DNA of 64,000 nucleotides from Micromonospora pattaloongensis (GTDB lineage: Bacteria > Actinomycetota > Actinomycetes > Mycobacteriales > Micromonosporaceae): the NCBI RefSeq assembly GCF_900107255.1, contig NZ_FNPH01000001.1, positions 248,001 to 312,000 of the forward strand, written 5' to 3'. Positions 1 through 64,000 of this stretch are shown piece after piece; position 1 is the stretch's first letter, and every line of letters starts with the position of its first letter. The translations under genes and the position numbers were made by a program. The notes beneath the pieces were generated by a model. It searched no databases, had not been told where the DNA came from, and worked only from the letters and a program-made list of their open reading frames with translations.

Positions 1-245
1 GCGCGGCGCTGCTGACGCCGGTGATCCCCAGCAAGCTGGCCGGGCTGAAGCTCACCGCGTTCGCGGCCTCGTTGCTCGGGCTCTACGCGCGGTTGCCCGG
101 GATGCGCCAGCCCGGCACCATCTGGCCGACCGAGCAGGGCATCGGGCTCGCCAAGGACTCCTGGCTGCTCGGGATCGGCCTGAGCCTGCTGATGAACGGC
201 ATGATGAAGCGGCAGCCCAAGAACTGGAAGAAGTCCGGCAAGTAG
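1..245 (+). CDS. C-terminal fragment of a membrane protein, 5' end outside the window
   Basis: The frame is open from the first complete codon at position 3, and the GTG at 21 is probably an internal valine. About 80 C-terminal residues are visible. Two hydrophobic stretches (around LTAFAASLLGLYA and SWLLGIGLSLLM) are separated by a loop with RLPGMRQPGTIWP, and the end is basic (KRQPKNWKKSGK), as expected for a cytoplasmic tail. The pattern resembles the end of DoxX-like four-helix membrane proteins, but that is a guess. A strong terminator follows about 75 bases downstream. Confidence 0.6.
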   Translation, partial: AALLTPVIPSKLAGLKLTAFAASLLGLYARLPGMRQPGTIWPTEQGIGLAKDSWLLGIGLSLLMNGMMKRQPKNWKKSGK

Positions 246-321
246 CGCGTCACGGGCCGGGACGGTTCGCGTAGTGGCGGGCTGCCCGGGCAGCGCGCGT
301 CCGTGAAACGGCACGGACACG

Positions 322-359
322 AAAACGGCCCCTCAGATTATCTCTGAGGGGCCGTTTTT
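322..359. terminator. Bidirectional intrinsic terminator
   Basis: A perfect 16-bp stem (322-337 with 343-358) has a 5-base loop. A T run follows on the plus strand and four T on the minus strand. It lies between the end of the plus-strand membrane protein gene and the 3' end of the minus-strand tRNA, so it can stop transcription from both sides. Confidence 0.85.
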
Positions 360-366
360 CCCTGAG

Positions 367-440
367 TAGCGGGGACAGGATTTGAACCTGCGACCTCTGG
401 GTTATGAGCCCAGCGAGCTACCGAGCTGCTCCACCCCGCG
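367..440 (-). tRNA. Initiator tRNA-fMet (anticodon CAT)
   Basis: Read on the minus strand, the 74 bases fold as a tRNA with the anticodon loop CTCATAA closed by three consecutive G-C pairs (GGG/CCC). The first acceptor base C faces T, so pair 1-72 is unpaired. Both are hallmarks of initiator rather than elongator tRNA-Met. The T arm reads GGTTCAAATCC. No CCA is encoded; the discriminator A is followed by CTCA, so the CCA end must be added enzymatically. The transcript ends at the shared terminator about 10 bases downstream. Confidence 0.95.
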
Positions 441-451
441 TCGGCTCGTTA

Positions 452-481
452 ACACTAGCGCACCGGGGGGCCCGCCCGCAA
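452..481 (-). promoter_or_regulatory. Putative promoter of the initiator tRNA
   Basis: On the minus strand a TTGCGG box (476-481) is followed after 18 bases by TAGTGT (452-457). That places the transcription start a few bases before the tRNA 5' end at 440. The boxes fit the actinobacterial housekeeping pattern TTGNNN/TANNNT. Confidence 0.55.
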
Positions 482-617
482 AACGACCCCGACCCGCGCG
501 CGAAAACCCCCTCTGACCTGGGCCGCCGCCTCCCGCTCGCGTGGACCCTCCCCCTTCGGGCCCGGGTCCCACCCGCCCTCGGCACCGGCGTCGCTGCCGA
601 AATCGGGCCCAAAAACG

Positions 618-672
618 GATCAAGGACCTGTTCACCGGTTGGAGATCCAACCGCGGGAACAGGTCCTTGATC
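618..672. repeat. Large nested palindrome downstream of the UPF0182 gene
   Basis: A perfect 16-bp inverted repeat (618-633 with 657-672) encloses a second perfect 8-bp inverted repeat (636-643 with 646-653), giving a cruciform-capable stacked hairpin. There is no T tract. It sits 33 bases past the stop codon of the UPF0182 gene and may end its transcript or be a mobile-type intergenic palindrome. Ten bases of its arm (GATCAAGGAC) recur at 6929-6938, beside another gene end. Confidence 0.7.
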
Positions 673-705
673 ACGGTGCGGGCCCGGACGCGCCGGGCGG
701 CCGCG

Positions 706-3663
706 TCAGCCGCTCGGGGAGGGGTTGGGCGCGGACGGGCTCGCCGACGGGTTCGGGGCGGCGCCGGCGCCCCGCTGGGCGGCCTGGAAGGCGCTCATCG
801 CGTCGTCCAGCGCCTTCAGCGCCCGGCCGTACCGCTCGAAGTCACCCGAGGTCTGCGCGGCCTTCACCTCGGCGATCGCCGTCTGCACGCGCTCGGCCGC
901 GTCGGCCAGCTCGCCCGTGAGCGCCGGCGGGTTGTTCTGCGGCGGCGTCTCCGGCTGCTGCTGCGGCGGTTGCGCCCCGCCGGCCCGCTTGCCCTGCTCC
1001 ACGAGCTGCTTGATCCCCTCCTGCAGGGTGTCGGCCAGCACGAGATAGGAGCCGCCGTCGCCGTAGGAAAGCAGCACCTTCTGCAGTACGGGGTACGCGT
1101 TCTGCTGGTTGCTCTTCACGTACACCGGCTCGACGTAGAGCATGCCGTCGCCGAACGGCAGCGAGAGCAGGTTGCCGTACTGCACCTGGGCCTGGTTGGA
1201 GGAGAGCAGGTTGAGCTGCTGGCGGATAGCCGCGTTGGTGTTGGTCATCCGCTGGTGCACCTGCACCGGGCCGGAGACGGCGGTCTGATCCGGCAGCTCC
1301 AGCACCTCCAGCCGCGGCTTGCCGTCCACGTACGCGCCGGAGATCAGCGCCGCCAGGTTCTGCCGGCCGGCCGGCGTCACCGCGGAGGTCAGCTGGAACG
1401 TCGGCGACTCCTGGCCGGGGAACTGGGTCAGCAGGTAGTACGGCGGCTGCTTCACCCCGCTGTCCGGCGTGTCCGGCACGCTCGGGACGGCCCAGAAGTC
1501 CTGCCCCGAGAAGAACTCGGTCGGGTTGCTGACGTGGAATCGCGCCAACAGGTTGCGCTGCACCTTGAACAGGTCGGCCGGGTAGCGGAAGTGCTCGGCG
1601 AGCTCCGCCGGGATCTGCGACTTCGGCGTCAGCAGCTTGCCGCCGAACGCCTTGTTCCACGCCTTCAGCACCGGGTCGGTCTCGTCGAACTCGTAGAGCG
1701 TGACGGTGCCGTCGTACGCGTCGACGGTGGCCTTGACCGAGTTGCGGATGTAGTTGACGTTCTCGCGGGCGAGCTGGAACGTGCCCCGCCCGGTGAGCTC
1801 GTCGGCCGTCTCGGCCTGCAGGTTGACCCGGTCGGCGTACGGGTAGGTGGCGGCCGTGGTGTAGCCGTCGATGACCCAGAGGATCCGGCCGTTCACCACG
1901 GTCGGGTACGGGTCGCCGTCCAGCGTGAGGAACGGCGCCACCTTCTCCACCCGGTCGCGCGGGTTACGCACGTACATGAGCTTCGAGTTCTCGTTCACCG
2001 CCGCCGAGAGCAGGAAGTTGCTCTCCTGCTCCTTGACCGCGTAGAGCAGCTTGCGGGCGAACGAGCCGATCGGCACCCCGCCCTGGCCGGTGTAGGTGTA
2101 GTTGCCCTCGCCCTCGCCGCTGGTCGGCCGGTCGAACTCGACGGGGTTGCCCTTGCCCGGCGCGCCGACGATCGCGTAGTCGCCGCTGCCCATCTGCTCG
2201 CCGTAGTAGATGCGCGGCTGCGTGACCGGGATCTGCTCCATCTTGGACGAGCAGTTCTCCTGCGCCTGGTCGCCGAGGAAGCCGGAGACGAAGTACGGCT
2301 GCCCGCCGCAGACCACCTGGTTGCCCGGCGCCGCGACCAACCCGTACCCGTGCGTGTAGACGGTGTGGCGGTTGATCCAGTTGCGCTGCTGCTCCGTCAG
2401 CTCCGCATAGTTGATCTCGCGTAGTCCGACGACGTAGTCCTGCTGCTTGCCGTTGACCGTGTAGCGGTCGACGTCGAGCTTGGAGCCGAAGCTGTAGAAG
2501 CTGCGGACCTGCTGCTGCAGGGTGAACGTCTCGGAGACCAGCTGCGGGTCGAGCAGCCGGACGTTCGGCACCACGGCGGTGTCGGTGGCGAGGCTCCCCG
2601 GCGGCGTCAGTGTGTTCGCCCCGTACGGGCGCACCTGCGCGTCGCTGAGCCCGAACGCGTCGCGGGTCGCCTTGATGCTGCGCTCGATGTACGGCGCTTC
2701 CTTGTCGCGGGCGCTCGGCTTGACCTCGAAGGTCTGCACCGCCCACGGGTAGATGCCGCCGATCGCCACCGCGGAGATGCCGAGCAGCGCGAGGGAGACA
2801 CCGGGCCAGACCAGGTTCCGCATGAAGGCGTTGGAGAAGATGATGATCGCGATCGCCACGACGATCGAGATGTACGCGAGAATCTCCTTCGCCGGCAGCA
2901 GCGCGTTGATGTCGGCGTACCCGGCGCCGTAGAGCTTGGCGCCGTCGTTGTACTGCAGCAGCATCCCCCGCCGGTCCAGCACGTACGCCACGGCCTTGAG
3001 CATCACGAAGACCGCGACCAGCGTGGTCAGGTGGGCGCGCGCCGCGTTGGTCATCCGGTCGCCGACGCCCTGCAGCCGGACGCCGCCGAAGACGTAGTGC
3101 ATGGCGAGCGCCCCGAGCACCGACAGCACGACGGCGGTGAAGCCCACGCCGAGCAGGTAGCGCCAGAACGGATATTCGAAGACGTAGAAGCCGACGTTGG
3201 TGCCGAACTCCGGATCGGTGGCGTCGAACGACTGCGCGTTGCGGAACAGCAGCCACTGGCCCCACCGGCCCTGCGCCGACAGACCGGCGAAGAGGCCGAC
3301 CACGCCCGCGAGGACGGCGATCCAGGTGCCGATCCGCGGGGTGAGCACCATGCGGTAGCGCTCCAGCGTGACCTGCTCCGGCGAGTGCGGCCGCAGCAGC
3401 GGCCGGAGCCGGTAGGCGAGCCAGAGGTTCCCACCGACCACGACGCCCATCGCCAGCCCGACCGCGAGGAAGAGCAGCGCCCGGGTCGTCAGGACGTTGG
3501 TGAAGACCTCGGTGTAGTCGACCTCGTCGAACCACAGCCAGTCCGTCCACGCCTGCACGCCCCACCCGAGCAGGGTGAAGAGCAGGAAGACTCCTATGAG
3601 CACGCCGATCGTGGCGCGGCCACGTCGACTCATTCTCGGCAGGGGACTGCTACGCATGACCAC
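706..3663 (-). CDS. UPF0182 family large membrane protein
   Basis: The protein has 985 residues. About seven hydrophobic helices fill the first third, starting with a helix at roughly residues 18-38. A long extracytoplasmic region follows and ends in a proline/serine/glutamine-rich, probably disordered tail (PPQQQPETPPQNNPP and NPSASPSAPNPSPSG). Length and layout match the UPF0182 family, widespread in actinobacteria and of unknown function. GTG at 3663 is chosen because GGAG lies six bases upstream; ATG at 3657 is the alternative. The gene is convergent with the tRNA side and is followed on the same strand, in the upstream direction, by the PDZ protease gene, as in mycobacteria (Rv3193c-Rv3194c from memory). 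Confidence 0.93.
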   Translation of the reverse strand: MVMRSSPLPRMSRRGRATIGVLIGVFLLFTLLGWGVQAWTDWLWFDEVDYTEVFTNVLTTRALLFLAVGLAMGVVVGGNLWLAYRLRPLLRPHSPEQVTLERYRMVLTPRIGTWIAVLAGVVGLFAGLSAQGRWGQWLLFRNAQSFDATDPEFGTNVGFYVFEYPFWRYLLGVGFTAVVLSVLGALAMHYVFGGVRLQGVGDRMTNAARAHLTTLVAVFVMLKAVAYVLDRRGMLLQYNDGAKLYGAGYADINALLPAKEILAYISIVVAIAIIIFSNAFMRNLVWPGVSLALLGISAVAIGGIYPWAVQTFEVKPSARDKEAPYIERSIKATRDAFGLSDAQVRPYGANTLTPPGSLATDTAVVPNVRLLDPQLVSETFTLQQQVRSFYSFGSKLDVDRYTVNGKQQDYVVGLREINYAELTEQQRNWINRHTVYTHGYGLVAAPGNQVVCGGQPYFVSGFLGDQAQENCSSKMEQIPVTQPRIYYGEQMGSGDYAIVGAPGKGNPVEFDRPTSGEGEGNYTYTGQGGVPIGSFARKLLYAVKEQESNFLLSAAVNENSKLMYVRNPRDRVEKVAPFLTLDGDPYPTVVNGRILWVIDGYTTAATYPYADRVNLQAETADELTGRGTFQLARENVNYIRNSVKATVDAYDGTVTLYEFDETDPVLKAWNKAFGGKLLTPKSQIPAELAEHFRYPADLFKVQRNLLARFHVSNPTEFFSGQDFWAVPSVPDTPDSGVKQPPYYLLTQFPGQESPTFQLTSAVTPAGRQNLAALISGAYVDGKPRLEVLELPDQTAVSGPVQVHQRMTNTNAAIRQQLNLLSSNQAQVQYGNLLSLPFGDGMLYVEPVYVKSNQQNAYPVLQKVLLSYGDGGSYLVLADTLQEGIKQLVEQGKRAGGAQPPQQQPETPPQNNPPALTGELADAAERVQTAIAEVKAAQTSGDFERYGRALKALDDAMSAFQAAQRGAGAAPNPSASPSAPNPSPSG

Positions 3664-3759
3664 CGTTGGCTCCGCACGCTTGAGTGTGATCTGCTCGGAT
3701 CAGGCACCCAGAGTACGGGGTGTGTCTACGCGTTCCCTGTCAAGGTGAGTTCGCCGTGT

Positions 3760-4785
3760 TCAGCCGGCCGCGCAGCGCGTCGGCTGGCCGCCGTCGCGCA
3801 GGGTCGACAGCGCGGTGAGCGCGTCGTCGAGGGTGCCCACCTTGAGCAGCGGCAACCCGGGCACCGCGTTCCGCACCGCCTCGGCGCAGTTCTCCGCCGG
3901 CACCAGGAACACCGACGCGCCCGCCTTCTTCGCGCCGACCAGCTTCTGCGGGATGCCACCGATCGCGCCGACGTTGCCGGCCTCGTCGATCGTCCCGGTA
4001 CCCGCGATGACCTTGCCGCCCGTCAGGTCCTCCGGCTTCACCTTGTCGATGATCCCGAGCGCGAACATCAGCCCGGCGCTCGGACCACCGATGTCGCCCA
4101 GCTCGATCTTCAGGTCGAACGGGTGCGGTTGCTTCGCCTCCACCTCGACGCCGATCCGGGGCGGCTGCCCGTTCTCCGCCTTCGTGGTGATCTTCGCGGT
4201 CCCGGTGCGGCCGCCGCGGACGAAGCCGATCGTCAGCGCGGTCCCCGCCGGCTTCGACCGGACCAGGTCGGTGAGGTTCTGCGGCGCGCCGACCGGCTGC
4301 CCGTCCACCGACGTGACCACGTCGTCGGGGCGCAGCACCCCCTCCGACGGACCGCCCGGCGCCACCTTCCGGACCACGACCTGGACCGGGTAGCCGAGCG
4401 CCCGCAGCGCGGCCGTCTCCGCGCTGGTCTGCGACGCCGCGAAGTCCTCCGCGTTGCGCTGCTCGACCTGCTTCTCCGTCTGGTCCGGCGGATAGATCAG
4501 CTCGCGCGGCACCACGGCCTCGTCGTCGCTGAACCAGCCGATGATCACGTCGCGGAGCCGCACGTCGGGTTGCACCCCGACGGTGGTGAGCCGGAGCTGA
4601 CCCGCCGAGGTGGAGGTGGACGTGCCGGAGATCTGGATGACCTCCTTGCCGTTCTCCTTGCCGAGCGTGTCGACCGTCGGCCCGGGGCCGAGCACCACGT
4701 ACGGCACGGGCGCGGCGAACACGCCGTAGGCCAACAGCGTGGTGATCATCGCGCCGAGGAGGACAGTGACACCGCGACGTCTCAT
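3760..4785 (-). CDS. YlbL-type PDZ domain membrane protease with Lon-like catalytic domain
   Basis: The protein has 341 residues. A single N-terminal membrane anchor (about residues 7-25) is followed by a PDZ domain (about 130-205, with the carboxylate loop GGPSEGVL) and a Lon-type S16 peptidase domain. The catalytic dyad is visible: Ser236 in GGPSAG and Lys281 in IPQKLVGAKKAGA. Members of this family are membrane-tethered serine proteases with the active site outside the cytoplasm; natural substrates are little known. The gene is divergent from the DUF2342 gene downstream of it on the map and lies next to the UPF0182 gene, a conserved actinobacterial pairing. Confidence 0.92.
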   Translation of the reverse strand: MRRRGVTVLLGAMITTLLAYGVFAAPVPYVVLGPGPTVDTLGKENGKEVIQISGTSTSTSAGQLRLTTVGVQPDVRLRDVIIGWFSDDEAVVPRELIYPPDQTEKQVEQRNAEDFAASQTSAETAALRALGYPVQVVVRKVAPGGPSEGVLRPDDVVTSVDGQPVGAPQNLTDLVRSKPAGTALTIGFVRGGRTGTAKITTKAENGQPPRIGVEVEAKQPHPFDLKIELGDIGGPSAGLMFALGIIDKVKPEDLTGGKVIAGTGTIDEAGNVGAIGGIPQKLVGAKKAGASVFLVPAENCAEAVRNAVPGLPLLKVGTLDDALTALSTLRDGGQPTRCAAG

Positions 4786-4884
4786 GCGGCAGAGCGTACC
4801 GATCGCCTCCTCGACCCCTGGATTGCCGACCCGGACTTCGCCCTGGGCTGAAAGGCGCGCACGTGCCGATGTGTCCGGCCCGCG

Positions 4885-4890
4885 TACCGT
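4885..4890 (+). promoter_or_regulatory. -10 box TACCGT for a leaderless start at 4898
   Basis: TACCGT ends seven bases before the GTG start, so transcription would begin at or next to the start codon. No ribosome binding site is present. Confidence 0.5.
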
Positions 4891-4897
4891 GGATGTC

Positions 4898-6157
4898 GTG
4901 CCTGATATTCCCTTCGGCTTCGCGCTCCCGGGCGGTCAGCCGCCCGACCCCAACGACCCGCAGCAGCTGCAGCAGTTCATGGCGCAGCTGCAGCAGATGT
5001 TCGCGGCGGGCCCGGCCAGCGGCCCGGTCAACTGGGACCTGGCCCGTCAGGTCGCGGCAAGCCAGCTCGGCACGGCCGGCGACCCGGCGGTGACGCCGTA
5101 CGAGCGCAACGCCGTGGAGGAGGCGCTGCGCCTCGCCGACCTGTGGCTGGAGCCCGCCTCGGCGCTCCCCTCCGGCATCCAGAGCGCCGCCGCGTGGAAC
5201 CGCAACGAGTGGATCTACAAGACGCTCGACGTCTGGAAGAAGCTCTGCGACCCCGTGGCGGGCCGGATGGTCGGAGCGATGACGGACCTGGTGCCGCCGG
5301 AGGCGCGGGCACAGCTCGGCCCGATGCAGTCGATGGTCGCCACGCTCGGCGGCGCGCTCTTCGGCGGGCAGCTCGGCCAGGCGCTCGGGTCGCTCGCCGC
5401 CGAGGTCCTGTCGGCCGGCGAGATCGGCCTGCCGCTCGCACCGCCCGGCACGGCCGCGCTCATCCCGGCCAACATCACCGCGTACGGCCGCGGCCTGGAG
5501 CTGCCCGAGGACGAGGTACGGCTCTACGTCGCGCTCCGCGAGGCGGCACACCAGCGGCTCTTCCAGCACGTGCCCTGGCTGCGCGGCCACGTGCTGTCGG
5601 CGGTGGAGATATACGCCTCCGGCATCACCGTCAACCGGGAGGCGATCGAGGAGGCCATGGGCCGCTTCGATCCGATGAACCCGGAGTCGATGCAGGCGAT
5701 GGCGCTTGAAGGGATCTTCACGCCGGAGGACACCCCGGCGCAGAAGGCGTCGCTGGCCCGGCTGGAGATCGCGCTGGCGCTGGTCGAGGGCTGGGTCTGC
5801 CACGTGGTGGACAGCGCCGCGGGCGAGCGGCTGCCGAACGTGGCGCGGCTGGCCGAGGCGTTCCGGCGGCGCCGGGCGGCCGGCGGCCCGGCCGAGCAGA
5901 CGTTCGCGGCGCTGGTCGGACTGGAGCTGCGACCGCGGCGGCTGCGGGAGGCGGCGGCCCTCTGGGCGGCGCTGACCGAGCACCGGGGCATCGCCGGGCG
6001 CGACGCGCTCTGGGGGCACCCGGATCTACTCCCCTCCGAGGACGACTTCGCCGACCCGGCCGCGTTCGCGCGCGCGCAGCTCGACTTCGACCTCGGCGAC
6101 ATCGACTTCGGCGACGGCCCAGACGCCCCGGAGAAGCCGACCAATCCCACCCCGTGA
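4898..6157 (+). CDS. DUF2342 / zinc-dependent metalloprotease-like protein
   Basis: The protein has 419 residues and starts PDIPFGFALPGGQPPDP, the typical N-terminus of this actinobacterial family (putative hydrolase / coenzyme F420-associated, homologue of Rv3195). The middle carries LREAAHQRLFQHVPWL, a metalloprotease-like helix in which EAAHQ replaces a canonical HExxH, so catalytic activity is not certain. The start was set at GTG 4898 because the family begins here and a -10 box lies seven bases upstream; the open frame extends further but the added residues do not look like the family. The C-terminus is acidic (DLGDIDFGDGPD). It is followed directly by a palindromic repeat. Confidence 0.88.
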   Translation: MPDIPFGFALPGGQPPDPNDPQQLQQFMAQLQQMFAAGPASGPVNWDLARQVAASQLGTAGDPAVTPYERNAVEEALRLADLWLEPASALPSGIQSAAAWNRNEWIYKTLDVWKKLCDPVAGRMVGAMTDLVPPEARAQLGPMQSMVATLGGALFGGQLGQALGSLAAEVLSAGEIGLPLAPPGTAALIPANITAYGRGLELPEDEVRLYVALREAAHQRLFQHVPWLRGHVLSAVEIYASGITVNREAIEEAMGRFDPMNPESMQAMALEGIFTPEDTPAQKASLARLEIALALVEGWVCHVVDSAAGERLPNVARLAEAFRRRRAAGGPAEQTFAALVGLELRPRRLREAAALWAALTEHRGIAGRDALWGHPDLLPSEDDFADPAAFARAQLDFDLGDIDFGDGPDAPEKPTNPTP

Positions 6158-6163
6158 TCCGCA

Positions 6164-6221
6164 CGATCGTGGGCTTGTGGCGGGCTTTCGTCTGTTCTGT
6201 CTCGCCACAAGCCCACGATCG
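6164..6221. repeat. Intergenic palindrome, dispersed repeat copy A
   Basis: A perfect 19-bp inverted repeat (6164-6182 with 6203-6221) has a 20-base loop, immediately after the stop of the DUF2342 gene and before the convergent gene ending at 6243. Its right arm matches 17 of 19 bases of 21516-21534, so this is one copy of a dispersed family. It may also serve as a terminator, though no T tract follows. Confidence 0.75.
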
Positions 6222-6242
6222 TTGTGATCTCGGGCGTTCGGG

Positions 6243-6872
6243 TCAGCCGCCGAGCAGGGCTCGGGTGGTGTCCCAGCCCTCGACGCGTGGGTCCAGCGTC
6301 GCCAGGTCGGCGGGTCCGCGCAGCCGCCGCCACCCCGGCGTCACCGCGACGTCGCCCGGGCGCGGCGCGGCCGCCCGGATCAGCGCGGCATCCGCGTCCA
6401 GGTCCAGGTCGGGCAGCCACTCGGCGGCGGGCAGGCGCGCGGCCACGCCGAGCAGCCCGCGGGCGGCGTCCGGCTCGGCCGGAGCCACCGCCACGGGGCG
6501 GCTGGTCAGCGGCCGGAGCAGCTTGCCGAGGATCAGCCCCGGCACGTCCGGCGCGTCGGCGGCGACGACGGCGGCCTGGTCGTACCCGTCCGCGGCCGCC
6601 GCGGCGAAGGCGGCGCCCACGGTGGGGACGACACGGCCGGCGGCGCCGGCCGTGGGGGGCGGCAGTTCGTAGACCGGCATTCCCGGCCACGCCACGGCGT
6701 CGGCGAGCGACCGGTCGGCGGCGGTCGCCGCGATCGCCGGCGCCACGTGGTTCAACGTGGCGACCAGGTCCACCACGTCTTCGGCGAGCGCGGCCTGCCA
6801 GGTCGCCGGATCGGTGCCGGGCGGCGCCCACGCGACCGGACCGAGCAGCACCACCACGACACGTCGAGCCAC
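6243..6872 (-). CDS. DUF2064-like, nucleotide-diphospho-sugar-transferase-fold protein
   Basis: The protein has 209 residues and no clear membrane segment. It opens with a hydrophobic strand (RRVVVVLLGPV) and carries VVAADAPDVPGLILGKLL, the position at which DUF2064 and related nucleotidyl/glycosyltransferase folds have their acidic D(S/C)PD motif. This suggests a GT-A-like fold; the substrate is unknown. GTG 6872 is chosen because a TAGGGT box lies exactly six bases upstream, giving a leaderless mRNA; a TTG two codons earlier would place the box inside the -10 spacing. It is convergent with the DUF2342 gene. Confidence 0.65.
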   Translation of the reverse strand: MARRVVVVLLGPVAWAPPGTDPATWQAALAEDVVDLVATLNHVAPAIAATAADRSLADAVAWPGMPVYELPPPTAGAAGRVVPTVGAAFAAAAADGYDQAAVVAADAPDVPGLILGKLLRPLTSRPVAVAPAEPDAARGLLGVAARLPAAEWLPDLDLDADAALIRAAAPRPGDVAVTPGWRRLRGPADLATLDPRVEGWDTTRALLGG

Positions 6873-6878
6873 CCGCAA

Positions 6879-6884
6879 ACCCTA
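6879..6884 (-). promoter_or_regulatory. -10 box TAGGGT for a leaderless start at 6872
   Basis: On the minus strand TAGGGT is followed after six bases by GTG. No ribosome binding site is visible. Confidence 0.45.
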
Positions 6885-6941
6885 ACGGCCCGCGTCGCTC
6901 CGCGCCCCCGACCACCCACGCAGTCGATCAAGGACTTTCGC

Positions 6942-7472
6942 TCAGTCGGTGAGGACGAGACCGGTGCTGGCGGCGACGCCCTCCAGGTAGCCGCGCGCCC
7001 GTTCGGTCTTCGGGTAGCGCCCCACCAGCTCCCAGAACCGCGCGTTGTGGCTGGGCACGACGAGGTGCGCCAGCTCGTGCAGGAGGACGTAGTCGACCAC
7101 CCAGTCCGGCATCTCCTGGATGCGGTGGGAGATCCGGATGCTCCGGTCGGCCGGGGTGCAGGAGCCCCACCGCCCGTTCTGATTGGTCACCCAGCGCACG
7201 CTCGCCGGCATCGCCAGCGCCGCGTGCTCACTCAGGTAGCGGTCGATCAGCCGGCGGGCCCGGCCGAGCAGCTCGGCATCCGACCGGCAGACGCGCTCCT
7301 CGCGCGCGGCGAGCCGGGCGAGCATCCGGTCCACCCACTCCGTCTCCTCGGCGCGCGAGAACTGGTCCGGGATGAGGACGACCACCCGCTCGCCGTCCCG
7401 GTACGCGGACACCGTCCTTCGCCGGCGCTGACTGCGCCGTACCTCGACGACGGGCTTCCGCGCGCCCGCCAT
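6942..7472 (-). CDS. M48/YgjP-type metallopeptidase (DUF45)
   Basis: The protein has 176 residues. The zinc motif HELAH sits in LLHELAHLVVPSHNARFWELVGRY, with the third ligand in the downstream helix, and WGSCTP before it is the other signature of YgjP/DUF45 proteins. The family is cytosolic and its substrate is poorly known; in other bacteria members sit beside restriction or nucleotide genes. The start ATG 7472 was chosen because the longer frame upstream (to 7700) has no conserved sequence and runs through a likely promoter. Confidence 0.9.
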   Translation of the reverse strand: MAGARKPVVEVRRSQRRRRTVSAYRDGERVVVLIPDQFSRAEETEWVDRMLARLAAREERVCRSDAELLGRARRLIDRYLSEHAALAMPASVRWVTNQNGRWGSCTPADRSIRISHRIQEMPDWVVDYVLLHELAHLVVPSHNARFWELVGRYPKTERARGYLEGVAASTGLVLTD

Positions 7473-7940
7473 TACCGGCCCGCGCGCCGTGGGCTTTGGT
7501 TCACGATGGCACGCTAATCCGTACCGACCAGGGGAAGGCAAGAGTTGACGCGCCGAGGGATGCCAGAAAAGTGCTGGTTGGCGGCGTGTCGTCCGGAAAA
7601 TTTCTCCGCGTCGCGGACGGACTCCGCGGTCCCCACGGTAAGCGACCATGCCTCGGCGCGTTACGGCAGCCCCCCGAACGGGAAGTGTGCACTGCTTCAC
7701 CCGGCGTGTCCTTGCGAATCTGACTAATCCGACCCATTACGACATGCACACTCTCGTCGTCGACTTCCTCACAGTGTCGACGCATTGCTGACATGGAGCC
7801 GCCCACAGCTGGGTAGGGTCCGCCAACCGGCGGTCAACCACTGACCGCGGACGAGCTCCGGCGAGGGCGCCTACCAGGGCTTCCGCCGCCCGGTGACGTC
7901 GGGTGAGAAACCGCCCGACAAGGAGACGAGGAGGGGCATC
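7473..7940. other. 468-base non-coding stretch between divergent genes
   Basis: No open frame here has both a plausible ribosome binding site and actinobacterial codon usage. It is less GC-rich than its surroundings and holds the promoter regions of the M48 gene (minus) and the DUF5679 gene (plus). No tRNA or clear RNA fold was found by eye. Confidence 0.55.
7511..7540 (-). promoter_or_regulatory. Putative promoter of the M48 peptidase gene
   Basis: On the minus strand TTGCCT is followed 18-19 bases later by TTAGCG/TAGCGT (TAGCGT at 7511-7516). The expected start would leave a 5' leader of about 30 bases. Confidence 0.35.
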
Positions 7941-8108
7941 GTGGCCGAACAGGCCCAGACCTACAACGGGTACTGCGTGAAGTGCAAGGAGAAGCGGGAC
8001 TTCGAGGGCAACGTCGAGGTGTCGAAGACGGGCATGAACATGGCCAAGGGCAAGTGCCCGGTCTGCGGCACGACCGTCAACCGGATCCTGGGCAAGGCGA
8101 AGGCCTGA
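7941..8108 (+). CDS. Small zinc-ribbon protein, DUF5679
   Basis: The protein has 55 residues with two CxxC knuckles (Cys12/Cys15 in CVKC and Cys39/Cys42 in CPVC), a compact zinc ribbon. The central stretch KTGMNMAKGKCPVCGTTVNRILG is typical of the DUF5679 family found in most actinobacteria, function unknown. GTG 7941 follows an AGGAG/GAGGAGG ribosome site, which favours it over the longer frame from 7893. A strong terminator follows 50 bases after the stop, so it is a single-gene unit. Confidence 0.88.
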   Translation: MAEQAQTYNGYCVKCKEKRDFEGNVEVSKTGMNMAKGKCPVCGTTVNRILGKAKA

Positions 8109-8158
8109 TCCGCCTCCGGTCCGGCGACACGGGCCGGACCAGCACGGACTCGTAGACG

Positions 8159-8200
8159 ACAGCGGGAAGGGGCGGCCGCATGGCCGCCCCTTCCCGCTGT
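8159..8200 (+). terminator. Hairpin terminator after the DUF5679 gene
   Basis: A 19-bp perfect GC-rich stem (8159-8177 with 8182-8200) closes a 4-base loop, followed by GTCTGT. The T run is weak but the stem is long and well placed. Confidence 0.75.
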
Positions 8201-8261
8201 GTCTGTCGCCCTCTCGACACGCGCCGTCATGTCCATGCGGCGACAGCGATCGACGGGAGGG

Positions 8262-8323
8262 TGTGGATAACCCGCATGATCCTGTGGATAAAGCAGTGCA
8301 TGCCGCCGCGCACCTGTGGATAA
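8262..8323 (-). promoter_or_regulatory. Cluster of three perfect DnaA boxes
   Basis: The nonamer TGTGGATAA, the complement of the classical DnaA box TTATCCACA, occurs at 8262-8270, 8283-8291 and 8315-8323, always in the same orientation. The spacing is 21 and 32 bases, close to two and three helical turns, so the boxes face the same side of the DNA. The cluster ends 41 bases before the start of the ThiF-like gene. No dnaA, dnaN or AT-rich unwinding region is nearby, so this is not the chromosome origin. Confidence 0.8.
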
Positions 8324-8364
8324 CGACCGAATCCCCGTTGGGAAACGGTGACAGCGTGTGATCC

Positions 8365-9480
8365 ATGACCCGATCTCCGCTGCCCCGCCCGGCCCTGCTC
8401 CCCGGTCTGGCCCGCCTCTGGCGAGACCGGCACACCCTGCAACTCGGCCACGACCCCGCCCGCGCGGTCCTGCTCGAGGTCGCCGACCCGCGCCTGGTCC
8501 GCCTGCTCGACCTGCTCGACGGGGCGCACACCGAGCGGGCGATCCTGGAACACGCGACGACGCTGCAGCTCAGCCGCGACGACGCCCGTACCCTCCTCGA
8601 CACCCTGCACGCCGCGGGGCTGGTCGTGGGCGCGCACACCCTGCTCCCCGGCAACCTGCCCGAGCCGATCCGACGGCGCCTCGCCGCCGAGGCGGCGGCG
8701 ATCGCGCTGCGCCGGGGCGACGCGCCGGTCACACCGGCGCAGATCCTGCGGCGGCGGGCGGCCGCCCGGGTCGTTCTCGCCGGCCACGGTCGGCTCGCCG
8801 CGCCGGTCGCCGTCACGCTCGCCCAGGCCGGGATCGGACATGTCAGCCCCGAGCTCACCGGACGGGTCACGGCAGCGGACACCGTCGGGACCTGGCTGAC
8901 CGCGACCGACGTGCACCGGCCCCGCCGAGAGGCGGTGGCGGAGGCGATCGTCCGCGCCGCCCCCGGCACCGAGACCCGACCGGTACGGCGCGGCCGGGGC
9001 AGCCTCACCGTGCAGCTCGGCGCGGACCGCCCCGCCGCCCTGCTCGCCGCGGCCTACGCCCGGCAGGCGCATCTGCTCGTGGAGGTGCGCGACGGCACCC
9101 CGGTGGTGGGTCCGCTGGTCCGTCCCGCGGGATCCCCCTGCCTGAACTGCCTGGACCTGCACCGGCGGGACCGCGATCCGGCCTGGCCCACGCTGGCCGC
9201 GCAGCTCGCCGGCGATCCCGCCGCCGAACCGTGCGCGGCACCCACCCTGATCGCCGCGGCCGGGTACGCCGCCGCCGAGATCCTCGCGTACGTCGACGGC
9301 GCCGCCCCCGAGACGCTCGGCGCGGCCGTCGAGATCAGTGCGCCCGGCCGGCTCCGCCGGCGCAGCTGGCCGCCCCACCCCGGCTGCGGCTGCGCCCGCC
9401 GCCGGCGCCGGTCGGCCGGCCCGGACACACGTGGCGGGAGCCACGGGCGCAGAGGGGTCGGGGACCCCGATAGTCGGTAA
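8365..9480 (+). CDS. ThiF/cyclodehydratase-like protein with PqqD/RRE-like N-terminus
   Basis: The protein has 371 residues. Residues about 25-90 look like a small winged-helix of the PqqD/RRE kind (VRLLDLLDGAHTERAILEH), as in leader-binding domains of peptide-modifying enzymes. The centre resembles an E1/ThiF Rossmann unit but with a degenerate nucleotide loop (GHGRLAAPVAVTLAQ instead of GxGGLG). Cysteine pairs CLNC and CGC near the C-terminus would bind zinc as in ThiF proteins. The end is arginine-rich. No precursor peptide or partner enzyme is visible nearby. It is followed after ten bases by the ABC1 kinase gene, a pairing I recall in mycobacteria (Rv3196-Rv3197). Activity as an adenylyltransferase is doubtful given the loop. 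Confidence 0.75.
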   Translation: MTRSPLPRPALLPGLARLWRDRHTLQLGHDPARAVLLEVADPRLVRLLDLLDGAHTERAILEHATTLQLSRDDARTLLDTLHAAGLVVGAHTLLPGNLPEPIRRRLAAEAAAIALRRGDAPVTPAQILRRRAAARVVLAGHGRLAAPVAVTLAQAGIGHVSPELTGRVTAADTVGTWLTATDVHRPRREAVAEAIVRAAPGTETRPVRRGRGSLTVQLGADRPAALLAAAYARQAHLLVEVRDGTPVVGPLVRPAGSPCLNCLDLHRRDRDPAWPTLAAQLAGDPAAEPCAAPTLIAAAGYAAAEILAYVDGAAPETLGAAVEISAPGRLRRRSWPPHPGCGCARRRRRSAGPDTRGGSHGRRGVGDPDSR

Positions 9481-9490
9481 CAATGATCGG

Positions 9491-10819
9491 GTGACCGACA
9501 TCCCGCGCCGGGCCGTGTCCCGGACCGCCAAGCTCGCCGCACTGCCGCTCGGCTTCGCCGGGCGGACCGTCCTCGGGCTGGGCAAGCGGGTCACCGGGCT
9601 GGCCTCCGAGGTGATCTCGGCGGAGATCCAGGAGCGCACCGCGGAGCAGCTGTTCAGCGTGCTGGGGCAGCTCAAGGGCGGGGCGATGAAGGCCGGGCAG
9701 GCGCTGTCGGTCTTCGAGGCGGCGATGCCGGAGGAGCTGGCCGCGCCGTACCGGCAGGCGTTGACGAAGCTGCAGGAGGCGGCCCCGCCGCTGCCCGCCG
9801 CGAGCGTGCACAAGGTGCTGGCCGAGCAGCTCGGCGTCGACTGGCGGAGCAAGTTCGTCGACTTCGACGACGCGCCCGCCGCGGCCGCCAGCATCGGACA
9901 GGTGCACCGGGCGGTTTGGAAGAGCCGGGCGAAGGCCGGACGGCCGGTCGCGGTGAAGGTGCAGTATCCGGGCGCGGGTGAGGCGCTCCTCTCCGACCTG
10001 CGGCAGCTCTCCCGGCTGAGCGGGATGTTCCGGGCCATCCAGCCGGGGCTGGACATCAAACCGCTCCTGACCGAGCTGCGCGACCGCCTGGAGGAGGAGC
10101 TCGACTACGAGCTGGAGGCGCGCTCGCAGCGCGAGTTCGCCGCCGCGTACGCCCGGGACGAGGAGATCTTCGTGCCTCGGGTGGTCGCGGCCGCGCCCCG
10201 GGTGCTGGTGACCGACTGGGTGGAGGGGCAGCCGCTGTCGCGGATCATCCACGAGGGCACCGAGAGCGAACGCGACGAATCGGGACGGCTCATGGCCGTC
10301 CTGCACTTCTCGGCCCCGCAGCGTGCCGGACTGCTCCACGCCGACCCGCACCCCGGCAACTTCCGGTTGCTCCCCGACGGCCGCCTCGGAGTGATCGACT
10401 TCGGCGCGGTGGCCCGGCTTCCCGGCGGCCACCCGGAGCCGATCGGGCGGCTGGTCCGGCTCGCGCTGGAAGGCGACGCCGAAGCGGTCGTGGCCGGTCT
10501 GCGCGCGGAGGGGTTCGTCAAGCCGGACGAGGCGATCGACGCGAAGGCCGTGCTCGACTTCGTGTTGCCGATGTTGGAGCCGCTGGCGGTCGACGAGTTC
10601 CGCTTCACCCGGAAGTGGCTGCGCGCCGAGGCGGCGCGGCTGGCCAATCCGAAGTCGGCCGCCTATCAGCTGGGGCGCCGGCTCAACCTGCCCCCGGCGT
10701 ACCTGCTGATCCACCGCGTCACGCTCGGCTCGGCGGGCGTGCTGTGCCAGCTGGAGGCGAAGGGGCCGTACCGGTCGATCGTCGAGCGGTGGCTGCCGGG
10801 CTTCGCACCGGTTGGCTGA
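9491..10819 (+). CDS. ABC1/AarF/UbiB family atypical kinase
   Basis: The protein has 442 residues. The family signatures appear in order: KxGQ in GGAMKAGQALSVFE, the alanine-rich loop PAAAASIGQVHRA that replaces the glycine loop, the lysine strand VAVKVQYPG, the catalytic HADPHPGNF and the metal-binding VIDFGAVARL. Such proteins are ATPases/kinases tied to quinone or lipid metabolism in other organisms; in mycobacteria the homologue (Rv3197) is part of the WhiB7 regulon and is linked to macrolide tolerance. GTG 9491 is taken as start because upstream codons overlap the previous gene. It is convergent with the whiB7 operon. Confidence 0.92.
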   Translation: MTDIPRRAVSRTAKLAALPLGFAGRTVLGLGKRVTGLASEVISAEIQERTAEQLFSVLGQLKGGAMKAGQALSVFEAAMPEELAAPYRQALTKLQEAAPPLPAASVHKVLAEQLGVDWRSKFVDFDDAPAAAASIGQVHRAVWKSRAKAGRPVAVKVQYPGAGEALLSDLRQLSRLSGMFRAIQPGLDIKPLLTELRDRLEEELDYELEARSQREFAAAYARDEEIFVPRVVAAAPRVLVTDWVEGQPLSRIIHEGTESERDESGRLMAVLHFSAPQRAGLLHADPHPGNFRLLPDGRLGVIDFGAVARLPGGHPEPIGRLVRLALEGDAEAVVAGLRAEGFVKPDEAIDAKAVLDFVLPMLEPLAVDEFRFTRKWLRAEAARLANPKSAAYQLGRRLNLPPAYLLIHRVTLGSAGVLCQLEAKGPYRSIVERWLPGFAPVG

Positions 10820-10864
10820 ACCCCGGTCGGCTGCACCCCGCCGGCTCACGTGCCCGGAACGGCG

Positions 10865-10897
10865 CGGGGCGGACCGTCACGTCGACGGTCCGCCCCG
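10865..10897 (+). terminator. Hairpin between the ABC1 kinase and whiB7 operons
   Basis: A perfect 14-bp GC-rich stem (10865-10878 with 10884-10897) has a 5-base loop and no T tract. It lies between two convergent transcription units and could end either. Confidence 0.6.
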
Positions 10898-10928
10898 GAA
10901 TCGGTTTACTGCTCAGTCGGTTGACTGG

Positions 10929-11168
10929 TCAGGGAGTGCCCAGCTCGCGGGCGGCCCGGTGACGGGCGTGCATCGCGACGGCGCGGGCGGATCGGGGTGC
11001 CTCAGTGCTCGTGGTGCTGCGACCGGCCTGAGGCAGTCGCATTCGAGCCCTGGACAACGCTTCGTGGAGTAGATGCATCTCGCTGGCTCCGATCGGAGTG
11101 GGTACGACGGTGTTCATCTCGGTCGTCAGCGCCGGCCACACGCCGGCGGTTACGAAGTTCGGGGTCAT
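10929..11168 (-). CDS. Small protein encoded directly after whiB7
   Basis: This 79-residue protein begins MTPNFVTAGVWPALTTEM and contains a predicted amphipathic helix (GASEMHLLHEALSRARMR), then a basic tail ending RAAREL. It has no recognised domain and no cysteines. The ATG is one base after the whiB7 stop codon (TGA-C-ATG), so the two genes are almost surely cotranscribed and perhaps translationally coupled. Codon use is GC-rich at third positions like neighbouring real genes. Function unknown; position suggests a role in the WhiB7 response, which is inference only. Confidence 0.7.
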   Translation of the reverse strand: MTPNFVTAGVWPALTTEMNTVVPTPIGASEMHLLHEALSRARMRLPQAGRSTTSTEAPRSARAVAMHARHRAARELGTP

Positions 11169-11169
11169 G

Positions 11170-11535
11170 TCAGGCCGCCAGTCGGACCGCGTCGCGCGAC
11201 TCGGCGAGCCCATTGGCCGCCATGCGCGCCTCGACCTCGACCCGCAGGGCCGCGTCCCGGGCGACGTCCTCCTTGCGCGGGCGGCCCCGCGGCCGCTTGC
11301 GCGGAACGACCGCGCCACGCTCGAAGATCTCGCCGCCCCAGACGCCCCACGGCTCGGCCCGCTCCACCGCGCCGGTCAGGCACTCGACGCGCAGCGGGCA
11401 GTCGCCGCAGAGCGCCTTGGCCAGCTCCAGCTCGGTCGGGGAGTCGGAGAACCACAGGTCGGGGTCGAACTTCCGACACGGCAGGTTCGCCTCCAGCTCG
11501 ACGCTCAGGTCGAGCGGGGCCAACGCCAGACTCAT
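11170..11535 (-). CDS. whiB7: WhiB7-type iron-sulfur transcription factor
   Basis: The protein has 121 residues. It carries the four cluster cysteines of WhiB proteins (Cys20, Cys43, Cys46, Cys52), the G[VI]WGGE turn at 64-69 and an AT-hook (RGRPRK, 83-88), the combination diagnostic of WhiB7. WhiB7 proteins bind an [4Fe-4S] cluster and the principal sigma factor and activate intrinsic antibiotic resistance genes from AT-rich promoter elements. ATG 11535 is chosen by family length. Upstream lie a 94-codon leader ORF and a terminator, so expression is expected to be attenuated until translation in the leader is disturbed. The gene neighbourhood (ABC1 kinase, uvrD2) is that of mycobacterial whiB7. 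Confidence 0.95.
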   Translation of the reverse strand: MSLALAPLDLSVELEANLPCRKFDPDLWFSDSPTELELAKALCGDCPLRVECLTGAVERAEPWGVWGGEIFERGAVVPRKRPRGRPRKEDVARDAALRVEVEARMAANGLAESRDAVRLAA

Positions 11536-11597
11536 CGCCCGGTCACCTCTCTCTCGCTTCGATCTCGTAGATCGCTTCCACTTGCTTCCGCGGTAGG

Positions 11598-11641
11598 AAA
11601 AAACTGAGGCCGCGGATCCCGGTAGCGGGTTCCGCGGCCTC
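11598..11641 (-). terminator. Intrinsic terminator in the whiB7 leader (attenuator)
   Basis: On the minus strand an 11-bp perfect stem (11631-11641 with 11606-11616), extended by an internal CCC/GGG pair, is followed by a run of six T (11598-11603). It stands 22 bases after the stop of the leader ORF and 63 bases before the whiB7 start, so it would stop transcripts before whiB7 unless an alternative fold forms. Confidence 0.88.
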
Positions 11642-11683
11642 GAGGTGAGCCGGTGGTCTTTGTCAGACCGGCCTTCCTCGAGG
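11638..11683 (-). promoter_or_regulatory. Competing antiterminator hairpin at the whiB7 leader-ORF stop
   Basis: The self-complementary octamer CCTCGAGG occurs twice, at 11676-11683 (inside the last codons of the leader ORF) and 11638-11645 (overlapping the outer arm of the terminator). The copies can pair with each other and enclose a second imperfect stem (GGTCT 11665-11669 with AGACC 11655-11659, plus flanking GGC/GCC) whose loop holds the stop codon. Pairing of the two copies would remove the outer bases of the terminator stem. A ribosome at the leader stop would mask the first copy. Confidence 0.65.
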
Positions 11684-11947
11684 TGGAACACCGCGGGCAC
11701 CATCCATCAGCCGCTTCTTGACGGTCGTGACGATGGCCTCGCTGCCCAGGAACCCACTGGTCCCGATGAACTCGCTGATCTCGTGACGCTGCTCGACGCG
11801 CGGCAGGGCCCGGACCAGCTCGGCCTGGACCTGGACCTGGTGCGCCTGCGTGAGCGGACGGGCGTCGACGGCGTAGCCGGCCGACACCGACACCGGAGCC
11901 CAGACAGCAGGCAGCGCCGACGGTCGGTTCATCGTGTACGTCTCCAC
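11663..11947 (-). CDS. Leader ORF (uORF) upstream of whiB7, 94 residues
   Basis: A GTG start at 11947 follows AGGAGG at eight bases, one of the best ribosome sites in the window. The protein is 94 residues with no recognised domain; it includes HQVQVQAELVRALP and ends KKRLMDGARGVPPRGRPV. Third positions are strongly GC, so it is probably translated. It lies wholly inside the roughly 500-base leader between the putative whiB7 promoter and the whiB7 start, and its last codons overlap the antiterminator. Upstream ORFs of varied sequence are known in whiB7/wblC leaders of mycobacteria and streptomycetes, where translation inhibition relieves attenuation; the same role is inferred here. It could also be an independent small gene. 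Confidence 0.75.
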   Translation of the reverse strand: METYTMNRPSALPAVWAPVSVSAGYAVDARPLTQAHQVQVQAELVRALPRVEQRHEISEFIGTSGFLGSEAIVTTVKKRLMDGARGVPPRGRPV

Positions 11948-12036
11948 CGTCAACACCTCCTGTCTGAACTCGTCACTGATCACTGCAGATCCCCCACCAG
12001 CAGCGATAACTCCACTACTCGTGCGGTGCGAACTGA

Positions 12037-12073
12037 GGCTAAGCCCGACCACGGGGCGGGGGCAAACGAATTT
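12037..12073 (-). promoter_or_regulatory. Putative whiB7 promoter with AT-rich element
   Basis: On the minus strand AAATTCG precedes a -35-like TTTGCC (12061-12066), and after 18 bases comes TTAGCC (12037-12042). WhiB7-activated promoters have an AT-rich stretch just upstream of the -35 box, which is present here in otherwise GC-rich DNA, consistent with autoactivation. It overlaps the stop of uvrD2, so uvrD2 and whiB7 are close to one transcription unit. Confidence 0.45.
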
Positions 12074-14231
12074 ACGGTGATTCCCCAGAAGTTTTTTCGG
12101 GCGCCACGTCATCGACGTCCGCACCGTCCACCAGGGCCAGCACCGCGTCGCCGTAGAGCCCCAGCTTGCGCGGGCCGATGCCCGCGATCGCGATCAGCTC
12201 CTCCGAGCGGCCCGGCCTGCGCTCGGCGAGCGCGACCAGCGTCGCGTCGGTGAACACCACGTACGCAGGCACTTTCTGCGCGCCGGCGACCCGCAGCCGC
12301 CACTCCCGCAGCCGCTCGAGCAGCTCGTCGTCCAAGTCGGACGGACACGTCGGACACCGCCCCAGCTTGCGGTCGGCGCCGGCGAGCAGCGTCGCGCCGC
12401 ACACCCGGCAGGAGACGACCTGACGGCGACGGTCGGGTTTGCGACTGTTTCCCGCGCCGGCCCGCTCGGGGCCGCCGCCGGAGCGGTCGAGCTGCGGCAG
12501 GAAGCGGCTGGGACGGCGGGCGCGGCCACCGGGCGAACGCGCCGCGCCGTACGACAGCCACAGCCACTCCCGAGCCCGCGTCACTCCGACGTAGAGCAGC
12601 CGGCGCTCCTCCTCCAGCTGCTCCGCCGTCTTCGCGTAGGTGGTCGGCAACGTGCCGTCGGAGAGGCCGACCAGGAACACCGCGTCCCACTCGAGCCCCT
12701 TCGCCGAGTGCAGCGACGCGAGCGTCACCCCTTCGACCGTCGGCGCGTGCTGCTGCGCGGCCCGCCGCTGCAACTCGTCGCAGAAGTTGCTCAGCGAGAC
12801 CGGCCGCTCCGAGACCGCGGCCTCGCCCAACGGCAACAGCACCGGCGACGCCGCGTACTCCTCGGCGAGCTGGACCAGCGCGGCCAGCGCCTCCCAGCGC
12901 TCCCGCGCCGCGCCGCCCGGCGGGGGCTGGTCCGGTGCCCAGCCGACCGCCGCGAGTCCGTCGACGACCGCGGGAACCAGCGGGGTCTCGCCCGGCGTCG
13001 CGCGGACGGCCGAGCGCAGCGCGACCATCGCCTGGCGCACCTCGGCGCGCTCGAAGAACCGCTCGGCCCCCTGCACCACGTACGGGACCTCGGCCTCGGT
13101 GAGCGCCTTCTCGTACGCCTCCGACTGCGCGTTGGTCCGGAACAGCACGGCGATCTCCCGTGCGGGCGTACCGCCGGCGATCAGTTGCCGGCAGCGCGCG
13201 GCCACGGCCGCGGCCTCGGCGGGCTCGTCGGCGAAGATCCGCAGGTCGGGCTCGGGGCCGGGCGCGCGCTGCCCGACCAGCTCCAGTCGCAGCCGCGCCT
13301 CCGCGCCGCGCGCCTGCTTGATCACCGCGTTGGCGAGCCCGACCACCTGCGGCGTGGACCGGTAGTCGCGGACGAGCCGCACCACCACCGCGTCGCGGTG
13401 GTGCCGGGGAAAGTCGATGAGGTACGACGAGGTGGCGCCGGTGAACGAGTAGATCGTCTGGCTGGCGTCCCCGACGACCGTCAGGTCGTCCCGCCCGCCG
13501 AGCCAGGCGTCGAGCAGGCGCTGCTGCAGCGGGTTGACGTCCTGATACTCGTCGACCACGAAGTGCCGGTACTGGGCGCGCACCTGCTCGGCGACGTCGT
13601 TGTGCTCCTCGATTCCCCAGACCGCGGCCCGGAGCATGTCCTCGAAGTCGATCACGCCGCTGGCGCGCTTGAGCGTCTCGTACGCGGCGAAGACCTCCGC
13701 GACCCTGGCCGGCTCGTGCGGCGTCTCGCGCAGCGCCTTCGCGGCCGCCACCACGTACTCCGCCGGCTCGACCAGCGACGACTTCGCCCACTCGATCTCG
13801 CCGGCCAGGTCCCGCGCGGCCGCCCGGTCCGTGCGCATGCCGATCTTGGCCGCCGCCAGCGTCACGAGCCGCACCTTGCTGTCCAGCAGCTCCGGCATCT
13901 CCCGACCGTGCAGCAGCCGGGGCGCGAAGTAGCGGACCTGGCGCAGCGCGGCGGCGTGGAACGTGCGCGCCTGCACCCCACCGACGCCGAGCGCGGTGAG
14001 CCGGGCGCGCATCTCGGCCGCGGCCCGCGCGGTGAAGGTGACCGCGAGCACGTGTCGCGGCACCACCTCGCCGGTGAGCGACCGGTACGCGATCCGGTGC
14101 GTGACGGCGCGGGTCTTGCCGGTGCCGGCGCCGGCGAGGATGCAGACCGGCCCGGCCGGCGCCGTCACCGCCGTGCGCTGCTCCGGATCCAGCCCGGCGA
14201 GCACCCGTTCCGCTGCTGAGTCAACCGCCAC
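12072..14231 (-). CDS. uvrD2: UvrD2 superfamily 1 DNA helicase
   Basis: The protein has 719 residues. The Walker A loop GAGTGKT and the helicase motif VDEYQDVNPLQ mark a UvrD/PcrA-type 3'-5' helicase. Two features typical of actinobacterial UvrD2 follow: a zinc-binding tetracysteine module CRVC-x14-CPTC and a C-terminal HRDC domain (LREWRLRVAGAQKVPAYVVF to IAGIGPRKLG). In mycobacteria UvrD2 is an essential helicase and the cysteine module is needed for unwinding. The gene is divergent from mrx1 and lies directly upstream of the whiB7 leader, both conserved neighbours. Confidence 0.95.
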   Translation of the reverse strand: MAVDSAAERVLAGLDPEQRTAVTAPAGPVCILAGAGTGKTRAVTHRIAYRSLTGEVVPRHVLAVTFTARAAAEMRARLTALGVGGVQARTFHAAALRQVRYFAPRLLHGREMPELLDSKVRLVTLAAAKIGMRTDRAAARDLAGEIEWAKSSLVEPAEYVVAAAKALRETPHEPARVAEVFAAYETLKRASGVIDFEDMLRAAVWGIEEHNDVAEQVRAQYRHFVVDEYQDVNPLQQRLLDAWLGGRDDLTVVGDASQTIYSFTGATSSYLIDFPRHHRDAVVVRLVRDYRSTPQVVGLANAVIKQARGAEARLRLELVGQRAPGPEPDLRIFADEPAEAAAVAARCRQLIAGGTPAREIAVLFRTNAQSEAYEKALTEAEVPYVVQGAERFFERAEVRQAMVALRSAVRATPGETPLVPAVVDGLAAVGWAPDQPPPGGAARERWEALAALVQLAEEYAASPVLLPLGEAAVSERPVSLSNFCDELQRRAAQQHAPTVEGVTLASLHSAKGLEWDAVFLVGLSDGTLPTTYAKTAEQLEEERRLLYVGVTRAREWLWLSYGAARSPGGRARRPSRFLPQLDRSGGGPERAGAGNSRKPDRRRQVVSCRVCGATLLAGADRKLGRCPTCPSDLDDELLERLREWRLRVAGAQKVPAYVVFTDATLVALAERRPGRSEELIAIAGIGPRKLGLYGDAVLALVDGADVDDVAPEKTSGESP

Positions 14232-14324
14232 AGGTAGGAATCATGGCAGCTGGTCCCGGCGTTGCACCGCATAGTGTTGTCCGGATCGCGGAGACAAACT
14301 TCTCGTCCTCGGGAGGACCTGACG

Positions 14325-14570
14325 ATGTTGACCATGTACTCCACCCCCTGGTGCGGCTACTGCCACCGGCTGAAGTCCCAGCTCGACCGGGAGGGCATCG
14401 CCTACGAGGTGGTCGACATCGAGCAGGATCCGCAGGCCGCCGAATACGTGATGGGCGTCAACGGCGGCAACCAGACCGTGCCGACCCTGCGCTTCGCCGA
14501 CGGCAGCGCGCTGACCAACCCGTCGATCGTGCAGGTCAAGCAGCAGCTGGCCGCGCTCGCGGGCAGCTGA
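14325..14570 (+). CDS. mrx1: Mycoredoxin 1 (glutaredoxin-like, CGYC)
   Basis: The protein has 81 residues with the active site WCGYC (Cys10, Cys13) after the first strand MLTMYSTP, and the cis-proline region TVPTLRF. Mrx1 reduces proteins mixed with mycothiol, the actinobacterial thiol whose synthesis gene mshB is also in this window. ATG 14325 follows GGGAGG at about eight bases. It is divergent from uvrD2, as in mycobacteria, and is followed by a long hairpin. Confidence 0.93.
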   Translation: MLTMYSTPWCGYCHRLKSQLDREGIAYEVVDIEQDPQAAEYVMGVNGGNQTVPTLRFADGSALTNPSIVQVKQQLAALAGS

Positions 14571-14597
14571 CGGCGCTCGACGACCGATGGTCCGGCA

Positions 14598-14637
14598 CCG
14601 GCGGGGGCCGGCGGCTCCTGCCGCCGGCCCCCGCCGG
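14598..14637 (+). terminator. Long GC-rich hairpin after mrx1
   Basis: A 17-bp perfect stem (14598-14614 with 14621-14637) has a 6-base loop and lies 28 bases after the mrx1 stop. There is no T tract, so it would be the factor-assisted or I-shaped type common in actinobacteria. Confidence 0.65.
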
Positions 14638-14805
14638 CGTTGTCGGCGCGGCGCCGTCGCCGACGAGTCCCGTGGAAAGGACTCCGACGCGGAGAAGTGC
14701 GCTCCGCGCGCAGCCGCGGTCACACCGACGGGGCATACTGAGGCGGCCGTCAATGCTCACAGTCCGTCAAAGATGCGAGACATGACGTAATCGGGGGAGG
14801 TATCT

Positions 14806-15786
14806 GTGTCGCCCGCGCCCAGCCCGATCGTGCGCCGGCGCCGCCTCGGCACCGAGCTCCGACGCCTGCGCGAGACGGCGGGACTGACCGGCGATCAGGT
14901 CATCGAGCGGGTGGGCTGGGCGTCGGCGTCCAAGCTCTCGCGCCTGGAGAACGGCCGGAGCCGTCCCGCGCTGAGCGACGTGCAGGACCTGCTCGAGGTC
15001 TACGCGGTCGACGGGCCGGAGCGCGACGAGCTGATCGCCATCGCCCGGGAGGCCGGCGACACCCGCGCGTGGCTGCGCTCGTACCCGGTCATGACGCAAC
15101 GGCAACGCGCGTACGCCGAGCTCGAGGCGGGCTGCGCGGACATCAGCGAATACGCCCCGGTGATCGTGCCGGGACTGCTGCAGACCCCGGAGTACGCGCG
15201 GGTGCGCATCGTGTCGGCCCGGCCGCTGGCCGGCGACCACCCCGATGATCCGGTCAACCCCGACGACGCCGAGACCGAGGTGGCCGCGCGGATGGCCCGG
15301 CAGTCGCTGCTGAGCCGCGGCGACGATCCGCCGCGCTACGTGGCGGTGCTGGAGGAGCCGGCGCTGACCGGCCGCAGCGGTCCGCCGGACGTGCTCCGGG
15401 CCCAGTTGCAGCACCTCCGTCGGGTGGCCGCCCTGCCGAACGTGACGCTGCGGTTGTTGCCGCCGTCCGCGGTCGTGGCCGACTGGTACCTGCCGGAGAC
15501 CGGCTTCTCCATCTACCGGTTCGCCGAGCCGGAGGACCCGAGCGCGGTGGCGATCGAGGCGTTGGACGCGGACGTGGTGATCACCGACGAGGCCGTGCTC
15601 GACCGTTACACGCAGGTCTTCGAGTGGCTCTGCGCAGCGGCCCGGTCGCCGGAGGAGTCGCTGGAATGGATCACCGAGGCGGTGTGGAGCAGCGGCCGCC
15701 GGCCCGCGGCGGACGGTCGGGGCGGCCGCCCGCCGGCGCCCGCCCAGCGCCGGCGGCGCCCCCGACCCGACGACGACGGCATATAA
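14806..15786 (+). CDS. XRE-family regulator with DUF5753 (Scr1-type)
   Basis: The protein has 326 residues. An N-terminal helix-turn-helix (about 15-70: LRRLRETAGLTGDQV to SRLENGRSRPALSDV) is joined to a DUF5753 domain beginning around residue 95 (YAELEAGCADISEYAP, VPGLLQTPEYAR). The architecture is the common actinomycete Scr1-like regulator or antitoxin-like protein. These genes are usually followed by a small DUF397 gene; none is present here. The C-terminal 40 residues are arginine/proline/glycine-rich and likely disordered. GTG 14806 follows GGGGGAGG. Confidence 0.88.
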   Translation: MSPAPSPIVRRRRLGTELRRLRETAGLTGDQVIERVGWASASKLSRLENGRSRPALSDVQDLLEVYAVDGPERDELIAIAREAGDTRAWLRSYPVMTQRQRAYAELEAGCADISEYAPVIVPGLLQTPEYARVRIVSARPLAGDHPDDPVNPDDAETEVAARMARQSLLSRGDDPPRYVAVLEEPALTGRSGPPDVLRAQLQHLRRVAALPNVTLRLLPPSAVVADWYLPETGFSIYRFAEPEDPSAVAIEALDADVVITDEAVLDRYTQVFEWLCAAARSPEESLEWITEAVWSSGRRPAADGRGGRPPAPAQRRRRPRPDDDGI

Positions 15787-15967
15787 CAGTGACTCATGTC
15801 ACAGACCGCTCATCCAAAGAGTTAGATGCTTCTGGCCGATAGTCGCGTTTAGCGTGCCGCCCTTCTGGGTTCTCCGTGAGCATGGCCGCCGTGCGTGGAA
15901 GTTCCACTCTGGATCTTCACTCGCAACAATCCAGCGGCCACCCGCCACGGACCCCCCGGAGACTGTC

Positions 15968-16408
15968 ATGAGGTTTCTGATCGTCCGGACCGACATCCGG
16001 GCCGTCCCCACCGATCAACTGGCCGCCGCCTGGGCCGACGGCGAGCCGGTCCGCGACGAGCAGGTCGCCCCCGAACCGCGCCGGCAGACCGTCTGCGCCG
16101 AGGACCGGGACGCGGCCATGGTGCTCGCCCGGGCGTTCTCCGCGGTCGGCGCCGTACGCGCGGGACGCCAACGGGTCAAGGTGGTGCGGCTGAGCGAGCC
16201 CTCCGACCGGCCGTTCCGGCCCGACCGTCGCGTCAGCGGGAACCGGCCCTCCAGCCTCGACCGCGCGTTGAGCCTCGACCGTACCGTCAACGCCGGCCCC
16301 GCCCCCCGCCCGGAACGCACCGCCAACCCCGTTCCGCGCCAGCGCACCGAGCCGCCCGCACGCTTCGGGCGCCACCACGGCGTCAACTCGGATACCGGGA
16401 CGATGTAG
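15968..16408 (+). CDS. Unknown 146-residue protein with basic disordered tail
   Basis: The first 80 residues look folded (MRFLIVRTDIRAVPTDQLAAAWADGEPV, then DRDAAMVLARAFSAVGAVRAGRQRVKVVRL) and the remainder is rich in arginine, proline and asparagine. No known domain was recognised. It stands 181 bases after the DUF5753 regulator on the same strand, in the place where a DUF397 gene is often found, but it does not resemble DUF397. Function not known. Confidence 0.6.
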   Translation: MRFLIVRTDIRAVPTDQLAAAWADGEPVRDEQVAPEPRRQTVCAEDRDAAMVLARAFSAVGAVRAGRQRVKVVRLSEPSDRPFRPDRRVSGNRPSSLDRALSLDRTVNAGPAPRPERTANPVPRQRTEPPARFGRHHGVNSDTGTM

Positions 16409-16473
16409 ACGACCGTTACTGGTCGGTCCGGCCCCCCGCCGTGCAATCGCCGAGACCGCCAGGACGGCCAGAT

Positions 16474-16516
16474 CTTGGCCCGTGGACCACCGCGGCAACG
16501 GTGATCACGGGCCAAG
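16474..16516. repeat. Inverted repeat at the 3' end of nudC
   Basis: A perfect 11-bp inverted repeat (16474-16484 with 16506-16516) has a 21-base loop and overlaps the last nudC codons and stop. It lies between convergent genes and may act as a terminator. Confidence 0.55.
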
Positions 16517-17485
16517 GTTGTGTGGACCGGGTTCCGCGGCGCGGAGCCACTGCGTGATCAGGAAAAACGCGATCGACACCGGCGGCGGCAGCGCCACCCG
16601 CTCGCCGTTGCCGGCGTCCACCACCCCGCCCGACAGCACGGTAGCGATCTCGCTCCGGCTGAACCAGCGCGCCTGCGCGATCTCCGCAGGATCCACCCGG
16701 ACCGGCTGGCCCGGATCCGCGTACGCGTGGAAGCCGAGCATCAGGGAGCCGGGGAACGGCCATGACTGGCTGCCGACGTAGTCGATCCGCTCGACCGCGA
16801 CCCCCACCTCCTCCTCGACCTCCCGCACCACGGCCGCCTCCGCGGACTCGCCCGGTTCCACGTAGCCGGCGAGGCAGGAGAAGCGCCGGATCACCCCGTT
16901 GCTGCCCCACGCCGCGTTGTGCCCCAGCAGGCAGCGTCCCTCCGGCCCGGCGACGCCGTCGTGCACCAGCACGATCATCGCCGGGTCCGTCCGGGGCCAC
17001 ATCCGGTTGCCGTTGCCGTCGGCCCGGCTCCAGCCGCCCTCCTCCGCCGTCGTCGGCAGGCCCGTCGCCGGGGCGTACCGGTGACCGGCGTGCCAGTTGG
17101 CCAGCGCCGCCGTCGTGGTGAAGAGCCCGGCGTCGCGGTCGCTGAGCAGATGACCGACCTCGCGCAGCGAGACCGGGCTGGCGTCGGGCAGCTCCGGCAA
17201 CGGGGCGTCGACCGCGAAGACCGGGGTGCCGTCCGGCTCGACGCCGAGGAAGAGCCGCGCCGCCGGATCGACCCGGGGCGCCGCGTCGGCGTCGAGCAGC
17301 ACCAGCGTCACCGAGTCGTCCCCGGTACGCGCCAGCGCGCGGCCGCCGGAGGCCATCTCCACCACCAGCACCCGCGCCCGCGACCATGCCTCGGCGAGCC
17401 ACCGCTCGTCCGTGCGGTGGTGCGCCGCCCGATTTACGGCCGAGCGGGCCAGCGGCGGAACCGGCAGCTCGTCGGGGGCGGTCAC
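16505..17485 (-). CDS. nudC: NudC-type NADH pyrophosphatase (NUDIX)
   Basis: The protein has 326 residues. The Nudix box is GYVEPGESAEAAVVREVEEEVGV, followed by the family signature SQSWPFPGSLM (canonical SQPWPFPxS, with Pro replaced by Ser here). The zinc-ribbon cysteines of E. coli NudC are missing; the corresponding region is WHAGHRYAPATG. NudC hydrolyses NAD(H) to NMN(H) and AMP and can decap NAD-RNA. The ATG overlaps the stop of the upstream peptidase gene by four bases, so translation is coupled. Confidence 0.92.
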   Translation of the reverse strand: MTAPDELPVPPLARSAVNRAAHHRTDERWLAEAWSRARVLVVEMASGGRALARTGDDSVTLVLLDADAAPRVDPAARLFLGVEPDGTPVFAVDAPLPELPDASPVSLREVGHLLSDRDAGLFTTTAALANWHAGHRYAPATGLPTTAEEGGWSRADGNGNRMWPRTDPAMIVLVHDGVAGPEGRCLLGHNAAWGSNGVIRRFSCLAGYVEPGESAEAAVVREVEEEVGVAVERIDYVGSQSWPFPGSLMLGFHAYADPGQPVRVDPAEIAQARWFSRSEIATVLSGGVVDAGNGERVALPPPVSIAFFLITQWLRAAEPGPHNLGP

Positions 17486-18834
17486 GCGGAGCTGACCTGG
17501 CGTTCGACCGGCGTCAGCGCGGCCACCGGCGCCTCGATCCGCCCCGCGTCGCCGAGGACCACGGCGACCGCGCGGGACGGCGCGAGATAGGTCGCGGCCG
17601 CGGCGGCCACGTCGTCGCGGGTCGCCGCGGCGAGCCGCGCCGAATGCTCCGCGAGGTAGTCCAGACGCAGACCGAACCCGGCGTACGTGCTGGCCACCGT
17701 GGCGAGCCCGGCCTGGGTGGACATGCCGAGCTGCAACGTGCCGAGCGCGTACTGCCGGGCCTGCTCGAGCTCGTCCTCCTTCGGCGGCAGCGAGGCCAGC
17801 CGCCCCAGCTCGTAGACCGTCTCCAACAGCGCCGGTCCGGTCACCTCGGTCGCCACCTCCGCGGCGACGGTCAGCGCCGACCCGGCCACCCCGTGCTCCA
17901 CCGCCGAGTGCGGCCCGTACGTGTAGCCCTTGTCCTCCCGGATGTTCTCCACCCAGCGGGAGGAGAAGTAGCCGCCGAAGACGAGGTTCGCCAGCTGCAG
18001 CGCGGCATGGTCGGGATGGGTGCGCCCGACCGCCGGCAGCGCGATTCGCAGCGAGGACTGCACCGCGTCCGGCCGATCCACGACCAGCAACGGCCCGGGC
18101 GACAGCGGCGGCGCCGCCGGGAGCGCCAACCGCCGGCCGCCGGCCTCCCAGCCGCCCAGCGCCCGCTCCGCGGCGTCCAGCGCCTTGCCCGGTTGCACGT
18201 CGCCGACCAGCACCAGGATCGCCTCGTCCGGCCGCACCCGCTCGGCGTGCAGTGCCCGCAGCTGCGCCGGCCGGACCGCGCGCACCTGCTCCACCTCGGG
18301 GGTCTGCGTCGCGTACGGGTGGCTGCCGTACATCCGGCGCAGCAGCGCCTCGCGCGCCAGGTGCGCGGGTTGACTCTGCGCGACCTGGATCCGGTCGGCC
18401 AGCCGCTCGCGCTCCGTCGCGACCTCGTCGTTCGGGTACGCCGCCCCGGTGAGCACCCCGGCCAGCAGCTCCAGGATCCGGTCGAGCCCCGTGACCAGGC
18501 CGTTGCCGGAGACCAGCAAGCGGTCCGGGTCGACTCCGGCGGAGAGCCCGCCGCCGACGGACTGCAGAGCCGCCGCGATCTCCACCATGGACATGGTGTC
18601 GGTGCCGGAGAAGAGCGTCTGGGACAGCAGCACGGCCCGCGCCAGGTGGGCCCGGCCGAAGGGCACCCAGAGCCGCAGCTCGACCAGGGGTACGGCCGGC
18701 CGCCGGATCGCGATCACGGTCAGCCCGTTGGGCAGCCGCCGCTCCGCCTCCTTGGGCAGCTTCAGCTTCTTGTTCGGGCCGAGCGGCGGCAGGGTGTACG
18801 GCGCCGCGGGACGCTCGCTGCTGAGTGCCGTCAT
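17482..18834 (-). CDS. M16 peptidase-like protein, probably the non-catalytic partner
   Basis: The protein has 450 residues with the M16 fold but without the zinc motif: where HxxEH is expected the sequence reads LLSQTLFSGT. C-terminal half has the R/Y-type pattern (GGYFSSRWVENIREDKGYTYG) normal in the second subunit of the MPP/PqqL-like heterodimer. It overlaps the catalytic M16 gene by four bases upstream and nudC by four bases downstream. The most likely role is to form the closed chamber with the active partner. Confidence 0.88.
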   Translation of the reverse strand: MTALSSERPAAPYTLPPLGPNKKLKLPKEAERRLPNGLTVIAIRRPAVPLVELRLWVPFGRAHLARAVLLSQTLFSGTDTMSMVEIAAALQSVGGGLSAGVDPDRLLVSGNGLVTGLDRILELLAGVLTGAAYPNDEVATERERLADRIQVAQSQPAHLAREALLRRMYGSHPYATQTPEVEQVRAVRPAQLRALHAERVRPDEAILVLVGDVQPGKALDAAERALGGWEAGGRRLALPAAPPLSPGPLLVVDRPDAVQSSLRIALPAVGRTHPDHAALQLANLVFGGYFSSRWVENIREDKGYTYGPHSAVEHGVAGSALTVAAEVATEVTGPALLETVYELGRLASLPPKEDELEQARQYALGTLQLGMSTQAGLATVASTYAGFGLRLDYLAEHSARLAAATRDDVAAAAATYLAPSRAVAVVLGDAGRIEAPVAALTPVERQVSSA

Positions 18835-20141
18835 CGTCCCGCTCCCCCTGCGATGACCTCGACCGTCGCGCGCCGCCCGGGGCGCAGCGCGGCCGCCGCC
18901 GCCCGGACCTGCTCCTCGGTCACCGCGCCGACCAGGCGCGGCAACTCGTTGAGCAGGCCCGGCTCGCCGCGCTGCTGTTCCAGCACCGCCATCTGCAACG
19001 CCCGGCCGAGCACCGCGTCCGTCTCGCGCAGCAGGTGCGTGGCCATCCGGGCCTGGGTGCGCGCCAGCTCGCCGGCGGTCAGTCCGCCCGACGCGAGCCG
19101 GTCCAGCTCCTCGTCGATCGCGCGCAGCACCTTGTCCACGTCGCCGCCCGGCGGCAGGTGGGCCTGCATCACCAGCGCGGTGGGGTCCCGCACCGCGAAC
19201 GGCTCCCCCATGAAGCCGAGGTAGGCGCCGATGCTGGTGACCGTGCGGTCGCGCAGCACCAGCCGCTCCACCAGGCGGGAGGCGTCGCCGTCGGTCAGCA
19301 CCTCGGCGAGCACCACGTACGGCAGGTAGTCGTCGAAGGCGTTGATCGGGTCGGGCACCCGCCAGGCCGCGGCGAACGCCGGCAGCGGGGCCAGCCGGTC
19401 CGGGTAGGACTCCCGGCGTTCCGCGCTCAGGTCCGGCTCGGCGAAGTCGGGGCGCGCCGGCGCGGGACGGGCCGGCACGTCACCGAAGTGCCGTTCGATC
19501 AGCTCGGTCGCGGCCACCACGTCGAGATCACCGGCGACCGCGAGCACCGCGTTGCCGCCGGCGTAGTAGCGCTCGAAGAACTCGGCGGCGTCGGCGACCG
19601 TGGCGCTCTCCAGATCGTCGAAGGACCCGTAGCCGTCGTGCGCGTTCGGGAAGGTGTCGAACATGACCGGCGGCAGCTTCAACCACGGGAAGCCGCCGTA
19701 TGGCCGGTTCAGCACGTTGACCCGGATCTCCTCCTTGACCACGTCGACCTGGTTGCGCAGGTTCTCCTCGGTCAGCCGCGGCCCGCGCATCCGGTCCGCC
19801 TCCAGGAAGAGCGCCCGCTCCAGCGCGTTGCTCGGCAACGTCTCGAAGTAGTCGGTGTAGTCCAGGTGGGTGGAGCCGTTGAACGTGCCGCCGGAGCCCT
19901 GGACGTGCCGGAAGTGGGCCAGCTTCTCCAGGTTCTCCGAGCCCTGGAACATCAGATGCTCGAAGAGGTGCGCGAAGCCGGTGCGTCCCTGCGGCTCCGA
20001 CCGGATCCCGACGTCGTAGACGACCGCCACCCCGACGACCGGGGCGGTGCGGTCCGGCGCCAGCACCACCCGCAGCCCGTTGTCGAGCGTGAACCGCTCG
20101 ACCGGATATTTCGTCGCGGGGATCTTTATCGTGCGGGCCAC
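18831..20141 (-). CDS. M16 zinc metallopeptidase, catalytic subunit
   Basis: The protein has 436 residues and carries the inverted zinc motif HLFEH in TGFAHLFEHLMFQG with the downstream glutamates (ANLxxxEE region, VDVVKEEIRVNV). It is the active member of the pair with the adjacent gene. M16 enzymes degrade short peptides in a clam-shell chamber. GTG 20141 is supported by a TAGTGT box six bases upstream, giving a leaderless start of the three-gene operon M16-M16-nudC. Confidence 0.9.
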   Translation of the reverse strand: MARTIKIPATKYPVERFTLDNGLRVVLAPDRTAPVVGVAVVYDVGIRSEPQGRTGFAHLFEHLMFQGSENLEKLAHFRHVQGSGGTFNGSTHLDYTDYFETLPSNALERALFLEADRMRGPRLTEENLRNQVDVVKEEIRVNVLNRPYGGFPWLKLPPVMFDTFPNAHDGYGSFDDLESATVADAAEFFERYYAGGNAVLAVAGDLDVVAATELIERHFGDVPARPAPARPDFAEPDLSAERRESYPDRLAPLPAFAAAWRVPDPINAFDDYLPYVVLAEVLTDGDASRLVERLVLRDRTVTSIGAYLGFMGEPFAVRDPTALVMQAHLPPGGDVDKVLRAIDEELDRLASGGLTAGELARTQARMATHLLRETDAVLGRALQMAVLEQQRGEPGLLNELPRLVGAVTEEQVRAAAAALRPGRRATVEVIAGGAGR

Positions 20142-20147
20142 ACGGCG

Positions 20148-20153
20148 ACACTA
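20148..20153 (-). promoter_or_regulatory. -10 box TAGTGT for a leaderless start at 20141
   Basis: On the minus strand TAGTGT is followed after six bases by GTG. It would drive the M16-M16-nudC operon without a 5' leader. Confidence 0.5.
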
Positions 20154-20266
20154 GCGCGTCCCCCGCGGCCGCGACCCCGGCGTCGGGCGATGGTCACCGG
20201 GACGGGTGCGCCGGGCCGGCGGGGAACATCGCGCCCGCTCCCCGCCGGGACCGGCAGTCACCGGCG

Positions 20267-21157
20267 TCAGGCCGGGCGCACCGAGGCCAGTACGTCGTCG
20301 ACGATCCAGTCGAGCCGCCGATGGGTGCCCGGGATCGAGACGTACAGGACGGCCGCGGTCGGCTTCCCCACGTCGATGCAGGCGACCGCGGCCAACTCGT
20401 CAGTCGCCCGCAGGCCCGGGCGGCTGAAGTGCAGCCGGAACACCGTCACCCATGCCGGCCGGCCGCCGAGCGTCGCGCGCTCGTCGCGACGCAGCTCCAT
20501 CCGGGTGGGCTGCGGGTAGTACTCCGCGCGCACGTCGGCGGCGACCTGGCGACCGACGCACTCCAGGTTGAACGTCAACGCGTCGTTCTCCGCTGCCGGC
20601 ACCGCCGCGGACAGGATCGACGCGTGGTAGTCGCTGAAGCCGTCGTACGCGGACTCGGTGACGAAGTGCTGGCCCACCCGGTACGGCACGTTGAGGGTGC
20701 CGGCGCTCCAGACCGTGTTCCACGGCAGCCACGGCTCGCCGTACGCGCGGTAGCTGATCCCCGCGTCGCGGTCCACCGTCCGGCGTCCCGCCGGCACGGG
20801 CTCGACGGTCCGCGGCGCCCCGGCCGATGGCGGCTCGACCGACGGCGGCTCGACCGACGGCGGCTCGGTCGACGGCGGGCAGAGTCGGGCCAGCGGCGGC
20901 CGGACGTCGGTCGGCGCGGCCGGCATCTCCCGGAACGGCCCCGACCCGGAGAACGCCAGCGCGAGCACCAGCACGACGCCGATCACCAGTACGGAGCCCG
21001 CCGCCCCGGCGAACCACCACAGCCGCGGGTCCCGACCGCCCGACGCGGGTGGCACCCCGGCCCCGCCGCCCCATGATCCGGCCGGGCCGGCGCCCGCCAC
21101 CGATCCCGGACCCGCCACGGGCCGGGACCACGGAGAGGGGGTCGACGCGTCGGGCAC
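20267..21157 (-). CDS. Unknown single-pass membrane protein with an extracellular domain
   Basis: The protein has 296 residues. A glycine/proline-rich cytoplasmic part is followed by one membrane helix (about 51-72, AGSVLVIGVVLVLALAF), a linker with a tandem repeat (EPPSVEPPSVEPPS) and an external domain of about 160 residues containing DRDAGISYRAYGEPWLPWN and one cysteine pair (ECVG, ACID). No family recognised. It is preceded by a 59-residue membrane protein gene 33 bases upstream and is probably cotranscribed with it. Confidence 0.75.
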   Translation of the reverse strand: MPDASTPSPWSRPVAGPGSVAGAGPAGSWGGGAGVPPASGGRDPRLWWFAGAAGSVLVIGVVLVLALAFSGSGPFREMPAAPTDVRPPLARLCPPSTEPPSVEPPSVEPPSAGAPRTVEPVPAGRRTVDRDAGISYRAYGEPWLPWNTVWSAGTLNVPYRVGQHFVTESAYDGFSDYHASILSAAVPAAENDALTFNLECVGRQVAADVRAEYYPQPTRMELRRDERATLGGRPAWVTVFRLHFSRPGLRATDELAAVACIDVGKPTAAVLYVSIPGTHRRLDWIVDDVLASVRPA

Positions 21158-21190
21158 CGTCCAAGTGAAACACCGCCCGCCGGCGCGACG

Positions 21191-21370
21191 TCAGCCGGCG
21201 TCGTTTCCGGGCGGGGCCGGCACGGTCACGTCGACCACGGCGGACCGGTCGACCGGCGCGGCGTACCACGGCGTGAAGGCGGCGAGCAGCGCGAGCAGCA
21301 CGCCGACCGCGGCGAGCACCAGCACGACGAGCATCTCGCGGCGGCCGGTCGTGCCGACGACAACATCCAT
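21191..21370 (-). CDS. Small single-helix membrane protein
   Basis: The protein has 59 residues: a short basic N-terminus (MDVVVGTTGRRE), one helix (MLVVLVLAAVGVLLALLAAF) and an outer tail beginning TPWYAAP. ATG 21370 follows GGGAGG at about seven bases. It is the first gene of a small unit with the 296-residue membrane protein. No function can be assigned. Confidence 0.7.
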   Translation of the reverse strand: MDVVVGTTGRREMLVVLVLAAVGVLLALLAAFTPWYAAPVDRSAVVDVTVPAPPGNDAG

Positions 21371-21468
21371 GACCCACCTCCCGCGCCCGGTCCATGCCGC
21401 CCGAGCATCCCGCCCGGACGGCCCGCACGCAGTCGTCCATCGGACGCACCGCGCCGGCACGCGCGGAA

Positions 21469-21542
21469 GATCGCGACGATCTCGGAGTTATAGCTGCACG
21501 ATTCGGGCATAACCTCGCCATAAGCCCAAGATCGTCGCGATC
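21469..21542. repeat. Intergenic palindrome, dispersed repeat copy B
   Basis: A perfect 14-bp inverted repeat (21469-21482 with 21529-21542) encloses a second imperfect stem (GAGTTAT/ATAACCTC). Bases 21516-21534 match copy A at 6203-6221 in 17 of 19 positions. The right end contains the stop codon of the DUF6157 gene, so again the element abuts a gene 3' end. Confidence 0.7.
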
Positions 21543-21966
21543 AGGGGCGGGGGCGGCGGGTGCGGAGGGCCTTCAGGACCTTCAGCGGGGGCGGGACAGC
21601 GGAGATGAGCCGCGCGTACTCGTCGGACTCCATCGCGCAGAGCGCGATCCGCCCCCGGTCGTCGAAGAGAAGCCCCCAGCCGTGCCTCTTGGGCAGCGGC
21701 GACGAGCGCAGGCACGCCTGCGGCCGGGCGAAGAACTCCTCCCGCAGCCGCGCCACCTCGGCCGGCGACCACTGTCCGTCCCGACGGGCGAGCCACGACT
21801 CGAAGAGCACATCCTCCTGCGTGTACCGGTACGGGTCGGCGACGAGCAGCTCGTACTGCACCACCGCCACGGTCGGCCGGCCGCCGCGCGGGCGCGGGAC
21901 CTCGCTCGCCGCGACCGGACAGTCGTCCGCGACCGCGATCAACGTCTGGTAGTAGTTCAGATCCAC
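21541..21966 (-). CDS. DUF6157 family protein
   Basis: The protein has 141 residues. It follows the DUF6157 pattern: NYYQTLIAVADDCPV at the start, PTVAVVQYELL, PYRYTQEDVLFESW, EEFFARPQACLRSSPLPKRHGWG and ALCAMESDEYA. The family is small, cytosolic and of unknown function. GTG 21966 follows GGAGATG. The stop codon lies in the dispersed palindrome. Confidence 0.85.
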   Translation of the reverse strand: MDLNYYQTLIAVADDCPVAASEVPRPRGGRPTVAVVQYELLVADPYRYTQEDVLFESWLARRDGQWSPAEVARLREEFFARPQACLRSSPLPKRHGWGLLFDDRGRIALCAMESDEYARLISAVPPPLKVLKALRTRRPRP

Positions 21967-22004
21967 GCCGCATCTCCGTCATTCCCGGACTGCGACCACG
22001 ATAA

Positions 22005-23288
22005 CTACCCGCGGGGGCGGCGCCGGGGCGTGCGACGGGAACGGCCGGTCGCGGGGTGCGCGGACCGGGCCGCCGGGGTGGGCGTGGGCGCCGCGATCGT
22101 GACGGGCTCCCCGGACGGGGTACGCGCGCCGGTCAACCGGGCCAGCTCCGGGGCGCCGGGGCGGACCGGCACCGCCTTCGGCCGGATCCCCGCGGTCGCC
22201 ATCAGCCGGTCCACGTCGCGCCGCTGCTCCGGCAGCACCAGCGTCACGACCGTGCCCGACTCCCCCGCCCGCGCCGTCCGGCCGCCCCGGTGCAGGTAGT
22301 CCTTGGCCTCCGCCGGCGGGTCGACGTTCACCACCAGGTCCAGGCCGTCGATGTGGATGCCACGCGCCGCCACGTCGGTGGCGACCAGCGCGGTGACCTG
22401 CCCGGTCCGGAACTGCTCGAGGATCCGGGTCCGCTGCGGCTGGGACTTGCCGCCGTGCAGCGCCGCCGCCCGTACGCCCTTCGCGAGCAACTGCCGGGCC
22501 AGCCGGTCGGCGCGGTGCTTCGTACCGATGAACATGATCGTGCGGCCCTCGCGGGCGGCGATCTCCGCGGTCGTGGCCGACTTGTCCGCGGTCTCGACGA
22601 GCAGCAGATGGTGGGTCATCGCGGTGACCGTCGCGGTGCCGGGGTCCACCTCGTGCGACACGGGGTCGGTGAGGAACCGGCGCACCAGCCGGTCGACGCC
22701 GCCGTCGAGGGTGGCCGAGAAGAGCATCCGCTGCCCGTCCGGCGCCACCTGCGTCAACAGCGCGGTGACCTGCGGCAGGAAGCCCATGTCGGCCATCCGG
22801 TCCGCCTCGTCCAGCACGGTGATCGCCACCTGGTCGAGCCGGCAGTCGCCGCGGTTGATCAGGTCGTTGAGCCGCCCCGGCGTGGCCACCAGCACCTCCG
22901 CGCCGGCGCGCAGCGCGTCGGCCTGACGCTTCAGCGACAGCCCGCCGACCACGGTCGCGGTGCGCAGCCCGACCGCCGCGGCGTACGGGGCGAGCGCCTC
23001 CGTCACCTGCTGCGCCAGCTCACGGGTGGGCACCAGCACGAGCGCCAGCGGGCGGCCGGGGCGGGCCCGCCGGCCGGCGGTGCGGCACAGCAGCGGAAGT
23101 CCGAAGGCGAGGGTCTTGCCGGAACCGGTGCGGCCCCGGCCGAGCACGTCACGGCCGGCCAACGAATCCGGCAGCGTCGCGGCCTGGATCGGGAACGGCG
23201 CGGTGATGCCGTTGGCGACCAGGGCGGCATGCAGGGCGGGCGGCAACGGGACGTCACCGAAGGTGGGCATCGGGGTACGGGTCGTCAC
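22005..23288 (-). CDS. DEAD-box ATP-dependent RNA helicase
   Basis: The protein has 427 residues and shows the helicase motifs in order: Q-motif region, Walker A GRTGSGKT (52-59), PTRELAQQ, VLDEADRMADMG (DEAD), SAT, and the C-terminal TDVAARGIHIDG and HRGGRTARAG. The end is basic (PATGRSRRTPRRRPRG), typical of RhlE-like enzymes. These unwind structured RNA. It lies directly downstream of a cold-shock gene on the same strand, with a hairpin between them, which fits a role in cold or RNA-structure stress. Confidence 0.93.
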   Translation of the reverse strand: MTTRTPMPTFGDVPLPPALHAALVANGITAPFPIQAATLPDSLAGRDVLGRGRTGSGKTLAFGLPLLCRTAGRRARPGRPLALVLVPTRELAQQVTEALAPYAAAVGLRTATVVGGLSLKRQADALRAGAEVLVATPGRLNDLINRGDCRLDQVAITVLDEADRMADMGFLPQVTALLTQVAPDGQRMLFSATLDGGVDRLVRRFLTDPVSHEVDPGTATVTAMTHHLLLVETADKSATTAEIAAREGRTIMFIGTKHRADRLARQLLAKGVRAAALHGGKSQPQRTRILEQFRTGQVTALVATDVAARGIHIDGLDLVVNVDPPAEAKDYLHRGGRTARAGESGTVVTLVLPEQRRDVDRLMATAGIRPKAVPVRPGAPELARLTGARTPSGEPVTIAAPTPTPAARSAHPATGRSRRTPRRRPRG

Positions 23289-23375
23289 GTGGGGGCCTTC
23301 CTCGGCGGCGGCACGTGTCGAGGAAGGCGCCCGGCGGCGCGGTCGCGGGCACGGACCGGAACAGGGGGTACGCGG

Positions 23376-23408
23376 GCCGGCCCGCGCCCATCACGGGCGC
23401 GGGCCGGC
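23376..23408 (-). terminator. Hairpin after the cold-shock gene
   Basis: A perfect 14-bp GC-rich stem (23376-23389 with 23395-23408) has a 5-base loop and begins 8 bases after the csp stop. No T tract. It probably separates csp transcripts from the helicase gene or allows partial read-through. Confidence 0.6.
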
Positions 23409-23416
23409 GTCGTGCG

Positions 23417-23620
23417 TCAGAGCGGACGGATGTTCTCCGCCTGCGGGCCCTTCTGGCCCTGGGTGATCTCGAACTCCACCCGCTGGTTCTCGTCCAGGCT
23501 CCGGTAGCCGGAGGACTGGATCGCGGAGAAGTGGGCGAAGACGTCGGCGCCGCCGTCGTCGGGGGTGATGAAGCCGTAGCCCTTGTCCGCGTTGAACCAC
23601 TTCACGGTGCCAACTGCCAT
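23417..23620 (-). CDS. Cold-shock protein (CspA family)
   Basis: The protein has 67 residues, a single cold-shock domain with RNP1 KGYGFITP (13-20) and RNP2 DVFAHF (26-31). These proteins bind single-stranded nucleic acid and act as RNA chaperones. ATG 23620 follows AAGGAG at eight bases. The gene has a long leader: a hairpin-forming region and an 18-bp tandem repeat lie upstream. A DEAD-box helicase gene follows. Confidence 0.96.
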
Positions 23621-23789
23621 TGTGTTCGTCTCCTTGACGGAACGATCGAGCCCGGCACTGTCTCCGGGCCGATGAGAGAAGCCGCGCCGTTCGCGCGGGC
23701 CTGACGTCGCCGTCGTGATCACCCGGACCGGAGCCTCCTCCGGATACAACAAAGAGCGCCTCCGGCGAGTTTCCCGCAGGCGCACCTGA

Positions 23790-23825
23790 ACTGTGTCACT
23801 GGAAACCACTGTGTCACTGGGAACC
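23790..23825. repeat. Tandem 18-bp repeat upstream of the cold-shock gene
   Basis: Two adjacent 18-bp units (23790-23807 and 23808-23825) differ at one base; each contains TGTGTCACTGG. They lie about 170 bases upstream of the csp start, between the divergently placed ends of csp and adnB. They could be two sites for a regulator, or a random duplication. Confidence 0.7.
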
Positions 23826-23894
23826 AAAACTGCAACGGGGCAAACCGTAACACGAAACCGCGGCCCGCGCCGGGGTCGGTTTTCCGCGGGCCGC

Positions 23895-26800
23895 TCAGGC
23901 GGGCTCGGCGGCCTCGGGCAACGCCGCGACCAACGCGGTCAGGCCCTCCGCGTCGAGCAGGTCGGCCGGGCGCACGGTCACCCCCTCGCGCACGTAGTGG
24001 AACGCCGCGCGTACCCGCTCCACCGGCACCCCCGCCAGCTCCGCCCAGGCCAGCCGGTACGCCGCGAGCTGGACGGCGGCGGCGCGGGCCTCGACCCCCG
24101 ACGGACGGCGACCCGTCTTCCAGTCGACCACGTCGAAGCGGCCGCCGAGATCGGCGAAGACGGCGTCCATCCGTCCCCGCACCACCACGCCGGCGATCAC
24201 CGTCGCGAACGGCACCTCCACCTCGACCGGTGTCCGGTCCGCCCATTCACTCGCCAGGAATCGTTCCTGAAGCTCAGCCAGCGTCTCGTCGGGTGCCGCG
24301 TCCTCGTCGGCCGCGCCCGGCAACTCGTCCACATCGAGCAGCCGCACCGCCCCGAAACGCTGCTCCAGCCAGGCGTGGAACGCGGTGCCGCGCCGGGCGT
24401 ACGGGTCGGGGCGGTTGGGCAGCGGGCGGCGCAACGCGCGGGCCAGCGCCTGCGGATCGCGCCGCAGGGCGACGAGCTGCGACACCGACAGGTGCCCGGG
24501 CAACGCCACGTCGACCGGCCCGACCGGCCGGCTCAGCCGCTCCCGTTCGGCGAGCAGCAGGTCCGCCTCCCGCCGCCACCGCGCCACGTCCGGATCCACG
24601 GGCTCGTCCTGCCGCGGCCCGGCGCCGTCCGGGTCCGGCGCGTCGTCGGGCCCGGTCGCGTCCGGCAGCGCGGCCATCATCCGCCGCACCAGCCCGGCCG
24701 CCTCGGCGATGACCGGACGGCGCGATCCCAACGGGTCCGCCGGCCACTCGGCCCGCAGGGTGACCTGGGTGGTCGGGTTGACGGTGTCGGGAGTCGGCTC
24801 GGGGGCCCACCCGTCCACCACGCCGGCGCCCGCGCGGCAGCGCTCGGCCACCTCCTCCAGGAACACCGACGGCCCGCGCGGCCGCTTCACGGCCGGCCCC
24901 CACCAGTAGCCGGAGCAGAGCAGCAACCGGCGCGGCCGCGTCACCGCCACGTACGCCAGCCGCCGCTCCTCGCGCTCATCGTGCTCGTGCCAGCGCTGCG
25001 TGAACTCCTCCAGCGCCCGGGCGACCTCCCGCTGGTCGGTCGCCTCGTCGAGCGCCAGCCGCGGCAGCCCGTCGGCGTCGCCGCGCAGCGGGAACGGCAG
25101 CACGCCGAGCCCGAACAGGTAGTGGTCGGAGTTGCGCACCGCCCCGGGCCACACGCCACGCGTCAGGCCGGCGACCGCCACCACGTCCCACTCCAGCCCC
25201 TTCGCCGCGTGCGCGGTGAGGATCTGGACGGCCCCCTCGACGACCTCGACCTCGCCGGGCGCCAGCCCCCGCTCCTCGTCCTCGGCGGCGGCCAGGTAGG
25301 CCAGGAACCCGGCGAGCGCGCCGCCCTCCGACTCGCTGGCGAAGCGCGCCGCCACGTCGCCGAGCGTGTCGAGGTGCCCGCGCGCCAGCCCGGCGTCCCC
25401 TCCCCCGCCGTTACTGCCCCGGCCGTTGCTGCCGGCGCGCACCGCGACCTCCACGTCGAGCCCGATGGTGCGCTCGACGTCGGCGATCAGGTCCGGCAGC
25501 GGCTGGTCGAGCCGGTAGCGCAGCAGCGCGAGCTCCCGGCCGTACGCCCGCAGCCGGGCGTAGCCCTCCGCCGAGTAGGTCTGCGCCGGACCCGGGTCGG
25601 CCAGCGCCTCCACCAGGGTCGCCTCGTCGAGCCGGTCGGTGACGATCTCCGGCTCGTCGTCACCGTCGCGCCCGAGTTCGCGCCGCGCGGCGGCGATCGC
25701 CTTCGCCCGGCGGTGCAGCGCGACCAGGTCCCGCGGGCCGATCCGCCAGCGCGCGCCGGTGAGCAGCCGCAGCAGCGAGGCGCCGTCGGTCGGGTCGGCG
25801 AGCACGCGCAGCGTGCAGACGACGTCCCGCACCTCCGGGGTGTCGAGCAGCCCGCCGAGCCCGACGACCTCCACGGGGAGCCCACGGGCGCGCAGGGCCG
25901 CCTCGATCGCCGGGATCTGGCTGCGCACCCGGACCAGGACCGCGCTGGTGGGGCGGGCGTCGAGCGGGATCGCGTCGGGGGCGGCGTCGCGCATCCGGGC
26001 CGCCCCGCGCCACGCGGCGAGCATCCCGTCGGCGATCCACTCCGCCTCGTCCTCGTACGTCTCGAGCAGCGCGCAGTGCACCGTGCCGCCCGCCGCGCCC
26101 CGGGCGGTGCGGCCCGGGATGGGCTCGTCGACCCGGCCGGCGGCGGCGAGCTCGGCGACCCGCGCGCCGGCCTCGCGCAGCGGCGTGGAGAGGGCGTTGG
26201 CGACGGTGAGGATCTCGGGGCGGTTCCGCCAGCTGGTGGTCAGGGTGAGTGTCCGGGCGGGGCGCCCGTCGGACTGGGCGAACTCGCCCGGGAACCGGTC
26301 GAGGGTGCCGGCGCTCGCCCCCCGCCAGCCGTAGATGGACTGGCAGGGGTCGCCGACGGCGGTGACCGGGTGGCCGCCGCCGTAGAGCGAGCCGAGCAGC
26401 ACCACCTGGGCGTGGCTGGTGTCCTGGTACTCGTCGAGCAGCACCACCCGGTACCGCTCCCGCTCGATCTCGGCGACCTCCGGGTGGTCGCGCGCCACCA
26501 GCGCCGCCCGCGCCATCTGATCGCCGAAGTCCATCGCCTCGAAGTCGCGCTTGCGCTCGTCGTACGCGCGGACCAGCGGCAGCAGCCGCAGCCGGAGCTG
26601 CTGGGTGCTCAGGGCCCGGCGCACGTCGGCGTAGAGCCGGCCGGGCCGGCCCTGGGTCTCGGCGAAGAATCGGCCGGTCCAGGCGGCCAGCTCGTCCGGG
26701 GTGACCAGGTGCTCGGCGAGCTCGCCGGCCAGCGCCAGCACGGCGTCGGTCACCGTGCTCGGCATCCGGTCCACCTCGGACATGTCGCCCTGGTAGTTGC

Positions 26801-27311
26801 GGACGAGCAGGTCGACGATCTGCCAGCGGGTCGCCTCGGTGAGCAGCCGGGTGGTCGGCTCGAAGCCGGCCCGCAGCCCGTGCTCGGTGACGACCCGGGC
26901 CGCGTACGAGTGGTAGGTGGCGACGGTCGGCTCACCGGCCAGCAGGTCCTCGCCGGGATCGCGCGCCTCGCGCCCCAACCGGCGGACGAGTTGCCCCAGC
27001 CGCATCCGGATGCGGTGCGCGAGCTCGCCGGCGGCCTTGCGGGTGAAGGTGAGGCCGAGGATCTGCTCCGGCCGGGCGTAGCCGTTGGCGACCAGCCAGA
27101 CGACCCGGGCCGCCATGGTCTCGGTCTTGCCGGAGCCGGCGCCGGCGACGACGAGCAGCGGCTCCACCGGGGCGGCGATGATCGCCGCCTGCTCGGGGGT
27201 GGGCGCGTGCAACCGCAGCAGCCGGGCCAGCTCCAGCGGCGTGTAGCGGGGACCGGAGTCGGCGGCGCGCGGCGCCGGGGGCGCCGCGGTGAACAGCGAC
27301 GGCTGGGTCAT
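23895..27311 (-). CDS. adnB: AdnB, helicase-nuclease subunit of the AdnAB recombination motor
   Basis: The protein has 1138 residues. An N-terminal UvrD-type motor has Walker A GAGSGKT (57-63), [10 protein letters not shown] and the motif [13 protein letters not shown]; the C-terminal RecB-type nuclease shows GRMDAVF and [10 protein letters not shown]. AdnAB is the actinobacterial double-strand-break resecting machine, distinct from RecBCD, and AdnB is the lead motor. ATG 27311 overlaps the stop of adnA by four bases (ATGA), so the subunits are made together. It differs from AdnA in lacking the cysteine cluster. Confidence 0.93.
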
Positions 27312-30300
27312 GTCTTCTCGCCTCCGGCCGGCGGCTCGACCACCTGGCGTCCCTTCCCGGAGACCGGGCAGCTGGTCCGGACCGGGCAGACGTGGCACTT
27401 GGAGTTGGCGACCGCGACGAAGGTCGCCGCGGCCATGGTGTCGGCGGTGCGCCGCACCAGCGCGCCGGCCCAGCCCGGGTCCTCCGCCTCGCCGAGCGCC
27501 GCCTGGGTCTGCTCCTTGGCCTGCTTGGCGTCGGTGCCGAGCTGCACCAGCGCCGCCCCGCCGGAGGTGTCGCCGTAGTCCGCGAACGCACCCTCCTCCA
27601 CGGCCGCCTGGTAGGCGGCGAGCTGGGGGTGCTCCGCGACCTCGGCGGCGGTCACCGCGGTGGACTTGCCGGTCTTGAGGTCGATGACGACCAGCCGGCC
27701 GTCCGCGTCGACCTCGAGCCGGTCGACCCGGCCGGTGAGCTCGACCGGCCGGCGCGGGTCGTCAAGCCGCACCGCGAACTCATGTTCGATGGCGAGCAGC
27801 CGGCGGGGGTTCGCGGCGAGCCACCGCAGCAGCTTGTCGACCATCACCTCGGCCCGGCCCTGCTCCCGGCCCGACATCCAGCGGGCCGCGAGCTCGATCG
27901 CGTCGAACCGGCCGGCCACGTACTCCAGCAGCTTGCCGCGGTCGACGCTGGCGTCCTCGGCGAGCATCGCCGCCGCGTGCACCAGGTTGCCGACGCCCTG
28001 CGCCGCGCTGGCCGGCCCGCTCCCGCCGTGCCGCTCCAGCAGCCACCGCAGGCTGCAGCGCAGCGCGCTCTCCATCGCCGACGGCGTCACCTTCACGGGC
28101 TCGCCCTCGTCGACCAGCGGCCGGTCGTCGGAGAGCGCCCGCAGCCCCCACCAGTCGTCCGGATGCGCGCCGGGCACGCCCGCGACGGCGAGGCGGGCCA
28201 GCTCGGCCGCCGCGGCGCGCCGCCGGGTCTGTCCCGCCGCCGGGTCGGTCACGACGGTACGCAGCTCGGCGACGAGCCCGGCGAGGGTGAGCGCGCGGGG
28301 CGGACGTGCCACCGGCAGCTCGCCGGCCTCCGCGTCCGGCACGCCGTCATCGGCCGGCGCCGTGCCGTCGGCCGGCGCTGTGTCCTCGGCGGCCGCTGCA
28401 CCGTCGGCAGCCGTCCCGCCGTCGGTGGTCGTCCCGGGATCGGGCGGCGCGCCGCTGCCGAGTTCGTACAGGAACCGGCTGGGCTGCTCATCCTGGTCGG
28501 TCCCCCCGGCGGTCGCGGCGACCGCGCTGACCAGCAGCCGCCGCCGGGCGCGGGTCGCCGCCACATAGAACAGCCGGCGCTCCTCGTCGAGCAGCGCGGA
28601 GGTCTGCCCGACCAGCGAGGCGGCGACGCCGGCGGCGTCGGCGCGCCCGGCGAGCACATCGACGAGGCGTTCGGAGCCGAGCAGGCTGCCGCGCAGCCGC
28701 AGGTCGGGCCAGATCCCCTCCTGGACCCCCGCGATCGCGACCAGGTCCCACTCCAGGCCCTTGGCGGCGTGCGCGGTGAGCAGCCGGACCGCCTCGCCCC
28801 GGTCGGCGGTGGGCGCGAGCGTGTCGGCCGGCAGTTGCTGGCCGAGCACGTGGTCGAGGAACACCTCGGTGCGGGCGCCGGGGAGCCGGTCGACGAAGCG
28901 CGCCGCCGCGTCGAAGAGCACCACGACCGCGTCCAGGTTGCGGTCGGCGGCGACCGCCCGCCACCGCGCCCCGCTCTCCCCCTCGCCGGCGTCCGGCCGG
29001 GCCCGGGAGATCGCCCCGAACCAGCGCTCGGCGAGGCCGCTGGCCCGCCACACCGCCCAGAGCACGTCCTCGGCGGTCGCGCCCGGCACGCCGGCCGCCT
29101 CCCGGGCGGTGCCGAGCAGGCCGGCGACCGCCTTGGCCGGGGCGGCCCAGCGCCGCTCCACCGCCGCCAGCTCGGCCGGGTCCTGCAGCGCCTCGACCAG
29201 CAGCTCCCCGGACGGTCGCCGGTCACCGGCGGCGAACGCGAGCGCGCGCAGCCCCTGCCGCAGCCGCCGCTCGGCGAGCGGGTCCGCGCCGCCCAGCGGC
29301 GAGTGCAGCAACGCGACGGCGGCCTCCTCGTCGAGCCGCTCGGGCTCCAGCGCACAGCGCAGCAGCAGGAGCAGCGGGGCGACCGCGGGCTGCAGATGCA
29401 GCGGCAGGTCCTCGGCGTGCACCACGGTCGGCACGCCGGCGGCGTGCAGCGCCCGCTGCAGCGACGGCAGCTGCAGCGACGTGGAGCGGACGATCACGGC
29501 CATCCGCGACCAGGGAACGCCGTCGAGCAGGTGGGCCGAGCGCAGCGCGTGCGCGAGGTACGCCGACTCGCTGGTCGCCGAGCGGAAGGTGCGGACCTCG
29601 ACCGCGCCCGGCGCGGCGTCCGGCAGCGGACGCAGATCGCGGTGCCCGACCGGGCCGCGCAGCCGGCGGGCCAGCCGCCGGGTGGCGTCGAGTAGACCGG
29701 GGCCGCAGCGGTAGGAGGTGGTGAGCGTGACGCTGCGGGCGACCGCGCCGGACGCGGTGCGGAAGTGGTGGCCGAACGTGCCGACGATCGCGGGGTCGGC
29801 GCCGCGGAAGGCGTACGTCGAGGAGTCGGGATCGGCGAAGGCGACGAGTGGCTTGCCGCCGCCGGTGATCAGCGTGAGCAGCTCGATCTGGGCCGGGTCG
29901 GTGTCGGCGAGCTCGTCGACGTACACGTAGGCCAGGCGGCGTCGCTCGGCGTCGAGCAGCGCGGGGTCGTCGCCGAGCAGCCCCGCCGCCGCCCGGACCA
30001 GTTCGGCGTTGTCGTACGCGACCGAGCCGCGGGCGGTGGCGTCGCGCAGGGCGAGCACCGCGACGTACTGGCGCAGGAAGCGCGCGGCGGCGGGCCAGTC
30101 GGCGCGGCCGAGCCGCTCGCCCAGCCGGGCCAGCTCGACGGGGCCGACGCCCCGCTCGGCGGCGCGCTGCAGCAGGTCGCGGAGCTGAGCGGCGAAGGCC
30201 CGGGTGCGCAGCGCCGGGCGCAGCTCCTCCGGCCAACCGATCGGGTCGTCCGCCTCGTCCTCGCCGACCGCGTCGAGCAGCTCGCGGATGATCAGATCCT

Positions 30301-30688
30301 GCTCGGGACCGGTCAGCAGCCGCGGCGAGGGTTCGCCGCGCTCGGCGGCGGCGCGCCGCAGCAGCCCGAAGGCGTACGCGGGGAAGGTGCGCACCAGCGG
30401 CTCGTGCACCACCCGGTGGTCACCGCCGGCGATCCGGGCCTCGATCCGGTGCCGCAGCGCGGTGGCGCCGCGGCGACCGAAGGTCAGCACGAGGATGCGC
30501 TCGGGATCGGTCCCCTCCGCGACCCGCGCGGCGACCGCCTCGACGAGCGTGTCGGTCTTGCCGGTGCCCGGACCGCCGATGACCAGCAGCGGACCGTCGG
30601 TGTGCGCGACGACCTCGGCCTGCGCGGGGTCGTCGAGGCGCGCCGGCGCGGCCTCGGCCGGCCGGCGGACCAGCCGGTACGCCTGCAT
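27308..30688 (-). CDS. adnA: AdnA, helicase-nuclease subunit of the AdnAB recombination motor
   Basis: The protein has 1126 residues with Walker A GGPGTGKT (38-45), the UvrD-like motor motifs ([24 protein letters not shown]) and a C-terminal nuclease (GRVDRLEVDADGR, VIDLKTGKS). The end carries CHVCPVRTSC (C-x2-C-x5-C), which with an upstream cysteine (ALRCSLRW) matches the iron-sulfur staple of AddB-type nuclease domains. A repetitive alanine-rich linker (AAAEDTAPADGTAPADD) separates motor and nuclease. adnB follows with a four-base overlap. Confidence 0.93.
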   Translation of the reverse strand: MQAYRLVRRPAEAAPARLDDPAQAEVVAHTDGPLLVIGGPGTGKTDTLVEAVAARVAEGTDPERILVLTFGRRGATALRHRIEARIAGGDHRVVHEPLVRTFPAYAFGLLRRAAAERGEPSPRLLTGPEQDLIIRELLDAVGEDEADDPIGWPEELRPALRTRAFAAQLRDLLQRAAERGVGPVELARLGERLGRADWPAAARFLRQYVAVLALRDATARGSVAYDNAELVRAAAGLLGDDPALLDAERRRLAYVYVDELADTDPAQIELLTLITGGGKPLVAFADPDSSTYAFRGADPAIVGTFGHHFRTASGAVARSVTLTTSYRCGPGLLDATRRLARRLRGPVGHRDLRPLPDAAPGAVEVRTFRSATSESAYLAHALRSAHLLDGVPWSRMAVIVRSTSLQLPSLQRALHAAGVPTVVHAEDLPLHLQPAVAPLLLLLRCALEPERLDEEAAVALLHSPLGGADPLAERRLRQGLRALAFAAGDRRPSGELLVEALQDPAELAAVERRWAAPAKAVAGLLGTAREAAGVPGATAEDVLWAVWRASGLAERWFGAISRARPDAGEGESGARWRAVAADRNLDAVVVLFDAAARFVDRLPGARTEVFLDHVLGQQLPADTLAPTADRGEAVRLLTAHAAKGLEWDLVAIAGVQEGIWPDLRLRGSLLGSERLVDVLAGRADAAGVAASLVGQTSALLDEERRLFYVAATRARRRLLVSAVAATAGGTDQDEQPSRFLYELGSGAPPDPGTTTDGGTAADGAAAAEDTAPADGTAPADDGVPDAEAGELPVARPPRALTLAGLVAELRTVVTDPAAGQTRRRAAAAELARLAVAGVPGAHPDDWWGLRALSDDRPLVDEGEPVKVTPSAMESALRCSLRWLLERHGGSGPASAAQGVGNLVHAAAMLAEDASVDRGKLLEYVAGRFDAIELAARWMSGREQGRAEVMVDKLLRWLAANPRRLLAIEHEFAVRLDDPRRPVELTGRVDRLEVDADGRLVVIDLKTGKSTAVTAAEVAEHPQLAAYQAAVEEGAFADYGDTSGGAALVQLGTDAKQAKEQTQAALGEAEDPGWAGALVRRTADTMAAATFVAVANSKCHVCPVRTSCPVSGKGRQVVEPPAGGEKT

Positions 30689-30772
30689 CCGGCCATCTCA
30701 CCATGCCGGTGCGACACCGGCCCGACCGCGGCGCGCCGCTATGACCTGGCGCGCCCGGTCCGCCGGTGGCCG

Positions 30773-31318
30773 CTACCGGAGGCGGGCGTCGACGGCGTCG
30801 AGCGCGGCCGGCACCGAGTCGACGACGACCAGCAGGTCCATCGCGGCCGGACGGACGAACGCGGTGGCCGCGAGGCCGGCCAGCCAGTCGAGCAGGCCGC
30901 GGTAGAACCCGTCGGTGTCGACGAGCACGACCGGCTTCGCGTGCAGGGCCAGGTTCGCCGTGGTCCAGACCTCGAAGAGCTCGTCGAGGGTGCCGAGCCC
31001 GCCGGGGAGCGTGATGAACGCGTCCGCCTTCTCGATCATGAGCGCCTTCCGGCTGCCCATGCCGTCGGTCACCACCAGCTCGTCGGAGTGGGTGTCCGCG
31101 ACCTCCAGGTCGACCAGCGCCTGCGGGATGACCCCCAGGGTCTGCCCGCCGCCCGCCCGCGCGCCGTCGGCGAGCGCCCCCATCATGCCGACGCATCCAC
31201 CGCCGGAGACCAGCGCGTGTCCGCGGCGGGCGATCTCCCGCCCGGTCTCGGTCGCCAGGTCCAGCCAGCGCTGTTCCACCGTGCGCGAGGACGCGCAGAA
31301 GACACAGATCCGCGCCAT
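30773..31318 (-). CDS. LOG family nucleotide 5'-monophosphate phosphoribohydrolase
   Basis: The protein has 181 residues with the LOG signature PGGLGTLDE and the GGG phosphate loop (SGGGCVGMMG). LOG enzymes release a free base from a nucleoside monophosphate (cytokinin-type activity; in mycobacteria Rv1205 is of this kind). The start codon is four bases after the stop of a second LOG-family gene. Confidence 0.9.
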   Translation of the reverse strand: MARICVFCASSRTVEQRWLDLATETGREIARRGHALVSGGGCVGMMGALADGARAGGGQTLGVIPQALVDLEVADTHSDELVVTDGMGSRKALMIEKADAFITLPGGLGTLDELFEVWTTANLALHAKPVVLVDTDGFYRGLLDWLAGLAATAFVRPAAMDLLVVVDSVPAALDAVDARLR

Positions 31319-31321
31319 CGA

Positions 31322-32191
31322 TCAGCCCTCCTGCCTCTGGTCGGCCGCCGCCTGCTGGTCGGCCGCCGCCTGCTGGTCGGCCTCGTTCCTGGCCACCGCC
31401 GCGGCCTGCAGCGCCTCCTGCTCGGCGGCGAGCGCCAGGTCGGCGTCGACGATGTGCCGGACCGCGGCGGCGACGTCGTCGGTGAGGCACATCAGCTCGA
31501 GGTCCGCCGGCCCGATCTTGCCCTGCTCGAGCATGGTGTCGCGCAGCCAGTCGATGAGCCCCGCCCAGTAGCTCACCCCCATCAGCACCACGGGGAAGCG
31601 GGTCACCTTGCCGGTCTGCACCAGCGTCAGCGCCTCGAAGAGTTCGTCCAGGGTGCCGAAGCCGCCGGGGAGCACCACGAACGCCTGCGCGTACTTGACG
31701 AACATGGTCTTGCGGGCGAAGAAGTAGCGGAAGTTGATGCCGACGTCGACCGAGTCGTTGAGCCCCTGCTCGAACGGGAGCTCGATGCCGAGGCCGACGG
31801 AGAGACCACCGGCCTCGATCGCGCCCCGGTTGACCGCCTCCATCACACCCGGGCCGCCCCCGGTGATCACCGCGTAGCCGGCCCGGGCCAACGCCGCCCC
31901 GAGCTCCTCCCCGAGCACGCACTCCGGGCTCTCCGGCTTGCTGCGCGCCGATCCGAAGACGCTGACCGCGGGCGGCAGGTCGGCGAGGGTGTCGAAGCCC
32001 TCGACGAACTCGGAGAGGATGCGCAGCGCACGCCACGCGTCCCTGGTCTTCCAGTCGGCGCGGGTGCGGGAGTCGAGCAGCCGCTGATCGGCGGTGCTGC
32101 CCGGGATCGCGTCCCGCCGCAGCGTGACCGCGCCACGGTGTCGTTCGGGGCCGGGGTGGCGGCCGCCCATCCGGCCGTTCGCGTGCTTCAT
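31322..32191 (-). CDS. Second LOG family (TIGR00730) protein
   Basis: The protein has 289 residues, longer than the neighbouring LOG protein because of a basic N-terminus and a C-terminal tail with a tandem repeat (DQQAAADQQAAADQ). Core motifs are ITGGGPGVMEAVNRGA and PGGFGTLDELFE. ATG 32191 is supported by TACGGT seven bases upstream. The two genes are adjacent and collinear; whether they form a mixed complex or have different substrates is unknown. Confidence 0.88.
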   Translation of the reverse strand: MKHANGRMGGRHPGPERHRGAVTLRRDAIPGSTADQRLLDSRTRADWKTRDAWRALRILSEFVEGFDTLADLPPAVSVFGSARSKPESPECVLGEELGAALARAGYAVITGGGPGVMEAVNRGAIEAGGLSVGLGIELPFEQGLNDSVDVGINFRYFFARKTMFVKYAQAFVVLPGGFGTLDELFEALTLVQTGKVTRFPVVLMGVSYWAGLIDWLRDTMLEQGKIGPADLELMCLTDDVAAAVRHIVDADLALAAEQEALQAAAVARNEADQQAAADQQAAADQRQEG

Positions 32192-32198
32192 CCGCTCC

Positions 32199-32204
32199 AC
32201 CGTA
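32199..32204 (-). promoter_or_regulatory. -10 box TACGGT for a leaderless start at 32191
   Basis: On the minus strand TACGGT is followed after seven bases by ATG. Confidence 0.45.
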
Positions 32205-32326
32205 GTCCCGCGGGCCCGGTCCGATGCCGGACCCGCCGTGCCGATCCGCCCCGAAACCGCGGCGGCGGGAAGAAAAACTCCACCTCCGTCGCAACCAAAT
32301 CGGGTGCTTGCGCGTCTTTACTTTCA

Positions 32327-32339
32327 CATACTGGGTATG
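32327..32339. promoter_or_regulatory. Palindromic site CATAC-N3-GTATG upstream of a small gene
   Basis: A perfect 5+3+5 palindrome lies 49 bases before the 52-residue gene at 32388. The sequence is nearly the same as the longer palindrome at 38196-38212 ahead of the secreted subtilase gene. The region is unusually AT-rich. TATGCA at its right side could serve as a -10 box. Confidence 0.5.
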
Positions 32340-32387
32340 CACGGAGCCCGGCACCCCCGCCGGGCACCTTCGGGGGAGGGAGCAACC

Positions 32388-32546
32388 GTGATGATCCCGA
32401 GCGAGCTGATCCGGGCACGACGGCGGATGCATCGACGGATACGCGAGGTGGTGGCCGAGCGCCGGACGGCGGTGGCGCAGCCGGCCGGCGAGGCGGAGAC
32501 GACGCAGGAGCTGACCATCGATCCGGGGACGCTGCCGACCGGGTGA
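32388..32546 (+). CDS. Small basic protein of 52 residues, unknown
   Basis: GTG 32388 follows GGGAGGG at seven bases; an ATG comes next (MMIPSELIRARRRMHRRI). The first half is a highly basic helix and the second half an acidic/polar tail ending DPGTLPTG. No family recognised. It has its own upstream region with a palindromic site and stands alone between two minus-strand genes. Confidence 0.6.
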   Translation: MMIPSELIRARRRMHRRIREVVAERRTAVAQPAGEAETTQELTIDPGTLPTG

Positions 32547-32573
32547 GCGCCGCATCGACGCTGTCCGTGACGG

Positions 32574-33647
32574 TCAGGCGGCGGTGATCCAGCGACGCAG
32601 CACCGCCGCACCGTCGTTGATCTTGCCAACCTCCACGTGCTCGTCGGACGCGTGCGCCAGCATCGGATCCCCCGGCCCGAAGTTGAGCGCCGGCACCCCC
32701 AGCTCCGCGAACCGCGCCACATCCGTCCAGCCCAGCTTCGCCACCGGCGCCGCCCCGACCGCCGCGAGGAACTCCTGCGCCAGCGGCGCGGTCAGCCCCG
32801 GCAACGCCCCGCCGGCCGAGTCCGTCACCTCGACCTCGAAACCGTCGAGCACCTCCCGCACGTGCGCCTCGGCCTGCGCCGCCGAGCGGTCCGGCGCGAA
32901 CCGGTAGTTCACCTCGACCTCGCAGCGGTCCGGGATCACGTTGCCGGCGATCCCACCCGCGACGCGTACCGCGTTCAGGCCCTCGCGGTACTCGCAGCCG
33001 TCGATCGTGACCGTGCGGGCCGTGTACGCCTCCAGTCGGCGCAACACCTCGCCCGCCGCGTGGATCGCGTTCACCCCTCGCCACGAGCGCGCCGAGTGCG
33101 CCCGCCGCCCGCTCGTGCGCACGATCGCCCGCATGGTCCCCTGGCAACCCGCCTCGACCGCCCCGTACGTCGGCTCCAGCAGCAGCGCGAAGTCCGCCGC
33201 CAGCCACTCCGGGTGCGCCCGGGCCACCAGGTTCAGCCCGTTGTACTGGGAGTCGATCTCCTCGGCCTCGTAGAAGAAGTACGTCACGTCGTATCGCGGG
33301 TCCGGCACGGTGACGGCCAGGTGCAGCGCGAGCGCGTCGCCGGACTTCATGTCCGAGGTGCCGCAGCCGTAGATCTTGTCGCCGTCCACGGTCGACGGGA
33401 AGTTGCCGGCCAGCGGCACCGTGTCCAGGTGCCCGGCCAGCACCACCCGCTGCGCCCGACCCAGGTCGGTACGGGCCATCACCGTGTTGCCGAACCGCTC
33501 CACCGACAGGTGCGCGGCCCCGCGCAGCACCTCCTCGACGCAGTCCGCGATCTCCTTCTCGTTCCGGGAGACGGACTCGATGTCCACCAGCGCGCGGGTG
33601 AGGGCCACCGGATCGGCCAACACCTCGGGGGTCAACGGGTTCAGCAT
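32574..33647 (-). CDS. dapE: Succinyl-diaminopimelate desuccinylase
   Basis: The protein has 357 residues and the M20 metal motifs: [15 protein letters not shown] and EAEEIDS (residues about 75-135), with the dimerisation domain and late His in the end region. It hydrolyses N-succinyl-LL-2,6-diaminopimelate in the lysine and peptidoglycan pathway. ATG 33647 is supported by TACCGT seven bases upstream. It is divergent from dapD; both belong to the same pathway as dapC at 40197. Confidence 0.93.
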
Positions 33648-33654
33648 GGTTCGC

Positions 33655-33660
33655 ACGGTA
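33655..33660 (-). promoter_or_regulatory. -10 box TACCGT for a leaderless start at 33647
   Basis: On the minus strand TACCGT is followed after seven bases by the dapE ATG. Confidence 0.5.
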
Positions 33661-33772
33661 CCTTTTCCGGGAATCGGCGCGTCGCGGGTGGCCGCAGTCG
33701 CGGTCGCGCGGCCCGCGCGACCCCGCTGCCGCCGCCCGGCGCGCACGCTCGACGCGAACGGAAGGCAGCTCT

Positions 33773-34735
33773 GTGACGGTTTCGGCGCAGCCCGCCTGGG
33801 GCATCGGCCTGGCCACGACGACCGCCGAGGGGCAGGTGCTCGACACCTGGTACCCGGCCGGCAAGCTGGGACTCGGCACCGCGCCGCCGCTGCCGGAGAC
33901 GGACAGCGCGAACCCGCTGGGGCTGCCGGCGGGCGCGCTCGGCGACCGGTCGCTGCCGGGGCTGAGCACGGTGGTCGTGGTGACCGAGATCGGCTCGCTC
34001 GCCGACCCGATCAAGGACACCCCGGACGCGTACCTCCGGCTGCACCTGCTCTCCCACCGCCTGGTCCGGCCGAACGAGCTCAACCTCGACGGCATCTTCG
34101 GGCTGCTGCCGAACGTGGCCTGGACCTCCGCCGGCCCGTGCCCGCCGGACCGGGTCGACGAGCTGCGGATCATCGAACGCGCCGCCGGCCGCCACCTGGC
34201 CGTGTACGGCGTGGACAAGTTCCCGCGGATGACCGACTACGTGGTGCCGTCCGGGGTGCGGATCGCGGACGCCGACCGGGTGCGGCTCGGCGCGCACCTC
34301 GCGTCCGGCACCACCGTGATGCACGAGGGCTTCTGCAACTTCAACGCCGGCACGCTGGGCGCCTCGATGGTCGAGGGCCGGATCGTGGCCGGCGTGGTGG
34401 TCGGCGACGGCTCCGACATCGGCGGCGGCGCGTCGATCATGGGCACCCTCTCCGGTGGCGGCACGGAGAAGATCAGCATCGGCGAGCGGAGCCTGCTCGG
34501 CGCCAACGCCGGCGTCGGCATCTCGATCGGCGACGACTGCGTCGTCGAGGCCGGCTGCTACATCACCGCCGCCTCGAAGATCACGCTGCCGGACGGGCGC
34601 GTGGTGAAGGCGCGCGAGCTGTCCGGGGTCAACGGCCTGCTCTTCTGGCGGAACTCGGTGACCGGCGCGCTGGAGGCGCGGCCCCGCACCGGCAGCGGCA
34701 TCGAGCTCAACGCGGCGCTGCACGCCAACGACTGA
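33773..34735 (+). CDS. dapD: Tetrahydrodipicolinate N-succinyltransferase (actinobacterial DapD)
   Basis: The protein has 320 residues. The C-terminal half is a left-handed beta helix of hexapeptide-type repeats ([34 protein letters not shown]). The N-terminal domain ([23 protein letters not shown]) is characteristic of the actinobacterial DapD type. It adds succinyl from succinyl-CoA to tetrahydrodipicolinate, the branch used with DapC and DapE. GTG 33773; a 125-base divergent region separates it from dapE. Confidence 0.94.
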
Positions 34736-34783
34736 GGTCGCGGCCGCCCGGACCGCCGGCGCGGTCCGGGCGGCCGACGACGC

Positions 34784-37700
34784 TCAGCGCAGCCGGTACG
34801 CGTGGATGACCGACTGGGTCACCGTGTTGCCGGCGGAGTCCGCCGCGGTGGCGCGCAGCGAGACGTACCCGGCGCCCGCCGGGTGCCGCACCGTCGCCGT
34901 CCAGCCGCTCCGACCCGGCCACAACTCCGCCGCGCCCCAGGTCCGCCCGTCGTCGTACGACACCTCCACGGTCAGCTGCCGCACCTGGGCGGCCGGCGCC
35001 CCCGGCTGCCGCTGCACGGTGACCGGGATCCGGAACGCGCGCCCGGACGGGGCGGCGTTGGCGGCGTCGAGCGCCGGCGCGAACCGCACCGCCATCACCG
35101 GCAGCTTCGCGAAACCGTCGCCGTCGGAGTGCGCGGACGGGAACGTCCAGGCCGCGCTGACCTCGGTCGCCAGGTCACTCACGCTCCGGGTCGCGCGGGT
35201 CTCCAGCCGGTAGTCGGCGGGCTCCGGCGGAACCGTGAACACCCCCCACCCCGGGTCGGTCGTCTCGCCGAGCAGCTTGCCGTCGCGGTAGAGGGCGGTG
35301 CGGGCGGTGTCGGTCAGCGACACGCCGATGTGCCCGTACCGGTCGCTGAACAGCGGCACGGAGGCGTACAGCAGGTCGCCCTGGCGGCTCACCCACTCGT
35401 CCGGGAACCGCGACGCCGGCATGGCCGGACCGAACGGCGCCACGTTCCACTGCTCGCGATAGTCCCGTCCCGCCCGGTACGCCACCGGCTGCGGCGAGAA
35501 CAGAATCGCCTTCAGGTCCAGCCAGCCGTCCTCGGCCGGGGTCCCGAAGTCCAGCTCAGAGTCCCACCGCACGCCGCGGGCCGTGTTGTAGTGCTCCACC
35601 CGGCCGCCGGGCACCGCGGTCGGCAGCACGGGCGCGAGCGAGCCGCCGTCGAGCGGATAGACCGCGAAGACGGCGCGTTCCGCCGCCCCGCCCGGCGCTT
35701 CGCCCCGGAACTCGTGCCGGACGGTGGCCAGGTCGGCCCGCCGGTAGTTCCGCTCGAAGCCGTTCACCATCCGCCCGGGGAACACCTCGGCGAGCGCGTA
35801 CAGCCGGCGCGAGTCGTCGAACCGCCCCTGCGGTCCGGGCTCCGCCCACTGGCTCGCGACGGACGACAGGAAGCGTTCCGGCGAGCCCGCCCGGCCGAGC
35901 TGCGCCGCGGTGACCCCCTCGAAGTCGGTCGCGGTCATGCCGATGCCGTGGTTGCCGCTCGCGGTGACGAAGACGGCGCTGACGTCGACCAGCACGGGCG
36001 CGACGCGCCGGTCCGGCACGCTCATCCGCACCGGCCTGCCGGCCCGGGCGTCCAGCGTCACCGCCGTGTCCCGGGTCACCGTCAGCTCCGGCTGGACGAG
36101 CAGCGTCATGTCGTACTGGTCCGGGGCGCGCTCGGCGAACAGGTAGCTGGAGAGCCCGTACCGTCCCGCGGGCAGCCGGACCGTCGCGGTGCCCTCCTCG
36201 GAGTACGGGCGGGCGACCCGGTCGCCGTCGAGCCCGATGAGGAGCGAGAAGTAGTCCGGCGTGGGGGCGCCGGAGCGGTCGACGTGGTTGAGGGTGAGGT
36301 TGTAGCTCTCCACCTCCTGATGCACGGCGATCGGCGTCGACACCGTCGTCTGACCGGCCGTGGCGACCAGCTGCCCGGAGTAGAGCCCGTCGGGGCCGCC
36401 GAGCCGGGTGTCGACGGTGACCGAGACCTGCGCCTGCCCGCCGGCCGGCACGGTGACCCGTTCGACGCTGGGCCGGAACATGCCCGCGGGCGGGGTCGCG
36501 CCCCGCGGCCCGGTCACCCGCGCCGCGAGCGTCAAGGTCAGCTCGTCGGGGCCCGAGTTGCGGTAGGTGACGGTCCGGGTGATCGGCGCGTCGTCGGCGT
36601 GCGGCCAGATCGCCCGCCCGTACGACAGGCTCACCGGGTCGGCGGTCACGGGCTGGGTGATCGCGCGGGCCACGTCGACCCGACCGGCGCCCTGCGCGTA
36701 CGCGCCCAGCTCCGGGTGCGGCTTGGCGGAGGCCATCAGCGTCGCCTTCAGTTCCGTCGCCGCCCACTGCGGGTGCTGCTGTGCGAGCAGCGCCACCGCG
36801 CCGGCGACGTGCGGGGTCGCCATCGAGGTGCCGGAGGCGGCCACGTACGCCTCGCCGACCGGCTCCCCCAGCTGGGTGCCGGCGGCCTTCGCGGCGACGA
36901 TGTCGACGCCCGGCGCGGTGATGTCCGGCTTGACCGCGTCGTCGCCGACGCGCGGGCCGCGGCTGGAGAAGTCCGCCAGCTCGTCGGACTTGTCGACGGC
37001 GCCGACGGTCAGCGCGGCGTCGGCGCTACCGGGCGAGCCGATCGACTCCTCGGCGCCGTCGTTGCCGGCGGCGATCACGAAGAGCGTGCCGGTCTGCGCG
37101 GTGAGGGTGTTGACCGCCTCCTCCAGCGGGTCGATCTCCGGGCTGTCCGCCCCGCCGAGGCTGAGGTTGACCACGTCGGCCCGCTTCTCCGCCGCGGCCC
37201 ACTGCATGCCGGCGAGGATGGCGGAGTCGGTGCAGAACGCGGATTCGCAGACCTTGCCGGAGAGCAGGGTGGCGTCCGGGGCGACGCCGCGGTACTTCCC
37301 GCCGGAGGCGGCGCCGCTGCCGGCGATCGTGGAGGCGACGTGGGTGCCGTGCCCGACGGTGTCGCCGGCCTCGGGCGCCTCGCTGAAGTTCCGCGATTCC
37401 GCGACCTTGTCCGCGAGGTCCGGGTGGCCGGCGTCGACGCCGCTGTCCAGCACGGCCACGGTCACGCCGCGGCCGGTGAAGCCGGCGCGGTGGGCCGCCG
37501 GCGCGCCGATCTGGGGGACGCTGACGTCCAGCGAGAGGCGCCGCTTGCCGTCGAGCCAGATCCGGTCGATCCCGGCGGCGGTCGCGCTCCGGGCGCCGCC
37601 GGCGGTGACCGCGGACCACAGTCGCGCCGCCGTGGCCTTGTCGGCCGCGACCGCGGCGCCGTTGATGGCCGGCAGCTCCCGGCCGATCCGGGCTCCGGCG

Positions 37701-38134
37701 GCGCCGAGCGCGGCGGCGCCGGATCGGGCCGCGGCGGGCCGGTACGTGACGATCAGCGGCAGGCTGTCCCGGGCGGCGTCGTGATAGCCCGACCGGACCA
37801 GCGCGGTCACGTTGAACAGGCGGCGGTCGAGCGTGCCGCCGCGCAGCAGCGGCTGGGCGTCCTGCGGGACGACGTACAGCTCGCCTCGCTCGCGTTCGAC
37901 GACGAACCGCAGCCCGTCGCGTCCGGGACCCGGGCGTACGGCGGCGCGGCCGGCGTCGGCGCCGGAGACCGTGACGCGGTCGCCGGTCAGCAGGGTGACG
38001 GTGACCGGCGTGGTCGTCTTCGCCGGTCGGGGCCGGGGCGCCGGGTCGGACGGCGCGGCCCCGGCGGGATGTCCGGCGGCGAGCAGCAGCCCGGACAGCA
38101 GCGCTATGGCGGTCAATCTTCGCGGTACGTGCAA
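34784..38134 (-). CDS. Large secreted subtilisin-like serine protease (S8)
   Basis: The protein has 1116 residues. A signal peptide (MHVPRRLTAIALLSGLLLAAG, cleavage near GAAP) precedes a pro-region and an S8 catalytic domain with Asp230 (VLDSGVD), His262 (HGTHVAS) and Ser437 (GTSMATP). About 600 residues of beta-rich domains follow, suited to cell-surface or matrix binding. The start is set at TTG 38134 because GGGGAGG lies just upstream and the signal peptide then begins properly; the longer frame to 38161 adds nine residues without support. A palindrome lies at 38196-38212, 61 bases upstream of this start. Confidence 0.9.
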   Translation of the reverse strand: MHVPRRLTAIALLSGLLLAAGHPAGAAPSDPAPRPRPAKTTTPVTVTLLTGDRVTVSGADAGRAAVRPGPGRDGLRFVVERERGELYVVPQDAQPLLRGGTLDRRLFNVTALVRSGYHDAARDSLPLIVTYRPAAARSGAAALGAAGARIGRELPAINGAAVAADKATAARLWSAVTAGGARSATAAGIDRIWLDGKRRLSLDVSVPQIGAPAAHRAGFTGRGVTVAVLDSGVDAGHPDLADKVAESRNFSEAPEAGDTVGHGTHVASTIAGSGAASGGKYRGVAPDATLLSGKVCESAFCTDSAILAGMQWAAAEKRADVVNLSLGGADSPEIDPLEEAVNTLTAQTGTLFVIAAGNDGAEESIGSPGSADAALTVGAVDKSDELADFSSRGPRVGDDAVKPDITAPGVDIVAAKAAGTQLGEPVGEAYVAASGTSMATPHVAGAVALLAQQHPQWAATELKATLMASAKPHPELGAYAQGAGRVDVARAITQPVTADPVSLSYGRAIWPHADDAPITRTVTYRNSGPDELTLTLAARVTGPRGATPPAGMFRPSVERVTVPAGGQAQVSVTVDTRLGGPDGLYSGQLVATAGQTTVSTPIAVHQEVESYNLTLNHVDRSGAPTPDYFSLLIGLDGDRVARPYSEEGTATVRLPAGRYGLSSYLFAERAPDQYDMTLLVQPELTVTRDTAVTLDARAGRPVRMSVPDRRVAPVLVDVSAVFVTASGNHGIGMTATDFEGVTAAQLGRAGSPERFLSSVASQWAEPGPQGRFDDSRRLYALAEVFPGRMVNGFERNYRRADLATVRHEFRGEAPGGAAERAVFAVYPLDGGSLAPVLPTAVPGGRVEHYNTARGVRWDSELDFGTPAEDGWLDLKAILFSPQPVAYRAGRDYREQWNVAPFGPAMPASRFPDEWVSRQGDLLYASVPLFSDRYGHIGVSLTDTARTALYRDGKLLGETTDPGWGVFTVPPEPADYRLETRATRSVSDLATEVSAAWTFPSAHSDGDGFAKLPVMAVRFAPALDAANAAPSGRAFRIPVTVQRQPGAPAAQVRQLTVEVSYDDGRTWGAAELWPGRSGWTATVRHPAGAGYVSLRATAADSAGNTVTQSVIHAYRLR

Positions 38135-38195
38135 CGCAACCTCCCCGATCGACGTTTCCAAAGACGTCAGGTCATCGATGAACGACAGTCAGCAT

Positions 38196-38212
38196 TGCAT
38201 ACGGGGTATGCA
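38196..38212. promoter_or_regulatory. Palindromic site TGCATAC-N3-GTATGCA upstream of the subtilase
   Basis: A perfect 7+3+7 palindrome lies 61 bases before the subtilase start. The central CATAC-N3-GTATG is shared with 32327-32339. It is suited to a dimeric repressor or activator overlapping the promoter. Confidence 0.6.
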
Positions 38213-38326
38213 TCAGGTGGCCCGAAAACGGGATTGAAAAGAAGTTCATCACTGGCCCGCGGCGACGCCGCCGCGGGCCGATGAGCGCGGTTCCGTGATG
38301 CGGCCGCGGGGGCGAGATGTCCGCAA

Positions 38327-38332
38327 TACCCT
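38327..38332 (+). promoter_or_regulatory. -10 box TACCCT for a leaderless start at 38340
   Basis: TACCCT is followed after seven bases by ATG. Confidence 0.45.
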
Positions 38333-38339
38333 GATCCAC

Positions 38340-38858
38340 ATGAGCGACCCGTACGCGAACGCCCAGGCCACGATGCCGGTACAGCGCCACACGTTCCTCC
38401 TGGCGGACGAGGCCGTCTGCGGCCCGCGGATTCCGCTCGACCGCAGCAACGGCCTGATCGACACGCAGCCGGGGCTGGCCGTGATCTTCACGGGCATCCT
38501 CGGCGGGAACGTCCGGCTCGCCGTACAGGCACGTCCGGCGGCGCCGGCGGTCGACACCGCGGAGTGGGACGAGGTGGTCGACGTGACGCTGGACGCGCCC
38601 ACCGGCGCGGTCCGGGTGCGCGCGGTCGACTCCGACGACCCCGACGGGCTGCCGGTGCTCACCCCGGCCGGCCCCGGCCCCTACCGGGTGCGGGTGCACG
38701 CGCGCGGCCGCGACACCGCGGTGGACGAGGTGCAGCCGCAGCCGGTGGAGGACTACCTGATCGCGATGTGGCCCGAGGCGCCCGCGCCGGTGACCGTGCA
38801 CAAGCAGACCGACGGGTACGGCGCGCTGCTCCGGCGCTCCCTGCCGGTCATGCGGTGA
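38340..38858 (+). CDS. Unknown 172-residue protein
   Basis: The protein is beta-rich with no membrane helix or cysteine cluster; one cysteine (EAVCGPR). It contains QAVQ-type strands (NVRLAVQARPAAPAV, GAVRVRAVDSDDPDGLPVL) and ends VTVHKQTDGYGALLRRSLPVMR. ATG 38340 is supported by TACCCT seven bases before it. Its last eleven bases overlap the end of the convergent kinase gene. No family assigned. Confidence 0.7.
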   Translation: MSDPYANAQATMPVQRHTFLLADEAVCGPRIPLDRSNGLIDTQPGLAVIFTGILGGNVRLAVQARPAAPAVDTAEWDEVVDVTLDAPTGAVRVRAVDSDDPDGLPVLTPAGPGPYRVRVHARGRDTAVDEVQPQPVEDYLIAMWPEAPAPVTVHKQTDGYGALLRRSLPVMR

Positions 38859-39477
38859 GCGGCGCGTCCAACCGGACCACCAGATCGCAGCGGGGCGCCG
38901 TCGCGGCGATCAGCTCGGCGTTGACCTGATCGACGCCGCGTGCCCGCGCCGCCGCGGCCGCCGGCTCCCGGCCGTACGCGATGTGCCGCGCGGTCAACCG
39001 CCGCAGCCGCAGCCCCTCGTCCACGTCGAGATACCACGCCTCGTCGAGCAGCTCGCGGACCCGCCCCCACGGATGCTCCGGCACCAGCAGGTAGTTGCCC
39101 TCGGTCACCACGAGCGGCACCGAGGCCGGCACCGGGATCGCGCCCGCGACCGGCTCCTCGATCTCCCGCCGGAACTCCGGCGCGTAGACCGTCTCCGCGC
39201 CGGGGCCGCGCAGCCGCCGCAGCAGCGCCACGTACCCGTCGGCGTCGAAGGTGTCGATCGCGCCCTTGCGCGCGTGCCGCCCCAGCCGGCGCAGCTCCGC
39301 CTCCGCGAGATGGAACCCGTCCATCGGCACCAGCACCGCCTGCGGGCCCAGCTCCGCGACGATCCGCGCCGCGAGCGTGGACTTCCCGGCGCCGGGCGGC
39401 CCCACGATGCCGAGCAGCCGGCGCGGGCCGTCCGCGAGGGCACGGGCACGCGCCACCAGCGCGGCGAACTGCGCCAC
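38848..39477 (-). CDS. Nucleoside/uridine-kinase-like P-loop kinase
   Basis: The protein has 209 residues with the Walker A loop GPPGAGKST (about 26-34), DGFHL as in the uridine/pantothenate kinase family, and TEGNYLLV. These features match the 'nucleoside/nucleotide kinase' group (YggC/FrcK-like). The substrate is unknown; a fructose or nucleoside role is possible. GTG 39477 lies five bases after the stop of the SIMPL-domain gene. The end overlaps the 172-residue gene by eleven bases. Confidence 0.85.
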   Translation of the reverse strand: MAQFAALVARARALADGPRRLLGIVGPPGAGKSTLAARIVAELGPQAVLVPMDGFHLAEAELRRLGRHARKGAIDTFDADGYVALLRRLRGPGAETVYAPEFRREIEEPVAGAIPVPASVPLVVTEGNYLLVPEHPWGRVRELLDEAWYLDVDEGLRLRRLTARHIAYGREPAAAAARARGVDQVNAELIAATAPRCDLVVRLDAPLTA

Positions 39478-39482
39478 CCGGG

Positions 39483-40148
39483 TCAGTCCGCCGCCCCGGT
39501 CACCACGGTCGGCTCGCTGATCGCGAACCGCGCCGTCACGCTCGCCTGCACGGTCTGCGGCTGCGGATCGAGCTCCAGCTCCGGCACGCCGCCGCCCGGC
39601 GTCCCCGCCGGCATCGCGTACGCCATCGTGCGCAGCATCGGCTGCGGCCCCGCCCCGGCGTCGGCCAGCTCCAGCAGCCCGGTCACCCGCGCGCCGAGCG
39701 CCGCCGCGTACTCGCGGGCCCGCACCACGGCGTCGGCGATCGCCGCGTGCCGCGCCTCGCGGCCGGTCGGACTGTCCGGGCGCAGCTCCCACCACGGGCC
39801 GGCCACACTGGTCTGCTCCTGGTCGGCCAGGCGCAGCATCAGCTCGCCGAGGACCGTGAAGTCGCGCACCGTCACGGTGGTGGTCACGCTGCCGTGATAG
39901 GCGGCGATCCGCTCACCCGAGCGCTTCAGCTCCGGCCGCACCTGCAGGCCGCCGGTCTCGCGGCGCTCGACGGCATCGCCGTACCCGTCGAGCAGCGTTC
40001 GGACCGCGTCGCTGCGCTCCGCCAGCCGGGCGAGCACCGCCTGCCGGTCCCTGTCGCGCGCCCCGACCGTCACGCCGAAGCGCGCGATCTCCGGCGGCAC
40101 CTCACGGATCGCCTCGCCGCGCACGGCGACGACCGGACCATCGACCAT
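39483..40148 (-). CDS. SIMPL domain (DUF541) protein
   Basis: The protein has 221 residues and the SIMPL pattern: VAVRGEAIREVPPEIARFGVTV at the start, TVTVRDFTVLGELM, REARHAAIADAVVRAREYAAALG and QTVQASVTARFAI at the end. No signal peptide is visible, so it is likely cytosolic. Other SIMPL proteins have been tied to oxidative stress. ATG 40148 is supported by TAGGGT seven bases upstream. Confidence 0.85.
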   Translation of the reverse strand: MVDGPVVAVRGEAIREVPPEIARFGVTVGARDRDRQAVLARLAERSDAVRTLLDGYGDAVERRETGGLQVRPELKRSGERIAAYHGSVTTTVTVRDFTVLGELMLRLADQEQTSVAGPWWELRPDSPTGREARHAAIADAVVRAREYAAALGARVTGLLELADAGAGPQPMLRTMAYAMPAGTPGGGVPELELDPQPQTVQASVTARFAISEPTVVTGAAD

Positions 40149-40155
40149 GCCACCC

Positions 40156-40161
40156 ACCCTA
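40156..40161 (-). promoter_or_regulatory. -10 box TAGGGT for a leaderless start at 40148
   Basis: On the minus strand TAGGGT is followed after seven bases by ATG. Confidence 0.5.
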
Positions 40162-40196
40162 ATGGCGTCGATGGCCGACGGCGCGCGACGCTCCGG

Positions 40197-41306
40197 TCAG
40201 GCCAGGCGCTCGGCCGCCGCCGCGACCCGCTCGTCGGTCGCGGTCAGCGCGACCCGGACGTGGCGGTTGCCGGCGGGGCCGTAAAAGGAGCCCGGCGCGA
40301 CGAGGATGCCCCGCTGCGCCAGCCAGTCCACCGTGGACCAGCAGTCCTCGTCCCGGGTCGCCCACAGGTAGAGCCCGGCCGCCGAGTGCGACAGCGCGAA
40401 GCCGGCCCTGGTGAGCGCGGTCCGCAGCACGTCACGCCGCGCCGCGTAGCGCGACCGCTGCGCGTCGACGTGCGCCTCGTCGGTCAGCGCGGCGATCATC
40501 GCGGCCTGCACCGGCGCCGGCACGATCATGCCGGCGTGCTTGCGCACCGCGAGCAGGTCCCCGACGATCGCGGGGTCGCCGGCGATGAGGCCCGCGCGGT
40601 AGCCGGCCAGGTTGGAGCGCTTGGAGAGCGAGTGCACGGCCAGCACGCCCTCGTACGACCCGCCGCACACCTCGGGCGACAGCACCGACAACGGCGAGTC
40701 CTCCCAGCCGAGCGACAGGTAGCACTCGTCGCTCGCCACGACCGCGCCCCGTTCGCGCGCCCAGGCCACCACCTTGCGCAGGTGCGCCGCGGGCAGCACC
40801 TGGCCGGTCGGGTTGGAGGGCGAGTTGACCCAGACCAACCGGACCCGCGAGCTCGGCCCGACCGCCGTCAGCGAGTCGGCGCGCACCACCGTGGCGCCGG
40901 CCAGCCGCGCGCCGACCTCATAGGTCGGGTAGCAGACGGAGGGGATCACCACGACGTCGCCGGGGCGGACGCCGAGCAGGGTCGGCAGCCACGCGACCAG
41001 CTCCTTCGAGCCGATCGTCGGCAGCACGCCGAGCCCGTCCGGCTGCGCCCCGCACTCCCGGACCAGCCAGTCGGTCAGCGCCGCGCGCAGCGCCGGCGAG
41101 CCCGCGGTCAGCGGGTAGCCGGGGGCGTCGGCCGCGGCCGCGAGGGCCTCCCGGATGACCGCCGGGACCGGGTCGACCGGGGTGCCGACGGACAGGTCGA
41201 CGATCCCGTCGGGGTGCCGGGCGGCGGCCGCCTTGGCCGGCTCCAGCAGGTCCCACGGGAAATCGGGCAGCCCGGCCGCGAGCGACCGGGCTTCACCGCT
41301 GCTCAG
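40197..41306 (-). CDS. dapC: Succinyldiaminopimelate transaminase (DapC), apparent CTG start
   Basis: The protein has 369 residues if started at CTG 41306. It is a class I PLP aminotransferase: [19 protein letters not shown], and the PLP lysine in [15 protein letters not shown]. It makes N-succinyl-diaminopimelate from the keto acid, between DapD and DapE. No ATG, GTG or TTG exists in frame between the family start ([13 protein letters not shown]) and well inside the ferredoxin gene; a CTG overlaps the ferredoxin stop as CTGA, a form of the ATGA coupling used by other pairs here. The fdxA-dapC order is conserved in actinobacteria. Confidence 0.88.
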
Positions 41307-41629
41307 TGTGCGTCTCCGCGCGGCGGCTGGGCCGCCACGAACGTCGCGTCCTTCTCGACCTTGCCGATCTTCGAAGCGCCGCCGGGCGAGCCGAGGTCCT
41401 CGAAGAACTCGTAGTTCGCCGAGGTGTAGTCCTTCCACTGCTCCGGCACGTCGTCCTCGTAGAAGATCGCCTCGACGGGGCAGACCGGCTCGCAGGCCCC
41501 GCAGTCCACGCACTCATCGGGGTGGATGTAGAGCATCCGGTTGCCCTCGTAGATGCAGTCGACCGGGCACTCCTCGATGCACGCCTTGTCGAGCACATCG
41601 ACGCACGGCTCGGCGATGATGTAGGTCAC
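41303..41629 (-). CDS. fdxA: Seven-iron ferredoxin (FdxA/FdxC type)
   Basis: The protein has 108 residues with two cysteine sets: [17 protein letters not shown] at the start and [12 protein letters not shown] in the middle, matching the [3Fe-4S]/[4Fe-4S] bacterial ferredoxins, followed by an acidic C-terminal extension. It carries electrons at low potential. GTG 41629 follows GAGGAAG. Its stop overlaps the apparent start of dapC by two bases. Confidence 0.94.
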
Positions 41630-41709
41630 GGGTCTTCCTCTCGGCAAGCCACGCCGCGATCGCCCGCGGCGGATAAGAGCCTAGTATCTCGCCGCAGAGG
41701 AGGTGGATC

Positions 41710-42678
41710 GTGCTCCGACGGCAGGACGTGGGACATCGGGTCGTAGTCCGGCGAATTATAGGCATTCGCGGCGAACGGCCGATCTTCTCCGACGCCCTGG
41801 GCGAGCTTGTTGATCTCACCGAGACGGATCTCACGCTGGCGACCGCCCGCGGCACGCTCCGCGTCCCGCTCCGCGAGATCCACCGGGCCAAGCGGGTCCC
41901 CGCCGCGCTCCGGCCGACCGCCGCGGCCGTCGCCGCCCTCGAACAGGCCGCGAACGAGGCGTGGCCCGCGCCGGTGCAGGAGCGGCTCGGGTCGTGGCTG
42001 CTGCGCTCCGCCGACGGATGGACCGGACGCGCCAACTCGGCGCTGCCGATCGGCGACCCGGACCGGCCGCTGGAGGCGGCCATCGACGCGGTGTGCCGCT
42101 GGTACGGCGAGCTCGACCAACCGGCGATGATCAACGTTCCGCTGCCGCTCGCCGCGCCGGTCGGCGTCGCGCTCGACCAACGCGGCTGGGGCGCCCGGCC
42201 GCTCACACTCGTGCAGACCGCGCCGCTGCCGACGATCCTCGACGCCGCGCCGCGCCGCCCCGACCTGCGGCCGGTGGTGCTGGCGTCGGCGCCGTCCGAC
42301 GCCTGGCTCGCGATCGCCTCCGGGCGCAAGGGCGGGTTGCCGGGCGCCGCCCACCACCTGCTCACCGCGGTGGACCGGATCCGCTTCGCGCACGTGTACG
42401 ACCACGATGGCGAGCTGCTGGCGATCGCCCGCGGCACCGTCACCGGGGCGGGCCGCTGGCTGGGCCTGGTCCTCGTCGAGGTCGTGCCGCACGCGCGCCG
42501 GCGCGGTCTGGCCCAGCACCTGATCGGCGAGCTGGCCCGGTGGGGCCTGGAGTGCGGGGCGCGCGACGCCTTCCTGCAGGTGGAGGAGCGCAACGCGGCC
42601 GCGGTGGCGCTCTACGGACGGCTGGGGTTCCGCACCCACCACACGTACCTGACCCGGACCGCGCCCGCCGGCACGTGA
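41710..42678 (+). CDS. GNAT-family N-acetyltransferase with a degenerate N-terminal half
   Basis: The protein has 322 residues. The C-terminal half has the acetyl-CoA motif (VVPHARRRGLAQHLIGEL) and the terminal strand LQVEERNAAAVALYGRLGF. The N-terminal part (about 1-75) has a small beta-rich unit (RRIIGIRGERPIFSDALGEL), and the segment after it resembles a second, decayed GNAT lobe. The substrate is unknown. GTG 41710 follows GAGGAGG. A TAGTAT box (41683-41688) could be its -10. It is divergent from fdxA. Confidence 0.88.
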   Translation: MLRRQDVGHRVVVRRIIGIRGERPIFSDALGELVDLTETDLTLATARGTLRVPLREIHRAKRVPAALRPTAAAVAALEQAANEAWPAPVQERLGSWLLRSADGWTGRANSALPIGDPDRPLEAAIDAVCRWYGELDQPAMINVPLPLAAPVGVALDQRGWGARPLTLVQTAPLPTILDAAPRRPDLRPVVLASAPSDAWLAIASGRKGGLPGAAHHLLTAVDRIRFAHVYDHDGELLAIARGTVTGAGRWLGLVLVEVVPHARRRGLAQHLIGELARWGLECGARDAFLQVEERNAAAVALYGRLGFRTHHTYLTRTAPAGT

Positions 42679-42692
42679 CCCACGCCGCGGCG

Positions 42693-43157
42693 TCAGCGGC
42701 GGACGACGCGGCGGGGCTTGGCGAGCGTGGTCTCGGCGTACCGCTTGAGCGACTGCGAGCGGTGGTCGAGACCGAACGCGGTCAGCACGAGATAGCCGAC
42801 CAGCGCGCCGCCGCCGGCGAACGCCGCGTAGAGCCAGATCTGTGAGAAGAACTCCCCGGCGCCGCCGGCGAACGGGGCGCTGCCGCTGAGGAACGGCCCG
42901 ACGAAGATCGTCAGCACCATCGCGGCGAGCACGGCGACCGCGACGTCGCCGGACCACCGCGCCAGCGGCTGCCGCCGGCCCCGGACGAACGCCACGACGG
43001 CCAGGACCAGCCCGATCACCACGAACATCGCCAGCGACGCGCGGTCCTGGATCTCCGGGTCGCTGTCGAAACCGAACCGGGTGACCAGCCGGGCCACCAC
43101 GTTGACCGCGAACAGCACGCCGGCAAGCACGCCGACCGGCAGCCAACGTTCCCTCAT
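42693..43157 (-). CDS. Four-helix membrane protein, unknown
   Basis: The protein has 154 residues with four hydrophobic helices (VGVLAGVLFAVNVVARL, LAMFVVIGLVLAVVAFV, VAVAVLAAMVLTIFVG, IWLYAAFAGGGALVGYLVL) and a basic tail (KPRRVVRR). ATG 43157 follows GGGAGG. It resembles small integral membrane proteins seen near mshB in related genomes, but no family can be named with confidence. Confidence 0.75.
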   Translation of the reverse strand: MRERWLPVGVLAGVLFAVNVVARLVTRFGFDSDPEIQDRASLAMFVVIGLVLAVVAFVRGRRQPLARWSGDVAVAVLAAMVLTIFVGPFLSGSAPFAGGAGEFFSQIWLYAAFAGGGALVGYLVLTAFGLDHRSQSLKRYAETTLAKPRRVVRR

Positions 43158-43319
43158 CGCATCCTCCCGAATACGCGGTTGCCGGCGGCCGCGCACGCGA
43201 AGCGCGTTCACCGCCGAGCCGATTTCTCGCTGGAACTCATTTACCGCGTCGACCGACGATGCGCCAGGCATCCCGAGTAAACCTCCGGACACGCCGCGTG
43301 GCAATGCCGTCCCCGACGC

Positions 43320-43751
43320 TCAGCGGCGCGGCCGGAGCACCATCCGGAAGGCGATCACGGTGAAGACCGTGACGCCGACGAAGATCGTGGTAATCCCCAC
43401 CCAGTTCCGGCTCGACAGCAGCACATCCCCCTCGGTCGTGCCGCCGGCCGCCACCACCATCGCGGCGAACCAGGCGATGGACGGCAGCGCGAGCGCCCAC
43501 CGCGCCCCGACCGCCCGCTGGGCGAACCAGCTCAACGCGAGGTTGCCGACGACCGCCATCAGCACGGAGACGCCGATCAGCGCGCCGCCGATCCGCACCG
43601 TCGCGAAGAGCACCTCCAGCGCGGCGGTCAGCACCGCCGCGACGACCGAGATCACCCCGCCCAGCACCCGCAGCGCGAGTTCGGCGACCTCACCGACCCG
43701 GGACGGCCGGGCGGCCTCGACGGGGGGCACCACGGCAGACGTGAGGCTCAC
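43320..43751 (-). CDS. Small membrane protein coupled to mshB
   Basis: The protein has 143 residues with four hydrophobic segments ([72 protein letters not shown]). Its start overlaps the stop of mshB by four bases. A small membrane gene in this position is conserved next to mshB in mycobacteria (Rv1171 from memory). Function unknown. Confidence 0.82.
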
Positions 43752-44662
43752 GCTACGACGGCCCCGGTGCGCACGCCGTCGCCCGTCCCGCGCACCGGCA
43801 GGCCGGCGAACAGGTCGCTCTCCCAGTTGTGCGGGCCCTCGCCCGGACCGCGCTGTCCGTACGCCAGCGTGTAGTACTCCACGCCCATGAACTCGTCGCC
43901 GAAGTTACCGGCGATGGAGTACAGCCAGGAGTTCTCCGGGATCTGCGTCGCGTGCGCGCGCATCGCGGCCAGCTTGGCCCCGTGGTGGTCGGTCCCGTCG
44001 ATCCGCGCCGCGATCGCCTCGTCCGGCGTGCCGAACGGCAGGTCGTCGAGCTCGTTGAGGCCGGCGAACGGGTTGCCCTCCGACTCCTGGAACGCGGCCA
44101 TGCCCGCCTCGAGGACGCTGCGCGGCATCGCCGTCCAGTAGATCTTGTCCGGCCCGAAGCCCTCCGCGGCGGCCAGCTCCGCCGCGCGCATCGCGACCCG
44201 GTGCGCCTGGATGTGGTCGGGGTGCCCGTAGAAGCCGTTGTCGTCGTAGGTGACCAGCACCTGCGGGCGCACCTCCCGCATGATCTCCAGCAGGTGCCCG
44301 GCCGCCTCGTCGAGGTCGGCCCGCCAGAACGCGCGGGGATGATCGTTGGTGGACAGGCCCATCATCCCGGAGTCGCGGTAGCGCCCGGCCCCGCCCAGGA
44401 ACCGGTGGTCGGTCACGCCGAGCGCCGCGCAGGCCGCGTCCAGCTCCGCGATCCGGTAACCGCCGAGCTGGTCGGCGCGCCCCGCGAGCAGCCCCGACAG
44501 CTCCGGCACGTGGATCTCGCCCTCCTCGCCGAGGGTGCAGGTCACCAGGGTGACGTGCGCGCCGGCGGCGGCGTACCGCGCCATCGTGGCGCCGGTGCCG
44601 ATCGTCTCGTCGTCGGGATGGGCGTGGACGAGCAGCAGGCGGCGGGGGGCAAGATTGCTCAC
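43748..44662 (-). CDS. mshB: MshB, GlcNAc-inositol deacetylase of mycothiol synthesis
   Basis: The protein has 304 residues with the zinc motif AHPDDE (His15, Asp18 as ligands) and a second ligand region [10 protein letters not shown]. MshB deacetylates GlcNAc-Ins, the second step of mycothiol synthesis. GTG 44662 is supported by TACAGT eight bases upstream. The linked mrx1 gene uses mycothiol as its reductant, so the window carries both a synthesis and a use gene. Confidence 0.95.
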
Positions 44663-44670
44663 GCCGATCC

Positions 44671-44676
44671 ACTGTA
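44671..44676 (-). promoter_or_regulatory. -10 box TACAGT for a leaderless start at 44662
   Basis: On the minus strand TACAGT is followed after eight bases by the mshB GTG. Confidence 0.5.
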
Positions 44677-44776
44677 CGCGCCGGAGCCCCGGGCACGGCC
44701 GGGGCGGCGGTACGCCCGACGGGTGGGCCGTGGCGTCGTCGGGTGCCACTTCGCCTCCGGGGGACACCCCCGGCTC

Positions 44777-44782
44777 TACGAT
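44777..44782 (+). promoter_or_regulatory. -10 box TACGAT for a leaderless start at 44789
   Basis: TACGAT is followed after six bases by GTG. There is no ribosome binding site. Confidence 0.5.
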
Positions 44783-44788
44783 CCGGGG

Positions 44789-46903
44789 GTGGAGTATCCG
44801 GAGCTGGCTGCCCGTACCCGGCGGTTCACCCACGGCGCGCCGCGGGCGGTGACCGTCGCGAGCGACGGCAGTCGTGTCGTCTTCCTGCGGTCGGGTGGGC
44901 CGGAGGATCCCGCGGACGCGCTGTGGCTGCTCGACGTCGACTCGGCGACCGAACGCCAGGTCGCCGACCCCGCGGCGCTGCTCGGTGACGCGGACGGCGC
45001 CGACCTGCCCGACCGGGAGCGCGCGCTGCGGGAACGGCTGCGTCTGGTCGCTGGCGGGATCGGCTCGTACGCGACGGACCCCGCCGCCACCGTCGCGGTC
45101 TTCGCGCTCGGCGGCCGGCTCTTCCGGGCCGACCTGATCGACGGCGGGGTCGTCGAGGTGCCGACCGGGGGCGGAGTCGTCGACCCCCGTCCGGACCCGC
45201 TCGGCGAGCGCATCGCCTACGTCGCGACGGCCGGGCGGTCCGCGGGCGAGCTGCGGGTCGTGCACCCGGACGGCGCCGACATCCTGCTGGCCGGCGAGGA
45301 GGGCGGTGTCACCTGGGGGCTGCCGGACTTCATCGCGGCCGAGGAGTTCGGCCGGTTCCGTGGCTACTGGTGGGCGCCGGACGGCCGCTGTGTGCTCGCC
45401 GCCCGGGTCAACGACGCCCGGGTCCCCCGCTGGCACCTGCACGATCCGGCGACGCCGGAGGCCGCGCCGACCGAGGTCGCCTATCCGCGCGCCGGCAGCG
45501 CGAACGCCGAGGTCACCCTGCACCTGCTCGACCTCGACGGCGGCTGGGTGGACGTGCACTGGGACCGGGAGACCTATCCCTACCTGGTGGCGGTCGACTG
45601 GGACGACCGGGCTCCGCTGATCACCGTGCTGCGCCGGCTCCAGCAGCACGGGCTGGTCCTCTCCGTCGACCCGCGTACGGGCGAGACGCAGGTGCACGCC
45701 GAGCTGGCGGACCCGCGCTGGGTGGAGCCGATTCCCGGCACGCCGCGGCACCTGCCGGACGGGCGGGTGCTGGTCGGCGGCGAGCTGGCGCACGACGGCT
45801 ACGACGCGCGGTGTCTCTTCGCCGACGGCACGCTGCTGACCCCGCCGTGGCTCTACGTGCGGCGGGTCGTCGGGCAGCTGCCCGGCGGTGATCTTCTCGT
45901 GGAGGGCAGCGACGGGGAGCCGAGCGAGCAGCACCTGTTCCGGATCAGCACCGGTCTGGGCGGGACGGACGCGCAGCGGGTCAGCCCGGAGGCGGGCTGG
46001 CACGCCGGGGTGGTCGGCGGCGACGTGGTCGTCGTGGCGTCCCGCTCCCTCGACGCGACCGGGACGCGGTGGACGGTGCGCCGCGGCGAGCGTGAGGTCA
46101 CCACCCTGCGGTCCCTGGCGGCCACCCCGCCGTACGCGCCGCGTCCCGCGCTGGAGCGGGTCACCGACCGGCGGGTGCCGACGGCGGTGCTCTATCCCCG
46201 CACGCATGTCGCGGGTCGGCGGCTGCCCGTGCTGCTCGACGTGTACGGCGGTCCCGGGCACCAGGAGGTGGTGGCGGTCCGGTCGATGTGGCTGGAGCGG
46301 CAGTGGTGGGCCGACGCCGGGTTCGCGGTGGTCACGGTCGACAACCGGGGTACGCCGGGCATCGCGCCGTCGTTCGAGAAGGTGATCCACCGGCGCGTCG
46401 CGGACGTGGCGCTCACCGACCAGATCGACGCGCTGACCGCGCTCGCGGCGAAGCATCCGGATCTCGACCTGGGCCGGGTGGCGATCCGGGGCTGGTCGTT
46501 CGGCGGCTGGCTGGCGGGGCTCGCGGTGCTGCGCCGGCCGGACGTGTTCCGGTGCGGGATCGCGGGCGCGCCGGTGACGGACTGGGCGCTGTACGACACG
46601 GCGTACACGGAGCGGTATCTGGGGCTGCCGGGCGACGGCGGCGAGATCTACGCGCACCACTCACTGATCGAGTTGGCGGCCGAGCCGCCGGGGCCGGACG
46701 AGGCGCGTCCGCTGCTGCTGGTGCACGGGCTGGTCGACGACAACGTGGTCGCGGCGCACACGCTGCGGCTGTCGGCGGCGCTGCTGGGCAGCGGCCGGCC
46801 GCACGCGATGATCCCGCTGACCGGGGCGACCCACATGGCGGCGGGCGGCCTCGCCGAACGTCTGCTCCCGGTAGAGCTGGACTTCCTCCGCCGCAACCTG
46901 TAG
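44789..46903 (+). CDS. S9 prolyl oligopeptidase (DPP IV-like)
   Basis: The protein has 704 residues. An N-terminal beta-propeller region ([15 protein letters not shown] and repeats) is followed by the alpha/beta hydrolase with the nucleophile in GWSFGG, the Asp in HGLVDDNV and His in GATHMA. Such enzymes cleave after proline in small peptides. There is no signal peptide, so it is cytoplasmic. It starts at GTG 44789 by leaderless logic. It is convergent with the peptide importer operon, with a shared terminator. Confidence 0.9.
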
Positions 46904-46914
46904 CTGACGCGTCG

Positions 46915-46960
46915 GGAAGGGCCCCCTCCTGTGCGGAAAGTGACAGGAGGGGGCCCTTCC
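46915..46960. terminator. Bidirectional terminator between the S9 gene and the peptide-importer operon
   Basis: A perfect 18-bp stem (46915-46932 with 46943-46960) has a 10-base loop, located 11 bases past the S9 stop and 5 bases past the end of the substrate-binding gene. Confidence 0.8.
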
Positions 46961-46965
46961 GAGCC

Positions 46966-48708
46966 TCACTGCTTGACGTGCGCGTTCACGAAGGACGGGT
47001 AGCCGAAGACGCTGGAGATGAAGACCCCGCCGGCCTTGGACCCGTGCACCACGTGGGCGACGTCCACGTAGAACGGGACCACCGGCGCGTGCTCCTTCAT
47101 GATCCGCTCATCGAGCTTCGCCCACTCGGGACCCTGGTCGGCCGGGGAGAGTGCGAGGATCCGGTCGATCTCGGCGTTGATGCCCGGGTCGTTGAAGTAG
47201 GACTGGTTGCTGTTCCCTTCGGCCTTGATGGTGCGGCCGTCGTAGAGCACCGGCAGGATCGAGGCGCCGCTCGGCCAGTCCGCGGCCCAGTTGCCGATGT
47301 ACAGGTCCCAGGGGTTGCCCTTCTTCTTCACCTCGTCGAGCTTCGAGTCGTCCGGGATGTTCCGAATCGTGATTTTGAAGCCGGCCCGCTCCAGGTTGGC
47401 CTTGATCTGGGTGGCCTGCCGCTGCTCGGTCGAGTTGTCGGCGACGCCGAGCACCAGCTCCGGCGCCTGCCCGCCGAGCAGCTCCTTGGCCTTGTCGACG
47501 TTGCCGTTGGGGCCGGCCGGGTACGCGTCGTACGCCCGGTAACCGATCGTCGACGGCGGCATCAGCGTGGTCATCGGGGCGGCCACGGTCTGCCCGCCGA
47601 GCGCCTTGACCATGCCTTCCCGGTCGATCGCGTAGTTCAGCGCCTGGCGGATCTTCAGGTCCTTGACCCGCTGGTTGTTGATGACCAGCTGGTTGGCGCT
47701 CGGGGTCGGCGACAGGATGGTCCGGGACTTGAGCGCCGGGTCGTTGGCGACCCTGGCGACCAGCGAGGCCGGCACGAAGTTGAAGGCGATAGCGCTCTGG
47801 TCGGCGCCGTTGTCGGCGATCACCCGGTTGTTCGCGGCGTCGGCGGTCGGGCCGAAGCTCCAGACGAACTGGTCCGGGTACTGGTGTCGCACGGGGTCGG
47901 TGTTCGGGTCCCAGTGCGGGTTGCGGTCCAGGGTCAGCTGCACGCCGACCTGGTTCTTCGCGACCTTGTAGGGTCCGGACGAGAACGGCTGGGTGTCCAG
48001 GTTGACGCCGGTGTCCTTGTCGGCCGGCAGCGGCGCGGTGGTCGGCAGCGAGACCGCGAACGGCAGGTCACAGCGGGGCTTGGCGAACTCGAAGCGCAGG
48101 GTCTTCGGGTCCGGCGTGGTCAGCCCGGGCGGCAGCGACGTCCTGTTCTTCTTGAAGTCCCACGCGGTGTCGAACTGCGGGCTGTCGGCCAGCCACTCCT
48201 GCAGATAGGTCGGGCCACCGGAGAGGTCGGGATCGAAGGAGCGGGCGATGCCGTACGCGATCTCCTTGGAGGTGATCGGCCGGCCGTCCTCGAACTTCAC
48301 CCCGTCCTTGATCTTGAATTCCCAGACCTTGCAGTCGTTGTTCACGTTGGTGCCGGGCGTCTCGGCGAGGTCGCCAACGAGCACCAGGCGGCCCTTGCCG
48401 TCGTCCTTCCAGGTGGTCAGGTAGCGGGCGAAGAGCGGCGACGTCATCAGACCCGCGAACGAGTACGTCCGCTGCGGGTCCAGGTGGGAGATGGGGGTCT
48501 CCCGGATGATGGTGAAGGTGCCGCCCTTCCGGGCGCCGGCCACCTCGGCCGCCGGGCCCATCGAGTCCTTCGGGTCGGTGGCGATCACCCCGGTCTGCTG
48601 CCGGTCGGTGTCCACCGTGGTGCCCTCGCCCGTGTTCTTCGAGCACGCACCCAACGCCACAACCAGTGCGATCGCGCCGCCTGCGGCGGCCGCCACGCGT
48701 GGTCGCAT
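46966..48708 (-). CDS. Peptide ABC transporter substrate-binding lipoprotein
   Basis: The protein has 580 residues. A signal peptide with a lipobox ending at Cys22 (VVALGAC) anchors it outside the membrane; the rest is an OppA/DppA-type binding protein (SBP family 5), with EFKIKDGVKFEDGRPITSKE, the usual family feature. ATG follows GGAGGTAGGAG. It is the last gene of the importer operon, 109 bases after the first permease, and ends at the shared terminator. Confidence 0.93.
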   Translation of the reverse strand: MRPRVAAAAGGAIALVVALGACSKNTGEGTTVDTDRQQTGVIATDPKDSMGPAAEVAGARKGGTFTIIRETPISHLDPQRTYSFAGLMTSPLFARYLTTWKDDGKGRLVLVGDLAETPGTNVNNDCKVWEFKIKDGVKFEDGRPITSKEIAYGIARSFDPDLSGGPTYLQEWLADSPQFDTAWDFKKNRTSLPPGLTTPDPKTLRFEFAKPRCDLPFAVSLPTTAPLPADKDTGVNLDTQPFSSGPYKVAKNQVGVQLTLDRNPHWDPNTDPVRHQYPDQFVWSFGPTADAANNRVIADNGADQSAIAFNFVPASLVARVANDPALKSRTILSPTPSANQLVINNQRVKDLKIRQALNYAIDREGMVKALGGQTVAAPMTTLMPPSTIGYRAYDAYPAGPNGNVDKAKELLGGQAPELVLGVADNSTEQRQATQIKANLERAGFKITIRNIPDDSKLDEVKKKGNPWDLYIGNWAADWPSGASILPVLYDGRTIKAEGNSNQSYFNDPGINAEIDRILALSPADQGPEWAKLDERIMKEHAPVVPFYVDVAHVVHGSKAGGVFISSVFGYPSFVNAHVKQ

Positions 48709-48817
48709 CTCCTACCTCCTCCGCCCGGGTGACCGGCGTCGATCGCCGACGTCCCGAGGATCGTAAAGAAGAAATCCTACGAGTTCAGTAACAGTTACGG
48801 ATAAATTTGACGGCGCG

Positions 48818-49804
48818 TCAGCCGAGCCGGACGCGGGGGTCGATGGCGGCGTAGAGCAGGTCCACCAGCACGTTGGCCACCACCACGAAGACCGCCGCGA
48901 TCAGCACGGTGGCCATGATGGTGGGCAGGTCCCCGGCGCGGACGGCCTCGACGGCGGTCCGCCCCAGCCCCTGGATGCCGAAGGTCGTCTCGGTGATCAC
49001 CGTGCCGCCGAGGGCGGCGCCGACGTCCAGGCCGGCGATCGTCACCACCGGGGTGATCGCCGCGCGCAGCGCGTGCCGCCCGTACACCTGGGGTTTGGGC
49101 AGGCCCTTGGCGCGCGCGGTGCGGACGAAGTCCTCCGACAGCGTCTCCAACATCTGGGCCCGCGAGAGCCGGGCATAGATCGCCGAGAAGAGGAAGGCCA
49201 ACGCGAGCCAGGCGAGAACCAGCCCGCTGGCCCACTTCACCGGGTCGTCGAAGATGGACGTGTAACTCGGCACCGGCAGCAGCCGCAGGTTGTAGACCAG
49301 GACCAGCAGCAGGACCGCGCCGACGAAGTAGAGCTGCAGCGACGCGCCGGTCAGCGAGAAGCCGATCGCCGCCCGGTCCAGCCAGGTGCCGCGGCGCAGC
49401 GCGGAGACCATGCCGAGGCCGACGCCGAGCAGCAGCCAGAGGATCGCCGCCGGGATCACGATGCTCAGCGTCACCGGCAGCACCCGGGCGATGGTGTCCA
49501 GCACCGCCTCGTTGTTCACGTACGACCAGCCGAGGCAGGGCGCATCGCACTGACCGCCCTGCGCGCTGCCCAGGTCACGCCCCGTGAAGATGCCCTTCAT
49601 GTAGCCGGCGTACTGCGTGATCAGCGGGTCGCTCAGGCCCAGCTCCTGGCGTACCCGCTCCAGCCGCTCCGGGTTGCAGTTCTTCGGACACATGCCGGTG
49701 ACCGGGTCGCGGGGCAGCGCGAAGAACATCAGAAAGGTCAGCACGCTCACCGCTAAGAGGGTGAGCACCGCGGAGAAGATCCGCTTGATCAGGAATCGCG
49801 CCAT
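48818..49804 (-). CDS. Peptide ABC transporter permease (DppB-type)
   Basis: The protein has 328 residues with a long N-terminal helix and five further helices, and the EAA-like loop (VRTARAKGLPKPQVYGRHA). An extracellular loop has a CPKNC pair and CDAPC. It pairs with the next permease. ATG 49804 was chosen over GTG 49810. Second-to-last gene of the operon. Confidence 0.9.
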   Translation of the reverse strand: MARFLIKRIFSAVLTLLAVSVLTFLMFFALPRDPVTGMCPKNCNPERLERVRQELGLSDPLITQYAGYMKGIFTGRDLGSAQGGQCDAPCLGWSYVNNEAVLDTIARVLPVTLSIVIPAAILWLLLGVGLGMVSALRRGTWLDRAAIGFSLTGASLQLYFVGAVLLLVLVYNLRLLPVPSYTSIFDDPVKWASGLVLAWLALAFLFSAIYARLSRAQMLETLSEDFVRTARAKGLPKPQVYGRHALRAAITPVVTIAGLDVGAALGGTVITETTFGIQGLGRTAVEAVRAGDLPTIMATVLIAAVFVVVANVLVDLLYAAIDPRVRLG

Positions 49805-49814
49805 GAGCACACCC

Positions 49815-50822
49815 CTACCGCGACGACTTCGGGTCGAGCGCGTCGCGCAGCGCGTCGCCGAAGAGGTTGAAGGCGAACACGAGCGCGAAGATCGTGATGC
49901 CGGGGAAGAAGACGAACGCCGGGTCGGTCTGGAGGTAGTCCAGGCTCTGGTAGATCATCCGGCCGAAGCTCGGTGTCTCCTCGGTGAGGCCGACACCGAT
50001 GAACGACAGCGCCGCCTCGCTGGTGATGAACTGCGGCACCGCCAGCGAGAACGACACGAGGATGGGCGCCCAGATGTTCGGCAGCAGCTGCCGGAAGAGC
50101 ATGTGCCCGAGCCCCGCGCCGCTGGCCCTGGCCGCCTCCACGAACTCCCGCTCGCGCAACGCGATCACCTGCCCCCGCACCAGCCGGGCGGTGCTGGTCC
50201 AGCCGAAGATCGCGAAGACGCCGATCAGCACCGCCACCCCGAACGCCGGCGACACCGCGTCCCGCTCGCCGTAGAAGCGCAGCGTCAGGGTGGGGGTCAG
50301 GGCCAGCGCGATGATCAGGAACGGCATCGCCAGGGTCAGGTCGGTGATCCAGTTGATCACCGCGTCGAGCCAGCCGCCCAGGTAACCGGCGAGCGCGCCG
50401 AGCACGATGCCCAGCGCCGCGCTGATCACGGCCGCCGCGAAGGCGATCAACAGCGACGTACGCAGGCCGTAGACCAGCCGGATGAAGATGTCCCGGCCCA
50501 GGCCGGGCTCCAGCCCGAAGAAGTGGTCCCCGGAGACGCCCCCGGCGTAGCCCAACGGCATGCCGAAGCCGTCCAGCTTGCTCTGGAACTGGTCGCGCGG
50601 GCCGATCCCGTACAGCGCCTCGATCAGCGGCGCGGCGAGCGCCACCAGCACGAAGAAGACCAGCATCCCACCGCTGATCATCGCGGTCCGGTCCCGGCGC
50701 AGCCGGAGCCAGGCGAGCTGTCCGGGTGAGCGGCCGACGACACCCTTCTCCCGCGGCGCGCCCGCGTCCCCACCGGACTCGATCTCGGCGAGCGCGACGC
50801 CCTCCACCGGCGACAGGCTCAT
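49815..50822 (-). CDS. Peptide ABC transporter permease (DppC-type)
   Basis: The protein has 335 residues with six helices, an N-terminal cytoplasmic extension ([15 protein letters not shown]) and the EAA loop ([21 protein letters not shown]). ATG 50822 overlaps the stop of the ATPase gene by four bases. Confidence 0.9.
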
Positions 50823-51835
50823 CCGGTCACCTCCTCGATGGTGTCCCCGGCCCCCACGCCCGCCCCGACCGGCCCGCTCTCCGGGAAGTGGCAGGCGGTG
50901 GCCTGGCTGCCGCCGTCGCGGGGCACGAGCGCCGGCTCCTCGGTGGCGCAGATGTCCCGGGCCTTCCAGCATCGGGTGCGGAACCGGCAGCCCGAGGGCG
51001 GGTTGAGCGGCGTGGGCACGTCGCCGGCGAGCCGGATCCGGCCGGCCGGGCCGAGCTGGGTCACGTCCGGGATCGCCGAGAGCAGCGCCCGGGTGTACGG
51101 ATGCCGCGGGCGTTCGTAGATGTCGGCGCGGTCGCCGATCTCCACGATCTTCCCGAGGTACATCACCGCGACCCGCTGGCTGAAGTGCCGCACCACCGCC
51201 AGGTCGTGCGCGATGAAGACGAACGCCAGGTCGAGCTCGCGCTGCAGGCCGCGGAGCAGGTTGATGACCTGCGCCTGGATCGACACGTCGAGCGCCGAGA
51301 CCGGCTCGTCGGCGACGATCAGCTTGGGGCGCAGCGCGAGCGCCCGGGCGATCCCGATCCGCTGCCGCTGCCCGCCGGAGAACTCGTGCGGATAGCGGTT
51401 GTAGTGCTCCGGGTTGAGACCGACGAGCTCCAAGAGCTCCTGCACCCGCCGCTTCACCCCGCCCGGCGGCTTGACGCCGTTGACCTGCAACGGCATCGCC
51501 ACGATCCGCCCGACGGTGTGCCGCGGGTTCAGCGAGGCGTACGGGTCCTGGAAGATGATCTGCAGGTCCTGGCGGAACGGCCGCAGCTCGCGCCGCCCCA
51601 GGTGCGTGATGTCCCGCCCCGCGAACGTGATCCGCCCACCGGTCGGTTCGAGCAGCCGCACCAGCATCCGCCCGGTCGTCGTCTTCCCGCACCCCGACTC
51701 GCCGACCAGCCCGAGCGTCTCCCCCGCCCCCACCTCGAAGTCCAGACCGTCGACGGCGCGCACAATCTCGCCCCGCCGCGCCCCGAAGTGCTTGGTCAAC
51801 CCGTCCACCCGCAGCAACGGATCGTGCGTGGTCAT
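50819..51835 (-). CDS. Peptide ABC transporter ATP-binding protein (DppF-type)
   Basis: The protein has 338 residues with Walker [10 protein letters not shown], signature [16 protein letters not shown], Walker [13 protein letters not shown] and the C-terminal oligopeptide-type cysteine region ([16 protein letters not shown]). ATG 51835 overlaps the previous ATPase stop by four bases. Confidence 0.93.
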
Positions 51836-52872
51836 CGCGCGACCCCCACGTGTGCGATCTCCTCGGTGTAGATGCGGGCGCGCTCCTGCGCGGGAAGGTG
51901 GCACGCGACCAGGTGGCCGGGCTCGCTCGCCGGCCGCAGCTCCGGCACCTCGGTGCGCGAGCGGTCGCCGTTGCGGTCGGCGTAGCGGCAGCGGGGGTGG
52001 AACGCGCACCCCGACGGCAGGTTGATCAGGCTCGGCGGGCTGCCCGTGATCGGGATCAGGTCCGCGTCGGCGTCGCCGTGCAGCGAGGGCACGCTGGAGA
52101 GCAACCCCCAGGTGTACGGGTGCTGTGGCCGGCGCAGTACCTGCGCCGCGCTGCCGTGCTCCACCGCCCGTCCGCCGTACATCACCAGCACCTCGTCGGC
52201 GACCTGGCTGACCACGCCGAGGTCGTGGGTGATCAGGATGATCGCCGAGTTGAACTCCGCCTGCAGATCCTCGAGCAGGTCGAGGATCTGCGCCTGCACG
52301 GTCACATCGAGCGCGGTGGTGGGTTCGTCGGCGATCAGCAGCTCCGGGTCGTTCACCAGCGCCATCGCGATCATCGCCCGTTGCCGCATGCCGCCGGAGA
52401 ACTCGTGCGGGTACTGGTCAGCCCGCTTGGCGGGCTGCGGGATCCCGACCCGCCCGAGCATGTCGACCGCGCGCTGCCGCGCCTCGCGGCGGCCGGCCTT
52501 CGGATGGTGGATTCGGTACGCCTCGGCGATCTGCCGCCCCACGGTGTAGTAGGGGTGCAGGGCGGAGAGCGGGTCCTGGAAGACCATCGCCATGTCCCGG
52601 CCGCGCAGCCGGCGTACCTCCTCCTCGGGCAGGCCGACGACGTCGCGCCCCGCGACCAGGATCTCGCCGCTGATGGTGGTGCGGCGGGCGTTGTGCAGGC
52701 CGAGGATCGCGAGGCTCGTGACACTCTTGCCCGAGCCGGACTCCCCGACGATTCCCAGGGTCCGGCCCCGCTCGACGGCGAAGGAGACCCCGTCCACCGC
52801 GCGGACCACGCCGTCCTCGGTCTCGAAGCGCACCCGCAGGTCGCGGACCTGCAGGTATGGGGGCACGCCCAC
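51832..52872 (-). CDS. Peptide ABC transporter ATP-binding protein (DppD-type)
   Basis: The protein has 346 residues with Walker A GESGSGKS, signature [15 protein letters not shown], Walker [13 protein letters not shown] and the C-terminal SGCAFHPRC. It is the first gene of the five-gene importer operon (ATPase, ATPase, permease, permease, binding protein). GTG 52872 is used. The region upstream (277 bases) contains no other gene. Confidence 0.93.
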
Positions 52873-53149
52873 GCCCGCCCTCCCCTCTGAAGACCGCCGC
52901 CGCGATCCGCGCCAGGCGCGACCGATCGCGAAGTAAAGCTACGGCGGTTGCTAGAGGCCGAAAATAATCTACATACGCGGCTACGGTCAGCGGCAGCCGC
53001 GTAACGACTCTGTATCGGGTCCACGCCCAGGTCACCGCGCCCCGACATGCGGATAGACCAGTGACTATAGTGCGCGCCGCGACGATCGATGGCCTACCCG
53101 CGGGCGTTCGTATGGGAAACTGGCGCAGAGGTTGCTCCGGGAGGTGACG

Positions 53150-53704
53150 ATGACTGCGCCGGTGTTCGGGCACGGGGGGCCGTGGACCGAGGAGGAGTAC
53201 CTCGCCCTCGGCGACACTCCGGAACGGGTCGAACTCTTCGATGGGAGCCTGTTCGTGACCCCCGCCCCCACCCCACGGCACCAGCGCGTTGCCCGACTGC
53301 TCGCCAACGCTCTTGAGCCGGGCGCCGACGCAGCCGGATTGCATGTTCATGAGGCGGTCAACGTGCGCCTCAAACCCGGGCGCATGCCGATCCCGGATGT
53401 GGTGGTCACCGGGGAAATCGACTTCGACGAGCCGGTCGTTGACGCCGCCTCGGTGAAGCTGGTCTGCGAGATCATCTCTCCCGGCAACGCGGCCGCCGAC
53501 CGGGTGTTGAAGATGCACTACTACGCCGAGGCGGGGATCGGCTGGTATCTGCTCGTCGAGCAGGACACGGGCGCGCTGCACCTGCACCGGCTGGAGGGCA
53601 GGCACTACGTCGAGCACTCGGTCACCAAACCCGGCGGGACGCTGCGGCTCACCGCGCCGGTGCTCGCGGAGATCAGTCCGGAAGCGTTGCTGCCGCGCCG
53701 CTGA
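53150..53704 (+). CDS. Uma2 family (DUF820) protein
   Basis: The protein has 184 residues. The PD-(D/E)xK-like nuclease fold is shown by PRHQRVARLL, PDVVVTGEID and CEIISPGNAAADRVLK, followed by WYLLVEQDTGALHLH. Uma2 proteins are widespread in actinobacteria and cyanobacteria; activity is largely unknown. ATG 53150 follows GGGAGG at eight bases. Confidence 0.9.
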   Translation: MTAPVFGHGGPWTEEEYLALGDTPERVELFDGSLFVTPAPTPRHQRVARLLANALEPGADAAGLHVHEAVNVRLKPGRMPIPDVVVTGEIDFDEPVVDAASVKLVCEIISPGNAAADRVLKMHYYAEAGIGWYLLVEQDTGALHLHRLEGRHYVEHSVTKPGGTLRLTAPVLAEISPEALLPRR

Positions 53705-53719
53705 TCACCTCTCCTCGCA

Positions 53720-53725
53720 TAGGGT
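53720..53725 (+). promoter_or_regulatory. -10 box TAGGGT for a leaderless start at 53732
   Basis: TAGGGT is followed after six bases by ATG. Confidence 0.5.
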
Positions 53726-53731
53726 CGGTTG

Positions 53732-55168
53732 ATGACCCACTTCGACGTGGCCACCGCCGCGGTGCAGGCGGCGCTCGACGCGGGGGCGCGGTACGCCGAC
53801 GCGCGCGTCATGCACCGGCGCTACGAGTCGATGAACGCGCGCAACGGCGAGATCGAGGAGCTGTCGCAGAACGAGGACGCCGGGATCGGCGTACGGGCGC
53901 TGGTCGGCTCCAGCTGGGGCTTCTACGCCGTACCCGAGCTGAGCGACGCGGCGGCCCGCGCGGCCGGCGGCCGGGCCGCGCAGATCGCGGCGGCGAGCGC
54001 GCGGGTGGCGGGCCCGACCGCGGACATGGTCCCGGTCGAGGCGGTCACCGCCAGTTGGGCGAGCCCGTGCGAGAACGATCCCCTGGCCGTCCCGCTGTCG
54101 GACAAGGGCGACCTGCTGGCGCACGCCACCAGGACCATGCGCGAGCACGGCGCCGACGTGGCCGAGGGGATCTACCAGATCTGGGACACCGCCAAGTGGT
54201 TCGTCTCCAGCGAGGGGCACCGGATCGACCAGCACGTCCGCGAGTGCGGCGGCGGGATCTCGGCGACCGTGGTCGGCGACGGCGAGACCCAGCGCCGCTC
54301 CTACCCCAGCTACCGTGGCCAGTACGGCACGCGCGGGTGGGAGCTGGTCACGGAGCTGGACCTGGCGGCGCACGCGGCGCGGATCGCCGAGGAGGCGCGG
54401 GAGCTGCTGACCGCGCCGCTCTGCCCCGCCGGCGAGAACACGCTGATCCTCGGCGGCGAGCAGCTGGCGCTGCAGATCCACGAGTCGGTGGGGCACGCGA
54501 TCGAGCTGGACCGGATCCTGGGCTGGGAGGCGGCGTTCGCCGGCACCTCCTGGCTCGACCTGAACCAGCTCGGCAGCCTCCACTATGGATCTGACCTGAT
54601 GAACGTCACCATCGACCCGACCATCCCCGGCGCGCTCGGCAGCTTCGGCTTCGACGACGAGGGCACGCCGGCGGCCAAGCGCGACGCGGTGCGCGAGGGA
54701 CGCTGGGTGGGGGTGCTGGCCGGGCGGGAGTCGGCGGCGGTCGCGGGACTGGACTACGCGGGTAGCGTCCGGGCCGACGGCTGGGCGCGACTGCCGATGG
54801 TACGGATGACGAACGTCGGCCTGGAGCCCGGACCGCACACGCTCGACGAGATCATCGCCGAGACCGATGACGGCGTGCTGATGGACATCAACCGCTCCTG
54901 GTCCATCGACGACAAGCGGCTGAACTTCCAGTTCGGCTGCGAGATCGGCTGGGAGATCAAGAACGGGCGGCGCGGCCGGATGCTGCGCAACCCGACGTAC
55001 ACCGGGATCGGGCCGATCTTCTGGCGCTCCATGGACATGCTCTCCTCGGAGACGGTCGCGTGGGGGACGCCGAACTGCGGCAAGGGCCAGCCGGGCCAGG
55101 TCGGGCACACCGGGCACCCGGCGGCGCCGGCCCGGTTCCGCAACGTGCGGGTGGGGGTACGCGGATGA
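53732..55168 (+). CDS. tldD: TldD-type metalloprotease subunit
   Basis: The protein has 478 residues with the zinc motif HESVGHAIELDR and, near the end, the NCGKGQPGQ region. TldD and PmbA (TldE) form a protease that degrades small unfolded peptides. ATG 53732 is supported by TAGGGT six bases upstream. It overlaps the pmbA start by four bases. Confidence 0.92.
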   Translation: MTHFDVATAAVQAALDAGARYADARVMHRRYESMNARNGEIEELSQNEDAGIGVRALVGSSWGFYAVPELSDAAARAAGGRAAQIAAASARVAGPTADMVPVEAVTASWASPCENDPLAVPLSDKGDLLAHATRTMREHGADVAEGIYQIWDTAKWFVSSEGHRIDQHVRECGGGISATVVGDGETQRRSYPSYRGQYGTRGWELVTELDLAAHAARIAEEARELLTAPLCPAGENTLILGGEQLALQIHESVGHAIELDRILGWEAAFAGTSWLDLNQLGSLHYGSDLMNVTIDPTIPGALGSFGFDDEGTPAAKRDAVREGRWVGVLAGRESAAVAGLDYAGSVRADGWARLPMVRMTNVGLEPGPHTLDEIIAETDDGVLMDINRSWSIDDKRLNFQFGCEIGWEIKNGRRGRMLRNPTYTGIGPIFWRSMDMLSSETVAWGTPNCGKGQPGQVGHTGHPAAPARFRNVRVGVRG

Positions 55169-56553
55169 GTGCCGAACTGGACCTGGCCGGGCGGGTCGTG
55201 GAGCTCGCCCGGCGGCTCGGCGGGGCGGACGCGGAGGCGGAGGTTTTCGTCGAGCGGAACGAGCTGGCGCTGACCCGCTTCGCCAACTCGTTCATCCACC
55301 AGAACGTCGCGGAGGCGACCACGACCGTACGGCTGCGGCTGCACGTCGACGGGCGCACCGCGACCGGTTCGACCACCGTGCTCACCGACGACGGGCTGCG
55401 CGGGCTCGCCGAGCGCGCGCTGACCGCGGCCCGGCTCTGCCCGCCCGACCCCGCATGGCCGGGGCTCGCCCCGCCGGCGCCGCTGGCCGGGCCGGGCAAC
55501 TGGGACGAGGCCACCGCGCAGGCCAGCCCGGACGAGCGGGCGGCGCGGGTCCGGGCTTTCGTCGACGCGGCGCGTGGGCTGGAGTCGGCCGGTTACTGCC
55601 GGACCCTGGCCCGGGCGGGCGGTTTCGCCAACACGGCCGGGCAGTCGGCGAGCGGCCGTGCGACGGAGGCCGCGATGGACGCGATCGCCCGCGGCGGCGG
55701 CGCGGACGGCGTCGCCCGGCTCTCCGCCGGACGGCTCGCGGAACTCGACGGAGCGCTCCTCGGGACGCGCGCCGTCAGCAAGGCGCGGGCCGGCGGCGCT
55801 CCGGTCGAGCTGCCGCCCGGCCGGTACGAGGTGGTGCTGGAACCGACGGCCGTCGCGGACCTGCTGTCCAACCTGGCGATGTACGGCTTCAACGGCAAGG
55901 CATACAACGAGCGGCGGTCGTTCGCCGAGCCGGGGGCGCAGCAGTTCGACCCGGCCATCACGCTCATCGACGACCCGCTCGGCCCGACGGATCTGGGCCT
56001 GCCCTTCGACGCCGAGGGGACCCCGAAGCGGCGGTTGACCCTGGTGGACGCCGGACTGACCGCCGCGGTGGCGCACGACCGGCGGACCGCGGCGGACGCG
56101 GGGACCGCGTCGACCGGGCACGCCCTGCCGGGCGGGTCCGCCGGCGGCGCGGTGCCGCTGAACCTGCGGTTGGCGGCGGAGCCGGGACCGGCCGGCGCGG
56201 CCACGGACGTCACCGGCCCGGCGGCGGACGCCGACGCCGCCGCGCTGGTCGCGGACGTGGAGCGGGGCCTGCTGGTGACCGACCTGTGGTACACCCGGGT
56301 GCTCGATCCGAAGAGCCTGGTGGTCACGGGGCTGACCCGCAACGGAGTGTGGCTGGTCGAGGACGGTCGGATCGTGTCGCCGGTGCAGAACCTGCGCTTC
56401 ACGCAGTCCTATCCGCAGGCGCTCGCGCCGGGCGCGGTGCGGGGGGTCGGCCGGCATGCCACCACCGTGCCGGACAACTGGGGCGGCGCCTGGTGGAGCG
56501 CCCCGGCGCTGCGGCTGGCGGCCTGGAACTTCACCGGCGGCGCGTCCGGCTGA
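55165..56553 (+). CDS. pmbA: PmbA/TldE-type protease partner
   Basis: The protein has 462 residues of the TldE family, lacking the zinc motif and containing WYTRVLDPKSLVVTGLTRNGVWL. It is the non-catalytic partner of TldD. ATG 55165 overlaps the tldD stop as ATGA. Confidence 0.9.
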   Translation: MSAELDLAGRVVELARRLGGADAEAEVFVERNELALTRFANSFIHQNVAEATTTVRLRLHVDGRTATGSTTVLTDDGLRGLAERALTAARLCPPDPAWPGLAPPAPLAGPGNWDEATAQASPDERAARVRAFVDAARGLESAGYCRTLARAGGFANTAGQSASGRATEAAMDAIARGGGADGVARLSAGRLAELDGALLGTRAVSKARAGGAPVELPPGRYEVVLEPTAVADLLSNLAMYGFNGKAYNERRSFAEPGAQQFDPAITLIDDPLGPTDLGLPFDAEGTPKRRLTLVDAGLTAAVAHDRRTAADAGTASTGHALPGGSAGGAVPLNLRLAAEPGPAGAATDVTGPAADADAAALVADVERGLLVTDLWYTRVLDPKSLVVTGLTRNGVWLVEDGRIVSPVQNLRFTQSYPQALAPGAVRGVGRHATTVPDNWGGAWWSAPALRLAAWNFTGGASG

Positions 56554-56674
56554 GTCCGCGTTGTTGCGGTCCGGATGAGAACGGGCGTTTCGTCGACCTC
56601 GCGGTTATCGCGACCTCGCGAAACACCGTGTCGCCCAGCGTGCCGGCGCGGGTGCGCGGTGTTTCACTGTCGGC

Positions 56675-57340
56675 GTGACGGACTCCCCCACCACCCCCCG
56701 CGACACGCCGCCGATCTGGGCGGGCGCCACCAGCACGACGCCGGACACCGAGAACGCCGCCGCCGAACCGGACGCCGCCGACGCGCCACCGCCCCGCCGA
56801 GGGGGACGCGGCTGGCTGATCGCGCTCGCGATCGCCGTACCGGTGGTGCTGGCGCTGCTGGTCTGCGGCGGCATCGCCGCGCTCGCCTCCGGGGTGCAGC
56901 AGATGGGCCGGGACGCGGACGAGACCCGGCACGGCCGGGAGCGCGCCTCGGCGGCCTGTCTGGACCTGGAGAAGCGGCTGAACCGGCTCGCGCCGCCCGG
57001 CGCCGCCACGGACGCCACCGAGCGGGCGGCCGCGATCCGCGCCGAGAACGCCGCGGTCCGCCCGTTCCTGGCCCGGGTCGAGCAGGTGCGTCGGGTCCCC
57101 GGCCACGACGAGGATGCCGAGCGCGACGGCCACCGGGGAGCCTGGCAGGAGAGTTGGGGCCTGCTGCTCAACGCCCGCACGGCGTACGCCGAGGCGCTGG
57201 AGCGCCAGGAGGTCGGCGGTCAGCGGGCGTTCTTCCTGGCGCCGCAGACCGGCGACGGGACGCCGGCGCTGGAGGTCCTGCAGGACGGCCCCGACTCCTG
57301 CGCCGGCGTGCTCCGGAGGCTGACCGCTCCGGACCTCTGA
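56675..57340 (+). CDS. Unknown single-pass membrane protein
   Basis: The protein has 221 residues. A proline-rich cytoplasmic start is followed by a basic patch (PPPRRGGRG), one helix (WLIALAIAVPVVLALLVCGGIAALASG) and an external helical domain with two cysteines (AACLDLEKR, DSCAGV). No family recognised. GTG 56675. Confidence 0.7.
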   Translation: MTDSPTTPRDTPPIWAGATSTTPDTENAAAEPDAADAPPPRRGGRGWLIALAIAVPVVLALLVCGGIAALASGVQQMGRDADETRHGRERASAACLDLEKRLNRLAPPGAATDATERAAAIRAENAAVRPFLARVEQVRRVPGHDEDAERDGHRGAWQESWGLLLNARTAYAEALERQEVGGQRAFFLAPQTGDGTPALEVLQDGPDSCAGVLRRLTAPDL

Positions 57341-57362
57341 GGCGCCCGCCGACTCCCTGTCC

Positions 57363-57398
57363 GGCGTCCGCGGATCGACATATCGATTCGCGGACGCC
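57363..57398 (+). terminator. Hairpin terminator before the succinate dehydrogenase operon
   Basis: A 10-bp perfect stem (57363-57372 with 57389-57398) encloses a second ATCGA/TCGAT stem; TCTTTCG follows. Confidence 0.65.
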
Positions 57399-57477
57399 TC
57401 TTTCGTAATCGGCCGGACACACGCGACACTCCCTTGCGCATGTGTCGAACGCCACTCGGCGTAACGTGTGCAACAAA

Positions 57478-57501
57478 CTGCGCCCCCGGTGCGGGGCGCA
57501 G
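57478..57501 (+). other. Hairpin in the sdh leader region
   Basis: A perfect 9-bp stem (57478-57486 with 57493-57501) lies 72 bases before the first sdh gene. It is likely within the leader; a regulatory role is not shown. Confidence 0.45.
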
Positions 57502-57573
57502 TGATCGAGTGTGCTTCTAGGCCGAACACGTCCGGGTCCGTCACAGCGATCGGGCCCTGTCAGGGAGACAGCG

Positions 57574-58380
57574 ATGACGACTACGGCAACGAGGCCGGGG
57601 CGGGGTCCAGGACGCGCCGCCATCGGCGCGAAAACGTTGCGCAACGACCGGTGGTGGCTACCACCGCTGCTCACCTTCGCCGGGCTCACCGCGTGGGTCA
57701 TCTACGCCACGGTCCGGGTCTTCATGCACAAGTGGTACTGGGTCGAGGAGTTCCACTACCTGACGCCGTTCTACTCCCCGTGCGTCACCGAGCGGTGCGT
57801 GCCGGAGGCCGCGCACATCGGACGGTTCCTGCCCGGCTGGTGGATCATCCCGGACGCCGCGCTGACCCTGCCGTTCCTGCTGCTGTTCCGATTGACCTGC
57901 TACTACTACCGCAAGGCCTACTACCGCTCGTTCTGGCTGTCGCCGCCGGCCTGCGCGGTGCCGGACGCGCACAAGGACTACTCGGGCGAGACCCGGTTCC
58001 CGCTGATCTTCCAGAACGCGCACCGCTACGCCTTCTACGCCGCCGCGATCATCTCGCTCATCAACACGTACGACGCGATCCTCGCCTTCCACAGCCCGAA
58101 GGGCTTCGGGTTCGGGCTGGGCAATCTGATCCTGCTCGGCAACGTGGTCATGCTGTGGGCGTACACCCTCTCCTGCCACTCCTGCCGGCACATCGTCGGC
58201 GGCCGCCTCAAGCACTTCTCGGAGCACCCGGTCCGCTACCGCTTCTGGACCTTCGTATCGGCGCTCAACACCCGGCACATGCAGCTGGCCTGGATCACGC
58301 TCGGCACGCTCGCCGTGACCGACTTCTACGTCATGGCGCTCTCCGCCGGCTGGTTCGGCGACCTGCGCTTCATCAACTAG
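57574..58380 (+). CDS. sdhC: Succinate dehydrogenase membrane anchor (cytochrome b subunit)
   Basis: The protein has 268 residues with about five helices and several histidines (HRYAFYAAAI, HSCRHIVGG, RHMQLAW) suited to haem binding. It anchors the flavoprotein and iron-sulfur subunits and passes electrons to menaquinone. The single large anchor and the gene order sdhC-sdhA-sdhB match actinobacterial Sdh1-type complexes (Rv0247c-0249c from memory). ATG 57574 follows AGGGAG. Confidence 0.9.
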   Translation: MTTTATRPGRGPGRAAIGAKTLRNDRWWLPPLLTFAGLTAWVIYATVRVFMHKWYWVEEFHYLTPFYSPCVTERCVPEAAHIGRFLPGWWIIPDAALTLPFLLLFRLTCYYYRKAYYRSFWLSPPACAVPDAHKDYSGETRFPLIFQNAHRYAFYAAAIISLINTYDAILAFHSPKGFGFGLGNLILLGNVVMLWAYTLSCHSCRHIVGGRLKHFSEHPVRYRFWTFVSALNTRHMQLAWITLGTLAVTDFYVMALSAGWFGDLRFIN

Positions 58381-58397
58381 AGGGCCGGAAGACTGAC

Positions 58398-60305
58398 ATG
58401 ACTACCCGAATCGAACGACACCACTACGACGTGGTCGTGATCGGCGCCGGGGGCGCGGGGCTGCGCGCGGCGATCGAGGCCCGGCTCGCCGGCAAGAAGA
58501 CGGCGATCATCTCGAAGTCGCTGTTCGGCAAGGCGCACACGGTGATGGCCGAGGGCGGCGCCGCCGCCGCGATGGGCAACGTCAACTCCCGCGACAACTG
58601 GATGGTCCACTTCCGCGACACCATGCGGGGCGGGAAGTTCCTCAACAACTTCCGGATGGCGGAGCTGCACGCGAAGGAGTCGCCGAGCCGGATCTGGGAG
58701 CTGGAGACGTACGGCGCGCTCTTCGACCGGACGAAGTCCGGCAAGATCTCGCAGCGCAACTTCGGCGGCCACGAGTACCCGCGGCTGGCGCACGTCGGTG
58801 ACCGCACCGGCCTGGAGCTGATCCGGACGCTGCAGCAGAAGATCGTGTCGCTGCAGCAGGAGGACAAGCGGGAACACGGCGACTACGAGGCGCGGATCAA
58901 GGTCTTCTCCGAGACCACCATCACCGAGCTGCTGCTCGACGGCGACCGGGTGGCCGGGGCGTTCGGCTACTACCGGGAATCCGGGGAGTTCGTGCTCTTC
59001 TCCGCCCCCGCCGTGGTGCTGGCGACCGGCGGTGTCGGCCGCTCCTACAAGGTCACCTCCAACTCCTGGGAGTACACCGGCGACGGGCACGCGCTGGCGC
59101 TGCGGGCCGGCGCGACGCTGATCAACATGGAGTTCCTGCAGTTCCACCCGACCGGCATGGTCTGGCCGCCGTCGGTGAAGGGCATCCTGGTCACGGAGTC
59201 GGTGCGCGGCGACGGCGGAGTGTTGAAGAACTCCGAGGGCAAGCGCTTCATGTTCGACTACGTCCCCGACCTCTTCCGCAGGCAGTACGCGGAGACGGAG
59301 GAGGAGGCGGACCGCTGGTACACCGACCCCGACAACAACCGCCGCCCGCCGGAGCTGCTCCCCCGCGACGAGGTGGCCCGCGCGATCAACAGCGAGGTCA
59401 AGGCCGGCCGGGGCACCCCCGCCGGCGGCGTCCTGCTGGACATCGCGAGCCGGCTGCCCGCCGAGGAGATCCGCCGGCGCCTGCCGTCGATGTACCACCA
59501 GTTCAAGGAGCTGGCCGACGTCGACATCACGAAGGAGCCGATGGAGGTCGGGCCGACCTGCCACTACGTGATGGGCGGCGTGGAGGTCGACCCGGACACC
59601 GCGGCGGCGGCCGGGCGCGTGCAGGGGCTCTTCGCCGCCGGCGAGGTCTCGGGCGGCATGCACGGCTCCAACCGGCTCGGCGGCAACTCCCTGTCCGACC
59701 TGCTCGTCTTCGGCAAGCGGGCCGGCGAGCACGCCGCGTCGTACGTCGACGGGCTGGGCAGGCGCCCGCAGGTGGCGACGCCGGACGTCGAGGCCGCGGT
59801 GGACGCCGCGCTCGCCCCGTTGCAGCGGGATACCGGCGAGAGCCCGTACGCCCTGCAGCAGGACCTGCAGGCGGTGATGGGCGACCTGGTCGGGATCATC
59901 CGTCGCCGGGGCGAGCTGGAGGACGCGCTGGTGCGCCTCGGCGCGCTGCGCGAGCGCGTGGCGAAGGTGAGCGCGGCCGGCGGGCGGCGCTACAACCCCG
60001 GCTGGCACCTGGCGCTGGACCTGCGCAACATGCTGGTCGTGTCGGAGTGCACGGCGAAGGCCGCGCTGGAGCGCGAGGAGTCGCGCGGCGGCCACACCCG
60101 GGAGGACTTCCCGACGATGGAGCCCACGTGGCGCCGGGTGAACCTGGTCTGCTCGCTCGACGGCGACCAGGTGCGGCTGGAGCGCAAGCCGCTGCCGAAG
60201 CTGCCCCCCGAGCTGTTCCGGCTCTTCGAGCGGGCCGAGCTCGCCAAGTACCTGACCGACGAGGAGCTCGCGGAGTTCGACGCGCTCGCTGAGGAGGCGA
60301 AGTAA
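58398..60305 (+). CDS. sdhA: Succinate dehydrogenase / fumarate reductase flavoprotein
   Basis: The protein has 635 residues. The FAD dinucleotide loop is VIGAGGAGLRAA (15-26); the flavin-linking histidine lies in FGKAHTVMAEGG; the substrate regions are HPTGM, RGDGGVL and GGMHGSNRLGGNSL. It oxidises succinate in the citric acid cycle. It starts 18 bases after sdhC. Its stop overlaps the ATG of sdhB by one base (TAATG). Confidence 0.95.
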   Translation: MTTRIERHHYDVVVIGAGGAGLRAAIEARLAGKKTAIISKSLFGKAHTVMAEGGAAAAMGNVNSRDNWMVHFRDTMRGGKFLNNFRMAELHAKESPSRIWELETYGALFDRTKSGKISQRNFGGHEYPRLAHVGDRTGLELIRTLQQKIVSLQQEDKREHGDYEARIKVFSETTITELLLDGDRVAGAFGYYRESGEFVLFSAPAVVLATGGVGRSYKVTSNSWEYTGDGHALALRAGATLINMEFLQFHPTGMVWPPSVKGILVTESVRGDGGVLKNSEGKRFMFDYVPDLFRRQYAETEEEADRWYTDPDNNRRPPELLPRDEVARAINSEVKAGRGTPAGGVLLDIASRLPAEEIRRRLPSMYHQFKELADVDITKEPMEVGPTCHYVMGGVEVDPDTAAAAGRVQGLFAAGEVSGGMHGSNRLGGNSLSDLLVFGKRAGEHAASYVDGLGRRPQVATPDVEAAVDAALAPLQRDTGESPYALQQDLQAVMGDLVGIIRRRGELEDALVRLGALRERVAKVSAAGGRRYNPGWHLALDLRNMLVVSECTAKAALEREESRGGHTREDFPTMEPTWRRVNLVCSLDGDQVRLERKPLPKLPPELFRLFERAELAKYLTDEELAEFDALAEEAK

Positions 60306-61363
60306 TGGGAACGAAGCGACAGTTCAAGGTGTGGCGCGGCGACGAGAACGGCGGGGAACTGCAGGACTACCAGGTGGAGGTGAACGAGGGCGAAGTCGTC
60401 CTCGACGTGATCCACCGGATGCAGGCCACCGACGCCCCGGACCTCGCCTGCCGGTGGAACTGCAAGGCCGGCAAGTGCGGCTCCTGCTCGATGGAGATCA
60501 ACGGTCTGCCCCGGCTGGCCTGCATGACCCGGATGTCGACGTTCGAGGAGACCGAGACGGTCACGGTCACGCCGCTACGGACCTTCCCCGTCATCCGGGA
60601 CCTCGTCACCGACGTCTCCTTTAACTACACCAAGGCCCGGGAGACCCCGGCGTTCGCGCCGCCGGCCGGCGTGGCGCCCGGCGAGTACCGGATGCAGCAG
60701 GTGGACGTCGAGCGGTCGCAGGAGTTCCGCAAGTGCATCGAGTGCTTCCTGTGCCAGAACACCTGCCACGTGATCCGTGATCACGAGGACAACAAGAAGG
60801 CGTTCGCCGGCCCGCGGTACTTCATCCGGGCCGCCGAGCTGGACATGCACCCCCTGGACGCCCGGACCGACCGCCGGGAGTACGCGCAGGAGGCGCAGGG
60901 GCTCGGCTACTGCAACATCACCAAGTGCTGCACCGAGGTCTGCCCCGAGCACATCAAAATCACTGACAACGCGATCATCCCCATGAAGGAACGCGTCGTG
61001 GACCGGCGCTACGATCCTCTCGTGTGGCTTGGTAGCAAGATCTTCCGACGGGAAAAGGGCGAGGCGCCCCGCGGCAGCGCGGCGATCACCGCCACGAACA
61101 CGGGTGCGGGCCCCCAACTGCCGACGGTGACTCCGGTCCCGCCGGCCGGGGAGCGCAGCCCGGAGGCGGACGCGGAGCGCGCGGTCAACTGGCACCGGGC
61201 CGTCCCGGCGCCGGTCGCGCCGCCGGTCGGCGACAACGGCATGCTCGCGGTCAGCGAGTTCGCCTTCGACCGTCCGGCCGCGCCGTCGCCGTTCGGCGAC
61301 GACGTGCGCTTCCCGATGCCGCCCAACCAGCTCAACTACAGCCACCCCGACCAGCCGCTCTGA
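60305..61363 (+). CDS. sdhB: Succinate dehydrogenase iron-sulfur subunit with a long C-terminal extension
   Basis: The protein has 352 residues. The cluster motifs are complete: CRWNCKAGKCGSC ([2Fe-2S]), CIECFLCQNTC and CNITKCCTEVCP. The core ends near residue 245; the remaining 105 residues form an alanine/proline-rich tail (TVTPVPPAGERSPEADAE) ending in FPMPPNQLNYSHPDQPL. A terminator follows. Confidence 0.93.
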   Translation: MGTKRQFKVWRGDENGGELQDYQVEVNEGEVVLDVIHRMQATDAPDLACRWNCKAGKCGSCSMEINGLPRLACMTRMSTFEETETVTVTPLRTFPVIRDLVTDVSFNYTKARETPAFAPPAGVAPGEYRMQQVDVERSQEFRKCIECFLCQNTCHVIRDHEDNKKAFAGPRYFIRAAELDMHPLDARTDRREYAQEAQGLGYCNITKCCTEVCPEHIKITDNAIIPMKERVVDRRYDPLVWLGSKIFRREKGEAPRGSAAITATNTGAGPQLPTVTPVPPAGERSPEADAERAVNWHRAVPAPVAPPVGDNGMLAVSEFAFDRPAAPSPFGDDVRFPMPPNQLNYSHPDQPL

Positions 61364-61378
61364 CGGCCGGACGTGCCA

Positions 61379-61406
61379 GGGGCCGTCGGCGGACGCCGAC
61401 GGCCCC
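61379..61406. terminator. Terminator after sdhB
   Basis: A 12-bp perfect stem (61379-61390 with 61395-61406) has a 4-base loop. It lies between the convergent sdh operon and the NUDIX gene. Confidence 0.75.
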
Positions 61407-61454
61407 ATCGGCGTTCCATCGCGGCCCCGGCCGGCGGCGCGTCGGGCGCTGCCG

Positions 61455-61880
61455 TCACCCCGACGCCGCGCCGGCGGCCAGCAGCGGGCGCACCGCCTCG
61501 ACGATCGGCCGGTCCGCGGGCAGCCACGTCACCCGATCGAGTTCATCTGCGGCGAGCCAGCGCAGCTCGGCGTGTTCCAGTGGGCGCGGCTCGTCCGGCC
61601 CCACGAGGCGCGCCCGGTAGACCCGCAGCAGCCCGCGCCCGTACGGCAGCGGCACCTCGGGACCGACCCGCGCACCCACGTCCACCTGCACGCCCAACTC
61701 TTCGGCGCACTCCCGGACCAGCGCCGCCACCTCGGTCTCCCCCGGCTCGACCTTGCCGCCGGGGAACTCCCACATTCCGGCCACCTCCGGCGGATTCGCC
61801 CGCGCGCAGCCGAGGACGCGATCGGTTGCGAGGATCGCGGCACCGACGATGATCCTTGGGTACGGCCGTTCGGTCTGCAC
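61455..61880 (-). CDS. MutT-like NUDIX hydrolase
   Basis: The protein has 141 residues with the Nudix box GGKVEPGETEVAALVRECAEELGV. The substrate is probably an oxidised nucleotide, as in MutT. GTG 61880 is chosen because the usual N-terminus (ERPYPRIIVGAAIL) then begins correctly; the frame runs on to 62033 without recognisable sequence. Confidence 0.88.
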   Translation of the reverse strand: MQTERPYPRIIVGAAILATDRVLGCARANPPEVAGMWEFPGGKVEPGETEVAALVRECAEELGVQVDVGARVGPEVPLPYGRGLLRVYRARLVGPDEPRPLEHAELRWLAADELDRVTWLPADRPIVEAVRPLLAAGAASG

Positions 61881-62064
61881 GGCGCTCCAGCGTGCCAGAT
61901 CAATCAGGAAATCGGGTGCAGCCACCGACCTGTAGGGCAGCAGAACCCGGAAGGGTGGACGTCGACACACCAACCGCTCAGCGGGGAGACTAAGGTCACC
62001 GACGAGGACACGGGATGGCGACGATTTGGCCACAAGCCGGCAACGACGCCTGAGAGGTGTGGCT

Positions 62065-62376
62065 ATGCGTGCTCTATGGGCTGGGCGGAGCAGTCGGGAT
62101 TACCTCAGCGACGCCCTGACGGTGTTGACGGGCTGGACGCGCGACGGGCGTCAGCTCAAGCGCACCCTGATTCTCGACGAAGCGCAGCACGCCGCGCTCA
62201 CCGAACGGATCAAGGTGGTCGCGGACGCCCTGCACCTGCGGCCGGAGATCCGGCGTCTGGACGGCAACACCCAGATCCGGCTCGGCTCGTCGGACAACGA
62301 CGCCATTACCGAAAGTGACGTTACCCTGGCGGCGCGGATCGAGGACGCGTACCGGACGGTAACCAGCGACGACTAG
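62065..62376 (+). CDS. Pterin carbinolamine dehydratase-like protein
   Basis: The protein has 103 residues. The middle and end (RTLILDEAQHAALTERIKVV, LRPEIRRLDGNTQIRLG, ITESDVTLAARIEDAYR) align by pattern with the PCD/4a-hydroxytetrahydrobiopterin dehydratase fold, but the HHPE active-site motif is not present (HLRPEI instead), so catalysis is doubtful. ATG 62065 follows GAGAGG. Confidence 0.65.
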   Translation: MRALWAGRSSRDYLSDALTVLTGWTRDGRQLKRTLILDEAQHAALTERIKVVADALHLRPEIRRLDGNTQIRLGSSDNDAITESDVTLAARIEDAYRTVTSDD

Positions 62377-62393
62377 CCCTTGCCCGCCGTGGC

Positions 62394-62399
62394 TACCCT
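62394..62399 (+). promoter_or_regulatory. -10 box TACCCT for a leaderless start at 62407
   Basis: TACCCT is followed after seven bases by ATG. Confidence 0.5.
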
Positions 62400-62406
62400 C
62401 GCAGCC

Positions 62407-62769
62407 ATGGCAAACGTGATCTTCGACCGCCGGGAGCAGCTCCAGCAGATCCAGAGCGGCCTGCTCGACGGGGAACAGGTGATCGCGGTCTACGACGCGA
62501 TCGGCGCCGGCACCGGCTTCATCGGATTGACCAACCGGCGCGTGATCATCCAGGACAAGTCGTTCGTCGGCAAGAAGGTCGCGATCACGAGCATCCCGTA
62601 CTCGAAGATCACCAGCGTCAGCGTGGTGAGCAACAAGTCCTGGGGCGGTTCGTTCTTCTCCACCGGCGCGATCGCCATCCACGTCGGGACGCACAGCTAC
62701 GAGATCGAGTTCCGGGGCGACCAGAAGAGCCACCACGTGCACAACGTGATCCTGCACTACATCTCGTGA
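62407..62769 (+). CDS. PH domain-containing protein (bPH type)
   Basis: The protein has 120 residues. It forms one bacterial PH-like domain: GEQVIAVYDAIGAGTGFIGLTNRRVIIQ and SIPYSKITSVSV, AIAIHVGTHSYEIEF. No membrane segment. Function unknown. Its last bases overlap the convergent HTH gene. Confidence 0.85.
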   Translation: MANVIFDRREQLQQIQSGLLDGEQVIAVYDAIGAGTGFIGLTNRRVIIQDKSFVGKKVAITSIPYSKITSVSVVSNKSWGGSFFSTGAIAIHVGTHSYEIEFRGDQKSHHVHNVILHYIS

Positions 62770-63012
62770 CGCCCCGGGCCCGGCACCTCCTCGAGCCACT
62801 CGAGCAGGTCGCCGGGCCGACACTCGAGCACCCGGCACATGGCTTCCAGCGTGCTGAAGCGGACGGCCTTGGCGCGACCGTTCTTCAACACTGCGACGTT
62901 CGCCGGCGTGAGCCCGACACGCTCAGCGAATTCAGCTCCCGTTGCGCGATACGTGCCACGAGGAGGATCACCCGCTCTGGGCCAGCAGGCGCACGTCAAC
63001 CGTGACCGGCAC
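62757..63012 (-). pseudogene. YozG-like XRE helix-turn-helix gene, apparently frameshifted
   Basis: The HTH core lies in one frame (AEFAERVGLTPANVAVLKNG, AVRFSTLEAMCRVLECRPGDLLEW) and is very like the YozG/Cro family. A typical N-terminus of that family (MPVTVDVRLLAQSG) lies just upstream but in another frame, starting at GTG 63012 and hitting a stop at 62968-62970, with about 25 more bases between the two parts than the family needs. The likely reading is a small insertion that broke the gene. An alternative is an in-frame TTG start at 62999 giving an 80-residue protein with an unusual N-terminus. Confidence 0.55.
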
Positions 63013-63202
63013 CCGCTCCCCACGTGTGTAGCCGTGGCTGGACGCTCTACCGGCAATACGCCCATCGGGCGACTCGCGGCGTCTGGGCGTAGGTGACGGT
63101 CGGCGACCTGCAGGGGTTGACCGAAATCTTTAGGGCCCCGAGCAACCCCGTTGGCAGTGCCGTCCGTCCCTTGGACGTGACGCGGTTAGGGGGTCCCGGT
63201 CG

Positions 63203-63724
63203 ATGAAGCGGGCTGCTGAGGACGAATATCGACAGTTTGTCGCTGCTCGGATGGATTCGCTGCGTCGCACGGCGTACCTGCTGTGCCGGGATTGGCATAC
63301 GGCTGACGATTTGGTCTCCATCACGCTTGGCAAACTCTACAGAAATTGGCGACGGGTACGCGATGCGGAGAACGTCGAGGCCTACGTCCGCGGGGTGCTG
63401 ACACACGCATGGCTGGACGAGCTACGCCGCCCGTGGCGACGGGAGCGCAGCGTGGATCAACTGCCCGACCATGTGGAACCGCAGGTCGCCGAGGCCTCGG
63501 CGGTCGACCGGGATCTGCTGTTACACCTGCTCGGGCAGCTTCCGCCTCGGCGGAAAGCGGTCGTTGTGCTCCGCTACTACTGCGACCTGTCAGTGGAGCA
63601 GACCGCCGACATTTTGGGCATCACCACCGGGGCGGTAAAGAGCCAGGCTGCGCGGGCACTGGAAGCGCTGCGCCTAATTGTCGCCGACGAGATTGCGTTG
63701 ACTGCAGGAAGGGAAAAGGCGTGA
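63203..63724 (+). CDS. SigE-family ECF RNA polymerase sigma factor
   Basis: The protein has 173 residues. Region 2 is AEDEYRQFVAARMDSLRRTAYLLC and DWHTADDLV; region 4 is LPPRRKAVVVLRYYCDLS and TADILGITTGAVKSQAARALEALR. It belongs to the actinobacterial SigE (TIGR02983-like) ECF group. Its stop overlaps the start of the next gene (GTGA). Confidence 0.92.
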   Translation: MKRAAEDEYRQFVAARMDSLRRTAYLLCRDWHTADDLVSITLGKLYRNWRRVRDAENVEAYVRGVLTHAWLDELRRPWRRERSVDQLPDHVEPQVAEASAVDRDLLLHLLGQLPPRRKAVVVLRYYCDLSVEQTADILGITTGAVKSQAARALEALRLIVADEIALTAGREKA

Positions 63725-64000
63725 CATACCGGCAGATCTTTGACGACGCCATTGGTGAACCTCCGCCGACCTCCATCGAGATTAATCATGTGGTGGCACG
63801 CGAAGGCCGACGGGCCCGTATGCGACGCACCGGTGCAGCCGGAACCGCAGCCGTAGTCGTCCTCGCGGCCGCGTTCAGCATGGACGCACTAAGGGATCGC
63901 ACCCCTCCCACGACTGCGTCGCCGACGACTCCGGCCGCTTCGGCGAGCCAGTCCTCCGACGTCGAGGCCGATCCGCAGCGGATCAGGAACGCGATGCTCG
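63721..64000 (+). CDS. N-terminal part of a membrane protein coupled to the sigma factor
   Basis: GTG 63721 overlaps the sigma stop by three bases and the frame stays open to the window end. It begins MTYRQIFDDAIGEPPPTSI, has a basic patch (REGRRARMRRTG), one helix (AAGTAAVVVLAAAFSM) and a threonine/serine/proline-rich outer stretch. Genes in this place often encode membrane proteins linked to the sigma factor, for example anti-sigma-like proteins, but no zinc anti-sigma motif is seen. Confidence 0.75.
   Translation, partial: MTYRQIFDDAIGEPPPTSIEINHVVAREGRRARMRRTGAAGTAAVVVLAAAFSMDALRDRTPPTTASPTTPAASASQSSDVEADPQRIRNAML

What the first reader, a model, noticed from the sequence alone, without database searches (positions are those of the whole stretch)
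11598..11947. Complete ribosome-dependent attenuator ahead of whiB7
The leader has a strongly initiated 94-codon ORF (AGGAGG site, GTG 11947), a T-tailed terminator (11598-11641), and two copies of the self-complementary CCTCGAGG. One copy is in the last codons of the ORF and one is in the outer arm of the terminator. Pairing of the copies forms a hairpin with the leader stop codon in its loop and breaks the terminator base. A ribosome reaching the stop would cover the first copy and favour termination; stalling upstream would free it and allow whiB7 transcription. whiB7/wblC attenuation is known in mycobacteria and streptomycetes; the exact elements and this ORF sequence appear lineage-specific.
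Basis: partly seen in the sequence, partly recalled or inferred. Interest (0 to 1): 0.8.

Follow-up and report, generated by a model that had tools for sequence, protein, structure and literature searches.

The report
Ribosome-sensing switch ahead of whiB7
Just before the antibiotic-response gene whiB7 lies a built-in on/off switch that appears to let the gene be read only when ribosomes are in trouble; switches of this kind are already known in related bacteria, and this one is a clear, well-conserved example with some new anatomical detail.

Summary
It is a whiB7/wblC uORF attenuator, a kind in print for mycobacteria and Streptomyces, here in a Micromonosporaceae genome. Corrections: the architecture is not lineage-specific; with the terminator complete, the octamers do not displace it at equilibrium, so antitermination must be kinetic and probably uses a further pairing, in which ORF codons (CCGCGG/GTTCC) mimic the terminator's 3' arm. 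Not met in the passages I read: a rare-codon tail of the uORF in 31 of 32 families, which might hold the ribosome over the switch. Function was not testable. Interest is modest: a new member of a known kind.

The parts
12069..12074 (-). AT-rich WhiB7-type box TAAATT, 3 nt upstream of the -35; overlaps the uvrD2 stop codon
   Evidence: Sequence; conserved in the alignment of 71 family leaders; motif GAAAWY 3 nt upstream of -35 is from PMC7157823 (passage); here AAAWY matches, the first base differs
12060..12065 (-). putative -35 TTGCCC
   Evidence: Sequence; TTGC marked as conserved in 95% or more of the 71 leaders aligned
12036..12041 (-). putative -10 TAGCCT, 18-nt spacer; start of transcription expected near 12029 (inferred)
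   Evidence: Sequence; conserved
11956..11961 (-). Shine-Dalgarno AGGAGG of the leader ORF
   Evidence: Sequence; a strong SD before an ATG/GTG giving 70-125 codons in 71 of 79 rows
11663..11947 (-). leader ORF (uORF), 94 codons, ends ...RGVPPRGRPV-stop
   Evidence: (59 of 150 family genomes matched); no Pfam or NCBIfam family
11691..11696 (-). CCGCGG in ORF codons: mimic of the terminator 3' arm, can pair with the terminator 5' arm (extension of the antiterminator)
   Evidence: Fold before the 3' arm is made; between-family covariation of this region with the terminator arm; no covariation within the family
11685..11689 (-). GTTCC, alternative extension pairing with GGAAC of the terminator 5' arm
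   Evidence: Constrained fold
11676..11683 (-). octamer copy 1 CCTCGAGG inside the last codons of the ORF
   Evidence: synonymous-site constraint: CCT and CGA in 78 of 79 rows, the 79th a misassigned ORF
11649..11672 (-). inner antiterminator stem GCCG-GTCT / AGAC-CGGC around the ORF stop codon
11638..11645 (-). octamer copy 2 CCTCGAGG, overlapping the terminator 5' arm by GAGG
11606..11641 (-). intrinsic terminator hairpin GAGGCCGCGGA..TCCGCGGCCTC
   Evidence: a very similar hairpin in most class leaders
11598..11603 (-). U6 tract of the terminator
   Evidence: Sequence
11170..11535 (-). whiB7 (regulated gene), 121 aa with RGRPRK hook
   Evidence: Pfam Whib; M. tuberculosis WhiB7 in PDB; no NCBIfam match

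Best explanation
A translation-coupled transcription attenuator of whiB7, of the whiB7/wblC uORF type. Shown by sequence and comparison: the parts, their order, the octamer pairing kept by compensatory change, the rare synonymous codons forced on the ORF tail. Inferred: transcription starts near 12029; while RNA polymerase moves towards the terminator a ribosome translates the 94-codon ORF. If it reaches the tail and stop codon in time it sits in the loop of the would-be antiterminator and masks the inner stem and part or all of copy 1, so the terminator forms and transcription ends near 11598 (about 430 nt RNA). If ribosomes are absent, slow or stalled upstream of the tail, copy 1 and the codons before it are free when the 5' arm of the terminator emerges; copy 1 pairs with copy 2 and the CCGCGG/GTTCC codons pair with the rest of the 5' arm, which kinetically traps the arm and lets polymerase through into whiB7. 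WhiB7 then activates its own promoter. Because the ORF body is hardly conserved as a peptide, the switch reads ribosome progress in general, not one amino acid or one arrest peptide.
For: Coordinates and folds. WhiB7 identity. 143 of 200 family genomes with one element each. 107 family leaders examined, 105 resolved, 102 distinct: 100 keep all eight octamer pairs, 87 of them Watson-Crick throughout, among these 12 changed on both sides (7 CCTCGAAG/CTTCGAGG, 4 CCTCGAGA/TCTCGAGG, 1 CCTCGAAA/TTTCGAGG); 2 have a mismatch; the same search in control stretches 100 and 180 nt upstream reaches a score of 7.5 in 0 of 104 each. Own-versus-foreign duplexes, one genome per family, 32 families: octamer -2.61 kcal, extension -0.96 kcal, five control stretches -0.07 to +0.20. 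CCT and CGA in 78 of 79 rows against 3.1% and 3.8% in reference ORFs. In L100 the peptide changes (PPRRKPD) while pairing is kept. ORF body pN/pS 0.80. Copy 1 lies 9-12 nt before the stop in 38 of 67 class leaders with a helix. Literature: antiterminator from overlapping uORF and terminator sequences (PMC10727445, passage).
Against: At equilibrium the complete terminator wins even with copy 1 free (foot pairs 0.73 to 1.0), and the 501-nt fold also contains the terminator; the model needs kinetics that I did not simulate. Within the 77-leader alignment 6 of 8 octamer pairs never vary, so that alignment says little. The extension helix shows no change on both sides there and one of its pairs is broken in 27 of 77; in the per-family draws its largest p was 0.06. 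The tree-aware sign test had too few independent pairs. 29 of 67 class leaders with any helix lack the 9-12 nt spacing; of nine f15 leaders only L115 and L119 have a 6-bp helix near the place. Copy 1 in the family table was chosen as best complement, which favours pairing. No expression data.
Confidence: 0.88

Rival explanations
1. Arrest-peptide attenuator: the conserved tail VPPRGRPV itself stalls the ribosome (two prolines, rare codons) in response to a drug or to low EF-P, and the nucleotide conservation is a by-product of peptide conservation.
For: The tail G-V-P-P-R-G-R-P-V is strongly conserved in the family; the first Pro codon varies CCA/CCG while Pro stays.
Against: The codons CCT and CGA are fixed at rare synonymous choices; L100 changes the peptide but keeps pairing; other families have different tails but many keep pairing. 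A stall on the tail would cover copy 1 and favour termination, the wrong way round for an inducer (inference).
Confidence: 0.07
2. Rho- or translation-coupling control without a defined antiterminator: stalling simply changes ribosome spacing, and the octamers are part of the terminator or a protein site.
For: The octamers are palindromes (a protein site is conceivable); the terminator dominates the equilibrium fold.
Against: Variants such as CCTCGAAG/CTTCGAGG and CCCTGGAG/CTTCAGGG are neither palindromes nor direct repeats but remain complementary.
Confidence: 0.04
3. Constitutive terminator protecting against readthrough from uvrD2, with the ORF not translated.
For: uvrD2 ends directly upstream at 12072; the ORF body is weakly conserved (pN/pS 0.80).
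Against: A conserved promoter-like stretch and SD lie between; the antiterminator pairing has no role in a plain terminator, yet is kept.
Confidence: 0.02

Closest known systems
whiB7/wblC uORF-mediated transcription attenuation (Lee, Lee and Roe 2022, doi 10.1111/mmi.14834, and Burian and Thompson 2018: neither read; known to me from citing papers)
   Same: Long leader, uORF with SD, Rho-independent terminator, antiterminator using sequence shared by uORF and terminator, autoregulated promoter with an AT-rich box (PMC10727445, PMC11550727, PMC4128351, PMC7157823: passages read)
   Different: Octamer CCTCGAGG and uORF tail PPRGRPV are typical of the Micromonosporaceae and some other families; the mycobacteria-like leaders (f8) lean, by eye, on a terminator-arm mimic TCCGTGG/CCACGGA rather than on the octamer
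trp/ilv-type amino-acid attenuators (for mycobacterial ilvB1 see PMC13236596, passages)
   Same: Ribosome position chooses between antiterminator and terminator
   Different: No run of one regulatory amino acid seen; the ORF body is weakly conserved
Leader-peptide attenuators of ABCF resistance genes (are5sc, tiaA in PMC12421871, passages)
   Same: Ribosome-targeting drugs induce readthrough via a uORF
   Different: There very short ORFs (MLV, MVGDDDISG) with stalling at the start codon; here a 94-codon ORF whose length lets any stalled ribosome count (inference)

Membership tests
whiB7/wblC uORF attenuator | Lies in the leader of a whiB7 orthologue | tested here: met
whiB7/wblC uORF attenuator | uORF with ribosome-binding site | tested here: met
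   AGGAGG 8 nt before GTG; strong SD in 71 of 79 rows. Translation itself not tested
whiB7/wblC uORF attenuator | Rho-independent terminator between uORF and whiB7 | tested here: met
   the simple scan missed it
whiB7/wblC uORF attenuator | Antiterminator built from overlapping uORF and terminator sequence | tested here: met
   Pairing and compensatory changes; kinetic competition not simulated, equilibrium fold favours the terminator
whiB7/wblC uORF attenuator | Homology to the leaders studied at the bench (Streptomyces, mycobacteria) | tested here: inconclusive
   Similar terminator and covarying arms in unnamed f33 and f8 genomes; f8 WhiB7 is close to M. tuberculosis WhiB7; f33 as Streptomyces is my guess from genome size
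whiB7/wblC uORF attenuator | Autoregulated promoter with AT-rich box 3 nt before -35 | tested here: met
   TAAATT-CGT-TTGCCC-18-TAGCCT (motif); sequence only, first motif base differs
whiB7/wblC uORF attenuator | Premature termination, relieved by ribosome inhibitors | not testable with these tools
   Needs RNA data
amino-acid (trp-type) attenuator | Run of codons for the regulating amino acid before the switch | tested here: not met
   peptides read by eye; body weakly conserved
arrest-peptide attenuator | Peptide sequence, rather than RNA, conserved at the stall site | tested here: inconclusive
   Tail conserved, but synonymous sites fixed and peptide changed where pairing is kept

The most novel reading that the evidence does not exclude
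The uORF tail is a built-in brake. Across actinobacterial families the last eight or so codons are rare ones (in Micromonosporaceae typically GTT-CCA-CCT-CGA-GGN-AGR, two prolines in a row), including AGA/AGG whose first bases take no part in the pairing I see, so that an unimpeded ribosome slows exactly over copy 1 until polymerase has cleared the terminator. The switch would then compare two speeds, ribosome against polymerase, with the tail setting the delay.
Probability: 0.25. Interest if true: 0.55.

Novelty: new member of a known kind. Interest (0 to 1): 0.35.

Why it matters
whiB7 governs intrinsic resistance to ribosome-targeting antibiotics in actinobacteria, and the Micromonosporaceae make many such antibiotics (recalled). 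The comparison gives base-pair-level antiterminator predictions, with natural compensatory variants, that can be tested directly in harmless laboratory strains, and shows that the same logic runs through many families of the class. It does not reveal a new kind of regulation.

Tried and rejected
Rfam search of 8 kb around the site at E up to 1: four hits, all below gathering score and all at 8146-8254, away from the leader. Covariation within one 77-leader alignment: too conserved, and RNAalifold found the terminator plus fragments; replaced by the family-wide table and the own-versus-foreign duplex test. A plain equilibrium fold as proof of the antiterminator: rejected, it favours the terminator. 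Tree-aware sign test: too few independent pairs (parsimony counts 10 changes in copy 1, 14 in copy 2 on a quick whiB7 tree). Naming the f33 genomes through plasmid records: no close record among 8 matched, but it led to named leaders of Nonomuraea gerenzanensis and Nocardia farcinica, which, read by eye, show the terminator and an ORF mimic of its arm but no clean octamer helix. Lee et al. 2022, Poulton et al. 2024, Burian et al. 2012 and D'Halluin et al. 2023: not held. Listings for 'Micromonospora whiB7' (3 papers, none opened), 'whiB7 antiterminator' (3, two opened in passages), 'whiB7 rare codon' (1, of which I read only the whiB7 passages) and 'Micromonosporaceae transcription attenuation' (0) showed nothing on this leader; subscription papers and supplements were not searched. 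Rows dropped or misread: L107 and L109 from the family counts; 2 identical rows (L043, L091) from alignment A1; L198 and L200 unresolved and L192, L194, L197 identical to L042, L079, L101; L099 was given a wrong ORF and is the odd row among 79 (its true tail has CCT-CGA); one search used 71 leaders (62 outside the family alignment, 9 family representatives), leaving out L119, L123, L133, L134, L161, L169, L170 as near-duplicates, L107 and L109, and L116, L120, L130, which its pattern missed; one search used 73 of 81, five without a terminator found and three without a stop.

Full report
1. What is there. On the minus strand, uvrD2 (14231-12072, Pfam UvrD and HRDC) is followed by a leader of roughly 490 nt (start inferred) and whiB7 (11535-11170). 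The protein is a WhiB7 orthologue: its best PDB match is M. tuberculosis WhiB7, 115.7 bits against 35 for WhiB1, with the RGRPRK hook. A promoter-like TAAATT-CGT-TTGCCC-18 nt-TAGCCT (12074-12036) is conserved in the 71 family leaders aligned and resembles the WblC box GAAAWY 3 nt upstream of -35 (PMC7157823, passage). The octamer by itself is as frequent as chance in the window (3 found, 3.37 expected).

2. Conservation. The best WhiB7 relatives in named genomes are Micromonosporaceae. In 200 genomes of the window's family, 143 hold CCTCGAGG-N22-46-CCTCGAGGCCGCGG, one place each, and none the reversed control. Of the 57 genomes without the exact pattern I looked at 28 (25, all with whiB7, and three). 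I then took 107 family leaders together: 78, the window, 3, 25. 105 could be resolved, 102 are distinct. 75 have the identical pair; the others are CCTCGAAG/CTTCGAGG (7), CCTCGAGG/CCTTGAGG (6), CCTCGAGG/CTTCGAGG (6), CCTCGAGA/TCTCGAGG (4) and four single cases. 100 of 102 keep eight pairs, 13 of these with G-U; 12 are changed on both sides and still Watson-Crick; two (L207, L210) have a mismatch. Copy 1 was chosen as the best complement in a 53-position stretch, which favours pairing; the same choice in two control stretches never reached 7.5 (0 of 104 each).

3. Coding constraint. In 79 rows of family tails, CCT is used in 78 and CGA in 78, against 3.1% of Pro and 3.8% of Arg codons in 78 reference ORFs (49,822 codons); the 79th row, L099, is a misassigned ORF whose true tail also has CCT-CGA. 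Since other Pro or Arg codons would serve the peptide, the RNA is under selection. In L100 the peptide becomes PPRRKPD while all eight pairs stay. The ORF body is weakly constrained as protein: substitutions by codon position 641/733/751, pN/pS 0.80 over 85 close pairs, tail left out (crude counting, pairs not independent). So the leader probably reads ribosome progress rather than a peptide.

4. Beyond the family. From 142 of 150 order genomes and 130 of 148 class genomes with a WhiB7 match I fetched 80 leaders. 75 of 80 have a terminator-like hairpin, in most of them strikingly alike: GGCCGCGGAACCCG..CGGGATCCGCGGCC, or GGCCACGGA..TCCGTGGCC in the mycobacteria-like family. With stop codon and terminator as anchors, 73 of 81 leaders (window included) from 32 families were tested: duplexes of ORF tail with the genome's own copy 2 region are 2.61 kcal/mol better than with those of other families, and of the codons further upstream with the own terminator 5' arm 0.96 kcal/mol better (300 permutations for each of 200 draws: median p 0.0000 for both, largest 0.000 and 0.060); five control stretches show nothing (-0.07 to +0.20). 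Variants include CCTGGAG/CTCCAGG and CCCTGGAG/CTTCAGGG. Copy 1 lies 9-12 nt before the stop in 38 of 67 leaders with a helix. Not all fit: of nine leaders of family f15 only L115 and L119 have a 6-bp helix near the place, and several others have none.

5. Mechanism. Equilibrium folding of the finished leader end gives the terminator whatever the ribosome does (foot pairs 0.73 to 1.0 with copy 1 free, where part of the octamer pairing can coexist; 1.0 with the ribosome at the stop). Before the 3' arm exists, the stretch folds into an antiterminator of -42 to -43 kcal/mol that uses copy 1-copy 2, the inner stem, and either GTTCC-GGAAC or CCGCGG-CCGCGG, i.e. most of the 5' arm. Kinetic competition of this sort is the usual logic of attenuators (general knowledge). 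A ribosome with the stop in its A site reaches about 15 nt upstream of that codon, by mycobacterial data (PMC10287673, passage), which would mask the inner stem and five bases of copy 1. Steps shown: parts, pairing conserved by compensation. Steps inferred: transcription start, termination, kinetic trapping, induction.

6. Known or new. [quoted passage not shown] also passages of PMC11550727; PMC9618640; PMC4128351; PMC13393426). The primary paper was not available to me. The window's element is therefore a new member of a known kind. What I did not meet in the passages read, or in the listings: the terminator-arm mimicry across families and the rare-codon tail; either may be in papers I could not open. 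The tail is rarer than the body in 31 of 32 families (mean log relative frequency -1.06 against -0.50); AGA/AGG make 23 of 81 tail Arg codons and 4 of 179 body ones. The two other reading frames of the same tails are less rare (-0.76, -0.79) than the true frame, and there the tails are not rarer than the bodies (-0.97, -1.01). Reference codon use there came from only 6,237 whiB7 codons, and RNA pairing explains part of the effect, so the brake reading stays a hypothesis.

Noticed in passing
window 11168-10932, minus strand: A small ORF directly after whiB7 with the motif M(H/Q)LLHEALSRARMR; a loose motif search finds such an ORF after whiB7 in 49 of the 76 loci with enough downstream sequence, with no Pfam or NCBIfam family.
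   Followed up: partly
window 8153-8205: Long near-perfect inverted repeat (GCGGGAAGGGGCGGCC ATG CGGCCGCCCCTTCCCGC) downstream of a DUF5679 zinc-ribbon gene; the weak Rfam hits of the region fall on it.
   Followed up: no
window 11703-11170, minus strand: The whiB7 reading frame is open through the terminator up to an ATG at 11703, so a readthrough transcript could in principle encode an N-terminally extended WhiB7.
   Followed up: no
L111-L113 and L208 (family genus code g11): A genus of the same family has the compensated octamer pair CCTCGAGA/TCTCGAGG; L111-L113 also have a different terminator arm (GGCCGCGACTCCC or GGCCGCGAATCCC).
   Followed up: partly
class-wide leaders: The intrinsic terminator hairpin is conserved in sequence, not only in structure, in most leaders across the class, often with an A/A mismatch; unusual for a terminator and only partly explained by its double use in the antiterminator.
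   Followed up: partly
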